NCBI GenBank assembly: GCA_022703155.1
Contig: JAKLEH010000005.1
Location: forward strand, 1 to 39,694
Length of the DNA: 39,694 bases
Direction of reading: 5' to 3'
Source: Patescibacteria group bacterium
GTDB taxonomy: Bacteria; Patescibacteriota; Patescibacteriia; 2-12-FULL-60-25
Translations under genes and position numbers: made by a program
In this document: positions 1 to 39,694 of the stretch, one piece after another
Numbering within the stretch: position 1 is the first letter of the stretch
How the letters are laid out: each line of letters begins with the position of its first letter
Notes under the pieces: model-generated
Told to the model about the DNA's origin: nothing
What the model saw: only the letters and a program-made list of their open reading frames with translations
Database searches by the model: none

Positions 1-123
1 GCGCCGCTGCGCAGCGCTTTGGATGGCCGCAAAATCAAACGCGAACTCGGCTGGAAACCTGAGGTTGAGCTGGACGAGGGTTTGGGGCTGACGGTCGAAT
101 GGTTCAGGTCGCGCACCGTGTAG
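1..123 (+). CDS. C-terminal end of a dTDP-glucose 4,6-dehydratase-like NAD-dependent epimerase/dehydratase (partial)
   Basis: Frame 1 is open from the window edge to a TAG at 121-123 and encodes the last 40 residues of a protein. The segment [10 protein letters not shown] followed by an E-G-L-x-x-T-V-E-W-F pattern is the typical C-terminus of RmlB-type dTDP-glucose 4,6-dehydratases and related SDR sugar-nucleotide epimerases. These make activated deoxysugars for surface polysaccharide. The catalytic domain lies outside the window, so the exact substrate cannot be decided. The ABC exporter that follows would fit a surface-glycan locus, but that link is inference. Confidence 0.75.
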
Positions 124-182
124 CGCGAATCGCGCATCGTCAGGCGTTTCGCGATACGCGTCGTGCGTTACGCGACCGGACG
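122..182. repeat. intergenic degenerate word repeat (tcgcg/acgcg type)
   Basis: Variants of gcgaatcgcgc, tttcgcgatacgcg and gcgttacgcgacc follow one another directly after the stop codon. The same vocabulary recurs at 18326-18434. No open frame or tRNA-like fold explains it. Confidence 0.6.
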
Positions 183-183
183 G

Positions 184-210
184 TTGACGAAACCGTCTTT
201 TTCGTATAAG
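184..210 (+). promoter_or_regulatory. possible promoter of the ABC exporter
   Basis: TTGACG (184-189) and TATAAG (205-210) are separated by 15 bp, slightly short of the 17 bp used elsewhere in the window. It lies about 55 bp upstream of the TTG start at 264. Confidence 0.4.
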
Positions 211-263
211 TTGCGTTTTCACACAAAAACAAAAAAACTCAATCCAACCGTTGAGGTGGCACC

Positions 264-2171
264 TTGGAAAACTCAAAAGACAAATTCGACCTGTCGACTT
301 TCAGCCCCACCTGGCGCGACCATCTCGTGTCGTTTTGGCAGGCTTTGCGCGATATCAAGCAAGCGCATCCGCGCGGCTTCTGGATGCTGATCGGCGCGCA
401 TGCTCTAAGCACGCCGTTCGCCATCCTCAAAGTCTATACTCTCAAGCGCATGACCGACGCCTTCTCGGGTTCTGGTTGGCATTGGTGGGTGTTGGCCTTT
501 GCGGCCACAATTCTGTTCGACAAGGCCCTGTACAACGTTTCGCGGTATTTGGAGTTGGGCCTGCGCTTCCGCTTTGAGCGCCACCGCCAACAGACCATGA
601 TGGAATATACGGACCGCTTAAGGTTTTCGGTGCTCGAAGACCAATCGTACCAGGCTTTCATGGCCACTTTCAACACCAAGCAACACGTGGTGGTGGAGTT
701 TCCCATGATTTTGCTGCGCCTTTTGGGCTCGGTGTTCTCCATGTTGGGTTTGCTGGGCGCCATGGTCAAGTATTTTCCGTGGGCCTCAATCGTGTTCCTG
801 ACATTGTCCATCTTGGTCAGCGTCGTTTTGGGCGCACGCGCGGCCAAGAGGCATCATAGTTTGATCGATTTCCAGTCGCGCGAAGGCCGCAAATGCCGGA
901 TGTCTGAGAACGTGTTCAGCCAGCCGACGTGGCTCATGTCGATCAAAATGATCGGACTGTCCGATGAACTGTTGAATCGATGGCGTGACCTTACGGCCGT
1001 CCTGCTCGGAAAGCGCTTGAGCGATACGCGCGGCAATCGCGGCACGTACGTTGTCGGGAGCGCTTTGACCATCCTTGGCTTCGTGGCTGGCATCGTGATG
1101 ATCAGGATTGGTTCACCCTTTCCCGGCGCGGCCATCTCCACGCTCGTGGTATTCATCTCCACATACCAACAGTTCATCGGCATCGCGGAGAGCGTGACGG
1201 AGAGCGTCCAATGGTTTTTGCGCGAGGCCAAGTACGTCGCCTTCCTGCCCAAGGTATTCGCATTCGACACCGAAGCGCGGGAAGGCCAAAAGGTGGAACG
1301 CGTGGACGCCATCAGATTCGTGGACGTAACGTTTCGGTATCCGGACGCTGCCGTCGACGCCCTGTCTCGTGTTTCGTTCGCCATACGGCGCGGCGAGAGG
1401 GTGGCCATCCTCGGGGATAACGGCGCCGGCAAGAGCACGCTCTTGAGGCTCCTGATGGGCGCGTACGAACCCACGGGCGGCACCATACTGGTAAACGGAA
1501 TTGAGATGTCGAAAATCCTGTGCAGTTCGTTGCGGTCCCGGCTTTCGTGCCAGCAGCAGGACGCTTTTCCTTATTTCGGTACGGCCAAAAGCATCGTCAC
1601 GGACGCCAATGCGGGCCGCCCTTATGATGCGGAACGCTATTCCCTGGCCCTGAGCGTCAGCGGTTGGGGCGACTCGGACATGGCGCGAAAGCTGACCAAG
1701 GGCTTGCCAGAAAAACCAGGCGCGGATCCGATAGAGCGTTATGACGAGGTAAAGATAGGACGCTATTACCATATGCCAGAAGACAAGCCTCTCGGGCTGT
1801 CAGGCGGCGAAGCCAAGACGTTCAACACGGCGCAAGTGTTGTATCGCGAGGCGGATATCCATTGGCTGGATGAGCCTGACGCCCAGTTGGACGCCGCACA
1901 TGAGGTGCGATTCCGCGAGCGGCTAGCCGCGATCGACGACGGCCGTACGTACGTCATCACTTCGCATCGCTTGTCCATCGCGGCCTATGTGGACCGCATC
2001 GTTTTCATGCGCGAGGGCAGCGTGGTGGAAGACGGCACGCCGGCCGAGCTCATGGCGCGCAAAGGCGCGTTCTACGAGGCGTTCATGCGCCAGTTCGGCC
2101 CTTATCTCAAACTCGCCCGTCCGCACCTTGGATTGTTCCTGTCTGAGTCTTCGGATTCGAGAACCAACTGA
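264..2171 (+). CDS. ABC exporter, fused membrane and ATP-binding domains (half-transporter)
   Basis: This 635-aa protein exports an unknown substrate, using ATP at the inner membrane, probably as a homodimer. Residues 1-320 form a membrane domain with about six hydrophobic segments. The ATPase domain follows, with an aromatic A-loop (FRYPD), Walker A GDNGAGKST near residue 384, a Q-loop glutamine, the signature LSGGE, Walker B/D-loop WLDEPDAQLD and the switch histidine in TSHR. The start is TTG at 264, chosen because GAGGTGG lies 5 bp upstream. About 60 residues separate the Q-loop from LSGGE and contain an unusual K-P-G/R-Y-D-E-V-K stretch. It follows a sugar-nucleotide enzyme, so a glycan or glycolipid cargo is possible but unproven. 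Confidence 0.9.
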   Translation: MENSKDKFDLSTFSPTWRDHLVSFWQALRDIKQAHPRGFWMLIGAHALSTPFAILKVYTLKRMTDAFSGSGWHWWVLAFAATILFDKALYNVSRYLELGLRFRFERHRQQTMMEYTDRLRFSVLEDQSYQAFMATFNTKQHVVVEFPMILLRLLGSVFSMLGLLGAMVKYFPWASIVFLTLSILVSVVLGARAAKRHHSLIDFQSREGRKCRMSENVFSQPTWLMSIKMIGLSDELLNRWRDLTAVLLGKRLSDTRGNRGTYVVGSALTILGFVAGIVMIRIGSPFPGAAISTLVVFISTYQQFIGIAESVTESVQWFLREAKYVAFLPKVFAFDTEAREGQKVERVDAIRFVDVTFRYPDAAVDALSRVSFAIRRGERVAILGDNGAGKSTLLRLLMGAYEPTGGTILVNGIEMSKILCSSLRSRLSCQQQDAFPYFGTAKSIVTDANAGRPYDAERYSLALSVSGWGDSDMARKLTKGLPEKPGADPIERYDEVKIGRYYHMPEDKPLGLSGGEAKTFNTAQVLYREADIHWLDEPDAQLDAAHEVRFRERLAAIDDGRTYVITSHRLSIAAYVDRIVFMREGSVVEDGTPAELMARKGAFYEAFMRQFGPYLKLARPHLGLFLSESSDSRTN

Positions 2172-2221
2172 CCCGCCCCGTCGGCACTTGCTGAACGTGG
2201 CGTTTTTGTTTATGGTCGGTT

Positions 2222-2252
2222 CTCCCCCTTTATAAGGGGGAGTTAGAGGGGT
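2222..2252. repeat. REP-like C/G palindrome
   Basis: A run of C's, ttata and a run of G's form a hairpin, followed by agttagagggg. The same layout is inside rsmA at 3108-3138, with a looser relative at 16186-16215. It lies just upstream of tsaC. Confidence 0.65.
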
Positions 2253-2302
2253 ATATTGCTGACAATACGAAACCAACCAACCCATCCGACATCCCGTTAA
2301 TC

Positions 2303-2869
2303 GTGGGCGCCCTCAGGTCCGGCGCGGTTTTGGCGTTTCCGACCGAGACGACTTACGGCCTAGGTTGCGACCCGCGCAACCGCGAGGCTTTGGATAAGAT
2401 TTACCGCATAAAAAATCGGCCGGCCGACAAGTCGTTGCCTTTGGTGGCCGACTCGCTCGAACAGGTCGAGCAGTATTTTTTGACGTCCGACGTGGAACGC
2501 GGCCTGGCCGCGAAACATTGGCCCGGCCCGCTTTCGATTCTGCTTGCGCCCCGTCCTGAATTCCAAAAAGATTTTGAATCCATCATGCGCGACGGTTTGG
2601 TCGCGGTCCGCGCTTCGTCGCATCCTTTCGTACGCGAGCTGACCGCAACTTACGGTTTTCCGTTGACCGCCACGTCCGCGAATTTGAGCGGACAGCCGGC
2701 CTGTTTGTCCGCGGCCGAGGTCGTTGAGGCGTTTAAGGATGCCGAGGTCCGTCCGGATTTGATCGTAGATGGCGGCATGCTCAATCCCAGTGAGCCGAGT
2801 ACTTTGATTAAAGTCGGCAACGACGGGAGCGTGACGGTGTTGAGGCAAGGTGCTATAAAAGTGTCATGA
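2303..2869 (+). CDS. tsaC: threonylcarbamoyl-AMP synthase (TsaC/Sua5/YrdC family)
   Basis: It makes threonylcarbamoyl-AMP from threonine, bicarbonate and ATP, the first step of t6A37 synthesis in ANN-decoding tRNAs. The protein is 188 aa, the short YrdC-only form. Diagnostic motifs are FPTETTYGLGCD near the N-terminus, KIYRIKNRP, then SLPLV, WPGPLSILL, VRASSHPF, PLTATSANLSGQ and PSTLI near the end. The start is uncertain: GTG 2303 is the first usual start codon in frame and has no SD, while the frame stays open upstream through the REP-like repeat, where ATT 2255 follows GAGGGG. The stop overlaps the rsmA start (ATGA), so the two are translationally coupled. Both act on RNA. Confidence 0.9.
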   Translation: MGALRSGAVLAFPTETTYGLGCDPRNREALDKIYRIKNRPADKSLPLVADSLEQVEQYFLTSDVERGLAAKHWPGPLSILLAPRPEFQKDFESIMRDGLVAVRASSHPFVRELTATYGFPLTATSANLSGQPACLSAAEVVEAFKDAEVRPDLIVDGGMLNPSEPSTLIKVGNDGSVTVLRQGAIKVS

Positions 2870-3681
2870 ACCCGACTGAAATACGCGCCATACTTTCGAA
2901 CTTGGGCGGCAAAGCCAATAAAACTTTAGGCCAACATTTTTTAATTGATGAAACGGCGCTGCAAACCATCGTAGAATCAGCGGACATAAAACCCGGCGAT
3001 CGCGTCTTGGAAGTCGGCCCCGGCCTCGGCGTCCTCACCAAGGAACTGATTGTCCACGGCGCTTTGGTCACGGCCATCGAAAAAGACAAGCGTTTTATTG
3101 ATTTAATCTCCCCCTTGTCAAAGGGGGCAGGGGGGGATTGCATCCCGGGCGACGCCTCCAAACTCGATTGGGACGAATTAATGGGAGATAAGCCGTGGAA
3201 GTTCGTGTCCAATTTGCCATACTCGATCACGTCGCTCGCGTTGCGCAAAACCCTATACTCCAAAAACCCGCCCACGACCGTGGTCGTCCTCGTCCAGCGC
3301 GAAGTCGCGGAGCGCGTACTGGCCCGTGACGGCAAAGCGTCTTTGTTGTCGTTGATGGTGGCGTTGGCGTCGACGGACGTCAAAATCGTCCGCCGCGTAC
3401 CGCCCGGGGCTTTTTGGCCGCCGCCCAAAGTCGAATCGGCCGTCGTTCTAATAAGACCGATGACGCAAGACCAAAGACGAAAGACTTGGGGTATCAATCC
3501 GGAAGATGTGATGGCCACGGCAAAAAAAGGTTTTGCTCATCCGCGGAAACTGTTGTTCAGGAACCTGGGTTTGGCTCCGGAGAAGTGGTCGGCCATCGCA
3601 TCGAATTTGAATGTGGACGAAAAAATCCGCGCCGAGGGTTTGTCCGTGGGGCAGTGGGCGGAACTTGCAAAATTGATTTAA
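2866..3681 (+). CDS. rsmA: 16S rRNA (adenine1518-N6/adenine1519-N6)-dimethyltransferase
   Basis: RsmA/KsgA dimethylates the two adjacent adenines of the helix 45 loop of 16S rRNA late in small-subunit assembly, using SAM. The 271-aa protein has the expected order: LGQHFLID, motif I EVGPGLGVLT, the acidic ribose ligand in AIEKD, catalytic NLPYSIT, and the C-terminal helical domain with PPGAFWPPPKVESAVV. Residues about 81-91 (ISPLSKGAGGD) are encoded by a REP-like C/G palindrome, placed in the variable loop before the GDA motif. Residues about 198-208 (TQDQRRK) coincide with an AAAGAC-type word repeat. ATG 2866 overlaps the tsaC stop. All catalytic motifs remain, so it should be active. Confidence 0.95.
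   Translation: MNPTEIRAILSNLGGKANKTLGQHFLIDETALQTIVESADIKPGDRVLEVGPGLGVLTKELIVHGALVTAIEKDKRFIDLISPLSKGAGGDCIPGDASKLDWDELMGDKPWKFVSNLPYSITSLALRKTLYSKNPPTTVVVLVQREVAERVLARDGKASLLSLMVALASTDVKIVRRVPPGAFWPPPKVESAVVLIRPMTQDQRRKTWGINPEDVMATAKKGFAHPRKLLFRNLGLAPEKWSAIASNLNVDEKIRAEGLSVGQWAELAKLI
3108..3138. repeat. REP-like palindrome inside rsmA, in frame
   Basis: ctcccccttg/caaagggggc plus a G-run matches the spacer element at 2222-2252 and is translated as part of RsmA without breaking the frame. Confidence 0.6.
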
Positions 3682-3690
3682 AGCAAAGAG

Positions 3691-3784
3691 CAAAATTCAA
3701 ATTTCAAAAAGTCAGTATCCCTACGGGATATATATTTAATTATGCCGAAGCCTCAAAAATTTTTGCTTTTTGAATTTTGATTTA
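3691..3784. repeat. AT-rich word repeat forming a hairpin downstream of rsmA
   Basis: caaaattcaaatttcaaaaa pairs with ctttttgaattttg about 60 bp later. A small hairpin atccctacgggat lies between. It could terminate rsmA transcription. A T7 run after a weak GC stem at 3785-3815, read leftward, could terminate the minus-strand gene at 3838. Confidence 0.5.
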
Positions 3785-3837
3785 TCAAAAAAACCGCCAA
3801 TCTTTTCAGACTGACGGGCAAGTAAGGTTGTTGCGCA

Positions 3838-4095
3838 TTACGCCGCCCGTCTGGTTGACGGGCGCGCGCTGCGTTCGAGGTAGAGTTCCACGGTTTCGAG
3901 GCTGTCTTCGAGCTTGTCGAGTTCTTCGAAGATTTTGAGGATTTGGTCGTCGAGCTCGGGAGCGGCCAGTTCCGCCAGGTCACGCCAGGCGGCGAAGGCT
4001 TGGCCGATTTTTTCCAAGATGTGGTCGCGCACTTGGCGGACCTGGTCGAGCGACAGGGTGGCGAGCAGGGCGTAATCCGAAGAGATTTTGCTCAT
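3838..4095 (-). CDS. small hypothetical helical protein
   Basis: The product is 85 aa, starting MSKISSDYALLATLSL. I do not recognise the family. It is rich in Leu, Glu, Asp and Arg with a heptad-like centre (IFEELDKLEDSLETVELYLE), so an amphipathic or coiled-coil protein is likely. It has no membrane segment or signal peptide. The start at 4095 is chosen because GGAG lies 7 bp upstream and a good promoter lies about 40 bp upstream; the open frame extends further, but across that promoter. The same promoter type drives the minus-strand gene pair at 4286-4900, which suggests co-regulation. Confidence 0.75.
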   Translation of the reverse strand: MSKISSDYALLATLSLDQVRQVRDHILEKIGQAFAAWRDLAELAAPELDDQILKIFEELDKLEDSLETVELYLERSARPSTRRAA

Positions 4096-4134
4096 GGCGT
4101 TTCTCCGGTTGTTGAATGGGCGAAGGATTGTGTC

Positions 4135-4163
4135 TTTATACCATAAAAATGCGGTTTTGTCAA
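4135..4163 (-). promoter_or_regulatory. sigma70-type promoter of the 85-aa gene
   Basis: On the minus strand, TTGACA (4163-4158), a 17-bp spacer and TATAAA (4140-4135). The spacer start AAACC and its TTTTTATG core are nearly identical to the promoter at 4980-5008. Confidence 0.8.
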
Positions 4164-4175
4164 TCGCCACATCCC

Positions 4176-4204
4176 GTAGAGACGCCATCCGATGGCGTCT
4201 CTAC
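4176..4204. repeat. perfect 14+14 bp palindrome
   Basis: gtagagacgccatc, a central c, then gatggcgtctctac. A REP-like element between two minus-strand transcription units. Confidence 0.7.
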
Positions 4205-4216
4205 CCTCAAACCGCA

Positions 4217-4263
4217 ATAAAAAACAACAGCCTCCGTGCCGAGATGGGTGGCAGGGAGGCTGT
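4217..4263 (-). terminator. rho-independent terminator after the 160-aa gene
   Basis: Read on the minus strand, ACAGCCTCC pairs with GGAGGCTGT and is followed directly by a T-rich tract (TTGTTTTTTATT). Confidence 0.8.
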
Positions 4264-4285
4264 TTGAAGCTAAGCGGTACGTTTT

Positions 4286-4768
4286 TCAGGCCGCGTTTTC
4301 TTGGGCGGCCGTTTCGGCGACGACTTCGATGGTCGGGTACTCGCCGGTCTGGTTCAGGGTCTCGTCGGATTGCGGAGGGACTTCGACGTGTCGGTTGGCT
4401 AGGTCGTGGACGGCCGCGAATTGCCGCAGGAAGTTCTCGAGACGTGCGGCTTCATTGTACAGGACGGACGCTTCGCGCGACTTGTCCTGCGTGCGGTCGG
4501 CGATCTTCTTGGCCTTTTCGCGCATGCCGATCAGGTGGCCGAGCAGGTCGTTGAAGACTTTGCCCACCACGTACGGATCGCCGTCGCGCGCGAAGTCGAG
4601 CAGGATGCCCTTCCTTTCGGTGTCCAGCATGAGCGAACGCAGCGTGTCCTGCGCCAGTTCGTCGCCGTCGCGCCGCAGGATTGCGGCGCTGATGCCCTGG
4701 GGGTTGCCTCTCAGGACGGCTTCTCGGATCTCCTGGATCTCGATGGCCCGCTGGTGTCGTCGGTCCAT
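4286..4768 (-). CDS. hypothetical soluble helical protein
   Basis: The product is 160 aa, beginning MDRRHQRAIEIQEIREAVLR. No known domain is recognised. The sequence is charged and predicted mostly helical, with no hydrophobic segment, and ends in an acidic/Ala tail. The start is secured by a perfect AGGAGG 6 bp upstream. It is the second gene of a two-gene unit: the 40-aa gene ends just before it, with that stop next to this SD. Codons are CTG/ATC/GAG-rich, unlike the TTG/GAA-rich housekeeping genes, resembling the genes at 16348 and 21398-23420. This suggests high expression or a different origin. Confidence 0.75.
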   Translation of the reverse strand: MDRRHQRAIEIQEIREAVLRGNPQGISAAILRRDGDELAQDTLRSLMLDTERKGILLDFARDGDPYVVGKVFNDLLGHLIGMREKAKKIADRTQDKSREASVLYNEAARLENFLRQFAAVHDLANRHVEVPPQSDETLNQTGEYPTIEVVAETAAQENAA

Positions 4769-4777
4769 TGGATCCTC

Positions 4778-4900
4778 CTAGGCGACATTGTTCGCCTTGT
4801 TGGAACTCTGGATCGACCCGCGTCCGGCACACGTCTTGAAGTCCGTCGGTATAGGCGGACCACCACCGGCAACGTAAACGAAAGAACTATTGGCGTTCAT
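4778..4900 (-). CDS. 40-aa small protein with strong SD
   Basis: A short frame starts at ATG 4900 with AAGGAG 7 bp upstream and stops at TAG 4778-4780, which adjoins the SD of the 160-aa gene. The peptide begins MNANSSFVYVAGGG, then proline-rich PPIPTD, and is polar after that with one Cys. It has no homolog known to me. Its own consensus promoter about 80 bp upstream, canonical SD and tight coupling support translation. It may be a leader peptide controlling the downstream gene or a functional small protein. Confidence 0.6.
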   Translation of the reverse strand: MNANSSFVYVAGGGPPIPTDFKTCAGRGSIQSSNKANNVA

Positions 4901-4979
4901 GGCTTTTCTCCTTGGCGGGAGTTGGCTGATTTTGCAATTCGCCCTTCATGATCCGATGTGGTCTTTGAAGGAACTGGCT

Positions 4980-5008
4980 AATTTAGCATAAAAATTGGGT
5001 TTTGTCAA
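4980..5008 (-). promoter_or_regulatory. sigma70-type promoter of the 40-aa/160-aa gene pair
   Basis: On the minus strand, TTGACA (5008-5003), a 17-bp spacer and TAAATT (4985-4980). It is nearly identical to the promoter at 4135-4163, and -35/-10 match the lipoprotein promoter at 39270-39298. Confidence 0.8.
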
Positions 5009-5102
5009 GGGAGCGAACGGCGACTTGCCTTAAATGTTTAAAATTGAAAAATGGCTAAAAAAAGCCAATTTTGTATCCACAATTCGGGCGGCTTGATTTT
5101 TC

Positions 5103-5131
5103 TTGACAAGGTGTATTGGTTCAGCTATATT
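5103..5131 (+). promoter_or_regulatory. 16S rRNA promoter
   Basis: TTGACA (5103-5108), a 17-bp spacer and TATATT (5126-5131), with an AT-rich stretch upstream. Transcription should start near 5138, about 247 bp before the mature 16S end. It is the only strong promoter on this strand before the rRNA. Confidence 0.85.
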
Positions 5132-5145
5132 GCTCGCACCTTCAA

Positions 5146-5214
5146 CAGTTTCGAGTCGCGAGTGACGAGTTCCGAGAGCCATCTCGAAACTAGACACTCG
5201 AAACTAGCCACTGT
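5146..5214. repeat. word repeat inside the rRNA leader
   Basis: Variants of gagtcgcgagtgacgag and ctcgaaactagacactcg succeed one another. It lies downstream of the rRNA promoter and so should be transcribed. Confidence 0.65.
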
Positions 5215-5231
5215 CTGGGGAGCTTGGACAA

Positions 5232-5259
5232 CAGAAGAGTGATCGTCTAAGGAAATACG
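5232..5259 (+). other. 5' arm of the 16S precursor processing stem
   Basis: cagaagagtgatcgtctaag and the following gaaatacg are complementary to 6981-7009 with few mismatches. The roughly 27-bp stem encloses the whole 16S gene, the arrangement cut by RNase III in bacteria. Confidence 0.8.
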
Positions 5260-5384
5260 TTCTTCCGTCCCCCGTAGCTATATGCGAAAGGGGACGTCAC
5301 TCCAGATAGACTGGAGAAAAATTGACCTTCGCATCTCTACCAGGAGTGCGAAGGGTATAAAAATGGGTTGTTCAAGCGATCCAT

Positions 5385-6892
<1,508 letters not shown>

Positions 6893-6980
6893 AGGGAGAT
6901 ACTTCCGACTTTATGTCGGAACATCAACCGAGGTCGTTGATGTATCGCCGAGCTCAGCTCGGAGTGACATCTCATTTCGG

Positions 6981-7009
6981 CGTATTTCCTTCAGATGATC
7001 ACTTTTCTG
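6981..7009 (+). other. 3' arm of the 16S precursor processing stem
   Basis: cgtatttccttcagatgatc and the following acttttctg pair with 5232-5259. Smaller hairpins (acatcaac/gttgatgt; cgagctcagctcg) lie between the mature 3' end and this arm. Confidence 0.8.
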
Positions 7010-7027
7010 GAGTTCAAACAAAAAATT

Positions 7028-7056
7028 TGAACCGCCCGCAAGGGCGGTTTTGAGTA
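7028..7056 (+). terminator. terminator of the 16S transcript
   Basis: ACCGCCC-gcaa-GGGCGGTTTT is a strong GC hairpin followed by T's. It confirms that the 16S is a stand-alone unit. Confidence 0.8.
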
Positions 7057-7075
7057 TCTTATTTGGTACCGAGAC

Positions 7076-7104
7076 TTGACTTTTAACACTTTTCGTGCAA
7101 TATT
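7076..7104 (+). promoter_or_regulatory. promoter of the zinc-ribbon gene
   Basis: TTGACT (7076-7081), a 17-bp spacer and AATATT (7099-7104). The predicted start is about 10 bp before the SD-led ATG at 7122. Confidence 0.75.
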
Positions 7105-7121
7105 GCGGTCGAGGAGGATTT

Positions 7122-7376
7122 ATGGAAGCGTATAAATCCACATGTGAACATTGCGGTCAGACGTACACTTGGGTTGGTTACAAGACAGGCCTCGGTAAGA
7201 CGCCGGAGCAACTTGAAAAAATGCGTACAGATCAAACGGTCTGTAGATATTGTGGCCAATCTGGCCTGGTGACAGTCTTGGATGAAGAATCGGAATTGGG
7301 TCAGGTATCCAAGGCGCAAAACGACCTGATCGTCGGTGTGATTGCCGAAATGATTGGCGGTCCAAGCAAGACTTAA
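7122..7376 (+). CDS. small zinc-ribbon protein of unknown function
   Basis: The product is 84 aa. Cys pairs CEHC (8, 11) and CRYC (41, 44) form a likely zinc ribbon at the N-terminus. The C-terminal 35 residues (EESELGQVSKAQNDLIVGVI) look helical. There is no signal peptide. ATG 7122 is chosen over an upstream in-frame ATG because GAGGAGG lies 4-5 bp before it, within a very short 5' leader. It lies between the rRNA terminator and tRNA-Pro with its own promoter and terminator, so it is monocistronic. A nucleic-acid or ribosome-associated role is plausible from the fold only. Confidence 0.8.
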   Translation: MEAYKSTCEHCGQTYTWVGYKTGLGKTPEQLEKMRTDQTVCRYCGQSGLVTVLDEESELGQVSKAQNDLIVGVIAEMIGGPSKT

Positions 7377-7379
7377 CAA

Positions 7380-7400
7380 GCGGCAACTGCCGTTTTTTAT
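7380..7400 (+). terminator. terminator of the zinc-ribbon gene
   Basis: CGGCA-ac-TGCCG followed by TTTTTT, four bases after the stop codon. Confidence 0.75.
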
Positions 7401-7456
7401 ATAGGAAGAATGTTATGGCGAGAAACGATTAAATTTTTAAGATGTCCTGGTTCCAC

Positions 7457-7485
7457 TTGAACAATATTGGATTGTGTGAGATAAA
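7457..7485 (+). promoter_or_regulatory. tRNA-Pro promoter
   Basis: TTGAAC (7457-7462), a 17-bp spacer and GATAAA (7480-7485). The predicted transcript begins a few bases before the tRNA. Confidence 0.65.
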
Positions 7486-7500
7486 TATCCGGCCAATTTA

Positions 7501-7577
7501 CGGGCTATAGCGCAGTTGGCTAGCGCGCTTGCATGGGGTGCAAGAGGCCGTGGGTTCAAGTCCCACTAGCCCGACCA
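7501..7577 (+). tRNA. tRNA-Pro (anticodon GGG), CCA encoded
   Basis: The cloverleaf is complete: acceptor CGGGCTA/TAGCCCG, D-arm gcgc-agttggcta-gcgc, anticodon stem CTTGC/GCAAG with loop ATGGGGT (anticodon GGG), T-arm GTGGG-TTCAAGT-CCCAC, discriminator A and encoded CCA. The C1-G72 start is typical of bacterial tRNA-Pro. Its 3' half is duplicated 364 bp downstream. Confidence 0.95.
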
Positions 7578-7624
7578 TCGCGTTGAACGCGACCATCAAA
7601 AAGGACCAATTTGGTCCTTTTTGA
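7532..7624 (+). repeat. 93-bp direct repeat, left copy (tRNA-Pro 3' half plus terminator)
   Basis: Identical by eye to 7896-7988. It starts at the anticodon stem-loop and includes the 3' half of the tRNA, a gcgttgaacgc hairpin and the terminator. Confidence 0.95.
7598..7622 (+). terminator. terminator of tRNA-Pro
   Basis: AAAAAGGACCAA-tt-TGGTCCTTTTT. A second identical copy lies at 7962-7986 in the right repeat. Confidence 0.85.
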
Positions 7625-7626
7625 GT

Positions 7627-7632
7627 TATAAT
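7627..7632 (+). promoter_or_regulatory. -10 box for the leaderless GIY-YIG gene
   Basis: TATAAT ends 7 bp before ATG 7640, which predicts transcription starting at the start codon. No clear -35 and no SD are present. Confidence 0.55.
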
Positions 7633-7639
7633 TGTCCTT

Positions 7640-7879
7640 ATGTTTTACGTTTACGTTTTGCGCAGCCTTAAAACGGGTCGTCGCTACGTTGGTCAGACGA
7701 ACGATTTGTGGCGCAGGTTCCAAGAGCACGAAAGCGGCATGACAGAATCCATCAAGCATCAGACGCCGTTCGCAATTGAACGTGTTGAGTTGCATGCGGA
7801 CAGGATTGGGGCCATAAAACGCGAAAGATGGCTGAAGTCGGGTGTTGGCAGGGAATGGTTGGATGATACGAACGGCTAG
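7640..7879 (+). CDS. GIY-YIG superfamily nuclease (UPF0213/YhbQ-like single-domain)
   Basis: This 79-aa protein consists of one GIY-YIG domain: YVYVLRS at the N-terminus, YVGQTNDLWRRFQEH with the catalytic-type Arg, a conserved Glu in ERV, and a C-terminal KRERWLKSG helix. Family members are small DNA nucleases, and similar domains power homing introns and some mobile elements. The gene occupies the unique part between the two tRNA-Pro repeats, so it is the natural candidate for mobilising them, although stand-alone YhbQ-type proteins are also common chromosomal genes. No SD; TATAAT just upstream predicts a leaderless mRNA. The stop lies in ggctag, which resembles the tRNA D-arm. Confidence 0.9.
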   Translation: MFYVYVLRSLKTGRRYVGQTNDLWRRFQEHESGMTESIKHQTPFAIERVELHADRIGAIKRERWLKSGVGREWLDDTNG

Positions 7880-7895
7880 CGGTCGCCGCGGCGAC

Positions 7896-7941
7896 CATGG
7901 GGTGCAAGAGGCCGTGGGTTCAAGTCCCACTAGCCCGACCA
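7896..7941 (+). pseudogene. tRNA-Pro 3'-half fragment
   Basis: An exact copy of tRNA-Pro from the anticodon arm to CCA, without the acceptor 5' strand and D-arm. It cannot form a tRNA. Confidence 0.9.
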
Positions 7942-7988
7942 TCGCGTTGAACGCGACCATCAAAAAGGACCAATTTGGTCCTTTTTGA
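7896..7988 (+). repeat. 93-bp direct repeat, right copy
   Basis: Identical by eye to 7532-7624 (offset 364 bp), including the terminator hairpin. Confidence 0.95.
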
Positions 7989-8035
7989 TATATGGTGGAC
8001 CTGTTTTCTTAATATTTTTTTCAAGAAATTTTCTA

Positions 8036-8064
8036 TTGTAAACACGTGTGCAGGGATGTAAGAT
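8036..8064 (+). promoter_or_regulatory. promoter of the exported 571-aa protein
   Basis: TTGTAA (8036-8041), a 17-bp spacer and TAAGAT (8059-8064), which ends 6 bp before ATG 8071, so the mRNA should be leaderless or nearly so. Confidence 0.6.
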
Positions 8065-8070
8065 GAAACG

Positions 8071-9786
8071 ATGTTAAAATTTTTAAAGAATATGAAAAAA
8101 TTAGTTCTTTTGGGTTTGGCAGCACTAGCCATTATCGTCACAACCTTTTTATTAATCAAGGGTCCGTCGAACGACCTGCATGAAGAAGAGGTTTTGTTTA
8201 CTACACACAGTGTATCTAAACAGTATGCAGTCCTGCGCTATCGCACGGACAAGATTTTAACCGAAGCGAGAAAATATCCGGACTATTCCTCGTGGAACTT
8301 GGCCATGGACAGTCTTATCGACGACTGGAACAGCTTTTCCATCGAAGCGGAAAAACTTGGAAAAGACGCCGAATCGATGTCGTCGGGAAAGATCGGTTTG
8401 GAGTTTGTTAAGACGGCTTACGCATACGACGAAGAAGAAATTTCTCAGATATTCGACAGGGCCCCGGCTGGTAAAAAAATCGCAACACTTGCTAAGCATT
8501 TGGGCGTGGACGCAAAAACCGCGGCGCAAATTTTGCAACAAGATCAGGCTAGGGTAACGGCAGACGCCTGGAAAAAGGCTGAAACCTTCCAGAAGCTGGA
8601 AAATTCAGCAATCCTCATAAAGGATGCTGCCAAGGTCACTGTTTTTGTGGGAACGGTGGTGGCTACGGGTGGGGCCGCCGGCTTTGCCGCAGGTTCGGTC
8701 GTGGCTAAAGCCAGCGTAATAGTTAGCGGCGCGGATTTGATTATGGAAGTCACGGACGATGTCGCAAGAATCGGTTTAGGTGATGAAAATAAAATTTCAG
8801 CCATTGCGGGCGATGCCAGGAAAGTGACAGAACCGTTGGCCGGTCTGCTTGCGGTGGCCGACCTTCCGAAAAACATGACAAAGGGAATTGAAAAATTAAG
8901 TGCCGTAAATTTTGGCGCCGAACAGCTCAACAGCGTGGTCCAAGAGGGAAAGATTATAGGTATAAAATTACCCGTGGGCAAAAAAGACCAACGTTTTAAA
9001 AATATTAGAAAGTATAAAACAATCCTTCGCGTGTCGCCTCTAGACCGCGGGGAAGCGTCGGCATGGATAAAAGATCAGGTTGGGGATGCGGGAGTTGATG
9101 GCGGTGAAGAAAACGTAAAAAAGATCTTGGGAATAGATAACGAGACGGAAAAGGGGCAAGGAGACGATGTAGCCACGGAGACCGGCGAAAATGATGTGGT
9201 GAAGCCTGCGGCAAGTGAAGGTCCTGGACAAGAATTGGTTCAGGGCGAAGGTACGAACGAGGAAGAGAAGCCGGTAACCGCGCAAGAAGATCTGACGGAT
9301 TTAGACACAAACGTAGCAAATCGGGTCGAGGAAAATGTAGGAGCGAATGATTTGTCTTTAGTTCCTAAAGCCGAGACCATAGGCAGTGATTGGCAAGGCG
9401 CCTTAAGAATCTCGTTGTTTAAAAATGCTCCGATAGAGATTAGGGGCGGTTCGTTTAGCGTTTCGTATAGTGCGCCGTATAGCTTTGGCGATTTTTCTGG
9501 CAGTGGAGAGATTAGGCTTAAAGGCACTTATGATGCCAAAACCAGAACGTTGCAGGGTAGTCATTATCGTAAATATGATGGTATTTACAAAAAGGAACCA
9601 AGAACCATAATATACTCCGGTTCATTTAAGCACGTTCTTCCAGAGGATGACGGTGAGACGAAGATTAATTTTTCTGGATCGATTCAAACAACTAGGTTGG
9701 ATGGCGCAGGAAAGCCTCAGACCGATATCTCGCAAGGCGGTACGTCTCAAATCTACAATGTGAAGTTTACGGGTACGGTCCGTTAA
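8071..9786 (+). CDS. large exported or membrane-anchored protein of unknown function
   Basis: The product is 571 aa. An N-terminal anchor or signal (KKLVLLGLAALAIIVTTFLL) has no clear cleavage or lipobox site. A helical extracytoplasmic region follows, then a Gly/Ala-rich hydrophobic stretch around residues 190-220 (VGTVVATGGAAGFAAGSVV), an acidic low-complexity linker around 345-430, and a C-terminal beta-rich domain around 440-571 with Gly/Ser/Thr/Tyr alternation (SGSGEIRLKGTYD, INFSGSIQTT). I do not recognise a family. An in-frame ATG 8092 (MKKLVLL) is an alternative start. Base composition is visibly less GC-rich than the neighbours, and the gene directly follows the duplicated tRNA fragment, which suggests acquired DNA. 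Confidence 0.8.
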   Translation: MLKFLKNMKKLVLLGLAALAIIVTTFLLIKGPSNDLHEEEVLFTTHSVSKQYAVLRYRTDKILTEARKYPDYSSWNLAMDSLIDDWNSFSIEAEKLGKDAESMSSGKIGLEFVKTAYAYDEEEISQIFDRAPAGKKIATLAKHLGVDAKTAAQILQQDQARVTADAWKKAETFQKLENSAILIKDAAKVTVFVGTVVATGGAAGFAAGSVVAKASVIVSGADLIMEVTDDVARIGLGDENKISAIAGDARKVTEPLAGLLAVADLPKNMTKGIEKLSAVNFGAEQLNSVVQEGKIIGIKLPVGKKDQRFKNIRKYKTILRVSPLDRGEASAWIKDQVGDAGVDGGEENVKKILGIDNETEKGQGDDVATETGENDVVKPAASEGPGQELVQGEGTNEEEKPVTAQEDLTDLDTNVANRVEENVGANDLSLVPKAETIGSDWQGALRISLFKNAPIEIRGGSFSVSYSAPYSFGDFSGSGEIRLKGTYDAKTRTLQGSHYRKYDGIYKKEPRTIIYSGSFKHVLPEDDGETKINFSGSIQTTRLDGAGKPQTDISQGGTSQIYNVKFTGTVR

Positions 9787-9803
9787 ATTAGTTATTGAAA
9801 CGA

Positions 9804-9843
9804 CCTGACCAACGCAGAGGCTCACAAAAACTTCGTGGTCAGG
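9804..9843 (+). other. hairpin upstream of the malic enzyme gene
   Basis: cctgacca (9804-9811) and tggtcagg (9836-9843) are perfect 8-bp arms around a 24-base loop in the leader. It could be a terminator remnant or a regulatory hairpin; no T-tract follows. Confidence 0.35.
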
Positions 9844-9887
9844 AAGGGTTTGGGCAAGGTGAATTATTAGTTAGATTAAACGCGACT

Positions 9888-11036
9888 ATGACAAATCAAC
9901 GTGATTGGGGTAAAGATTCGCTCGAACTGCATAAAAGCTTGGGCGGTAAAATTGAGGTGGTGAGCAAAAAAGCGATTCAAAATCGAGAAGATTTGTCTTT
10001 GGTGTATACGCCGGGCGTGGGAGCGGTCTCGACGTACCTGGCCGGACACAAGGATGAGATTCGGGAGTATACGGTCAAGCGCAATATGGTGGCTGTGATT
10101 TCAGACGGATCCGCGGTTTTGGGTTTGGGCAACATCGGCCCCGAAGGTGCGTTGCCGGTCATGGAAGGCAAGGCCGTGTTATTCAAAGAGTTGGCTGGCG
10201 TGGACGCGTTTCCCATCGTATTGGCGACCCAAGACCCGGACGAGATTGTGGCTACGGTCAAAAACATCGCGCCCGTGTTCGGCGGCATAAACCTTGAGGA
10301 TATTTCCGCGCCACGGTGTTTCGCCATAGAAGAACGTCTGCAAGCCGAGTTGGATATTCCCGTGATGCATGACGATCAGCACGGCACCGCCGTAGTGGTC
10401 TTGGCCGGACTGACCAACGCCTTTAAGGTCGTGGGTAAGGATTTTAAACAGGGGAAGGTCGTAATCGTGGGTTCTGGTGCGGCTGGGAACGCGGTAGCCA
10501 AGCTACTCCTCGCGGCCGGCGTGGGAAACGTCGTGCTCTTGGACCGCAAAGGCATCATCTCCAAAGACCGGACTGATTTGGACGAATACAAGATGGCCAT
10601 GGCCCAAATCACCAATAAAGAGAATTTGAACGGAGACGTGTCGGTCGCGGTGCGCGGCGCGGATGCCATCGTAGGCGTGTCCGGTCCGGGCAGCATCAAA
10701 CCCGAACACATCAAACTTATGGCCGATAAACCAATCGTCTTTGGGTTGGCCAACCCTGTGCCGGAAATAATGCCGGACGAAGCAAAGGCCGCAGGCGCTT
10801 ACGTGGTCGCCACCGGAAGATCGGATTTTCCCAACCAGACCAACAACGCTTTATGCTTCCCTGGATTTTTCCGTGGCGCTTTGGACAATGGCGTCAAAAA
10901 AATAACCACTGAAATCAAATTGGCCGCGGCCAAGGCCCTTGCCGCCACGGTCGAAAATCCGACTGCAGACAAAATATTGCCAAACGTGTTCGAAAAAACA
11001 GTAGTGCAAGCCATTGCCTCGGCAGTCAGACAATAA
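9888..11036 (+). CDS. malic enzyme (NAD(P)-dependent malate dehydrogenase, decarboxylating)
   Basis: It converts malate to pyruvate and CO2 with reduction of NAD(P). The 382-aa length matches short bacterial/archaeal malic enzymes. Motifs: catalytic Tyr40 in VYTPGVG, Lys95 in EGKAVLFKELAGVDAFPI, metal-binding Glu137/Asp138 in INLEDISAP, HDDQHGTAVV (Asp162/163), and the Rossmann glycine motif GSGAAG at 195-200, then ANPVPE. ATG 9888 is the start that fits the family N-terminus; there is no good SD. In a cell with few catabolic genes this is one of the commoner CPR carbon enzymes, linking C4 acids to pyruvate. A strong terminator follows, so it is monocistronic. Confidence 0.93.
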   Translation: MTNQRDWGKDSLELHKSLGGKIEVVSKKAIQNREDLSLVYTPGVGAVSTYLAGHKDEIREYTVKRNMVAVISDGSAVLGLGNIGPEGALPVMEGKAVLFKELAGVDAFPIVLATQDPDEIVATVKNIAPVFGGINLEDISAPRCFAIEERLQAELDIPVMHDDQHGTAVVVLAGLTNAFKVVGKDFKQGKVVIVGSGAAGNAVAKLLLAAGVGNVVLLDRKGIISKDRTDLDEYKMAMAQITNKENLNGDVSVAVRGADAIVGVSGPGSIKPEHIKLMADKPIVFGLANPVPEIMPDEAKAAGAYVVATGRSDFPNQTNNALCFPGFFRGALDNGVKKITTEIKLAAAKALAATVENPTADKILPNVFEKTVVQAIASAVRQ

Positions 11037-11041
11037 GCAAC

Positions 11042-11070
11042 AAAAACCGCCTATTCAGGCGGTTTTTGTG
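11042..11070. terminator. terminator after the malic enzyme gene
   Basis: AAAAACCGCC-tattca-GGCGGTTTTT, symmetrical and usable in both directions. Confidence 0.85.
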
Positions 11071-11154
11071 ATTAGTGCGATGAGTTCGGGTTGATTTTAT
11101 TGGGGTTATACACAGGGTTGCCCCTTAGACCCTTGATTTTATTGGGCCAAATGC

Positions 11155-11183
11155 TTGCAGGGTTTGAGCGCGGCTTTTATACT
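11155..11183 (+). promoter_or_regulatory. HU gene promoter
   Basis: TTGCAG (11155-11160), a 17-bp spacer and TATACT (11178-11183), about 57 bp upstream of ATG 11240. Confidence 0.65.
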
Positions 11184-11239
11184 TTATGCCATTGAGCTTA
11201 AAACTCAAGATTAATCACTATTTTTCATACATCATTGCT

Positions 11240-11521
11240 ATGGCAAAGATGACCAAGTCCCAAATGCTGAGCGAACTCGCCGGCAAGACGGGGATGTCTA
11301 AGAAGGACGTAACCGGTTTGTTGGACGCCATGATCGCGATGGCCTACAAAGAGGTCAAGAAATCCGGTGAATTCGTTTTGCCCGGTTTCGGTAAACTCGT
11401 CAAAGTGAAGCGCGCTGCGCGCATGGGCCGCAATCCGGCCACGGGCGAAACCATCAAGATCGCCGCCAAGACGGTCGTCAAGTTCCGCGTGGCCAAGGCC
11501 GCGAAGGATGCCGTCCTGTAA
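11240..11521 (+). CDS. HU/IHF-family DNA-binding protein
   Basis: This 93-aa nucleoid protein bends and compacts DNA as a dimer. The fold is complete: helical N-terminus (KSQMLSELAGKTGMSKKDVTGLLD), FVLPGFGKLVKVKRAARMGRNPATGE with the DNA-intercalating Asn-Pro, and the C-terminal strand/helix KTVVKFRVAKAAKDAV. An upstream in-frame ATG at 11186 is rejected because it lies only 2 bp after the -10 box, before any possible transcript start. There is no SD. Codon use leans to GCC/AAG/GTC, as expected of a highly expressed gene. It is monocistronic, with its own promoter and terminator. Confidence 0.95.
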   Translation: MAKMTKSQMLSELAGKTGMSKKDVTGLLDAMIAMAYKEVKKSGEFVLPGFGKLVKVKRAARMGRNPATGETIKIAAKTVVKFRVAKAAKDAVL

Positions 11522-11566
11522 ACTTCAAACAACACTTGTCCGCCTCTGGCGGAAATTCCAAACAGC

Positions 11567-11595
11567 AAAAAAGGTCCGCTTCGCGGACCTTTTTT
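11567..11595. terminator. bidirectional terminator between HU and the minus-strand gene
   Basis: AAAAAAGGTCCGC-ttc-GCGGACCTTTTTT serves HU on the plus strand and the 11610 gene on the minus strand. Confidence 0.9.
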
Positions 11596-11609
11596 AATCA
11601 TGTGTCACA

Positions 11610-11924
11610 TCATTTTTCGGATGTCAGGACGCAGTTCAGGAATTTGTTGGGTTCCGCGGCTTGTTGGTCGGGTTCGATCGTCAGGTAGCCGCAGAGGGTT
11701 TTGCCGCGGCCAAAATTCAGGATGATGGGAACGTTGCGGGAGGCGATGCCGCGGTAGCCGTCCAAGACGGCGTGCAGTGCCGCTTCTCCGGATTCGTAAG
11801 TCACGAATTCGTCAAAACGTTTGCCTTTGATGCGGCAGGCGTAACCAAAAGGCGGCGCGTGCCCGTTCGCGTGTTCGACGTCCATGATGATTACGTTTTG
11901 GTCCAACCTGAACGTGCAACGCAT
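11610..11924 (-). CDS. hypothetical protein
   Basis: The product is about 104 aa, from MRCTFRLDQNVIIMDVEHANG to VLTSEK. I do not recognise it. The pattern suggests a small alpha/beta protein (repeated strand-like VIIMDVE, YACRIKGKRFDEFVTY, VPIILNFGRGKTLCGYLTIE) without membrane segments. The start is uncertain: ATG 11924 keeps the gene clear of the divergent promoter at 11942, whereas ATG 11963 (MPSACYY) would overlap the plus-strand gene. No SD is visible at either. It is divergent from the C92-like pair. Confidence 0.6.
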   Translation of the reverse strand: MRCTFRLDQNVIIMDVEHANGHAPPFGYACRIKGKRFDEFVTYESGEAALHAVLDGYRGIASRNVPIILNFGRGKTLCGYLTIEPDQQAAEPNKFLNCVLTSEK

Positions 11925-11941
11925 AGAATAACCGTCTATGA

Positions 11942-11947
11942 TATAAT
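11942..11947 (+). promoter_or_regulatory. -10 box of the C92-like operon
   Basis: TATAAT, 14 bp before ATG 11962, with GGAGGG between. No convincing -35. Confidence 0.6.
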
Positions 11948-11961
11948 AGCACGCGGAGGGC

Positions 11962-12639
11962 ATGGATAAAAAATCTCTCGAACGAAAATGTTTGTCCATC
12001 GTGCGCCGGAGGTCCCGGACGGATTTGGAGCGCAAGCACGGGCCTTTGCCGGATTTGCGCGTCGGCGACATCGTATTGGTCCGCATGAAGCGCGGCGGCC
12101 TGATGCGCCGTTTTTTGCGCAGCGTCACGGGCAGTTATTGGGACCATGCTTGCCTGGTGATTTTTCCCCACGACCTGTCCAAAGGCCACAAGCATGACAT
12201 CATAATCGAGGCCTTGCAGACCGGCTTGGTGACCGGTTTGCGGCAAGGCGTGGCCATGCACCTGCTGTCGCGCTACCTGAACGATCCGGAACGTTACGAC
12301 GTGGGCATTTGCCGTATCGAATGGTTGGACGAGATAACGCGCAAAAAAATGAGGTCGTACGCGCTGATGAACGTGGATTCCCCGTATTACCCGCTGTCTT
12401 TCACCAAGGTTTTTTTGGCTTTGACGTCCCCCTGGTCGCGTCAGCGTTTCAGCTATCGACAAAGGTTTTCGTGCAGCGGGTTGGTGCAAAAGGCCCTGTT
12501 CGAAGCCGTGCCCGAGAACCGGCGCCGCCGCATACTTTTCAAGCCTGGCTACACGCCCATGCAGGCTTTGGATACCGTATCGCCCGGCGACATCGCGCGC
12601 AGCCAAACCGTGACTTGGGTCTGGAACAAGCACCTATGA
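11962..12639 (+). CDS. permuted papain-like amidase (YiiX/YaeF, peptidase C92-like)
   Basis: The product is 225 aa. Permuted NlpC/P60-type order: LRVGDIVLVR, then GSYWDHACLVIF with catalytic-type His62, and only later FSCSGLVQKAL with Cys171, matching the YiiX/YaeF family where His precedes Cys in sequence. Known relatives act on amide or ester bonds in lipids or peptides, often at the envelope. No signal peptide is seen; the N-terminus is very basic. It starts at ATG 11962 after GGAGGG. It overlaps the next gene by ATGA, and that gene is a paralog, so the two probably form a heteromeric or functionally linked pair. Confidence 0.75.
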   Translation: MDKKSLERKCLSIVRRRSRTDLERKHGPLPDLRVGDIVLVRMKRGGLMRRFLRSVTGSYWDHACLVIFPHDLSKGHKHDIIIEALQTGLVTGLRQGVAMHLLSRYLNDPERYDVGICRIEWLDEITRKKMRSYALMNVDSPYYPLSFTKVFLALTSPWSRQRFSYRQRFSCSGLVQKALFEAVPENRRRRILFKPGYTPMQALDTVSPGDIARSQTVTWVWNKHL

Positions 12640-13289
12640 AGCCAGCGCGCACGCCGGAAAAGTTGCAGCAAGTCGTCAGGAATCTGAAGATCGGCGACCT
12701 GATTTTGGTGCATACCAAAAAAGACCCGATTTCCAGCCTGATCCGCCTGACCACGGAAAGCTATTGGACGCATGTGGCCTTGGTGTTCGACGTGCCGCAT
12801 ACCATCGCCAAAGGCGTCTCGTTGGACGAAGTCCTGATCGTGGAGACGGCGCCCGGCGAACCTTTGGCCGTGCATCGGTTGCAGCATTACCTGACGCAAC
12901 CTGACAAATACGATTTGGGTTTCAAACGCATGCCAGGCATGAGCGACGAGGAGCGCGAAAGGTTTCGCGGTTTCTTTTTGGAGGTTTTGGACACGCCGTA
13001 CGATTTGTTCCGGGTTTTTTTGATGTTCGCACAAATGGTTTACACCTGGATCGCCAAGGTCAACGTGTCCTTCCGCGCGGCCGGCCAGATGATAACCACG
13101 CGCCGCTACATCTGCACCACCTTCGCCCAACGTGCGTATTATTTGGCCGTGGCGCCGCACAAGCGTCATCTGGTGTTATTTCGCGGACACGAACATGATA
13201 TCGGTTTTTTGGAACAGATGGAAAAGATTACCCCGGCCACCATCGCGTCCAGCCCCAATACCGTGTGGTTGCACAACCCGCACAGATAG
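12636..13289 (+). CDS. second permuted papain-like (C92-like) protein, paralog of the preceding gene
   Basis: The product is 217 aa with the same architecture: LKIGDLILVHTKKD, TESYWTHVALVFD with His46, and RRYICTTFAQRAYY with Cys160. The SYW-x-H signature is shared with the upstream gene, as are the R/K-Y-D-(V/L)-G strand and the C-terminal I-A-S/R-S-x-T-V-W, which shows a tandem duplication. It starts at ATG 12636, coupled to the upstream stop. A hydrophobic stretch (FRVFLMFAQMVYTWIA) may dock to membrane. The natural substrate is unknown. Confidence 0.75.
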   Translation: MKPARTPEKLQQVVRNLKIGDLILVHTKKDPISSLIRLTTESYWTHVALVFDVPHTIAKGVSLDEVLIVETAPGEPLAVHRLQHYLTQPDKYDLGFKRMPGMSDEERERFRGFFLEVLDTPYDLFRVFLMFAQMVYTWIAKVNVSFRAAGQMITTRRYICTTFAQRAYYLAVAPHKRHLVLFRGHEHDIGFLEQMEKITPATIASSPNTVWLHNPHR

Positions 13290-13312
13290 GAAATGCATAA
13301 AAAATCAAACAG

Positions 13313-13336
13313 AATCCCAAAACGGGATTTTTTGTT
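13313..13336 (+). terminator. terminator of the C92-like operon
   Basis: AATCCC-aaaac-GGGATTTTTTG. Confidence 0.75.
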
Positions 13337-13346
13337 TTCGGTCTGC

Positions 13347-13352
13347 TATCCT
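13347..13352 (+). promoter_or_regulatory. -10 box for the leaderless 403-aa gene
   Basis: TATCCT ends 7 bp before ATG 13360. No SD. Confidence 0.5.
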
Positions 13353-13359
13353 ATGGCTT

Positions 13360-14571
13360 ATGGCCAGCGGTGCGTTGCCGCAAATCACCAAACGCACGCC
13401 TTATACGCTTAAGGTGGTGTCTTTGCCGCGCGCCATTTTTGAACAACCGGAGCCGCGTCCGGAACCGTTGCCGCTCAAACAGGCTTTGGAAGACTTCGGG
13501 CATGAATTGGTCATGCGGGCCTCTGACCAATGCAGGGTTCTGCCGCATATCCTGCATCTCGTGGGCAAAGGTGGGGAACATGTGGTGTTCGAGGACTTGC
13601 GCTTCCCCAATTACGTGCTCAAAGTGGATTTCATCGAAAGTTTGTCCGTGTTGTACGCGCAAATACGTGGGGTTGAAGCCGTTGAACACGAGGTCGAGCG
13701 TTTGCGTCGCAAGGCCGCCGAACACCACGAACGTTTAAGGCGCCTGCAGGCGTATTTTCCGGTCGGGGCCGTGCCGCTCGAATTGGTCGCGGTCAAACGC
13801 GTGCCTTTGGAGCGCCGGATGGTCGAATCGTTGTTGCGCGACCGCAACATCGAGGCTCCGAAATCGTTGCACGTGCCCGACGAAATGGATGTTCTGTGCA
13901 CCTTGCAACGCAAAATCGCGCTCGACAAGAAAGCTTGCGTGGACGTGTATTCAAGCTACGCCGAACTCAACCGCACCATCTTGCCGGAATTTTATGCGGA
14001 CGGTCATCGGTTGTTGGCCGCTCCGGAAGCCGTAGGCCCGTCCGAAACCGAAGCGCGACGCAAAATTATCGTTTACATTTATCCCTCGTTGCGGCCAGTG
14101 ATCGAACGTTTAGACGCGGACGTCAACATCAAGGTCGCGTTGGGCGATTTGGCGCGCCGCAGCATGGCCTATTCGGTCGACACTGGGGAAATCATCGACA
14201 TGGCCGGCGGGGGCAACGTGCTGTTGCGTCCGGACGAAGACGGGCATACGTCGCCGTTTTTGATGGACGCCTTGTCACCGCCTGAATTGAATTTGGATTT
14301 GGTCAGGCAGGCCTCGGCTATGGTCAGACATGGCCAGGAGATGGACGTGCGCATGCGGGCCAACGCGTTGAACGTCATCAATTACGTGAGGTTCGTAAAT
14401 GCGTTAGGCATGCTGGCCGATATCCCGGAAAGGCTGGACGTGCGCGGCATGACCGACGTCTCGCCCGAAGCGTGGCACGCGGGACTGATGATAGAAAAAT
14501 ACCTGGACGTGTACACGCCCAAGAAAAAAGACCAATCCGAGGTCGGAAGTCGGGGGTCGGATACCCAATGA
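13360..14571 (+). CDS. protein of unknown function, possibly a degenerate kinase-like fold
   Basis: The product is 403 aa, starting MASGALPQITKRTPYTLKVV. No family is recognised with confidence. GKGGEHVVFEDLRFPNYVLKVDF resembles a kinase glycine loop plus VxxK strand, a charged helix follows (EVERLRRKAAEHHERLRRL), and IIDMAGGGNVLLRPDEDG recalls the D-x-x-x-x-N-V-L-L metal-binding loop of kinase/aminoglycoside-phosphotransferase folds, but no HxD catalytic loop is evident. The last residues (SEVGSRGSDTQ) are encoded by a gaagtcgg-type word repeat, so the native C-terminus has been replaced or extended. An in-frame extension upstream crosses the terminator and is rejected. Confidence 0.75.
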   Translation: MASGALPQITKRTPYTLKVVSLPRAIFEQPEPRPEPLPLKQALEDFGHELVMRASDQCRVLPHILHLVGKGGEHVVFEDLRFPNYVLKVDFIESLSVLYAQIRGVEAVEHEVERLRRKAAEHHERLRRLQAYFPVGAVPLELVAVKRVPLERRMVESLLRDRNIEAPKSLHVPDEMDVLCTLQRKIALDKKACVDVYSSYAELNRTILPEFYADGHRLLAAPEAVGPSETEARRKIIVYIYPSLRPVIERLDADVNIKVALGDLARRSMAYSVDTGEIIDMAGGGNVLLRPDEDGHTSPFLMDALSPPELNLDLVRQASAMVRHGQEMDVRMRANALNVINYVRFVNALGMLADIPERLDVRGMTDVSPEAWHAGLMIEKYLDVYTPKKKDQSEVGSRGSDTQ

Positions 14572-14614
14572 GGAATTTTATGACCAAAAGCTTGATCGCG
14601 CGGTCGGCGTTTTC

Positions 14615-14710
14615 ATGATGCTGAATGTTTTGGCGGCCGTGGCCGCGGGCGTGGTTTTGTTCAAAGAGGATTTGTCTTTGGCCAGCATCGCCTTCATCGA
14701 ATTCGAATGA
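14615..14710 (+). CDS. possible small membrane peptide, start unclear
   Basis: A frame ending at TGA 14708-14710 encodes MMLNVLAAVAAGVVLFKED and a short tail, one hydrophobic helix. The frame is open and protein-like further upstream (EEFYDQKLDRAVGVF) but runs into the word repeat at the end of the previous gene without a start codon. Either a short 31-aa peptide starts at ATG 14615 without SD, or this is a gene whose start was lost to the repeat. A terminator follows closely. Confidence 0.35.
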   Translation: MMLNVLAAVAAGVVLFKEDLSLASIAFIEFE

Positions 14711-14718
14711 AAACGCAA

Positions 14719-14740
14719 AAGCCCCTGGCGGGGCTTTTTG
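14719..14740 (+). terminator. terminator
   Basis: AAAGCCCC-tggc-GGGGCTTTTT. Confidence 0.85.
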
Positions 14741-14758
14741 ATGTCGCGTTAAACGCGA

Positions 14759-14835
14759 TGGTGGACGTTGCAGGATTCGAACCTGCGACCTTTCGAATGT
14801 GAATCGAACGCTCTAACCAACTGAGCTAAACGTCC
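14759..14835 (-). tRNA. tRNA-Val (anticodon CAC), CCA encoded
   Basis: On the minus strand: acceptor GGACGTT/AACGTCC, D-arm gctc-agttggtta-gagc, anticodon stem TTCGA/TCGAA with loop TTCACAT (anticodon CAC), T-arm GCAGG-TTCGAAT-CCTGC, discriminator A and CCA. It reads GTG. Confidence 0.95.
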
Positions 14836-14847
14836 TTATGTGGGCAT

Positions 14848-14876
14848 ATCCTACTGATTGACGGGGATTGTGTCAA
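14848..14876 (-). promoter_or_regulatory. tRNA-Val promoter
   Basis: On the minus strand, TTGACA (14876-14871), a 17-bp spacer and TAGGAT (14853-14848), 12 bp before the tRNA. Confidence 0.75.
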
Positions 14877-14928
14877 TGTCCCAGGTTCAATCGATGGCGT
14901 GTGGATAGCGTACGTTTGTTAGTTGTGC

Positions 14929-14934
14929 TATTAT
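14929..14934 (+). promoter_or_regulatory. -10 box for the leaderless His/Cys-rich membrane protein
   Basis: TATTAT ends 8 bp before ATG 14943. No SD. Confidence 0.45.
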
Positions 14935-14942
14935 TCACCCAT

Positions 14943-15362
14943 ATGGAGGAAACCAAGCCCAAAAAGCGCGCATCACGCGCTAAAGCCGCCAACAGCCCGT
15001 CGCCTTCGTCGTTCATGGCGCCGTGCGGGCATTCGCATTGCGGAGAACGGTGCAACGTGCGTTACGTGGGCCCCACGTCGCATTTAAGCCATCACCACAT
15101 CATGCATGCGGCGCGCGGCGTGACCCATATTTGGAGCGCGGTCATCATCGCTGGTCTGGCCGTGGTCATCACCGGGGGGGTGGTGTTCGCCACGGCCAAT
15201 GCCCAAGCCCAACAACAGGACGACTACCGTTCGGCCCAGGCAACCAGCATGATTTTGAACAAACTCGAGGGCCTGGAAGCCAGGATGAACGCTTTGGAAA
15301 AGGACTTTTCCAGCTTGCGTGAGGCCGGCCAGCCCACGCAGGAGCTCCCGGTTTCTCCCTAA
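14943..15362 (+). CDS. single-pass membrane protein with Cys/His-rich cytoplasmic segment
   Basis: The product is 139 aa. A basic N-terminus (KPKKRASRAKAA) is followed by a likely metal-binding segment at about 28-62 with CGHSHCGERC, SHLSHHHIMH and THIW, then one transmembrane helix (SAVIIAGLAVVITGGVVF) and a polar, probably coiled-coil tail (ILNKLEGLEARMNALEKDF). The positive N-terminus implies an N-in topology with the coiled coil outside. The Cys/His cluster could bind zinc or another transition metal. I know no named family. It starts at ATG 14943, which has a -10 box 8 bp upstream and no SD. Confidence 0.75.
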   Translation: MEETKPKKRASRAKAANSPSPSSFMAPCGHSHCGERCNVRYVGPTSHLSHHHIMHAARGVTHIWSAVIIAGLAVVITGGVVFATANAQAQQQDDYRSAQATSMILNKLEGLEARMNALEKDFSSLREAGQPTQELPVSP

Positions 15363-15394
15363 AATAGAGGCAAATTATTGGGCCGTAACGGGTC

Positions 15395-15423
15395 TTGCAC
15401 GGGCTATTACCCCGTGATATTCT
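15395..15423 (+). promoter_or_regulatory. promoter of the candidate hairpin RNA
   Basis: TTGCAC (15395-15400), a 17-bp spacer and TATTCT (15418-15423). The expected start is A15430, the first base of the hairpin. Confidence 0.55.
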
Positions 15424-15429
15424 TTCCAC

Positions 15430-15509
15430 AGAGTGGCAGGCGAGTTCTACGAACGGGTTTTCCTGGCGAGGATTTTCCGTTCGAGATCTCACCTGCCGCT
15501 CTTTGTTTA
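15430..15509 (+). ncRNA. candidate small hairpin RNA, about 75-80 nt
   Basis: The segment folds into one long rod. Stem 1 pairs agagtggcaggcgag (15430-15444) with ctcacctgccgctct (15488-15502), with one wobble and one mismatch. An internal loop follows, then CGAACGG/CCGTTCG, a T-rich internal loop and CCT-ggcg-AGG at the tip. TTTGTTT follows directly. A promoter with exact 17-bp spacing ends 6 bp before the first stem base. It lacks the SRP RNA GGAAG loop and is too short for typical 6S RNA. It could instead be only an elaborate terminator of the preceding gene. Confidence 0.5.
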
Positions 15510-15518
15510 TAGAAAAAA

Positions 15519-15612
15519 ATCGAATTACGAATCGCCATAGGGAATTACGAATTACGAGTTTACGATTCTTCCGTCGCGCCTCGTAATTCTAAATTCGATA
15601 TTCGTAATTCCC
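15519..15612. repeat. intergenic word repeat (gaattacg type) with inverted copies
   Basis: Several variants of gaattacgaattacg are followed by inverted copies (cgtaattctaa, ttcgtaattcc), giving potential hairpins. It abuts the start codon of the next gene. Confidence 0.75.
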
Positions 15613-15618
15613 CGCGGT

Positions 15619-16176
15619 ATGCGTAACGACCATCCAAGATCCATAAAACTGCCCACGTTGCGGCAGGAGAGGGTCGCGCAAATCCAAGCTTGGCGCTGGA
15701 CGGATTTGGAAGTGGTCGTGGAACAGGTCGACGACCCGCACAACGTGGGCGCGATTTTGAGAACTTGCGACGCGGTCGGCGTCAAAAATGTGCATTTGGT
15801 ATACGCGCAAACCAATCCGCCGCGGCTCAAAGAATTACGGCACTCGGCCGCGTCCGCGGTCAAATGGCTGGAACTGAAAAGATGGAATGACGCGCAAGCC
15901 TGCATCGACGACATCAAAAAGCGCGGCTTGGAATTGCGCGTCACGGCTTTGTCAGAGCAGGGCAGCGCGCAATGGGATATGGATTGGAAAAAGCCATCCG
16001 CAATCGTAGTCTGCAATGAAGCGTTGGGCGCGTCGAAAATGTTTTTGGACCAGGCCGACGCCATCGTAACGATTCCCATGCGCGGTTTCGTCCAATCGCT
16101 CAACGTGTCAGTGGCCACGGCCATGGTTTTGGGCGAAGCTTTGCGGCAACGGACGGTCCCTCACCCGGCCGATTAA
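15619..16176 (+). CDS. SpoU/TrmH-family RNA 2'-O-ribose methyltransferase
   Basis: The product is 185 aa, a knotted SPOUT methyltransferase. All three family motifs are present: motif 1 VEQVDDPHNVGAILRTCDAVGV, motif 2 AIVVCNEALGASKMFLDQAD and motif 3 IPMRGFVQSLNVSVATAMVLGEALRQR. The N-terminal LRQERVAQIQAW and the single-domain size are closest to TrmH (tRNA Gm18), but rRNA targets such as those of RlmB cannot be excluded. ATG 15619 begins immediately after a word-repeat cluster. TAATTC 8 bp upstream could act as a -10 box of a leaderless mRNA, and no SD is present. Confidence 0.9.
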   Translation: MRNDHPRSIKLPTLRQERVAQIQAWRWTDLEVVVEQVDDPHNVGAILRTCDAVGVKNVHLVYAQTNPPRLKELRHSAASAVKWLELKRWNDAQACIDDIKKRGLELRVTALSEQGSAQWDMDWKKPSAIVVCNEALGASKMFLDQADAIVTIPMRGFVQSLNVSVATAMVLGEALRQRTVPHPAD

Positions 16177-16185
16177 CGCCGGCCA

Positions 16186-16215
16186 CCCTCTCCCTCTTCG
16201 CAGGAGAGGGGTTTG
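16186..16215. repeat. REP-like hairpin
   Basis: ccctctccctcttcgcagga followed by gagggg forms a C/T-rich to G/A-rich stem, similar in type to 2222-2252. It may also end the methyltransferase transcript. Confidence 0.55.
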
Positions 16216-16226
16216 AAGACGATTAT

Positions 16227-16255
16227 TTGACACGCATAACGGCGTGTTATTAACT
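16227..16255 (+). promoter_or_regulatory. promoter of the 273-aa gene
   Basis: TTGACA (16227-16232), a 17-bp spacer and TTAACT (16250-16255). The 5' leader would be about 85 nt. Confidence 0.65.
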
Positions 16256-16347
16256 TTAACGGCTCTTTCATAAGTCCCAGGGTTAATCGGTCGGCGGCAT
16301 GTGGCCTTGCCGGACGAACGCCTTGGGCAACGACAGGAGATAACGCC

Positions 16348-17169
16348 GTGTACAAGCAACGTCTCGCCGATGCGCCGTACAACGAAGCCCATCCCACCTT
16401 CAAACTCATCGCGGACCGCGTGCCGCGCGACTTGGCCAAGGCCATGCGCGACGACCCGAGCATCGTGGATTCCATGGTGCGCGCGGGCCGATCGCGCCTC
16501 AACCTGGCCCATAATCGCTACATGCGGATTGATGACCAGCGGACGTTCTGGCAGAGGGTTAACCGCGACATGCAGTGGGGTTTGGACGAGAACGAGCTAA
16601 TCCGCGTCGCGGGGGACGCGTCGCGGAACTTCAAGCCCGAATGGAACGATGAAGACATCGCTTTGGTCATCGTGCCGCGTTTGCCCTCGGTGGATCCCAA
16701 GATGCCCGGCGTGAAGCGTACGTTCTTGGCGCTTTGGGAGCTGGCGCGACGCAACATGGCCAGCGGTACCATGGGCGGCATCTACCAGGATTACGGAGTC
16801 AAAACGTGCTATTACACCAACAAGCCCATCCTGACGGACGGCAATCCATACCGCCCGGGATTCAGCCTCGAGGTGATTCGTTGGACCAAATTGGTCAAAA
16901 AATCATCGCGGTACGTGACCGGAGCGGTGGTGAACAATGGCGACAGGCCCGTGGACGCCGGCGGTCTGGCATGCGCCGTGCTCCATCCTGATTGGCTGCG
17001 CCAGTACATCTGCATCGAGCCTGTGAAGCTGACGGGTTACGGCATCAACGTCGCGTCTTCGGACGAAGAGGACGCCATACCCGTCCTGACTTACTACGGT
17101 GACGACGAAGATCGCATCGTGCTCGACCTTGTCCGTCGCTTCTACGAGGACGCTTGCATCGACACGTGA
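16348..17169 (+). CDS. hypothetical protein with consensus promoter and SD
   Basis: The product is 273 aa, from GTG 16348 with AGGAG 9 bp upstream. I do not recognise the family. It appears soluble, alpha/beta, with an N-terminal helical part (FKLIADRVPRDLAKAMRDD) and later strand-rich parts with conserved-looking acidic and Cys residues. It has no signal peptide or membrane helix. The C-terminus is strongly acidic (SSDEEDAIP, GDDEDRIVLD). Codon choice (ATC, CTC, GAG, GTC) resembles the SD-led genes at 4286 and 21398-23420. It is a single-gene unit with its own promoter and terminator. Confidence 0.75.
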   Translation: MYKQRLADAPYNEAHPTFKLIADRVPRDLAKAMRDDPSIVDSMVRAGRSRLNLAHNRYMRIDDQRTFWQRVNRDMQWGLDENELIRVAGDASRNFKPEWNDEDIALVIVPRLPSVDPKMPGVKRTFLALWELARRNMASGTMGGIYQDYGVKTCYYTNKPILTDGNPYRPGFSLEVIRWTKLVKKSSRYVTGAVVNNGDRPVDAGGLACAVLHPDWLRQYICIEPVKLTGYGINVASSDEEDAIPVLTYYGDDEDRIVLDLVRRFYEDACIDT

Positions 17170-17173
17170 CTTT

Positions 17174-17197
17174 AAAAAGCCCCTTTCGGGGCTTGTT
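17174..17197. terminator. bidirectional terminator
   Basis: AAAAAGCCCC-tttc-GGGGCTTGTTTT ends the 273-aa gene and, on the minus strand, the DHH gene (T5 on that side). Confidence 0.85.
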
Positions 17198-18325
17198 TTA
17201 TTTCAGTTGTTGCCGCAGGGTTTTGACCACGTGGTCTTTGGCTTCGAGCAGGGGTTTGGAAATGGCGCCGCTGGCGCGTTGCTTGGTGCCGTCCAGGCCT
17301 AGGGTTTTGCCGTACGCGTCCGCCTGGTGCGGTGGTTGGGCGAAGACCGCCACGCGCGTGGCGGCCGGGTCGTGTTCCACCAGCACGCAAGCGATTTTGG
17401 CGCCCGGCGCATACGCGATGAGTTCTTGGACCATTTCGTCCAAGCGCGCTTCCGTGGCGCCCGAATCCACGATGTCTTGGCGCGAGAGCGTGGTCCAGAC
17501 CAAGCCGCGGTCTTCGTCCTGTTCCAAGCGCGAGAGGGCGCGGCCCCAAAGCTTGAGCGTGTTGACCGGCCGCGTGCGCCACAGGTGGTGCACCACGGCT
17601 TCGCGGTCCGCGCCCATGGCCACGAGTTTGGCCGCGCGTTCCAGCGTTTGGGGCGTGACCCGGGGCGTACGGAAAGATTGCGTGTTGGCGATCATGCCCG
17701 AGAGCAGAGCCGTAGCCATCTGTTCGTCGATTTTGTGTTCGCTCCAGTCGGCCAGCCAGCCGAACAGGACTTCGGTCACGGAACTGGCCGTCAAATCCAC
17801 CAGGTTGATGGGGGCCCAGTGTTCGTTTTTGGCGTCATGGTCAACGTTGACCACGGGGATGCGGTAAACGAAATCCGAATTCTCGCGGAAGCATTTGGCC
17901 AATTCGGCGCGGTCCGGGCAGCCGAAGGCCACAATCAGGTCGTAACGGTCTTCGCCCGGGCGCAAGTCAACGTCCTTCTTTTCCCATTCGCCGTTTTTCG
18001 GCGTCAGCAAAATATGCAGCCTGCCGTCTTTGACGTCGTAAGAGAGCTCATGGATGGGCGCGCGGTTCAGATCCACGCTGATGCGAAAGTCGCGCGTACC
18101 GCCGATTTTGGGTTGGAGCTTGTCGCGGTGGGGGAGATAATGCGGCAATTTGTCCGGTTGCACATTGGGCACCAAAGCTTCGGCCACGTGCCCGTGCGCC
18201 TGCAGGTACGCCAAAGCCGCGGACACGGCAGCGACCGCGTCCGGCGTGGGATTCTCCGGAGCGACCAACAACGCGCGGCGCGCGCGTTTGACCGCTTCGG
18301 TGGCTTGGGCAAATCCTTGGAGCAT
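17198..18325 (-). CDS. divergent DHH/DHHA1-family phosphoesterase-like protein
   Basis: The product is 375 aa. The layout follows NrnA/RecJ-like DHH proteins: an N-terminal VAPENPTPDAVAAVSAALAYL, YDLIVAFGCPD, the signature strand VVNVDHDAKN, then INLVDLTASSVTEVLF, the later MIANTQSF and a C-terminal domain resembling DHHA1. Several metal ligands differ. The DHH triad reads DHD, and the first motif keeps one Asp where NrnA has the D-x-D-A pattern. A segment rich in basic and strand residues (HELSYDVKDGRLHILLTP) is inserted, as in other CPR members. Catalysis on c-di-AMP or nanoRNA is therefore uncertain. It has no SD; the start abuts a word repeat. Confidence 0.75.
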   Translation of the reverse strand: MLQGFAQATEAVKRARRALLVAPENPTPDAVAAVSAALAYLQAHGHVAEALVPNVQPDKLPHYLPHRDKLQPKIGGTRDFRISVDLNRAPIHELSYDVKDGRLHILLTPKNGEWEKKDVDLRPGEDRYDLIVAFGCPDRAELAKCFRENSDFVYRIPVVNVDHDAKNEHWAPINLVDLTASSVTEVLFGWLADWSEHKIDEQMATALLSGMIANTQSFRTPRVTPQTLERAAKLVAMGADREAVVHHLWRTRPVNTLKLWGRALSRLEQDEDRGLVWTTLSRQDIVDSGATEARLDEMVQELIAYAPGAKIACVLVEHDPAATRVAVFAQPPHQADAYGKTLGLDGTKQRASGAISKPLLEAKDHVVKTLRQQLK

Positions 18326-18434
18326 AATTCGCGTATCGCGAAACGTGTAACGTGTATCGACTGTTTGGACCGTTAATCTTGCGAATCCCGACCTACCGTT
18401 GGCGTTACGCGCTACACGTTACACGTAACGCGGT
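18326..18434. repeat. intergenic word repeat (cgtaacgtgtaacg type)
   Basis: Variants of cgtatcgcgaaacgtgtaac are followed 50 bp later by the inverted series ttacgcgctacacgttacac. The rest of the spacer (18435-18583) holds a possible plus-strand promoter (TTGACA 18485, weak -10) facing the ATPase terminator, and no gene. Confidence 0.7.
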
Positions 18435-18527
18435 AAAATGGGGAATTGGATAAATTACGCCTTTAAGCAAAACATGTCAAGATGTTGACAAAATGATTAG
18501 GGATTTGATTATTTTGTTTTATTCAAG

Positions 18528-18556
18528 CAAAAAAAATTGCACTTTAATGCAATTTT
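18528..18556 (-). terminator. terminator of the P-type ATPase gene
   Basis: Read on the minus strand, AAATTGCA-ttaaag-TGCAATTTTTTTT. Confidence 0.75.
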
Positions 18557-18583
18557 CTATCGACATTTTGTTCGTGGTTAAGC

Positions 18584-21139
18584 TTATTTATCCAAATAAC
18601 GGTAAAAAACGCGTTTTCCGCCCTCGACCAGAAGGCCGTACCCGAAGACGATAAGCAACACAAAGACCAGCGTTTGGATAGGCAAGGGGACCAGTTCGAA
18701 ATCGGAGCCAAACGGCAGGTAGATGATGGCCAAGGCCAGAATTACGGTCATGACGCACATGGCGGTCAGGATTTTGCTGGGCAGGTTTTTGAAAGAGGTG
18801 ACGCGCGAACGCATGAAGAAAATCACCACCACCTCGGTCAAAAGGGATTCGATGAACCAACCGGTCCTAAAGAGCGGGAGGTTGCTGCCCGCGCGTAAAA
18901 TGAAGAACAACAGGGCGAAGGTCGCGAAATCGGCTACGCTCGAAATGGGTCCGAAAAAGTACATGAATTTGGAAATGCGTTTGACGTTCCACGAATGCGG
19001 TTCGGCCAGTTCCTCCTCGGCCACGCGATCGCTTGAGATGCCCAGCATGGGCAGGTCGCTCAAAATGTTCAGCAATAGGATTTGCGCGGGCAACATGGGC
19101 AAGAACGGCAGGAACAAAGACATACAAGCCAACGATAGCATGTTGCCGAAATTGGATGAGATGGTAGCGTTGATGTAGGTCTGGGTGTTGGCGAAGGTGC
19201 GGCGGCCTTCGCGGATGCCGTCGGCCAAAACGTGCAAATTCTTTTTGAGCAGGATGACGCTGGCCGCCTCTTTGGCCACGTCCACCGCGCCGTCGAAGGA
19301 AATGCCCACGTCGGCCGCGCGCAACGAAGGCGCGTCGTTGACGCCGTCGCCCATGAAGCCCACGGTATGGCCCAAGCGTTTGAGGGATTGGATGATACGG
19401 AGTTTTTGCGCGGGCGTGATGCCGGCGAAAATGTTGGCTTGTTCCACGGCTTTGTCCAAGGCCGCGTCGTCCATGGTTTCGACTTGGTCGCCGATGAATA
19501 CGCCGGCGACAGGAAAACCCAGTTGTTCGGCGACGTGGCGCGTCACGCGGTCCGTATCGCCGGTCAGAACGACGATGCGCACGTTGAGTTTTTTAAGCGC
19601 GGTCAAAGCTGCGGCCGCGGTTTGTTTAGGTGCGTCGCTGACTTTGACGAAACCCAGCAGTTCCATGTTATGTTCGTCTTTTGGCGTGTAGGTTTTTTGT
19701 TCCCCAATGGCGCGGCGGGCCACGGCAATCAGGCGGTAACCTTGGTCTTGGGCCTTGTCGGCCATGGCCAGAATGCGTTGGCGGTCGTCGTTATTTAGGG
19801 CGTGGGCATCGTTGCCTAAAACGTGGCTGGCGCAAACTTTCAGCATTTCCTTGACCGCGCCTTTGGCTATAAGCCAGCGGTCCCCGTTGGTTTTGCCGAC
19901 CACGCAACTCATGCGGCGGCGTTGGAAATCGAACGATACGGTTTCGAGCCTGGCGGCGTCGCGTAGGGGCAACGGCATGTGCTTGCTGTCCGCGGCTTCG
20001 AGTATGGCTTGGTCAATGGGGTTGGTGGCGCGCCCCGCTGCATCGAGCGTGAGGCAATGCGCGGCATAAGCGATGGGTGCCGTGCTCTCTTGGCCGTCCG
20101 CGTCCACGGCGCCGCGCACGCGCAACGTGCCGACCGTCAAAGTTCCGGTTTTGTCCGTGCAGAATACGTCCGCGTTGCCCAGATCTTCGATGGCGATGAG
20201 ACGCTTAACCATCACGTGCTTCTTGCTCATCTTGATGGCCCCGCGCGACAGGTTGACGCTCACGATCATGGGGAAGAGTTCGGGGGATACGCCCACGGCC
20301 AACGCCAACGCGAAGAGCATGGCTTCGATCCAGTTGCCGCGCAGCAAACCCATGCCCAAAGCCGCGATTACCATCAGTCCGACGGTGACGCGCAATAAAA
20401 AGGAACCGAACGTGCGCACGCCTTTTTGGAAATCCGTCTCCTGGGTGCGTTCGGTGAGCAATGCGGCCGTACGTCCCATTTCCGTATTCGTGCCCGTGGC
20501 CACCACCAGGCCCGTGCCGCAGCCTTCCACCACGTTCGTGCCCATGAACGCCATGTTGACCTGTTCTTGCGGCGTGAGCTTAAGGCCGCCCAAAACGTTT
20601 TCGGATTTGGCCACAGGCACGGATTCGCCGGTGAGCATGGATTCGTCCAATTCCAAATCGTCGACTTGGACCAACCGCATGTCCGCGGCCACCACCGTGC
20701 CCAATTCGAGTCGTACGATGTCACCGGGAACAAGTTCGCGCGCGTCGATGCGTTGGGGTTTGCCGTGGCGGATGACGGTCGCGTAACGCGTGAGTTTTTT
20801 GCGTAGCAAGCGCAATGAGCGTTCGCTGCGGAATTCCTGGATAAAGGAGAGCACGCTGCTCATGGCCACCATGAGCAAAATCATGGCCACTTCGGCACGG
20901 TCGCCCAACGCGTAAGACACGGCGCTGGCCCCGACCAAAATCAATATCAGCGGGCTTTTGAACTGGCGCGCGAAAATCAGCCAACCCGAGACGTTTTTTT
21001 CCGTCTGGATGTCGTTTGGCCCGTATTGGGAAAGCCGCTTTTTGGCCTCCTCGGCGGACAGGCCTTTTTCGGCCGAACCGTAATGCTCAAGCGCCAGATT
21101 GGGGCTTAAAGACCAAGCTTTTACGCCATTATGAGTCAT
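18584..21139 (-). CDS. mgtA: magnesium-transporting P-type ATPase (P3B, MgtA-like)
   Basis: This 851-aa membrane pump most likely imports Mg2+. Order: actuator TGES (170-173), M4 motif VSPELFPMIVSVNL (~285-298), phosphorylation DKTGTLT (Asp329), nucleotide-binding region with AKGA, hinge GDGVNDAP (597-604), and C-terminal helices including FRTGWFIESLLTEVVVIF. The M4 region through VKRLIAIEDLGNADVFCTDKTG closely parallels E. coli MgtA. MgtA has VxLTPEML where this protein has VGVSPELF. It is a single-gene unit. TATAAT lies 7 bp before the ATG and there is no SD, so the mRNA is probably leaderless and lacks the long Mg2+-sensing leader known from enterobacterial mgtA. Confidence 0.92.
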   Translation of the reverse strand: MTHNGVKAWSLSPNLALEHYGSAEKGLSAEEAKKRLSQYGPNDIQTEKNVSGWLIFARQFKSPLILILVGASAVSYALGDRAEVAMILLMVAMSSVLSFIQEFRSERSLRLLRKKLTRYATVIRHGKPQRIDARELVPGDIVRLELGTVVAADMRLVQVDDLELDESMLTGESVPVAKSENVLGGLKLTPQEQVNMAFMGTNVVEGCGTGLVVATGTNTEMGRTAALLTERTQETDFQKGVRTFGSFLLRVTVGLMVIAALGMGLLRGNWIEAMLFALALAVGVSPELFPMIVSVNLSRGAIKMSKKHVMVKRLIAIEDLGNADVFCTDKTGTLTVGTLRVRGAVDADGQESTAPIAYAAHCLTLDAAGRATNPIDQAILEAADSKHMPLPLRDAARLETVSFDFQRRRMSCVVGKTNGDRWLIAKGAVKEMLKVCASHVLGNDAHALNNDDRQRILAMADKAQDQGYRLIAVARRAIGEQKTYTPKDEHNMELLGFVKVSDAPKQTAAAALTALKKLNVRIVVLTGDTDRVTRHVAEQLGFPVAGVFIGDQVETMDDAALDKAVEQANIFAGITPAQKLRIIQSLKRLGHTVGFMGDGVNDAPSLRAADVGISFDGAVDVAKEAASVILLKKNLHVLADGIREGRRTFANTQTYINATISSNFGNMLSLACMSLFLPFLPMLPAQILLLNILSDLPMLGISSDRVAEEELAEPHSWNVKRISKFMYFFGPISSVADFATFALLFFILRAGSNLPLFRTGWFIESLLTEVVVIFFMRSRVTSFKNLPSKILTAMCVMTVILALAIIYLPFGSDFELVPLPIQTLVFVLLIVFGYGLLVEGGKRVFYRYLDK

Positions 21140-21146
21140 GTTGCCA

Positions 21147-21152
21147 ATTATA
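21147..21152 (-). promoter_or_regulatory. -10 box for leaderless mgtA
   Basis: TATAAT on the minus strand, with 7 bp between it and the ATG at 21139. No SD. Confidence 0.6.
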
Positions 21153-21231
21153 GCGCAACTAAGCCAAAGCCACCTGTGTATTCTTGGCTAAAATGAGGCA
21201 TTTTTATGTTCTTGACGTTGTCCAGAGACCC

Positions 21232-21260
21232 TTGACAAAAGCCGTTTTTTGTGTTATATT
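21232..21260 (+). promoter_or_regulatory. promoter of the SD-led gene cluster at 21.4 kb
   Basis: TTGACA (21232-21237), a 17-bp spacer beginning AAAGCC, and TATATT (21255-21260). -35 and -10 are identical to the rRNA promoter. The leader of about 130 nt contains the 70-bp palindromic element. Confidence 0.85.
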
Positions 21261-21295
21261 AGCCCGTTAATTGAAAATCCTTTGTCATCAATAAT

Positions 21296-21365
21296 CGTCA
21301 TGCCGAACTCGTTTCGGCATCTCTTACTGGTTTGTTTTGGATGCTGAAACGAGTTCGGCATGACG
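21296..21365. repeat. 70-bp palindromic element, intergenic copy
   Basis: It begins cgtcatgccgaactcgtttc and ends gagttcggcatgacg. Two small hairpins are nested in an overall inverted repeat. The copy at 36881-36950 has the same length and about three quarters identical bases by eye. Confidence 0.85.
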
Positions 21366-21397
21366 GAAAAATCACACGAATAAAAGGAGAAGGTTCC

Positions 21398-21685
21398 ATG
21401 GCACGTTTTAGCGAGATCAGGAAGCATGCGAAGGGCGCCAAGCGTAGAGCGGCGAAGGAAGACGCCCAAACGTCCCGCGTCGCACGTCCCGCGTCGCAGG
21501 CGCCGTCGGTCGGCAACGTCGTCAAGGTGGCGGTCAAGCCAACGGTCCAAAGGGCGCGTGGACGCCACCTCCGCTCGTACGAGCTCGACCCATTCACCTG
21601 CGATCCGCGTGACCTCGTCAGCTTCGCGGACGATGAGATCGACCTCGACGGCTTGTCCGTTTCGGACGACGAGGTTGCCGCGTGA
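21398..21685 (+). CDS. hypothetical basic/acidic small protein
   Basis: The product is 95 aa, starting MARFSEIRKHAKGAKRRAAK. A very basic N-terminal half is followed by an acidic tail (FADDEIDLDGLSVSDDEVAA). No family is recognised. The charge split suggests RNA or DNA contact by the N-terminus. Codons for TSRVARPASQ (21468-21503) are a tandem word repeat (cgtcccgcgtcgcacgtccc) that also occurs in valS. The start is secured by AAAGGAGAAGG just upstream. First of four co-directional SD-led genes. Confidence 0.7.
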   Translation: MARFSEIRKHAKGAKRRAAKEDAQTSRVARPASQAPSVGNVVKVAVKPTVQRARGRHLRSYELDPFTCDPRDLVSFADDEIDLDGLSVSDDEVAA

Positions 21686-21723
21686 CGCACATTCTACTCG
21701 GCTCGTTCGTCAAACCATGACGC

Positions 21724-21763
21724 ACGAGCTCCCGCCCCAACCCCCGATTCATAATTCGGGGTT
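21724..21763 (+). other. intergenic hairpin and short direct repeat
   Basis: acgagctcccgccc (21724-21737) recurs at 22589-22602 after the next gene. It is followed by AACCCCCGA-ttcataa-TTCGGGGTTT, a terminator-like hairpin that may attenuate transcription between the first and second genes. Confidence 0.5.
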
Positions 21764-21817
21764 TGAGACGGGAAAGTCAAAAAACAAACTTCAAACAGCA
21801 AACAACAAGGGGTCCAA

Positions 21818-22519
21818 ATGATCAGCACTTTCGAGAAGCCGGGACGCTGCGTGGTCGTGGATGTGGCGTCGGCGCCGGTCACCGTCTCGTGCAGCCTGGA
21901 GCTGTTCGACGACGTCGGCGAAACGTTCGGCGGAATGCGGGCGGTAATCGACAGGCGGATCGAGATCAACGGCCGGAAGGTGAATCCGGAATTCGTTCTC
22001 GAGACGCTGCGCGGCATCTTGCCGGGCACGGACAAGATCGTGCCGTTCGAAGAAGGCGAGACGCTGGTCTTGAATCGCCGCGTCGAAATCGCCGAGGACG
22101 AGGACGAGGCGCTGGCCAAGGACGAGCTCAAGCGCATCGCGGCAGCGTGCCGGGGACGTCGCGATCGACGCGAACGTCGCGTCTTGCGCCGTTCGGTCCG
22201 CCGGGCCCGCCCCGTGTTGCGTGACGAGCAGGGTCGGTTTGCGGGTTACGGGCCGCGCAAGCCCGCGCCCAAGACCGGCGACGTCAGTGGCCGCAAGCCG
22301 CGGCACAAGGACGTGACCCGTGTTCGCCTCATGGTCGAAGCCATCCCGTATGCGGAGCCGTGCCTCGATCTGTACGAGGACGACGGTCTCGAGGACCTCG
22401 GAATGGTTTCGAGCGACGTCATCGTGTGCGAAGAGGCCATGATGTGGGCCGTCGAGTACAACGATGACGACGAGTGGATCGAGGCCATCCGTCCCACGCT
22501 CGAGATGATCGCGGCGTAA
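21818..22519 (+). CDS. hypothetical protein with Arg-rich centre
   Basis: The product is 233 aa, starting MISTFEKPGRCVVVDVASAP. No recognised domain. The N-terminal 95 residues look beta-rich. Residues about 105-165 are extremely basic (CRGRRDRRERRVLRRSVRRARPV), and the C-terminal third is acidic (LDLYEDDGLEDLG, EYNDDDEWIEAI). AAGGGG precedes ATG 21818. The alternation of basic and acidic blocks resembles the 95-aa neighbour and suggests nucleic-acid binding. GAG/CTC/GTC-rich codon use differs from valS next door. Confidence 0.7.
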   Translation: MISTFEKPGRCVVVDVASAPVTVSCSLELFDDVGETFGGMRAVIDRRIEINGRKVNPEFVLETLRGILPGTDKIVPFEEGETLVLNRRVEIAEDEDEALAKDELKRIAAACRGRRDRRERRVLRRSVRRARPVLRDEQGRFAGYGPRKPAPKTGDVSGRKPRHKDVTRVRLMVEAIPYAEPCLDLYEDDGLEDLGMVSSDVIVCEEAMMWAVEYNDDDEWIEAIRPTLEMIAA

Positions 22520-22676
22520 TTCATCGTCGTACGTCCCGCGTTCCAGGAAGTTCATTCAATCTCGGCTTGTCCATCAGAATCTTGATGAACGAGCTCCCGC
22601 CCGGTCGCCTGAATTTTTTCGGACGACGAGGTGGGTTGGCCGCATCTTTTGAAACCACCACATTCCGGAGGATCGC

Positions 22677-23057
22677 ATGGGCAAACGACAGATGCCGAAT
22701 TTCAGTTTTGAAGTTTGGTCGATCAACCATCGTCGCATGGCTGCATTGGAGGAGTTGCGGTTCAAGATGGACGTGATCGCCAGCGACGCGCAGCGGCTCA
22801 AGCAGCGGTTGCTCGTAGCCGCGTCACCCGGAGCACGCGAGTTTCTCGAACAGACGACCATCATCCAAGACCTGTTCGCTTACGGACTCTCGGAGCTCAA
22901 GATCGACGTGGGCGATTATGACGGCTTGAATTCTTGCGCTTCCATCAAGCGGGTTCTGAAGAACCTGCGCATGGCATGGAGTGGCGCGGTTGAGGTCGAA
23001 ATCGGCCATGCCGAAGGCGGACGGGTTGAAGTCAAGTTCCGGGCAATCGGACTCTAG
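22677..23057 (+). CDS. hypothetical protein
   Basis: The product is 126 aa, starting MGKRQMPNFSFEVWSINHRR. It has helical central regions (LEELRFKMDVIASDAQRLKQ) and a C-terminal beta hairpin (AVEVEIGHAEGGRVEVKFRA). Not recognised, and there is no membrane segment. CGGAGGA precedes ATG 22677 by 6 bp. It ends 9 bp before the next gene, whose SD lies in the gap, so the two are co-transcribed. Confidence 0.75.
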   Translation: MGKRQMPNFSFEVWSINHRRMAALEELRFKMDVIASDAQRLKQRLLVAASPGAREFLEQTTIIQDLFAYGLSELKIDVGDYDGLNSCASIKRVLKNLRMAWSGAVEVEIGHAEGGRVEVKFRAIGL

Positions 23058-23066
23058 GAGGGCGAG

Positions 23067-23420
23067 ATGCGGAAAACGGTAAAGATGATCGCGAAGCGTA
23101 CGGCTATCGCCGAAGGCCTGAACGACAAGACCGTTTGGGACGAGGCCGAGGATTTGGACGCATGGCTCGACGCATCGTTGAACGACGATTCGGATGGCGA
23201 TTGCGACGATGCCTGCCTGGATCGCTGCGACAAGTGCGGCCAGTCCACGCTCCTGTGCGGCGAGCTGTTCGGCACGCGCGACGTCGACGAAGGCGTGCAC
23301 GGTCCGGTATATCGCGTCTGCAGGAGCTGCCATGAGAAGCAGCAGGCGGCGCTGCAGTCTGAATTCGAAGAAACGTGCAGCCGTCTCGGCCTGACCCCGG
23401 CCGAAGCCATGGGCCAGTAG
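23067..23420 (+). CDS. small zinc-ribbon-like protein
   Basis: The product is 117 aa. An acidic stretch (DDSDGDCDDACLDRC) runs into CDKCGQ and, about 30 residues later, CRSCHE, a likely four-Cys zinc site. The C-terminal helix resembles a short EF/UBA-like helix only superficially. Not assigned. AGGAGGG precedes ATG 23067. It is the last gene of the SD-led cluster and is followed by a strong terminator. The zinc ribbon parallels that of the 84-aa protein at 7122. Confidence 0.75.
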   Translation: MRKTVKMIAKRTAIAEGLNDKTVWDEAEDLDAWLDASLNDDSDGDCDDACLDRCDKCGQSTLLCGELFGTRDVDEGVHGPVYRVCRSCHEKQQAALQSEFEETCSRLGLTPAEAMGQ

Positions 23421-23470
23421 TTCATTCATCGGATCTTGAGTCCTTCATGGATTCGGTCCGTCACGCTCAG

Positions 23471-23500
23471 CCCCGATCGCTTGGTCGGGGTTTTGCTTTT
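23471..23500 (+). terminator. terminator of the SD-led cluster
   Basis: CCCCGATC-gctt-GGTCGGGG followed by TTTTGCTTTT. Confidence 0.85.
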
Positions 23501-23559
23501 TATGCAAACGCCCCGACCACCTTGCCCTTTGCGCGAGTATTCCGTACCATTAGCCCATT

Positions 23560-26250
23560 ATGGATTTTAAAGATTCGCCCAAGGCTTACGACGCCTCGGC
23601 CGTGGAAACCGACATTTTCCGCAAATGGGAAGAATCGGGCGCGTTCAACCCGGATAAACTGGCGGATTTGGACGAGCGCTATAAAAACGCCGAACCGTAT
23701 TGCATCGTATTGCCGCCGCCCAACCGTACGGGCACGTTGCACGTGGGGCACGCCAAGATGTTGGCCATCGAGGATTTGCTCATCCGGTTTTATCGCATGC
23801 GCGGTCGTAAGGCCTATTGGATTCCGGGCACGGACCACGCGGCTTTGGCCACACAGGTCAAAGTCGAACAAAAGCTAAAGGATGAAGGCATGGCGGATCC
23901 GCGCAAGGAATTGGGGCGCGAACAGTTTTTGGAAAAGGTGCGCGACTTCGCCCAAAAATCGCGCGACACCATCGTCAACCAATGCAAGGCCATGGGTTCG
24001 TCCATGGATTGGACGCGTGAGAAGTACACTTTGGATGCGGAACGCAACAAGGCCGTGAACGCCACGTTCAAGATGATGTATGGGGACGGCCTGATAGAGC
24101 GCGGTTTCCGCGTGGTCAATTGGGACCCTGTGTTCAAAACCACGCTGTCCGACGACGAAGTGGAACACAAAGAGGGCCAAGCCGAATTCGTCACTTTCAC
24201 GTACGACAAGAATTTTCCTATACAGATTTCCACCACGCGCCCGGAAACCAAGTTCGGCGATACGGCAGTGGCCGTACATCCGGAAGACGAACGTTATAAC
24301 AAATACGTCGGCCAGACCATCGAGGCGGTTTTTTGCGGCAAACCGATCAAGGTAAAAATCATCGCGGACGAAAGCGTTGACAGGGAATTCGGAACGGGCG
24401 CCTTAGGCGTGACGCCGGCGCATTCTCTGGTCGATGCGGATTTGGCCGACAAGCACGGATTGCCCATGGTCCAGGTGATCGGCGAAGACGGCAAGATGAC
24501 GGCCGAGGCGGGCGCGGATTTCGCGGGCTTGACGACCGTGGAGGCGCGCAAAAAAATCGTGGCCATGTTGGAAGCCCAAGGTTGCATGGTCAAGAAGGAA
24601 ACGATCGCGCAAAACCTTTTGGTCGCGCAACGCGGCGGCAATCCGGTGGAACAGCTGCCCATGCGACAATGGTTCGTGCGCGTGAACAAGAAATTCAAAT
24701 TGCGGCAAAACACTTTGGGCAAATGGAAGAGGGGAGAAGAAGCGACCCTCAAGGAACTGATGCGTTATGCGGTCGAATCCAAACAGACACGCGTATTGCC
24801 TGATAATTTCGAGAAAATTTATTTTCATTGGATAGATAATTTGCGCGACTGGTGCATTTCGCGCCAAATTTGGTTCGGTCACCAGATTCCGGTTTGGTAT
24901 AAAGGCGAAGAAATCCAGGTCGGTAACGAATCTCCGGGTGAGGGATGGGAGCGCGACCCTGACACTTTGGACACATGGTTTTCGTCCAGTCTGTGGACTT
25001 TTTCGACTTTGGGTTGGCCGGACAACGCCACCGTGGACGCGGACGGAAATCTGGCGAAGACCGGGGAATTGAAGGAATACCATCCGACGGCGGTACTTGA
25101 GACAGGTTACGACATTTTGTTCTTCTGGGTGGCGCGCATGGTGCTCATGTCGACATACGCTTTGGGCGAAGTGCCGTTCCGCGACACGTATCTGCACGGC
25201 TTGGTCCGCGACGACCAAGGGCGCAAAATGTCCAAATCTTTGGGCAACGTGCTCGATCCTTTGGAATTGATTCCCAAATACGGCACGGACGCGGTCCGTC
25301 TTTCTCTTGTGATGGGCACGGCGCCGGGAATGGACCAGAAGCTATCGGAGGACAAGATCAAGGACTTCAGGAATTTCACCAATAAACTCTGGAACATTTC
25401 ACGTTATGTGCTCACGCAGGCGAATCTTGAATCTCGAATCCTGAATCCAGAAATTCGGACATTGGCTGACGGGTGGATCATGGCGAGGTTGGACGAGGTG
25501 CGGGAAAAGGTCGCGCAACTCATCGAGAACTACCAATTTTCCCAAGCCGGCGAATTGCTCCGCGACTTCACCTGGGGGGATTTTGCGGATTGGTATTTGG
25601 AGATCGCGAAGATAGAAAAAGGCAAAGACGCCATCTTGAACCACATCCTGAGCAGCCTGCTCAAGCTCTGGCATCCGTATATGCCGTTCGTGACCGAATA
25701 CGTTTGGGGGCTGATGGGCAACGGCAAGCAATTGATCGTGAGCGCATGGCCGGACGTAACGTCGCACGTCGCGCGTCCCGCGTCGCAGGGAGAGGAGTTT
25801 GAGACGTTGCGGACGTTGATAACCGATATCCGAAGGCTACGGAGCGAGAACGGGGTGGAGGCGGCGGCGCTCGTCAAAGTCGCGCTCGTGTCCAACGAAG
25901 CCACGAAAAAGCTCATCCAAGAGAATTTGGCAGTGGTCAAACAGTTGGCGCGTTTGGAATCGATTGAATTCGTCGCGGCCGTGGAACAGGGCTGGCCAAC
26001 CGCCATGTCGGGCGCGACCACTGTCGGTCTGAATTTGGCGAGCGGCGTGGACGTGGCCAAGGAAAAGGACAAAGCCGAAAAAGAAATCGCGGCCTTGAAG
26101 CCGTACATCGCAGCCACCGAGGCCAAGCTGCAGAACGCGGATTTTACGGGCAAAGCCCCAGAAAAAGTGGTCAATGACATGAAGTCAAAGCTCGACGAGG
26201 CCAAGGCCAAACTCCAAGCGTTGGAAAAGAGACTGGAGACATTGGGCTGA
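23560..26250 (+). CDS. valS: valyl-tRNA synthetase
   Basis: It charges tRNA-Val and edits mis-activated Thr. The 896-aa protein has HIGH-type HVGH at 61-64 (PNRTGTLHVGHA), an inserted CP1 editing domain with TTRPET and GTGALGVTPAH, ISRQIWFGHQIPVWY, KMSKS at 556-560 (RKMSKSLGN), an anticodon-binding domain and the C-terminal coiled-coil arm typical of ValRS. Two segments are word-repeat-derived and in frame: about 621-634 (NLESRILNPEIR) and about 732-746 (TSHVARPASQGE), both in surface regions between conserved blocks. ATG 23560 has no SD; TACCAT 9 bp upstream may be the -10 box. Confidence 0.97.
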   Translation: MDFKDSPKAYDASAVETDIFRKWEESGAFNPDKLADLDERYKNAEPYCIVLPPPNRTGTLHVGHAKMLAIEDLLIRFYRMRGRKAYWIPGTDHAALATQVKVEQKLKDEGMADPRKELGREQFLEKVRDFAQKSRDTIVNQCKAMGSSMDWTREKYTLDAERNKAVNATFKMMYGDGLIERGFRVVNWDPVFKTTLSDDEVEHKEGQAEFVTFTYDKNFPIQISTTRPETKFGDTAVAVHPEDERYNKYVGQTIEAVFCGKPIKVKIIADESVDREFGTGALGVTPAHSLVDADLADKHGLPMVQVIGEDGKMTAEAGADFAGLTTVEARKKIVAMLEAQGCMVKKETIAQNLLVAQRGGNPVEQLPMRQWFVRVNKKFKLRQNTLGKWKRGEEATLKELMRYAVESKQTRVLPDNFEKIYFHWIDNLRDWCISRQIWFGHQIPVWYKGEEIQVGNESPGEGWERDPDTLDTWFSSSLWTFSTLGWPDNATVDADGNLAKTGELKEYHPTAVLETGYDILFFWVARMVLMSTYALGEVPFRDTYLHGLVRDDQGRKMSKSLGNVLDPLELIPKYGTDAVRLSLVMGTAPGMDQKLSEDKIKDFRNFTNKLWNISRYVLTQANLESRILNPEIRTLADGWIMARLDEVREKVAQLIENYQFSQAGELLRDFTWGDFADWYLEIAKIEKGKDAILNHILSSLLKLWHPYMPFVTEYVWGLMGNGKQLIVSAWPDVTSHVARPASQGEEFETLRTLITDIRRLRSENGVEAAALVKVALVSNEATKKLIQENLAVVKQLARLESIEFVAAVEQGWPTAMSGATTVGLNLASGVDVAKEKDKAEKEIAALKPYIAATEAKLQNADFTGKAPEKVVNDMKSKLDEAKAKLQALEKRLETLG
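25421..25462. repeat. word repeat in frame within valS
   Basis: cgaatcttgaatctcgaatc is followed by ctgaatccagaaattcgg, variants of gaatcttgaat. Translated without a frameshift. Confidence 0.6.
25755..25798. repeat. second word repeat in frame within valS
   Basis: cgtcgcacgtcgcgcgtccc and cgcgtcgcaggga match the repeat coding residues TSRVARPASQ in the 95-aa protein at 21398. Confidence 0.6.
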
Positions 26251-26267
26251 CGTTGGCGGCCGGACGA

Positions 26268-26297
26268 AATCCCGCGTTTGCGGGATTTTGCATTTTT
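26268..26297 (+). terminator. terminator of valS
   Basis: AATCCCGC-gttt-GCGGGATT followed by TTGCATTTTT. Confidence 0.8.
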
Positions 26298-26310
26298 AAG
26301 TCTATTTAGT

Positions 26311-26316
26311 TAATAT
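26311..26316 (+). promoter_or_regulatory. -10 box for leaderless tyrS
   Basis: TAATAT ends 6 bp before ATG 26323. No SD. Confidence 0.55.
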
Positions 26317-26322
26317 TCACGC

Positions 26323-27555
26323 ATGCCAAACCTCAAAACCGACGATTTGTCGGTCAACAATTTTTTGGAACGCGCGGTCGAGAACGCCTATCCCAACAAG
26401 GAGGCGTTCGCCGCGGCGCTCAAATCCGGTCGGCAACTGACCGCGTATTTGGGCATCGACCCGACCGGTCCGTCTTTGCATTTGGGCCACGCCATCGCCA
26501 TGAAGAAATTGCGCCAGCTGCAGGACATGGGGCATCGCGTCATCCTGCTCATTGGCGATTTTACGGCCATGATCGGCGACCCGACCGACAAGACGGCGGT
26601 GCGCAAAAAACTGACCCGTGAGCAGGTGTTGGAGAATTGCCGGGATTATCGTTCGCAAGCCGCAAAAATTCTGGATATGGACGGCAAGTTAACGGGTAAT
26701 CCAGTCGAGTTGAAATGCAATGCCGATTGGCACGGTAAGATGACATTTGCTGATGTTTTGGAATTGGCGTCCAATTTCACGGTCCAACAAATGTTGGAGC
26801 GCGACATGTTCGAGAAACGCATGGCCGAAGGCAAGCCCATCTTCCTGCACGAGTTTTTGTATCCGGTCATGCAGGCTTACGATTCCGTGGCCATGGACGT
26901 GGACATCGAACTTGGGGGCAACGACCAGACGTTCAACATGTTGGCCGGCCGCGATTTGATGAAGACGCTCAAAGGCAAAGAGAAGTTCGTGCTAACGGCC
27001 AAGCTTTTGACCGATCCGGAAGGCAAAAAGATGGGCAAGAGCGAAGGCAACATGATCACGCTCGACGACACGCCTGAAGACATGTTCGGCAAAGTCATGA
27101 GCTGGCCGGACGGGGCCATAACCGTGGGCTTTGAACTGTGCACGGACGTGCCGGGCGAGGATATCGACAAAATATCGGACGAGATGGAAGCCGGGGCCAA
27201 CCCCGTGCAGTTCAAACGCCGCTTGGCGCGCGAGATCGTGGCCGCGTGGCATTCGGAAGCCGCGGCCAAAGCCGCGGAAGAGCATTTCGATCGGCTGTTC
27301 AAGGAACATGCGGCGCCGGAAGACATGCCGGTCCACGAGGTGTCCGCCCGCAACCATAAACTCATCGACCTCTTGGTTACCGCCGGTCTGGTAACTTCAA
27401 AATCCGAAGCGCGCCGGCAAATCGAGCAAGGCGCGGTCAAAGTCGACGGCCAGGCCGTGGAAGACGCTGACGTGGAAGTCGAAATCGCGAACAAGGAAAT
27501 GGTGTTGCAGAAAGGCAAGCGGCATTTCGTCAAGGTGATATTTAAAAGTTTATAA
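26323..27555 (+). CDS. tyrS: tyrosyl-tRNA synthetase
   Basis: It charges tRNA-Tyr. The 410-aa protein has HLGH at 53-56 (GIDPTGPSLHLGHA), a tyrosine-pocket region (FLYPVMQAYDSVAMDVDIELGGNDQTFN), KMGKS at 236-240 in place of KMSKS, and a C-terminal S4 RNA-binding domain (HKLIDLLVTAGLVTSKSEARRQIEQGAVKVDG). The GDPTDKT motif and overall pattern fit the TyrZ-like bacterial branch. It begins ATGCC with no SD. It stands between valS and argS, each in its own apparent transcription unit. Confidence 0.97.
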   Translation: MPNLKTDDLSVNNFLERAVENAYPNKEAFAAALKSGRQLTAYLGIDPTGPSLHLGHAIAMKKLRQLQDMGHRVILLIGDFTAMIGDPTDKTAVRKKLTREQVLENCRDYRSQAAKILDMDGKLTGNPVELKCNADWHGKMTFADVLELASNFTVQQMLERDMFEKRMAEGKPIFLHEFLYPVMQAYDSVAMDVDIELGGNDQTFNMLAGRDLMKTLKGKEKFVLTAKLLTDPEGKKMGKSEGNMITLDDTPEDMFGKVMSWPDGAITVGFELCTDVPGEDIDKISDEMEAGANPVQFKRRLAREIVAAWHSEAAAKAAEEHFDRLFKEHAAPEDMPVHEVSARNHKLIDLLVTAGLVTSKSEARRQIEQGAVKVDGQAVEDADVEVEIANKEMVLQKGKRHFVKVIFKSL

Positions 27556-27627
27556 AGTCCATAAAGTTTATAAGGTTCATGGGGTAGATTACGGTTAGCG
27601 TTTCGACCTCCGACATCCGACCTCCGA
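27553..27627. repeat. intergenic word repeats (ttataaag and ccgacctcc types)
   Basis: ataaagtccataaagtttat is followed by cgacctccgacatccgacct. The second family recurs at 34904-34952 and 37583-37682. Confidence 0.7.
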
Positions 27628-27639
27628 CAAAATTCGGTT

Positions 27640-29532
27640 ATGTATACACTCGAAGCCATCAAATCCAACTTGGCGCGCCACATCGGCGACGCGCTCGAAG
27701 AAGCCGTGGCATCCGAAGAAATCGCGGCGCCGCCAAAACCAGACATGGGCGATTTGGCGTTCGCGTGTTTCCGTGCGGCAAAGAAACGCGGCGGCAATCC
27801 GGCTGACGTGGCCAAGGAGTTGGCGCGCAAACTTGAGAACGTGGACCAAAGCATCCAAAAGACCGACGCAGCCGGGCCGTATCTCAACATCACATTGCGC
27901 CCCGGCACGTTCATCGACCGCGTGGCGCGCGAAGTGGAGCAGGCGGGCGAGGATTACGGACGCACCGAAAGCGGACGCGGCCAGCAGGTCATGGTCGAAT
28001 ACGCCAATTTGAACACGCACAAGGAATTCCACGTGGGCCATTTGCGCAACATCCTGTACGGCATGTCGCTCGACCGGCTGTTGGATTTCGCGGGTTGGAA
28101 GACCGTGCCCGTGTCTTACGTCAACGACATGGGATCGCACGTGGCCAAATGTTTGTGGCTGTTCGTGCGCCGCGGCGCGCTCATTTTGGAACGCCCCAAG
28201 CCCAAAGCCGTCAAAGGCCGGAAGAAATCCATGTTGCAAGTGGACGCGACCGAGGCCATGGACGACGAACAGTGGATCCGTTACGTGCTCGAGAATTTTA
28301 CCGTGGCTTGGGCCCACCGCATGATCGACGACGTACCGGCCGAGCAGCATACAGGCAAGTTCTTGGGCGAGATTTACGCCGAAGCCAGCAAGTTGTTGGG
28401 CGAAAACGAGACGTGGAAATCCGAAGTTTCGCTGGTGCTCAAAAAGCTCGAAGACCACGACAAAGCCTGGTCGTATTTGTGGCAGGAGACGCGGCGTTGG
28501 AGCTTGCAGGAGTTGTCGCGTTACCTGCAGGATTTGGGTGCGGACATCCAAAAGCAATACCTGGAAAGCGAGTTCGTGGACCGCAGCAAGCAAGCCGTGG
28601 ACGAATTGTTGGCCAAAGGCATCGCCATCGAGTCGCAGGGCGCGGTCATCATCGATTTCGACGCGTATCCGGACCCCGAACTCCAAAAACAGAAATTGGG
28701 CGTCATGATTTTGCGCAAATCCGACGGTACGCTCATCTACGCCACCAAAGACATACCTTTGGCCCAGCAGAAATTCGAAGACTATCCCAAGATGGATTTG
28801 AGTTTGGTGGTCGTGGACACGCGCCAAGCGCTTTACTTCCGCCAATTGTTCGCGGCCCTTAAATTGTTGGGTTATACCAAGCCGCTCAAGCATTTGGGCT
28901 TCGAATTCGTGACTTTGCCCGAGGGCGTGATGGCCAGCCGCAAAGGCAACATCATTACCTTGCAGGATTTTTTGGCGCGCGCCGTGGAGTTGGCCAAGCA
29001 GGAAGTCGTGGCGCGGCACAAGGACGAATGGAACGACGGCAAAATCGAGCATGCGGCTTGGTGCATCGCCATGGGCGGGGTGATGTTCACCATGCACAAA
29101 CAGGATCCGGAAAAACCCATCGTGTTCGACATGGCCAAGGCGCTCGCCTTTGAAGGCGACACCGGACCGTACGTGCAGTACGCGGCGACGCGGCTTGCGT
29201 CGATCGGCCAAAAGTCTAAATGCAAACCGCAAGACGTCAAAAAAGCAGACATGGCCGCGTTGGACCATGACGCGGAAAAGCGCGTGGCCTTCGTGCTGGC
29301 GCAGTTCCCCGAAGTCGCGGGGCGCGCGGCCGCCGAATACAAGCCGTCGCTCGTGGCCCAGTGGTGTTTGGACGCGGCCTCGGCCGTCAACGCTTTTTAC
29401 CGCGACGTCAAAGTGTTGGAAGCCAAAGACGAACGCATCAAACTCGCGCGGTTGCGCCTCATCGCCGCGGCGCGCGTCGCGCTCGAAAACGGCTTGCGAT
29501 TGCTCGGAGTGGCGGTGCCGGACGCAATGTAG
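27640..29532 (+). CDS. argS: arginyl-tRNA synthetase
   Basis: It charges tRNA-Arg. The 630-aa protein has an N-terminal ArgRS domain, the HIGH-type motif HVGH at 131-134 (NLNTHKEFHVGHLRN), LIYATKDIPLA, LPEGVMASRKGN in place of a classical KMSKS as in many ArgRS, GDTGPYVQYAATR, and a C-terminal DALR-type anticodon-binding domain ending NGLRLLGVAVPDAM. THKEFHVGH differs from the commoner AKPLHVGH. ATG 27640 follows a word repeat by about 12 bp; no SD. Confidence 0.96.
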   Translation: MYTLEAIKSNLARHIGDALEEAVASEEIAAPPKPDMGDLAFACFRAAKKRGGNPADVAKELARKLENVDQSIQKTDAAGPYLNITLRPGTFIDRVAREVEQAGEDYGRTESGRGQQVMVEYANLNTHKEFHVGHLRNILYGMSLDRLLDFAGWKTVPVSYVNDMGSHVAKCLWLFVRRGALILERPKPKAVKGRKKSMLQVDATEAMDDEQWIRYVLENFTVAWAHRMIDDVPAEQHTGKFLGEIYAEASKLLGENETWKSEVSLVLKKLEDHDKAWSYLWQETRRWSLQELSRYLQDLGADIQKQYLESEFVDRSKQAVDELLAKGIAIESQGAVIIDFDAYPDPELQKQKLGVMILRKSDGTLIYATKDIPLAQQKFEDYPKMDLSLVVVDTRQALYFRQLFAALKLLGYTKPLKHLGFEFVTLPEGVMASRKGNIITLQDFLARAVELAKQEVVARHKDEWNDGKIEHAAWCIAMGGVMFTMHKQDPEKPIVFDMAKALAFEGDTGPYVQYAATRLASIGQKSKCKPQDVKKADMAALDHDAEKRVAFVLAQFPEVAGRAAAEYKPSLVAQWCLDAASAVNAFYRDVKVLEAKDERIKLARLRLIAAARVALENGLRLLGVAVPDAM

Positions 29533-29632
29533 CGTCCCGGAGAGGAAAGAAGGAATGAGGAAAGAGGAAAGAAAGAACTTCCTCTTTTTCGTTTTCGGAT
29601 TCCTTCCTCCTTCCTCATTCCTCATTTTCCTT
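29533..29632. repeat. purine/pyrimidine word repeat with inverted half
   Basis: gaaagaaggaatgaggaaag is followed by the complementary series ccttcctccttcctcattcc, giving a long imperfect hairpin with polypurine and polypyrimidine strands. The next gene's -10 box begins right after it. Confidence 0.75.
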
Positions 29633-29633
29633 C

Positions 29634-29639
29634 TATAAT
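29634..29639 (+). promoter_or_regulatory. -10 box for the leaderless histidine kinase gene
   Basis: TATAAT ends 7 bp before ATG 29647. No SD. Confidence 0.65.
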
Positions 29640-29646
29640 CGTAGCG

Positions 29647-31239
29647 ATGCCATTTTTTTCGTACGCGCAGACGCTGGTGTTGGGCGGGGCCATCTCCCTG
29701 CTGTCTTATGGCGTGTACGCCTGGCAAAAACAAAAACGCGAAACCGCGCACATCCTCATCGGCCTGATGGCTTTCATGTTCGCGTTTTGGGTGAGCGCGC
29801 CGTGGATCGCGGGTTTGGGCATGGAGTGGCGGCTTGAGGTCTTGGCCTGGTCCGTCGTGTATTCGTTGACGCTGAGCTTCGGTCCGGCGATTTGTCTGCA
29901 CGCTTCGTCGCGCATCGCCCGCCACGTATTGCGCGTGGGGTGGGCGTACGTGTGGAGCGGCTTTTTGGCTGCGCTGTTTTTGGGCGGCATGTTGTTCGGT
30001 AAGTTCGGGCTCAACCACGGTTTGGGCGAGGCCGCATTGTCAGCGGCCACGGTTTTGGGTTTGGTCACGTACTTCGGCATGTTGTTGCATGTGGTTTGGA
30101 CGCATTACCCGCAAATTTTGGGCCGCACGCAAAGCGACGAGAGCGCGTTAGCCGCGGTCAGCCTGTTCGCCTTGTTTTCGTGCGCCGGGCTGGTGCAGCT
30201 GGCGTTCGGGCCCGTGGTCACGCAATGGGCCGTGTCCGGCATCTCCATCCTGTTCTTCGCCGTGGCCGTCTCGACCAGCATCCGCTCCGGATTTTTGGGC
30301 GTCAAACTGCATCCGCTCGAAGGATATTTTTTGGTCATGTTGGGCGCGGCGGCCGTACTGATTTTCCATTCTCACGACATTGCGGAACTCATACTGACCG
30401 TAGTGGCCGTGGTCCTGATGGGGGCTTACGGATTGACGGCCATCCGCATGGTCATGCGCGAACACGCGCACGCGGAGCAGATAGACGCCATCAATCGCCG
30501 CTTGCAGGAACTGGAGGAAGCGCGCAAGGATTTTACGGCCATGGTGGCGCACCAGCTGCGCAGCCCCATCGGCGCCATCCGCGCGGCCGCGGCTTCGCTC
30601 TCCGACGGCACCGAAGGCGCTTTGCCGCCCAACGCGCAAGAGACGGCCGAGCTCATCCAGAATTCGGCCGAGCGCCTGTTGGGTTTGGCCGAAACCTATC
30701 TGCAGGGCGTGCGGCTTCAGGAAGGCACGTTCACCACCAAATCCCAGGAATGCGACGTGGCCGCGGAAATCCGCTCCGTGGTGCGCGAGCTTTCGGCACT
30801 GGCCAAACTTAAGGGCCTGACCCTATCCGTTGATACCCAGGACGTGCCGGCTAAACTCCGGTTGGACCGCGACGTGCTGGTGCATTCGTGTTTTAACGTG
30901 GTAGACAACGCGGTCAAATACACGGACCACGGCGGCATTACGGTCAAAGCCGTCTGGAAGCCTGACGTTTTGGTTTTGAGCGTCACGGATACGGGCATCG
31001 GGCTGTCATACGAAGAGTTGCACGGCATATTCGTGCGTTATTCGCGCAGCACTTCGGCCGACGTGCGGCGCCGTCCTGGCAGCGGTTTAGGTCTGTATAT
31101 CGTCAAAAAGATGTTGGCCGCGGCGGGCGGACGTATCCAAGCCAAAAGCGACGGTTTGGGCAAAGGCACGACTTTTGTGGTCGAGATGCCGGCCATGAGA
31201 GGGAAGAAAGAAGCAAGAAGTCAGAAGTCGGAAATCTGA
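29647..31239 (+). CDS. membrane sensor histidine kinase (orphan)
   Basis: The product is 530 aa. Residues 1-265 contain about seven to eight hydrophobic helices, the 7TM sensor type common in CPR kinases. The HisKA domain has the phosphoacceptor His302 in MVAHQLRSPIGAIR. The HATPase domain has the N-box NVVDNAVKYT, G1 DTGIGLS and G2 GSGLGLYIVKKML. It autophosphorylates and passes phosphate to a response regulator, but none is encoded within the window. The last residues (KKEARSQKSEI) come from an agaagtcagaagtcgg word repeat. It begins ATGCC, leaderless. Confidence 0.93.
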   Translation: MPFFSYAQTLVLGGAISLLSYGVYAWQKQKRETAHILIGLMAFMFAFWVSAPWIAGLGMEWRLEVLAWSVVYSLTLSFGPAICLHASSRIARHVLRVGWAYVWSGFLAALFLGGMLFGKFGLNHGLGEAALSAATVLGLVTYFGMLLHVVWTHYPQILGRTQSDESALAAVSLFALFSCAGLVQLAFGPVVTQWAVSGISILFFAVAVSTSIRSGFLGVKLHPLEGYFLVMLGAAAVLIFHSHDIAELILTVVAVVLMGAYGLTAIRMVMREHAHAEQIDAINRRLQELEEARKDFTAMVAHQLRSPIGAIRAAAASLSDGTEGALPPNAQETAELIQNSAERLLGLAETYLQGVRLQEGTFTTKSQECDVAAEIRSVVRELSALAKLKGLTLSVDTQDVPAKLRLDRDVLVHSCFNVVDNAVKYTDHGGITVKAVWKPDVLVLSVTDTGIGLSYEELHGIFVRYSRSTSADVRRRPGSGLGLYIVKKMLAAAGGRIQAKSDGLGKGTTFVVEMPAMRGKKEARSQKSEI

Positions 31240-31320
31240 AGGTCATGGCAGCGGTAGTCCGAGGTGGACGCGACTTACGACTTCCTGAAAAATGACTTCC
31301 GACTTTCGACCTGTGGTCGG
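31207..31320. repeat. word repeat (gaagtcgg type) with inverted copies
   Basis: aagcaagaagtcagaagtcg is followed by cgacttacgacttcctgaaa and tgacttccgactttcgacc. The first copies encode the end of the kinase. Confidence 0.7.
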
Positions 31321-31333
31321 GGGATAACTCCGT

Positions 31334-31362
31334 TTGACTATCCACAGTGCCCGTCGTAAGGT
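31334..31362 (+). promoter_or_regulatory. bactofilin gene promoter
   Basis: TTGACT (31334-31339), a 17-bp spacer and TAAGGT (31357-31362), which ends 9 bp before ATG 31372, so the leader is 0-3 nt. Confidence 0.7.
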
Positions 31363-31371
31363 TTTGCGGAT

Positions 31372-31893
31372 ATGCCATTTTTCGGTGCACCGGCCGCGGA
31401 CAACGGCCAGCAACCCCAGCCCTCGGTTGCCCCGTCCGCGCCGTCAATTTTCCATACGTCGTCCAAGGCTTCGCCGGCCACGGTCATCGCCAAAGGCGTG
31501 CGGCTCGAAGGGCAATTCAAGAGCCAAGGCGACGTGCTCATCGAAGGCGAAGTCCAAGGCACGATCCAGACCGACGGTTTGCTGACCGTGGGCGCGGACG
31601 CCTTCGTCAAAGCCACGGTCACGGCCGCGGACGCGGTGGTGGCGGGCAAGGTCGAAGGCAACGTGTTGGCCAAACGCCGGTTGGAGGTCAAATCCACGGC
31701 GCGCGTCAACGGCGACATCGTGTGCGAGACCATCATCGTCGAGGCCGGAGCCGCGCTCAAAGGCAATTTGACCTCAGGTTCCAAAACCGACGCCAAACCA
31801 GAGCCCAAAACCGAAGCGCCGTCCAACGACCCGCAAAAAACGACAACGCCCCCGGCCGATGCGGCCAAGGCGGACGCCGCGAACAAAACCTAA
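31372..31893 (+). CDS. bactofilin
   Basis: The product is 173 aa, a self-polymerising cytoskeletal protein that scaffolds envelope enzymes and cell shape. A disordered Pro/Ala-rich N-terminus is followed by the right-handed beta-helix core from about 38 to 135 (VIAKGVRLEGQFKSQGDVLIEGEVQGTI, with repeated hydrophobic-Gly turns such as VAGKVEGNV and VNGDIVCE), then a Lys/Pro/Ala-rich tail. All hallmarks of the DUF583/bactofilin family are visible. It begins ATGCC without SD, just after a TTGACT-type promoter, and ends at a terminator. Confidence 0.93.
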   Translation: MPFFGAPAADNGQQPQPSVAPSAPSIFHTSSKASPATVIAKGVRLEGQFKSQGDVLIEGEVQGTIQTDGLLTVGADAFVKATVTAADAVVAGKVEGNVLAKRRLEVKSTARVNGDIVCETIIVEAGAALKGNLTSGSKTDAKPEPKTEAPSNDPQKTTTPPADAAKADAANKT

Positions 31894-31894
31894 A

Positions 31895-31928
31895 AACAAA
31901 ACGGCGAGCCCACTCGCCGTTTAAAATA
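31895..31928 (+). terminator. terminator of the bactofilin gene
   Basis: ACGGCGAG-ccca-CTCGCCGT followed by TTAAAAT. A further aaacggcgag arm lies just after. Confidence 0.75.
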
Positions 31929-31937
31929 AACGGCGAG

Positions 31938-32037
31938 CGATTTGTAAGATTTAAAAATCATAAGATTCATAAGATTTTGGGCCCGGTCGTCAGTCAATCT
32001 TATGAATCTTACAAATCTTACAAATTTTATGAATGCA
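31938..32037. repeat. intergenic word repeat (cataagattc type) with inverted half
   Basis: taagatttaaaaatcataag and attcataagattttgg are followed by the inverse series aatcttatgaatcttacaaa. Confidence 0.8.
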
Positions 32038-32042
32038 AAAAG

Positions 32043-32858
32043 ATGAACCCCTCCTACGCTTTCATCTACGATGATTTTTTGACCGATCCGCGCTATGGCG
32101 ACGCGGTCGCGGCTTTGGAGACCCGCTTGGCGACTTTGGGGTTGTCCGGACAAATCGGCAGGCTGACGCTCTTCCGGAGCGCCAAAGAATTGGTGGAACA
32201 CCACGTGCACCAAGGCGCCAAAACCATCGTGCTCGTGGGCAACGACAATACGCTGAACAAGGTGATGTGGTTTTTGCCGGACCTGCCCGTGATTTTGGGC
32301 TACTTGCCCGTGGCCGAACCCACGGACATCGCCACGCTCTTGGGCATTCCGCCGGGTTTGCCGGCTTGCGACACCTTGGGCGCCCGCCTTATTGAAACCT
32401 TGGACATGGGTAAGCTTGGGGACCGGTATTTTTTGACCGAAGCCGTATTCGAGCGGACGCGGGCCAAGCTGGCCATGGACGACGCGTTCACCTTGTCGTT
32501 GCCGCGCGGCGGAGACATGGCGTTGCGCAACTTGGGCGGCGTTTCGCGCCTTGGCCAATCCATGGCCAACGCGCGCGACGGTTTGCTTGAGGCCGTGTTG
32601 GTGCCCAACCGCGAACAACCGTTATCAACGCGCATCCTAAAACGCCTGTCGCTCGGCGAGGACAACGAAACCCATGTGTTTTTCAAATCCGGCACCATCG
32701 CGTCCGATTCGCCCATCGAGGGGCATGCCGACCTGTTCGCGGTCAGCGGATTCGAGTTTAAGGTTTCGGTCGTACCCAATAAACTCCGCGTCATCATGGG
32801 TCGGGGGAGGAGGGTGGGGGTTCTCGGGAATAACCAAAACAACCCGAACCACCAATGA
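32043..32858 (+). CDS. DAGK-catalytic-domain-like protein (YegS/DgkB-like fold)
   Basis: The product is 271 aa. KTIVLVGNDNTLNKVM occupies the place of the GGDGTxNEV nucleotide loop, ILGYLPVAEPTDIATLLGIPPG that of the P-x-G-T-x-N-D-F/L-A-x-x-L-G-I motif, and LIETLDMGKLGDRYFLTEA that of the D-x-G-x-x-N-x-x-x-F strand. The family phosphorylates lipids such as diacylglycerol. Key residues are altered (GNDNT for GGDGT, PTD for GND), so activity is uncertain, but similar variants recur in CPR. The C-terminal ~18 residues are Gly/Asn/Arg-rich and may be non-native. ATG 32043, no SD, next to a word repeat. Confidence 0.75.
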   Translation: MNPSYAFIYDDFLTDPRYGDAVAALETRLATLGLSGQIGRLTLFRSAKELVEHHVHQGAKTIVLVGNDNTLNKVMWFLPDLPVILGYLPVAEPTDIATLLGIPPGLPACDTLGARLIETLDMGKLGDRYFLTEAVFERTRAKLAMDDAFTLSLPRGGDMALRNLGGVSRLGQSMANARDGLLEAVLVPNREQPLSTRILKRLSLGEDNETHVFFKSGTIASDSPIEGHADLFAVSGFEFKVSVVPNKLRVIMGRGRRVGVLGNNQNNPNHQ

Positions 32859-32873
32859 CCAAAAGGACAAACG

Positions 32874-32897
32874 AAAAACCGCCGAAGCGGTTTTTTG
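32874..32897 (+). terminator. terminator
   Basis: AAAAACCGC-cgaa-GCGGTTTTTT, between the DAGK-like gene and the convergent tRNA-Leu. It also works on the minus strand. Confidence 0.85.
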
Positions 32898-32899
32898 TC

Positions 32900-32986
32900 T
32901 GGTGCTCGGGAGAGGACTTGAACCTCCAAGGGATTGCTCCCGCTAGCACCTCAAGCTAGTGCGTATACCAGTTCCGCCACCCGAGC
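32900..32986 (-). tRNA. tRNA-Leu (anticodon GAG), CCA encoded
   Basis: An 87-nt class II tRNA on the minus strand: acceptor GCTCGGG/CCCGAGC, anticodon stem CTAGC/GCTAG with loop TTGAGGT (anticodon GAG), long variable arm CGGGAGCAATCCCTT, T-arm GGAGG-TTCAAGT-CCTCT, discriminator A and CCA. It reads CTC/CTT. Confidence 0.95.
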
Positions 32987-33001
32987 GTATTTTGCGCTGG
33001 A

Positions 33002-33030
33002 AGGATACCCAAACGCCGCATTTTCCGCAA
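33002..33030 (-). promoter_or_regulatory. tRNA-Leu promoter
   Basis: On the minus strand, TTGCGG (33030-33025), a 17-bp spacer and TATCCT (33007-33002). Confidence 0.65.
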
Positions 33031-33068
33031 GTGTCCAAAGCGGGGACGTGGGTCGGGGCATTTTGTGG

Positions 33069-33074
33069 TATAAT
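33069..33074 (+). promoter_or_regulatory. -10 box of the MBL-fold hydrolase gene
   Basis: TATAAT ends 10 bp before ATG 33085. No SD, so the leader is at most a few nt. Confidence 0.6.
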
Positions 33075-33084
33075 CAGCGCAGTT

Positions 33085-33918
33085 ATGCCATTGAAAGTCA
33101 TCGCGTTGGGCACGGGCGTGTGCGCCAATTGCATTTCCGCGCCCGGACCGCGTCGCCAACCGCCGGGTTTCTTGGTGGATTGCGACGGAAACCTGTTGTT
33201 GCTCGACGCCAGCGAAGGCATCCGCTTCCGTATCGAAGACGCGGGTTACGATTACGGCGCGTTGAAACATGTGGCCATAACGCATTCGCACCCGGACCAT
33301 GCCGCCTTGCCGCAAATCATCCAAGCTAAACTGTGCCGCGTGTTGTGGGGCAGGCCCGTGGACGGCATGAACGAGTTTAAGATTTACATGCACGAAGCCT
33401 TGGTGGAAAAATTCAGCGAAGTTTGGGCTTGGCACCATCCGGAAGGCGACGTGGTCTACAAGGACAGGCTCAATTGGTCGTGCATGCCCATGCGCACGGG
33501 CGTGGAAACCGAGCCGTTCGCCGGCCTTAAACTCAAACCGTTCGGCGTGTACCACGGGTTTGGCCAGCATCCGTCATTGGGTTTTAGGCTGGAGACCGCA
33601 CAAGGCACCGTCGTGTATACGGGAGACGCCGGTTTGACCGACTCGCTTTTCGAGGCCGTGGCCAATGCGGATTTGTTGATTTCCGACGCCAGTTCGCGCG
33701 TGGGCCAGGATTCGACGGCGGGCTATGGGCACATGTCGCCAAAGCAGTGCGGGGAAATCGCGCTCCGCGGCAACGTCAAAGAATTGTGGATGACGCACTA
33801 CACGGGTTTGGATACGCCAGCGGCCATGGAAGAGGCGGTGCGCGCCACGGGTTTTGCGGGCGTGGTCAAAGCGGCGACCGACGGGTTGGTTTGGAACGGC
33901 GCATCGAAGAGGGTATAA
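33085..33918 (+). CDS. metallo-beta-lactamase-fold hydrolase, RNase Z-like
   Basis: The product is 277 aa. It opens with the RNase Z-like strand-loop LGTGVCANCISAPGPRRQPPGFLVD and carries the zinc motif THSHPDH (His67, His69, Asp71, His72), a later VVYTGDAG with the bridging Asp, LLISDASS and ELWMTHYTG with a late His. This order fits the RNase Z/ElaC/PhnP branch. It lacks the extended exosite arm characteristic of classical RNase Z, so it could be a phosphodiesterase such as PhnP rather than tRNA 3' endonuclease. All three tRNAs here encode CCA, so RNase Z would not be essential for them. It begins ATGCC, nearly leaderless. Confidence 0.8.
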   Translation: MPLKVIALGTGVCANCISAPGPRRQPPGFLVDCDGNLLLLDASEGIRFRIEDAGYDYGALKHVAITHSHPDHAALPQIIQAKLCRVLWGRPVDGMNEFKIYMHEALVEKFSEVWAWHHPEGDVVYKDRLNWSCMPMRTGVETEPFAGLKLKPFGVYHGFGQHPSLGFRLETAQGTVVYTGDAGLTDSLFEAVANADLLISDASSRVGQDSTAGYGHMSPKQCGEIALRGNVKELWMTHYTGLDTPAAMEEAVRATGFAGVVKAATDGLVWNGASKRV

Positions 33919-34018
33919 TGTTCATAAAGTTATTAATGTTCATAAAGTTTTGATATTTATTTTTTTGAAACAAATACTTTACGGACATTAAGAACTTTTT
34001 AAACTTTATAAACAACAA
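33919..34018. repeat. intergenic word repeat (ttcataaagtt type)
   Basis: gttcataaagttattaatgt, ttcataaagttttg and the inverse ttaagaactttttaaactt. TATAAA at 34007-34012 may serve as -10 box for the next gene. Confidence 0.7.
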
Positions 34019-34021
34019 AAT

Positions 34022-34309
34022 ATGTTTCTACGCATCCTGATCGGTTCCATTTTGGTCGTGCTGGGCGCAGCCGTGGTCATCCGCACCAACGTGGTCTTGG
34101 ATTTTTTCGGGTCCATGGACTTTGCGGACAAGTATTTGGGCGGCGGCGGTTCGCGGCTCATGTACAAACTCATCGGCATCGCGGTCTGTTTTATCGGTTT
34201 CATGTACGCGACCAATTTATGGACCGCGTTTTTGCAGGCCACACTCGGTTCGTTGTTCCCGCAGCCCCAATCCAACAGACCGGCTGTGGTTGAAGAGGTC
34301 GTGGAATAG
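34022..34309 (+). CDS. small membrane protein, two transmembrane helices
   Basis: The product is 95 aa. Hydrophobic helices at about 2-20 (LRILIGSILVVLGAAVVI) and about 46-64 (YKLIGIAVCFIGFMYATNL) are joined by a loop containing GGGGSR, with a short polar tail. No family name is known to me, although two-helix proteins of this form are common in CPR. ATG 34022 has no SD and TATAAA ends 9 bp upstream. It lies 12 bp before the methyltransferase gene. Confidence 0.7.
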   Translation: MFLRILIGSILVVLGAAVVIRTNVVLDFFGSMDFADKYLGGGGSRLMYKLIGIAVCFIGFMYATNLWTAFLQATLGSLFPQPQSNRPAVVEEVVE

Positions 34310-34321
34310 ACTGACCGCATT

Positions 34322-34903
34322 ATGCCAAACCTGATTTTGCGCACCGGTACCGAATTGATCAACCCATTTAAATTATTGGAGCGCGTCGGCATTTGCAAAG
34401 GCTGGCACGTGGCGGATTTAGGTTGCGGGGCCACGGGACATTTCGTATTGCCGGCCGCGCAAATGGTGGGCGGCGAAGGCAAGGTTTACGCCGTGGACAT
34501 CCAGCGCGACGTGTTGGAACACGTTGACCGCTTGGCCAAACGCGAACAGTTCTTCAATATCCACACGGTTTGGGCCGACATCGACGTGTATGGGGCCACG
34601 CGCATCGAACCCGGGACTTTGGATTTGTGCTTGCTCATCAACAACCTCTACCTGTCGTCCAACCGACCGGCGCTCATCCGCGAAATGGCGCGGTTGACCA
34701 AGCCCGGGGGACGCATTTTGGTCGTCGAATGGAAAACCGTGGCCACGCCCATCGGACCCTCGCAAGACCATCGTTTGACGCCCGAACAAAGCCGCAACAT
34801 CTGCCACAGCCCGTTCATGGAATACCTGGACGAAATCGACGTGGGCCATTCGCATTACGGTTTGCTGTACGAACGGACCGAGGTGGAGGTGGAGGCGGAT
34901 TAG
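34322..34903 (+). CDS. class I SAM-dependent methyltransferase
   Basis: The product is 193 aa. Motif I VADLGCGATGHF (30-41), the acidic ribose ligand in VYAVDIQ, motif IV-like LDLCLLINNLYLSS, and the post-motif LTKPGGRILVVEWK are the Rossmann methyltransferase blocks, most like small-molecule/UbiE-type enzymes. No N-terminal substrate domain is present and the substrate is unknown. It begins ATGCC without SD; TAGACT 9 bp upstream is a possible -10 box inside the end of the previous gene. Confidence 0.88.
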   Translation: MPNLILRTGTELINPFKLLERVGICKGWHVADLGCGATGHFVLPAAQMVGGEGKVYAVDIQRDVLEHVDRLAKREQFFNIHTVWADIDVYGATRIEPGTLDLCLLINNLYLSSNRPALIREMARLTKPGGRILVVEWKTVATPIGPSQDHRLTPEQSRNICHSPFMEYLDEIDVGHSHYGLLYERTEVEVEAD

Positions 34904-34952
34904 TCATAAGTCGAAAGTCGACCGTCAAATTCCGACCTCCGACCGTCGGCAA
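34904..34952. repeat. intergenic word repeat (gaaagtcgac/ccgacctcc type)
   Basis: cataagtcgaaagtcgaccg followed by ttccgacctccgaccgtcgg. A TTGACA at 34968-34973 downstream lacks a good -10 partner. Confidence 0.65.
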
Positions 34953-35015
34953 TCTACTAGACACCCTTGACATTCCCTTGATTAGGTTTCGTAAATCCAG
35001 CAAGATTTGCCGCAT

Positions 35016-35420
35016 ATGAATCTCTTGAGTCTGTCTTATTGGTTCGGCTTGCAGCCGCCGTCGTTCGTATCCTGGGCCAACACGTTTTTGATCGTGGTCT
35101 TCGTAGCCATGTCCGTGATGGGCATCGGCACCAAAGTGTATGGAGTCAAAAGCGGTCTGGACAAGCTGATGAAACGGGCCGTGGACAGGGTTGGCACGTT
35201 GCTTTTGACCATGGGATTGGCTGGTTTGTTTTGGTGGGGCGTGTCTTACGAAAGGGTGCCGCTGCTCAGCATGCGTTTTTGGGCGGTGGTGGGTTTGGTT
35301 TTGGCCGGCATTTGGATCTGGAGCATCGCCAAATACGTAAGGGTGGAAATTCCGGCCAAGCGTGCGCTGGCCAAAGAACGCGAACAGTACGAGAAGTGGC
35401 TGCCCAAGCCCAAGAAATAA
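35016..35420 (+). CDS. membrane protein, three transmembrane helices, unknown function
   Basis: The product is 134 aa. Hydrophobic segments at about 15-35 (SWANTFLIVVFVAMSVMGIG), 57-76 (VGTLLLTMGLAGLFWWGVS) and 85-105 (FWAVVGLVLAGIWIWSIAKY) are followed by a basic cytoplasmic tail (AKEREQYEKWLPKPKK). No family is recognised. ATG 35016 is preferred over TTG 35007, which has no SD either. AAGATT 8 bp upstream is a weak -10 candidate. Confidence 0.7.
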   Translation: MNLLSLSYWFGLQPPSFVSWANTFLIVVFVAMSVMGIGTKVYGVKSGLDKLMKRAVDRVGTLLLTMGLAGLFWWGVSYERVPLLSMRFWAVVGLVLAGIWIWSIAKYVRVEIPAKRALAKEREQYEKWLPKPKK

Positions 35421-35478
35421 GGGATGAAGTCGGACGTCGGAAGCCGGTAAGCAGGAAGTCGGAGTCCGGTCGAAGAAA
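35421..35478. repeat. intergenic word repeat (gaagtcgg type)
   Basis: gaagtcggacgtcggaagcc, ggtaagcaggaagtcggagt and ccggtcgaag in succession. Confidence 0.7.
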
Positions 35479-35479
35479 T

Positions 35480-35833
35480 ATGAATTCTAATCAGGATTTT
35501 GGTCGGCGCGGCGAGGATATGGCCGCGTCTTTTTTTATCCAACAAAAATACCAAATCGTGGAACGCAATTGGCGCTGCCGGTTTGGCGAAATCGACCTGA
35601 TCGTGAAACGGGACGGCGAATGGCGTTTTGTGGAAGTCAAAACGCGTTCGGGCGCGGCCTTTGGGCATCCCGAAGAGGCGGTCACGCCTGCCAAGCGCGA
35701 ACATATGTATCGCGCCATCGAAATTTACGCGCAGGCCAGGGGCATTAGGCCGGCCCAAATCCATGCGGACGTCTTAGCCATCGTTTTGAACGCCAAGGAG
35801 TTCGATGTGCGTTGGATTAAGGATGCGGGTTGA
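35480..35833 (+). CDS. UPF0102/YraN-family endonuclease-like protein
   Basis: The product is 117 aa. The family pattern is complete: GRRGEDMAASFF, VERNWRCRFGEIDLI, WRFVEVKTRSG with the restriction-endonuclease-like E-x-K, and AFGHPEEAVTPAKREHM. YraN proteins have a PD-(D/E)XK fold and are thought to act in DNA metabolism; the physiological role is unsettled. ATG 35480 lies right after a word repeat, with no SD. The stop overlaps TTGACT, the possible -35 of the downstream candidate RNA. Confidence 0.92.
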   Translation: MNSNQDFGRRGEDMAASFFIQQKYQIVERNWRCRFGEIDLIVKRDGEWRFVEVKTRSGAAFGHPEEAVTPAKREHMYRAIEIYAQARGIRPAQIHADVLAIVLNAKEFDVRWIKDAG

Positions 35834-35864
35834 CTTTTTTCGTAAGAAGAGGCATGTTTTAATT

Positions 35865-36077
35865 GAAGGAGGCGCAAAATGTGGAGCTGACGGTTTAGCC
35901 GGCAAATCCGGCATAAGTTCCATATTGCACGACAAACGTCGTGAGTCCGAAGAATCCGCGCACCCTTCGTAGCTTCGGCTACGCCGTCAAATCCCGTAGG
36001 GCGCTTAGGCGCCACCCCAAGCCGGTAACCAATCCGGTTTGCCTCCAGGCCCCGCTCGCTCGGGGCCGTTCTAATTT
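35865..36077 (+). ncRNA. candidate structured RNA of about 200 nt with terminator
   Basis: TTGACT (35830-35835) plus a 17-bp spacer and weak CATGTT predicts a start near 35865. The segment then folds locally. Closing stem GGAGG-cg-CAAA (35868-35878) pairs with TTTGCCTCC (36038-36046). Inside are GGAGCT/AGTTCC (35883-35888/35916-35921) enclosing GCCGG/CCGGC; CACGAC-aaac-GTCGTG; CGTAGC-ttcg-GCTACG; GGCGC-ttag-GCGCC; and GCCGG/CCGGT. GACGG (35889-35893) is complementary to CCGTC (35984-35988), a possible pseudoknot. I find no RNase P, tmRNA, SRP or known riboswitch motif. A perfect SD with ATG-TGG-AGC-TGA (35879-35890) overlaps the 5' part. Confidence 0.5.
36048..36077 (+). terminator. terminator of the candidate RNA
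   Basis: GGCCCCG-ctcgct-CGGGGCC followed by GTTCTAATTT. Confidence 0.65.
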
Positions 36078-37174
36078 CAATGGATGAACATGGCGTCGCC
36101 GAACGAGAAGAAGCGATAACCGTCGGCGATCGCTTGGCCGTAAGCGTCCAGCATGAATTTTCGTCCCGCGTCCGGTTCCTGCATTTTGGTCTGCGCGAAA
36201 GCGGACACGAGCACGAGCAACGTGGATTCCGGCAAATGGAAGTTGGTGATGAGCGCGTCGATTTTTTTAAAGGCAAAGCCGGGCGTGATGAAGATTTTGG
36301 TAAAGCCGTGTTGCGTATCTGACTCCAAGGCGCGGACCGTGGTCGTGCCCACGGCGATGACACGGCCGCCTTGTTTTTTCGTCCGTTTGATCGCGGCCAT
36401 GGTCTCGTTGGGCACATCGATCCATTCCTCATGCATCACATGGTCCTCCACGTTTTCGGTTTTCATGGGCCGGAAAGTCCCGAGCCCCACATGCAGCGTC
36501 ACGGTCGCGAATTCGATGCCTTTGGCCTTTAGCTTTTCGATCAATTCGGGCGTAAAGTGGAATCCCGCGGTGGGCGCCGCAGCCGAACCGACGCGCGACG
36601 CATAAACCGTTTGGTAGTCTTCGGGGTCCGTGGGCGCGCGTTCGACGTACGGGGGCGTCGGCACCTCGCCGTGCGCATCGGTGAAAGAGAATACTTCATC
36701 GACCGTCAGGCCGAATGAAAGTTTGACGGTTCCGTCGTCCATTTTTTCCGCGACGGTCGCCGAGACGTCGGACGTGAAGTCGAGCGTGTCGCCAACGGCA
36801 AGTTTGCGACCGGGTTTGGCCAAAGCGATCCAAACGTCGCCCTCGGGCCGAAGGAGAAAGATTTCAAAGGTTGTTTTTTCGTCATGCCGAACTGGGTTCG
36901 GCATCTCTGGTTGATTTGCTTGAGATCCTGAAACAAGTTCAGGATGACGGATCGTGGTTTTTATAGAATGTAATCTCGCCCTAAACACCTTGCTGTCGTT
37001 GGCCACGAGCAAATCGCCGGGTCGGAGGAAGTCGGGCAACTCGAAAAAGCGCGCCTCTTGGATGCGGCGGGTGGCCGGTTCCAACACCATGAGCCGCGAG
37101 CTGTCGCGCGGCTTGGCCGGCGCTTGGGCGATGCGCTCCGGCGGCAATTCGTACCAAAAATCCTTGGTTAACAT
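36077..37174 (-). CDS. queA: S-adenosylmethionine:tRNA ribosyltransferase-isomerase
   Basis: QueA transfers the ribosyl part of SAM to preQ1 in tRNA, giving epoxyqueuosine. The 365-aa protein shows FWYELPPERIAQ, PGDLLVANDSKVFRARL, TAGFHFTPELI, TLHVGLGTFRPM, HEEWIDVP, GRVIAVGTTTVRALES and ITNFHLPESTLLVLVSAF. Residues about 76-99, between ARL and FEIFLLRPE, are encoded by a 70-bp palindromic repeat element (reading RHPELVSGS and MPNPVRHDE), an in-frame insertion of about 24 residues relative to ordinary QueA. Core motifs are intact, so function is probably kept. The start ATG 37174 fits the family N-terminus. No other queuosine genes are in the window, so preQ1 may be scavenged. Confidence 0.95.
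   Translation of the reverse strand: MLTKDFWYELPPERIAQAPAKPRDSSRLMVLEPATRRIQEARFFELPDFLRPGDLLVANDSKVFRARLHSIKTTIRHPELVSGSQANQPEMPNPVRHDEKTTFEIFLLRPEGDVWIALAKPGRKLAVGDTLDFTSDVSATVAEKMDDGTVKLSFGLTVDEVFSFTDAHGEVPTPPYVERAPTDPEDYQTVYASRVGSAAAPTAGFHFTPELIEKLKAKGIEFATVTLHVGLGTFRPMKTENVEDHVMHEEWIDVPNETMAAIKRTKKQGGRVIAVGTTTVRALESDTQHGFTKIFITPGFAFKKIDALITNFHLPESTLLVLVSAFAQTKMQEPDAGRKFMLDAYGQAIADGYRFFSFGDAMFIH
36881..36950. repeat. 70-bp palindromic element inside queA, in frame
   Basis: It runs from cgtcatgccgaactgggttc to aacaagttcaggatgacg, the same length and plan as 21296-21365. The queA frame stays open through it. Confidence 0.85.
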
Positions 37175-37176
37175 GG

Positions 37177-37223
37177 GCCGTAACGTACCACGTACTTCGT
37201 ACAACGTACAACGTACCGCCGGG
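37177..37223. repeat. intergenic word repeat (acgtac type)
   Basis: gtaacgtaccacgtacttcg followed by tacaacgtacaacgtacc, between the divergent queA and rpmE. Confidence 0.7.
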
Positions 37224-37264
37224 AGGCCGTGGCTCTTGCCAATCCGGGCGGCTTTTGCTAACGT

Positions 37265-37582
37265 ATGCCCGTTATGAAAGCGGATATCCATCCCCAATAT
37301 TACCCGGACGCCAAAATCGTTTGCGCTTGCGGCAACGAGGTGACCGTGGGTTCAACCGTGAAAACCATTCACGTTGAATTGTGTGCCAAGTGCCATCCGT
37401 TCTATACGGGTACGCAAAAACTGGTCGACACCGAACGCCGCGTGGAAAAATTCAAGGAAAAGGCGGTCAAGAAGGCGGCCAAGACCAATGTCGGAGGCAA
37501 GAAGGCCAAAACGGCCAAGCGCGCCGCGGCCAAAGCCGAGAAACGCGCGGCCAAGCAACCCACCCAGTTGGTGGAAGCTTAG
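37265..37582 (+). CDS. rpmE: 50S ribosomal protein L31
   Basis: The product is 105 aa. The core MKADIHPQYYPDAKIVCACGNEVTVGST, then HVELCAKCHPFYTGTQKLVDTERRVEKF, is a typical zinc-binding (C+) L31 with Cys20, Cys22, Cys40 and Cys43. About 40 residues of Lys/Ala-rich tail extend past the usual ~70-aa length, as in several CPR and actinobacterial L31s. The start may be ATG 37265 (ATGCC class) or ATG 37274, which gives the canonical MKADIHP. No SD at either. It is divergent from queA and upstream of prfA, a common L31-RF1 neighbourhood in bacteria. Confidence 0.95.
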   Translation: MPVMKADIHPQYYPDAKIVCACGNEVTVGSTVKTIHVELCAKCHPFYTGTQKLVDTERRVEKFKEKAVKKAAKTNVGGKKAKTAKRAAAKAEKRAAKQPTQLVEA

Positions 37583-37682
37583 ATTTGAAGTTTTTAGAAG
37601 GTCGGAAAGTCGGAAGTTTTTTTCTGGATGTCGGATGCCCAATTCCGACAACCGAAATTTGACCTCCGACCTCCGACCTTCG
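37583..37682. repeat. intergenic word repeats (gtcggaag and cctccgac types)
   Basis: gaaggtcggaaagtcggaag is followed by the inverse gacctccgacctccgacctt, able to form a long hairpin between rpmE and prfA. Confidence 0.75.
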
Positions 37683-37689
37683 TTTTTAT

Positions 37690-38757
37690 ATGCCAAATTT
37701 GAACGAACAATACACCGCGGCGCAAGACAAGCTCGCCGAGCTTGAGGCGCTGATCGGCAACCCCGAGACTTTGGCCCGGCCCGAAAAGGTGCGGGAGGTT
37801 TCGCGCGCTTACGCCGAACAAAAGCGCACGGTCGAGACGGGCAGGGTTTGGGCCGACGCCGAACGCGCGGTCAAAGACGCGGAGGAAGCGGCCGGTTCCG
37901 ACGACCCGGAGCTCAAATCTTACGCCGAGGCCGAATTGCCCCATTTAAAAAATAGTCTGGATCGAGCGTGCGAAGCTTTTGAAGTGGCTTTGGTGCCTCC
38001 GGGGCCGCACGACCATGCCAACGCCATCATCGAAATCCGCGCGGGCGTGGGCGGCGAAGAGGCGGCCATATTCGCCGGCGATTTGTTGCGCATGGTCACG
38101 CGTTTCGCCGAACGCCACGGTTGGAAGGTGGTTTTGGCCTCGGATTCGCGCGCCGAGCAAGGCGGGTTTAAAGAAGTGATATTCACGGTCCTGGGCGAAG
38201 GCGCTTACGGCCTGTTAAAGACCGAGATGGGCGTGCACCGTGTGCAACGCGTGCCGGTCACGGAAAAACAGGGCCGCATCCACACCTCCACGGCCACCAT
38301 GGCCGTGTTGCCCGAACTCGAAGAGACGCAATTCGACATCGACCCCAAGGATTTGCGCATCGACACTTTTTGCGCCGGCGGCAAGGGCGGCCAATCGGTC
38401 AATACCACCTATTCGGCCGTGCGCATCACGCACGTGCCTACGGGCACGGCGGTCAATTGCCAGGACGAACGTTCCCAACAACAGAACCGCGAACGCGCCA
38501 TGCAGATCCTGCGCGCCCGGTTGTGGGAATTGGAGGAACAGAAGCGTCGCGCGAGTTTGGACGCGGAGCGCCGCTCGCAAATCGGTTCGGGAGACCGCTC
38601 GGAAAAGATCCGTACCTACAACTATCCGCAGGACCGCGTGACCGACCACCGCATCAAAAAATCCTGGCACAACATACCGCGCATCATGGACGGGGAATTG
38701 GACGACCTGATTGCTTCGGTCAAAAGTGGTAAGATGGGGAATGAGGAAGAGGAATAA
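37690..38757 (+). CDS. prfA: peptide chain release factor 1
   Basis: It terminates translation at UAA/UAG. The 355-aa protein has the catalytic GGQ at 233-235 ([10 protein letters not shown]) and the PxT codon-recognition tripeptide (PVT, 189-191, within [15 protein letters not shown]), which marks RF1 rather than RF2 (SPF). [18 protein letters not shown] and EDRSQQQN-type blocks are as expected. UGA is used as a stop in several genes here (tsaC, the 403-aa gene), so an RF2 must be encoded elsewhere. It begins ATGCC without SD after a word-repeat spacer. Confidence 0.97.
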
Positions 38758-38766
38758 ACGCAAGAC

Positions 38767-39201
38767 ATGTCGAACACGGACTTTTTGCGCCGTTCCGAGG
38801 CGTTCATCTTGCCGCCGGGTTTTACCCAGGGGCGCATCTTCACCTTTCGCGTAGGCGATTATTCTGGCCAAGCCGAGGTTGACGGGTGGAATCCGGACAC
38901 GCGCGAAGCCGTCGAAATCTGCCAAAGCGAAAGCGACGGCACGCCTAAACCGGGACAAAAGCGCAAATTGGCCAGCGACGTGCTCAAACTCGTGTTTTTG
39001 ACCGAGCAGGGTTTGATCACCAAAGGACGGGTCATCGTGACCAGCGAAGAGCTTTACACGTGGCTGCACCAGTCGGGTTCGTGGCTTTCGGCCGCGTGCC
39101 GGCATTACAAGATTCCGGTCGAACTTAAGCGGCAAGACAAAAAACGCGTCCGCAAACGCATCCGGAATCTGATCAATTCGGCGCGTAGAGAAAATTCATA
39201 A
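38767..39201 (+). CDS. PD-(D/E)XK-like hypothetical protein
   Basis: The product is 144 aa. The block GQAEVDGWNPDTREAVEICQ followed by KPGQKRKLASDVLKLVFL resembles small restriction-endonuclease-fold proteins of unknown role (D, then E-x-x, then a helix with conserved Lys and Asp), and GRVIVTSEE with SWLSAACRHYKIPVEL completes the domain. The canonical E-x-K reads VEIC, so catalysis is doubtful. The C-terminus is basic. ATG 38767 lies 9 bp after the prfA stop, so the two are co-transcribed. It is followed by a terminator. Confidence 0.7.
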   Translation: MSNTDFLRRSEAFILPPGFTQGRIFTFRVGDYSGQAEVDGWNPDTREAVEICQSESDGTPKPGQKRKLASDVLKLVFLTEQGLITKGRVIVTSEELYTWLHQSGSWLSAACRHYKIPVELKRQDKKRVRKRIRNLINSARRENS

Positions 39202-39205
39202 TGCA

Positions 39206-39235
39206 TAAAAATCCCTTAACCAAGGGATTTTTAAA
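39206..39235 (+). terminator. terminator of the prfA operon
   Basis: AAAAATCCCTT-aacc-AAGGGATTTTTAAAT. Confidence 0.85.
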
Positions 39236-39269
39236 TATCTTCTGGAATTTGTCGGCCGACGTGGTATGG

Positions 39270-39298
39270 TTGACAAAAGAGCAAAAAAGTGCTAAATT
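39270..39298 (+). promoter_or_regulatory. promoter of the lipoprotein gene
   Basis: TTGACA (39270-39275), a 17-bp spacer beginning AAAGAG, and TAAATT (39293-39298), about 54 bp upstream of the SD-led ATG. Confidence 0.85.
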
Positions 39299-39352
39299 CC
39301 GTTGATTGTCTTGTACGACGATCCAAAAAAATCTGTCCGAAGGAGGACGGGC

Positions 39353-39694
39353 ATGAAAAACAAAATCATCGAACCTTTCATCCAAATCGCCGCCATTGTC
39401 TTGTCCGTATCGTTCTACGCCGCTTGCACGCTCGACACCATGGGGTGCGGCGCTCCGCCGGACGTATATTTTCCGGATGGTCTGGAGGATGCGCAGCCGG
39501 AGGCCGCTTTGCCTGAATCGGCAACCGAACCCCAGCCTGAAACCGGTCCCGAGCCCCAGCCAGAAGCAGGGCCGGAACCCCAACCCGAAGCGGGTCAAGA
39601 GCCTCAACCTGAACCCCAGCCAGAAGCCGGTCCTGAGCCGCAGCCTGAAGCCGGGCCTGACGCCATCGCGGACGCGCCCGAAGAGCCGATTACT
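39353..39694 (+). CDS. repeat-rich lipoprotein, N-terminal part (partial, runs off window)
   Basis: 114 codons are present, open to the window edge. A basic start (MKNKIIEPF) and hydrophobic stretch (IAAIVLSVSFYAAC) give a lipobox-like YAAC cleavage site with Cys25, so the protein should be lipid-anchored outside the membrane. After CTLDTMGCGAPPDVYFPDG comes a Pro/Glu/Gln repeat built from EPQPEAGP-like units at about 57-100, an extended negatively charged stalk. AAGGAGG precedes the ATG. Repeat copies use different synonymous codons, so they are selected at the protein level or old. Downstream domains are unseen. Confidence 0.85.
   Translation, partial: MKNKIIEPFIQIAAIVLSVSFYAACTLDTMGCGAPPDVYFPDGLEDAQPEAALPESATEPQPETGPEPQPEAGPEPQPEAGQEPQPEPQPEAGPEPQPEAGPDAIADAPEEPIT

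Follow-up and report, generated by a model that had tools for sequence, protein, structure and literature searches.

A tRNA-Pro(GGG) locus in the analyzed window, a 39,694-nucleotide stretch of a Patescibacteria genome, probably carries a homing-type mobile element specialized on tRNA genes, a reading drawn from comparative sequence analysis to which we assign a probability of roughly 0.7. The locus is one case of an arrangement that recurs across Patescibacteria: a cassette made up of one GIY-YIG gene and a full-length tRNA that looks functional, set within or next to the split remnants of the native gene for the same tRNA. Eight GIY-YIG matches lie in the window genome, which spans 1.23 Mb at 98% completeness. 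The parts of the window locus are as follows:

7501..7577, + strand: intact tRNA-Pro(GGG) (ARAGORN; Rfam tRNA, 65.8 bits)
7532..7624, + strand: left copy of a 93-bp direct repeat, comprising tRNA nt 32-77, palindrome and terminator
7578..7592, + strand: 15-bp palindrome TCGCGTTGAACGCGA, directly at the tRNA CCA end
7595..7624, + strand: terminator-like tRNA hairpin and T-run, left copy (repeat search)
7640..7879, + strand: GIY-YIG nuclease gene, 79 aa, a lone catalytic domain (Pfam PF01541)
7874..7881, + strand: D-arm remnant GGCTAGCG of a broken tRNA-Pro copy, with the same junction in relatives G033 and G029
7882..7895, + strand: 14-bp perfect palindrome GTCGCCGCGGCGAC within the tRNA remnant, replacing the 5′ anticodon-stem strand
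7896..7941, + strand: tRNA-Pro 3′ remnant, nt 32-77
7896..7988, + strand: right copy of the 93-bp direct repeat

An earlier note on this DNA described perfect 93-bp repeats around a lone nuclease gene, and most of that description holds. The two copies (7532-7624 and 7896-7988) agree at every base, with the match ending precisely at both borders. The repeat includes the terminator, as claimed; its start, placed by the note at the anticodon stem-loop, falls at tRNA nt 32, which is inside the anticodon arm and not where the anticodon stem begins. The sole recognizable gene between the copies is the 79-aa GIY-YIG gene (Pfam E 3.4e-10, 40.5 bits, curated cut-off 22.6), and no integrase gene was found between them. 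The D-arm piece and the perfect palindrome reported ahead of the right copy are both present. D-arm piece and right copy together form one remnant interrupted by a hairpin, and the TAG stop of the nuclease gene (7877-7879) is part of the D-arm remnant GGCTAG. Variant homologues of the GTCGCCGCGGCGAC hairpin occupy the corresponding position in G033, G029 and a third relative, G035. In the window genome no exact further copies were listed, and matches carried one or two mismatches. Because the repeats are identical, the intact window tRNA is indistinguishable from the native one, and since the native 5′ part is no longer separate, the locus reads as intact tRNA, nuclease gene and 3′ remnant. 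No second GGG gene was found in the window genome, where other full-length matches were other Pro-like tRNAs. Three of its eight GIY-YIG genes adjoin tRNAs. Besides the window gene, one ends on tRNA-Gln(CTG), upstream of which lies another copy of this tRNA bearing a hairpin, and a third, truncated, follows tRNA-Met. Chance similarity is ruled out by the controls and by the same layout at many tRNA isotypes in related genomes. An assembly artefact is unlikely, since the architecture is repeated in independent genomes and the 93-bp repeat is shorter than the usual read length.

Element-free and element-bearing alleles of one tRNA-Pro locus appear to exist within the genus. Both states of the tRNA-Pro(GGG) locus that the earlier note envisaged were found in relatives, intact in G032 and occupied in G033. 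In G032 the gene is uninterrupted, with the 3′ flank of 16S rRNA behind it; the same flank in G033 comes after a split tRNA-Pro gene. This comparison concerns one species pair at one locus, with flanks that match over 27 bp upstream (93%) and 165 bp downstream (82%). The occupied locus reads, in order, 5′ remnant with two hairpins, linker, complete tRNA-Pro, nuclease gene, hairpin and 3′ remnant, and its cassette is bracketed by a 39-bp perfect direct repeat with a hairpin inside. The acceptor stem of the cassette tRNA (CGGGCTG..CAGCCCG) differs from that of both remnants (CGGGCTA..TAGCCCG) by a compensatory pair, G-C against A-T, so the cassette tRNA is not simply the native gene. This difference between replacement and native tRNA is seen in G033 and is not visible in the window, where the copies are identical. 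A related state occurs in G035, which has the left junction of G033 and a whole tRNA and lacks the nuclease gene, as expected after later nuclease loss. The earlier note proposed a minimal element of the homing type whose insertion restores the tRNA, and the related genomes support this, with one refinement: the best-resolved case carries a complete replacement tRNA, more than the 3′ half.

Linkage to tRNA genes is characteristic of one nuclease subfamily. Our survey covered the GIY-YIG matches of 41 genomes of the family, each taken together with 1.5 kb of flanking sequence; several surveyed contigs are Ca. Uhrbacteria in public records, and the window genome stands near Ca. Uhrbacteria. The GIY-YIG tree separates two subfamilies. 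In one, 60/66 genes adjoin a tRNA, always on the same strand, compared with 0/27 genes near a tRNA in its sister (Fisher 6e-18); linkage here means a same-strand tRNA at most 450 bp upstream or abutting downstream, which chance would produce for about 1% of genes. Two layouts occur. Either the tRNA comes first and the nuclease gene follows 19 to 440 bp behind (UP), or the nuclease gene comes first and runs into the tRNA 5′ end or stops tens of bases short of it at most (DN), its stop codon often being part of the tRNA. The earlier note suggested looking for this subfamily beside 3′ fragments of other tRNAs, and it is indeed found at tRNA genes of many isotypes with remnants. Linked isotypes include Pro, Gln, Glu, Asn, Asp, Arg, Ser, Trp and Phe, as well as Val, Tyr, Ala, Gly, His, Leu, Ile and Met, and they cluster on the nuclease tree (0/200 shuffles as low). 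In a wider sample of the phylum, 19/29 best matches (window genome excluded) adjoin a tRNA or tmRNA, as do most Patescibacteria relatives in a named set, three of them after tmRNA.

Some relatives occupy other sites. The earlier note held that close relatives at non-tRNA sites would speak against its reading; such sites were seen in part, after tmRNA, inside 23S rRNA and after CCCCGTTAGA. GIY-YIG genes lie immediately after tmRNA genes on the same strand at L104, L105, L119, L321 and L322. One relative (L040, GIY-YIG at 1501-1716) lies within a gene for 23S rRNA, with CCCCACACCTTTCAG on one side and AAGGTGTGGGG on the other. A further set (L025, L307, L308, L311, L314, L317, L319, L324, L330, L333 and, in Bacteroidota, L146-L176) is mostly preceded, in place of a tRNA, by a conserved CCCCGTTAGA or ACCCCGTWGGAT motif; no clear motif of either kind precedes the gene of L307, and at least once, in L168, the motif is seen as a palindrome half, ATCCAACGGGGT..ACCCCGT. 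By eye, the motif-preceded gene follows a truncated integrase-like frame in several Bacteroidota.

Broken copies of the same tRNA commonly accompany linked nuclease genes. Pieces of the linked tRNA were found outside the tRNA-plus-nuclease cassette in 38/62 linked rows, one of which (L087) has a second complete tRNA-Ile and no remnant. Shuffled tRNAs gave 0.2% per flank, and tRNAs without a nearby nuclease gene had pieces beside them in 8/66 cases (p 5e-9), a control set that is not random and in which several of the eight positives lie in tRNA clusters. Some splits are clean and complementary: cassettes divide nt 1-17 from nt 18-77 in both L068 and L052, and nt 1-22 from nt 23-59 in L054. At L068 the element forms a tandem array of tRNA-Pro(TGG), nuclease gene, tRNA 3′ part, identical nuclease gene and tRNA 3′ part, and the terminator of the last remnant differs from the inner copies. 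Remnants are themselves interrupted by perfect, GC-rich hairpins, mostly in or beside tRNA loops. Among 32 insertions in remnants, 28 have a perfect stem 6 bp or longer (mean 7.8, compared with 4.0 in shuffles) and 23 start within one of the intervals that we delimited for the D-, anticodon and T-loops. About 24 of the 62 linked genes have no remnant, and for these a non-mobile link to the tRNA may apply.

The window protein resembles known nucleases in its catalytic domain. Its AlphaFold model (pLDDT 88.9) is similar to the I-TevI catalytic domain, Slx1 and UPF0213. Alignments show Y5, Y16, G18, R26 and E62 as invariant and H30 as invariant or nearly so; the catalytic Tyr, Arg and Glu of the GIY-YIG domain are conserved, and the predicted structure is that of a GIY-YIG fold. 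The gene is encoded outside any intron or intein, like those of free-standing homing endonucleases: scans of the window and of tRNA-linked loci gave no Rfam intron, and the group I intron endonuclease model TIGR01453 scored 21.6 bits, below the NCBI cut-off of 56.05. The window protein matches PHROG homing endonucleases weakly (E 5.7e-4). The idea that phages or plasmids carry the window element was considered and rejected: tblastn of the window protein gave no match in the phage collection, and plasmid matches are confined to the tRNA part. IMG/VR held two loci for one related clade and none for another.

We infer a cycle of cutting, transfer and mobility from these arrangements. The nuclease would cut an uninterrupted tRNA gene, and repair of the break from element-bearing DNA would bring in the cassette; the native gene would then stay split, leaving the cell dependent on the element-borne tRNA. 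More speculatively, the hairpins might remove the cleavage site in the remnants, conferring immunity, and might also block restoration of the native gene by recombination. Among the points against homing, the intact tRNA keeps the presumed target, so that the element would have to escape its own nuclease, and the 79-aa window protein has no recognizable separate DNA-binding domain. We only tentatively entertain the fuller version, in which a selfish element destroys an essential, often single-copy tRNA gene while carrying its replacement, hairpins serve as both immunity and a lock against reversion, and the same nucleases elsewhere spread hairpins at tRNA and tmRNA 3′ ends.

Palindromes also occur apart from remnants, at the 3′ ends of intact tRNAs. 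Other lineages of the tRNA-linked subfamily show no remnant; they carry palindromes directly after the CCA end, with a sequence typical of each nuclease lineage. In the window genome, the palindrome TCGCGTTGAACGCGA directly adjoins many other tRNAs as well, and TCGCGTTNAACGCGA stands at the CCA end of many tRNAs in that genome and its relatives without a nuclease gene, for instance at tRNA-Val(CAC) (window 14744-14758) and likewise in L196-L212. Palindromes abut tmRNA in the same way, again without a nuclease gene. No Rfam family beyond tRNA and rRNA reached its gathering score in the tRNA-nuclease stretches, where most sub-threshold matches overlap the tRNAs themselves. Three candidate identities for the CCA-end palindromes are a functional trailer of the tRNA, mobile hairpins and the insertion signal of this lineage. 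Two further palindromes were noted: CGAGCTCAGCTCG lies just 3′ of the 16S rRNA gene (window 6949-6961), and CCGAGCTCAGCTCGG was seen by eye in the 5′ portion of an apparent RNase P RNA gene (L240, about position 251).

These palindromes suggest the best-surviving alternative, which we nevertheless consider improbable: a structure-specific GIY-YIG enzyme moves hairpins, and the palindromes are mobile units placed at tRNA loops and 3′ ends, comparable to REP/RAYT. RAYT is an HUH/Y1 transposase, not a GIY-YIG protein. The likeness lies in short palindromes that are dispersed over the genome and coupled to a small nuclease-like gene (PMC3733652). In keeping with a hairpin mover, several genomes have palindromes directly at the CCA ends of tmRNA and numerous tRNAs; palindromes also lie in or beside remnant loops and adjoin GIY-YIG genes with lineage-specific sequence, and the fold search also returns Slx1, a cutter of branched DNA. 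However, the window genome shows no clear dispersal of the remnant hairpin family (GTCGCC..GGCGAC), and the cassette architecture demands more than hairpin movement.

The nuclease could instead serve the host, acting on the neighboring, co-expressed tRNA in processing, quality control or copy-number control, with remnants as by-products of tRNA-gene turnover. Such a role would suit the strict same-strand linkage, the DN layout with its reading frame ending on the tRNA 5′ end, the remnant-less cases and the hairpins found at many CCA ends even without a nuclease. It sits poorly with the distribution of the genes, which number from 0 to 10 matches per family genome, are patchy even within a genus and at tRNA-Pro, and include truncated or stop-containing members, and with the best family matches, which, although weak, are to group I intron and phage homing endonucleases. 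We regard this explanation as unlikely.

Slightly less likely still is an ordinary local duplication, the alternative the earlier note had itself raised, whereby host recombination copied the tRNA 3′ half and terminator across a bystander nuclease gene. The window alone would fit this, as its two 93-bp copies are identical and no other sequence is duplicated, and some nuclease-free tRNAs, several in tRNA clusters, also have tRNA pieces beside them. Simple duplication does not explain the recurrence, however: across some 20 genera the layout reappears at many isotypes together with this one nuclease subfamily, it is much rarer elsewhere, and neither the clean complementary splits with a cassette between them nor the unoccupied locus of G032 agrees with it. 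An integrase-driven tRNA island that lost its integrase is very improbable, for although an intact tRNA with a 3′ fragment is the classical island signature, no second gene was recognized in the cassettes examined, and breakpoints are found in the D-, anticodon and T-loops and on both sides of the tRNA, rather than at the 3′ end alone.

A homing-type element at tRNA genes, our preferred reading, has partial precedents, the closest known being phage SegB and the mORFs of fungal mitochondria that replace gene ends. SegB of phages T4 and T6 is described as a free-standing GIY-YIG homing endonuclease beside tRNA genes of many isotypes that was shown to cut within tRNA genes and to cause tandem amplification of the tRNA-segB unit via microhomology between the tRNA 5′ end and the segB 3′ end (PMC13096335 and 2008 work cited there). 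The present family shares the free-standing GIY-YIG gene beside tRNAs of many isotypes, and the L068 array resembles that amplification. SegB differs in residing in phage genomes; the available text of that report mentions neither hairpin insertions nor a split native tRNA with a replacement copy (PMC13096335), and the 79 aa of the window protein make up a single domain, with no match in the phage collection. In mORFs of Glomus and Allomyces mitochondria, an endonuclease gene (LAGLIDADG, or GIY-YIG in atp9) within an essential gene brings a foreign gene end, while the native end remains as a duplicate downstream of the endonuclease gene (PMC3630166). The shared feature is an endonuclease gene that comes with a replacement gene part and leaves the native part behind. 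However, mORFs affect protein-coding mitochondrial genes and replace the 3′ end alone, whereas the elements described here affect bacterial tRNA genes, carry a complete tRNA in the best case and have hairpins in the remnants. GIY-YIG genes have also been reported from rRNA insertion sequences of CPR bacteria, outside group I and II introns; the authors doubted spread by homing and did not mention tRNA (PMC11270868). Those insertions and L040 alike place GIY-YIG genes in stable-RNA genes of Patescibacteria. An earlier description of tRNA-linked elements was not found in the literature searched, which left out preprints and most subscription journals.

If the homing reading is correct, the tRNA set of Patescibacteria would have been repeatedly rewritten by selfish elements, and an essential RNA gene would have been replaced wholesale by a cassette of less than 500 bp. 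It would also provide a function for the many small GIY-YIG genes in these bacteria, which reach up to 16 profile matches per genome.

Follow-up and report, generated by a model that had tools for sequence, protein, structure and literature searches.

The window, a 39,694-nucleotide stretch of DNA from the 1.23-Mb genome (55 contigs, G000) of an ultra-small, uncultured Patescibacteria member, includes a gap of about 245 bases (~35834-36077) between the convergent genes yraN and queA. According to the ORF calls, no ordinary-size protein gene lies at 35834-36076, which agrees with the more than 200 bp of gene-free DNA described in an earlier note. Within this gap, a hairpin-rich stretch of ~210 bases forms the candidate RNA element. 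Orthologs of the flanking genes are widespread, with yraN found in 91 and queA in 70 of 96 relatives. The element itself is present as a single copy in its own genome, so that a multi-copy repeat was ruled out (repeat search, E <= 0.001). At the window end (39302-39694), an open frame with Pro/Glu/Gln/Ala-rich repeats (PEPQPEAGPEPQ...) runs off the sequence, and an AAGGAGG at 39340 stands ahead of an in-frame ATG. The features of the junction are as follows:

35480-35833, plus strand: yraN (UPF0102-type), ORF of the upstream neighbour, with its TGA stop inside TTGACT
35830-35835, plus strand: TTGACT, possible -35 hexamer that takes in the yraN stop
35853-35858, plus strand: CATGTT, possible -10 hexamer (17-nt spacer, 3/6 matches)
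35858-35863, plus strand: TTTAAT, possible -10 hexamer (22-nt spacer, 5/6 matches)
35866-35872, plus strand: AAGGAGG, perfect Shine-Dalgarno (SD) sequence, complement of CCTCCTT in the 16S 3' tail (...CACCTCCTTTCT)
35868-35873, plus strand: GGAGGC, 5' arm of the closing stem, overlapping the SD
35874-35928, plus strand: compound hairpin GCAAAATGTGGAGC / GTTCCATATTGC, alternative to the nested TGACGG helix, with inner GCCGG/CCGGC at 35898-35912
35879-35890, plus strand: micro-ORF ATG TGG AGC TGA (MWS, three codons)
35888-35893, plus strand: TGACGG, 5' arm of P2 (internal helix or pseudoknot)
35928-35943, plus strand: hairpin CACGAC-AAAC-GTCGTG
35968-35983, plus strand: hairpin CGTAGC-TTCG-GCTACG
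35984-35989, plus strand: CCGTCA, 3' arm of P2 (internal helix or pseudoknot)
36000-36013, plus strand: hairpin GGCGC-TTAG-GCGCC
36019-36040, plus strand: hairpin AAGCCGG-N8-CCGGTTT
36041-36046, plus strand: GCCTCC, 3' arm of the closing stem, just ahead of the terminal hairpin
36048-36067, plus strand: GC hairpin GGCCCCG-CTCGCT-CGGGGCC, weak terminator with tail GTTCTAATTT
36077-37297, minus strand: queA, ORF of the convergent neighbour

The 180-base core (35868-36047) is more stable than its base composition accounts for, with a minimum free energy of -74.8 kcal/mol and a z-score of -4.3; none of 200 shuffled sequences folded as well, and the plus strand out-folds the minus strand (z -2.3). 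Among 180-nt intergenic windows sampled from this genome, 30 of 254 (about 12%) reached a z-score of -4.0 or lower. Local hairpins with at least 5 Watson-Crick pairs are in excess, both in the core (4 against 0.95 expected, p 0.024) and when the terminator hairpin is included (5 against 1.24, p 0.01). The hairpins reported before do exist, with the C(UUCG)G hairpin at 35968-35983 and others at 35898-35912, 35928-35943, 36000-36013, 36019-36040 and 36048-36067. When the sampled intergenic windows were compared, perfect hairpins were equally numerous at, among others, the RNase P locus and tRNA loci.

Long-range pairing is less distinctive. The element contains seven long-range helices of at least 6 bp against 3.1 expected (p 0.04). 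Neither the closing stem nor the GACGG/CCGTC helix is individually significant: chance alone would give about three long-range helices of 6 bp, and no long-range helix in the core is as long as 7 Watson-Crick bp. The closing stem had been described as 9 bp long; the GGAGGC/GCCTCC pairing is there, but it amounts to 6 contiguous bp, with AAA/TTT added beyond a bulge, and a stem of this size is expected by chance. The GACGG/CCGTC helix, proposed as a pseudoknot, is nested in the minimum free energy fold (-74.8 kcal/mol), and no pseudoknot is required. Only with the compound hairpin in place, which can form, would the helix turn into a pseudoknot; the corresponding fold has -73.5 kcal/mol, which is 1.3 kcal/mol worse before any gain from the pseudoknot.

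The promoter and terminator signals are weak. The TTGACT hexamer of the previously proposed TTGACT-N17 promoter is present, but the -10 candidate at this spacing, CATGTT, matches only three of six positions, and the better TTTAAT stands 22 nt from TTGACT. Neither option makes a good promoter, and a promoter scan returned no sites. In three same-genus genomes (G002, G003 and G005), a TTGACA -35 hexamer includes the yraN stop codon at a position identical to that of TTGACT and is followed by a 17-nt spacer; in G003, TTTAAT is found at this 17-nt spacing. At the other end, the predicted GC-rich terminator does have a strong hairpin at 36048-36067, but its T tract is broken, and the single site from the terminator scan compares with 1.3 expected by chance.

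Two features were missed in the earlier note, namely the SD sequence with its ATG and three-codon ORF at the 5' end of the element, and the small-ORF units that relatives carry at this junction. The AAGGAGG-N6-ATG arrangement (35866-35881) is a strong SD at 4-11 nt before an ATG on the plus strand of the junction. Across the whole 39.7-kb window and both strands, only 0.25 occurrences of AAGGAGG-N4-9-ATG are expected, and with a looser SD set the SD-ATG pair at this junction has a p of 0.02. Genes of this genome seldom carry such a sequence: in the sampled part, a 7-nt SD precedes two and a 6-nt SD seven of 172 predicted genes (9/172 with at least 6 bases). In the sampled noncoding DNA of the genome, seven overlapping pattern hits to SD-led tiny ORFs (3 sites) were counted against 2.6 hits expected. 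Such ORFs are not significantly enriched genome-wide; it is at the junction, compared across the genus, that an excess is seen. In the closing stem, GGAGGC from the SD base-pairs with the anti-SD-like GCCTCC near the 3' end of the element. Elsewhere in the genome (L096 13392-14795, G000:C1), a good promoter is followed by GGAGGAGGAAGC-ATG GCG ACC TGG TAA TAA (MATW) within a hairpin-rich noncoding region; farther on, the same locus contains a long closing stem ACCGGAACGGG/CCCGTTCCGGT within another leader.

No Rfam 15 family matched 35600-36300 at E <= 10 (cmscan), in line with the previous remark that no known RNA class is visible, and the whole window contains only 16S rRNA and three tRNAs at the Rfam gathering score. 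The genome encodes its RNase P (G000:C4:14958-15420) and its tmRNA (L103 17152-17547) elsewhere, so the element is not the only copy of either. Together with the missing Rfam match, this means that no known housekeeping RNA hides in the element. The 6S and small SRP RNA models had no match in this genome. The small SRP RNA model, positive in 13 of 14 control genomes, gave nothing above the cut-off in any of the 38 genomes of the class (G000 and 37 relatives), so that this species is no exception in lacking a match; SRP RNA in these 38 genomes appears, as judged by this model, to be missing or strongly diverged.

Homologs of the element were likewise not recovered. Blastn against 96 relatives returned short chance hits only, the best of which (G006, E 0.007) lies in an apparent coding sequence and was rejected. 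With a covariance model, no homolog was found in the 41 genomes that make up the family or in 380 genomes of the class. A hit in G008 (E 2) was discarded as antisense and inside an open frame of more than 1000 codons, and hits in sampled stretches of the element's own genome had E-values of 0.1 or worse. Searches of phages and plasmids gave no homolog, and three exact patterns of the element were absent from viral contigs. A new structured RNA family calls for homologs with compensatory changes, and these searches found none. The claim of an undescribed structured RNA consequently holds in that the element belongs to no Rfam family and folds better than its shuffles, but the empty homolog search leaves no family demonstrated.

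The junction itself is shared with relatives. In a QueA scan of the genome collection, the nearest named relatives were Patescibacteria MAGs (G001 and G005), followed by a Candidatus Magasanikbacteria MAG, and no strain closer than G001 and G005 was found. yraN and queA are adjacent in all nine same-genus genomes (G000 and eight others, G001-G008) as well as in many further genomes of the family. G006 and G007 have compact junctions of 98 and 54 nt, respectively, against 320-963 nt in G001-G005 and G008. We read the long junctions as putative small transcription units, with a promoter, a leader, a strong SD, at least one small ORF and terminator-like hairpins. The ORFs encode, for example, MCVRNN, MMIRHSSK, MAVSSLMNSS or proteins of 65-75 aa. 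SD-ATG sites occur in seven of the nine same-genus junctions, including that of G000, with 13 sites on the plus (yraN) strand, frequently preceded by a promoter at the stop of yraN, and none on the minus strand; shuffled junctions (n=2000) have a mean of 0.39 sites and at most 3.

Neither blastn nor the covariance model detected sequence homology between the element and the relatives' units at the junction loci. The window also lacks the tail motif (AGTAGCACC...) that is conserved in the second unit of the relatives; a similar AGTAGCACC...TGGAGCCTTTA stretch occurs in G000 at L102, about position 16787. At the queA end of the junction, G002 (L037), G005 (L039) and G003 (L040) share a conserved tail with a hairpin, TTCGTCCAAG..TAG.A.CC..ACGCCG...TGGAGCC.TT.CGGCTC...GACCC, which goes with a conserved tiny peptide ending in NSSK or HSSK. 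SD-led small ORFs starting with MCVR were found at the yraN-queA junctions of G003 (L145, G003:C5) and G005 (L146, G005:C4). A second MCVR locus in G005 (L151, G005:C13) lies upstream of a tRNA-like sequence, behind a promoter and a hairpin leader, and the MCVR ORFs possibly constitute a multi-locus small-gene family.

Taking into account the three-codon ORF with its SD and the small-ORF units of relatives, a small mRNA or micro-ORF transcript is no less likely than an RNA without any coding role. As a tentative best explanation, we consider the element a species-specific plus-strand small transcript that fills the junction, a strongly diverged counterpart of the relatives' SD-led small-ORF units; its ribosome-binding site would lie within the closing stem. 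Such a transcript would start at or just before the AAGGAGG/ATG-TGG-AGC-TGA module, fold into a multi-branched RNA and end at the GC hairpin (36048-36067). The GGAGGC/GCCTCC stem would bury the SD against the anti-SD-like sequence, and since the SD pairs in this stem, the micro-ORF would be readable only with the stem open. Transcription, translation and this gating, together with positional homology and a common descent of the slot contents, are what we infer from the folding, the SD-ATG pair and the genus-wide pattern. Counted in favour of the preferred explanation are the z-score, the stronger folding of the plus strand, the rarity of AAGGAGG-N6-ATG, the SD-ATG sites in seven of nine junctions and the TTGACA position; on the other side stand the poor promoter, the chance-size closing stem and an ORF that, with three codons, is too short for a test of coding constraint. 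Since no relative carries a sequence or structure homolog, homology to the relatives' units is argued from position, SD-ATG and TTGAC only.

The same folding would also fit a purely noncoding structured sRNA, regulatory or protein-binding, that occurs only in this species or in close relatives outside the sample. GGAGG would in that case just serve as an arm of the closing stem, which would make the SD-ATG pair incidental. We regard this as possible though on the unlikely side. The z-score of the core, a hairpin count on a par with the RNase P and tRNA windows, a 5'/3' closing stem and a consistent arrangement of several helices speak for it, whereas AAGGAGG-N6-ATG is rare by chance, 12% of the sampled intergenic windows have z <= -4, and the missing homologs deprive the structure of any covariation. 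Lack of conservation is, on the other hand, what would be expected of DNA with no dedicated function, either the 3' UTR and terminator region belonging to yraN or what is left of a decaying small-gene cassette that once stood at this junction. This explanation, like the noncoding sRNA a close rival though on the unlikely side, agrees with the compact junctions (54-98 nt) of the same-genus G006 and G007, the weak terminator tail, and a weak promoter in which the only good -10 hexamer has a 22-nt spacer, compared to 17 in three relatives; it has more difficulty with a fold better than all shuffles, the excess of local hairpins, and an intact start codon with a perfect SD. That the element is a housekeeping RNA (RNase P, tmRNA, 6S or SRP RNA) in diverged form is very improbable. 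The empty 6S and small SRP RNA models would leave room for one, but RNase P and tmRNA are encoded elsewhere, nothing in Rfam matches at E <= 10, SRP RNA is equally undetected above the cut-off in all 38 genomes searched, and relatives lack the element, although conservation within the genus would be expected of a housekeeping RNA.

Altogether, the element is probably a fast-evolving small transcript rather than a demonstrated new RNA family. A bolder version of the micro-ORF explanation, which we consider doubtful, would make the yraN-queA junction of this Magasanikbacteria-like lineage a conserved site of extremely fast-evolving SD-led micro-ORF transcripts. The element would be their extreme three-codon member, its ribosome-binding site gated by the long-range closing stem, possibly with a pseudoknot, and the transcripts would represent an undescribed class in the Candidate Phyla Radiation. 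If real, the site would show that reduced genomes reserve a fixed position for small transcripts that turn over rapidly; the strong SD of such units would also be conspicuous, given how few predicted genes of this genome have one.

To our knowledge, little has been charted of the small RNAs and micro-ORFs in the Candidate Phyla Radiation, and no papers on them were found among the full-text search results shown. Among known systems, bacterial intergenic sRNAs with a micro-ORF, or dual-function sRNAs, resemble the element as short structured intergenic candidate transcripts with an SD-led tiny ORF; however, its ORF has only three codons, and the element has neither homologs nor an assigned target. 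Leader-peptide or attenuator RNAs share with it the 5' tiny ORF, the SD in a long-range stem and the hairpins before a terminator-like hairpin, but here no regulated gene follows on the same strand, queA being convergent. The units of G001-G005 and G008 lie on the same strand of the same junction with a strong SD before the ATG and, in several of them, TTGAC on or close to the stop of yraN; in contrast to the element, with which they have no sequence similarity, they encode peptides of ~6 to 75 aa, several behind near-consensus promoters. As a single orphan sequence, the element carries limited weight. It is a candidate whose general kind is known, and the more interesting object is the junction as seen throughout the genus.
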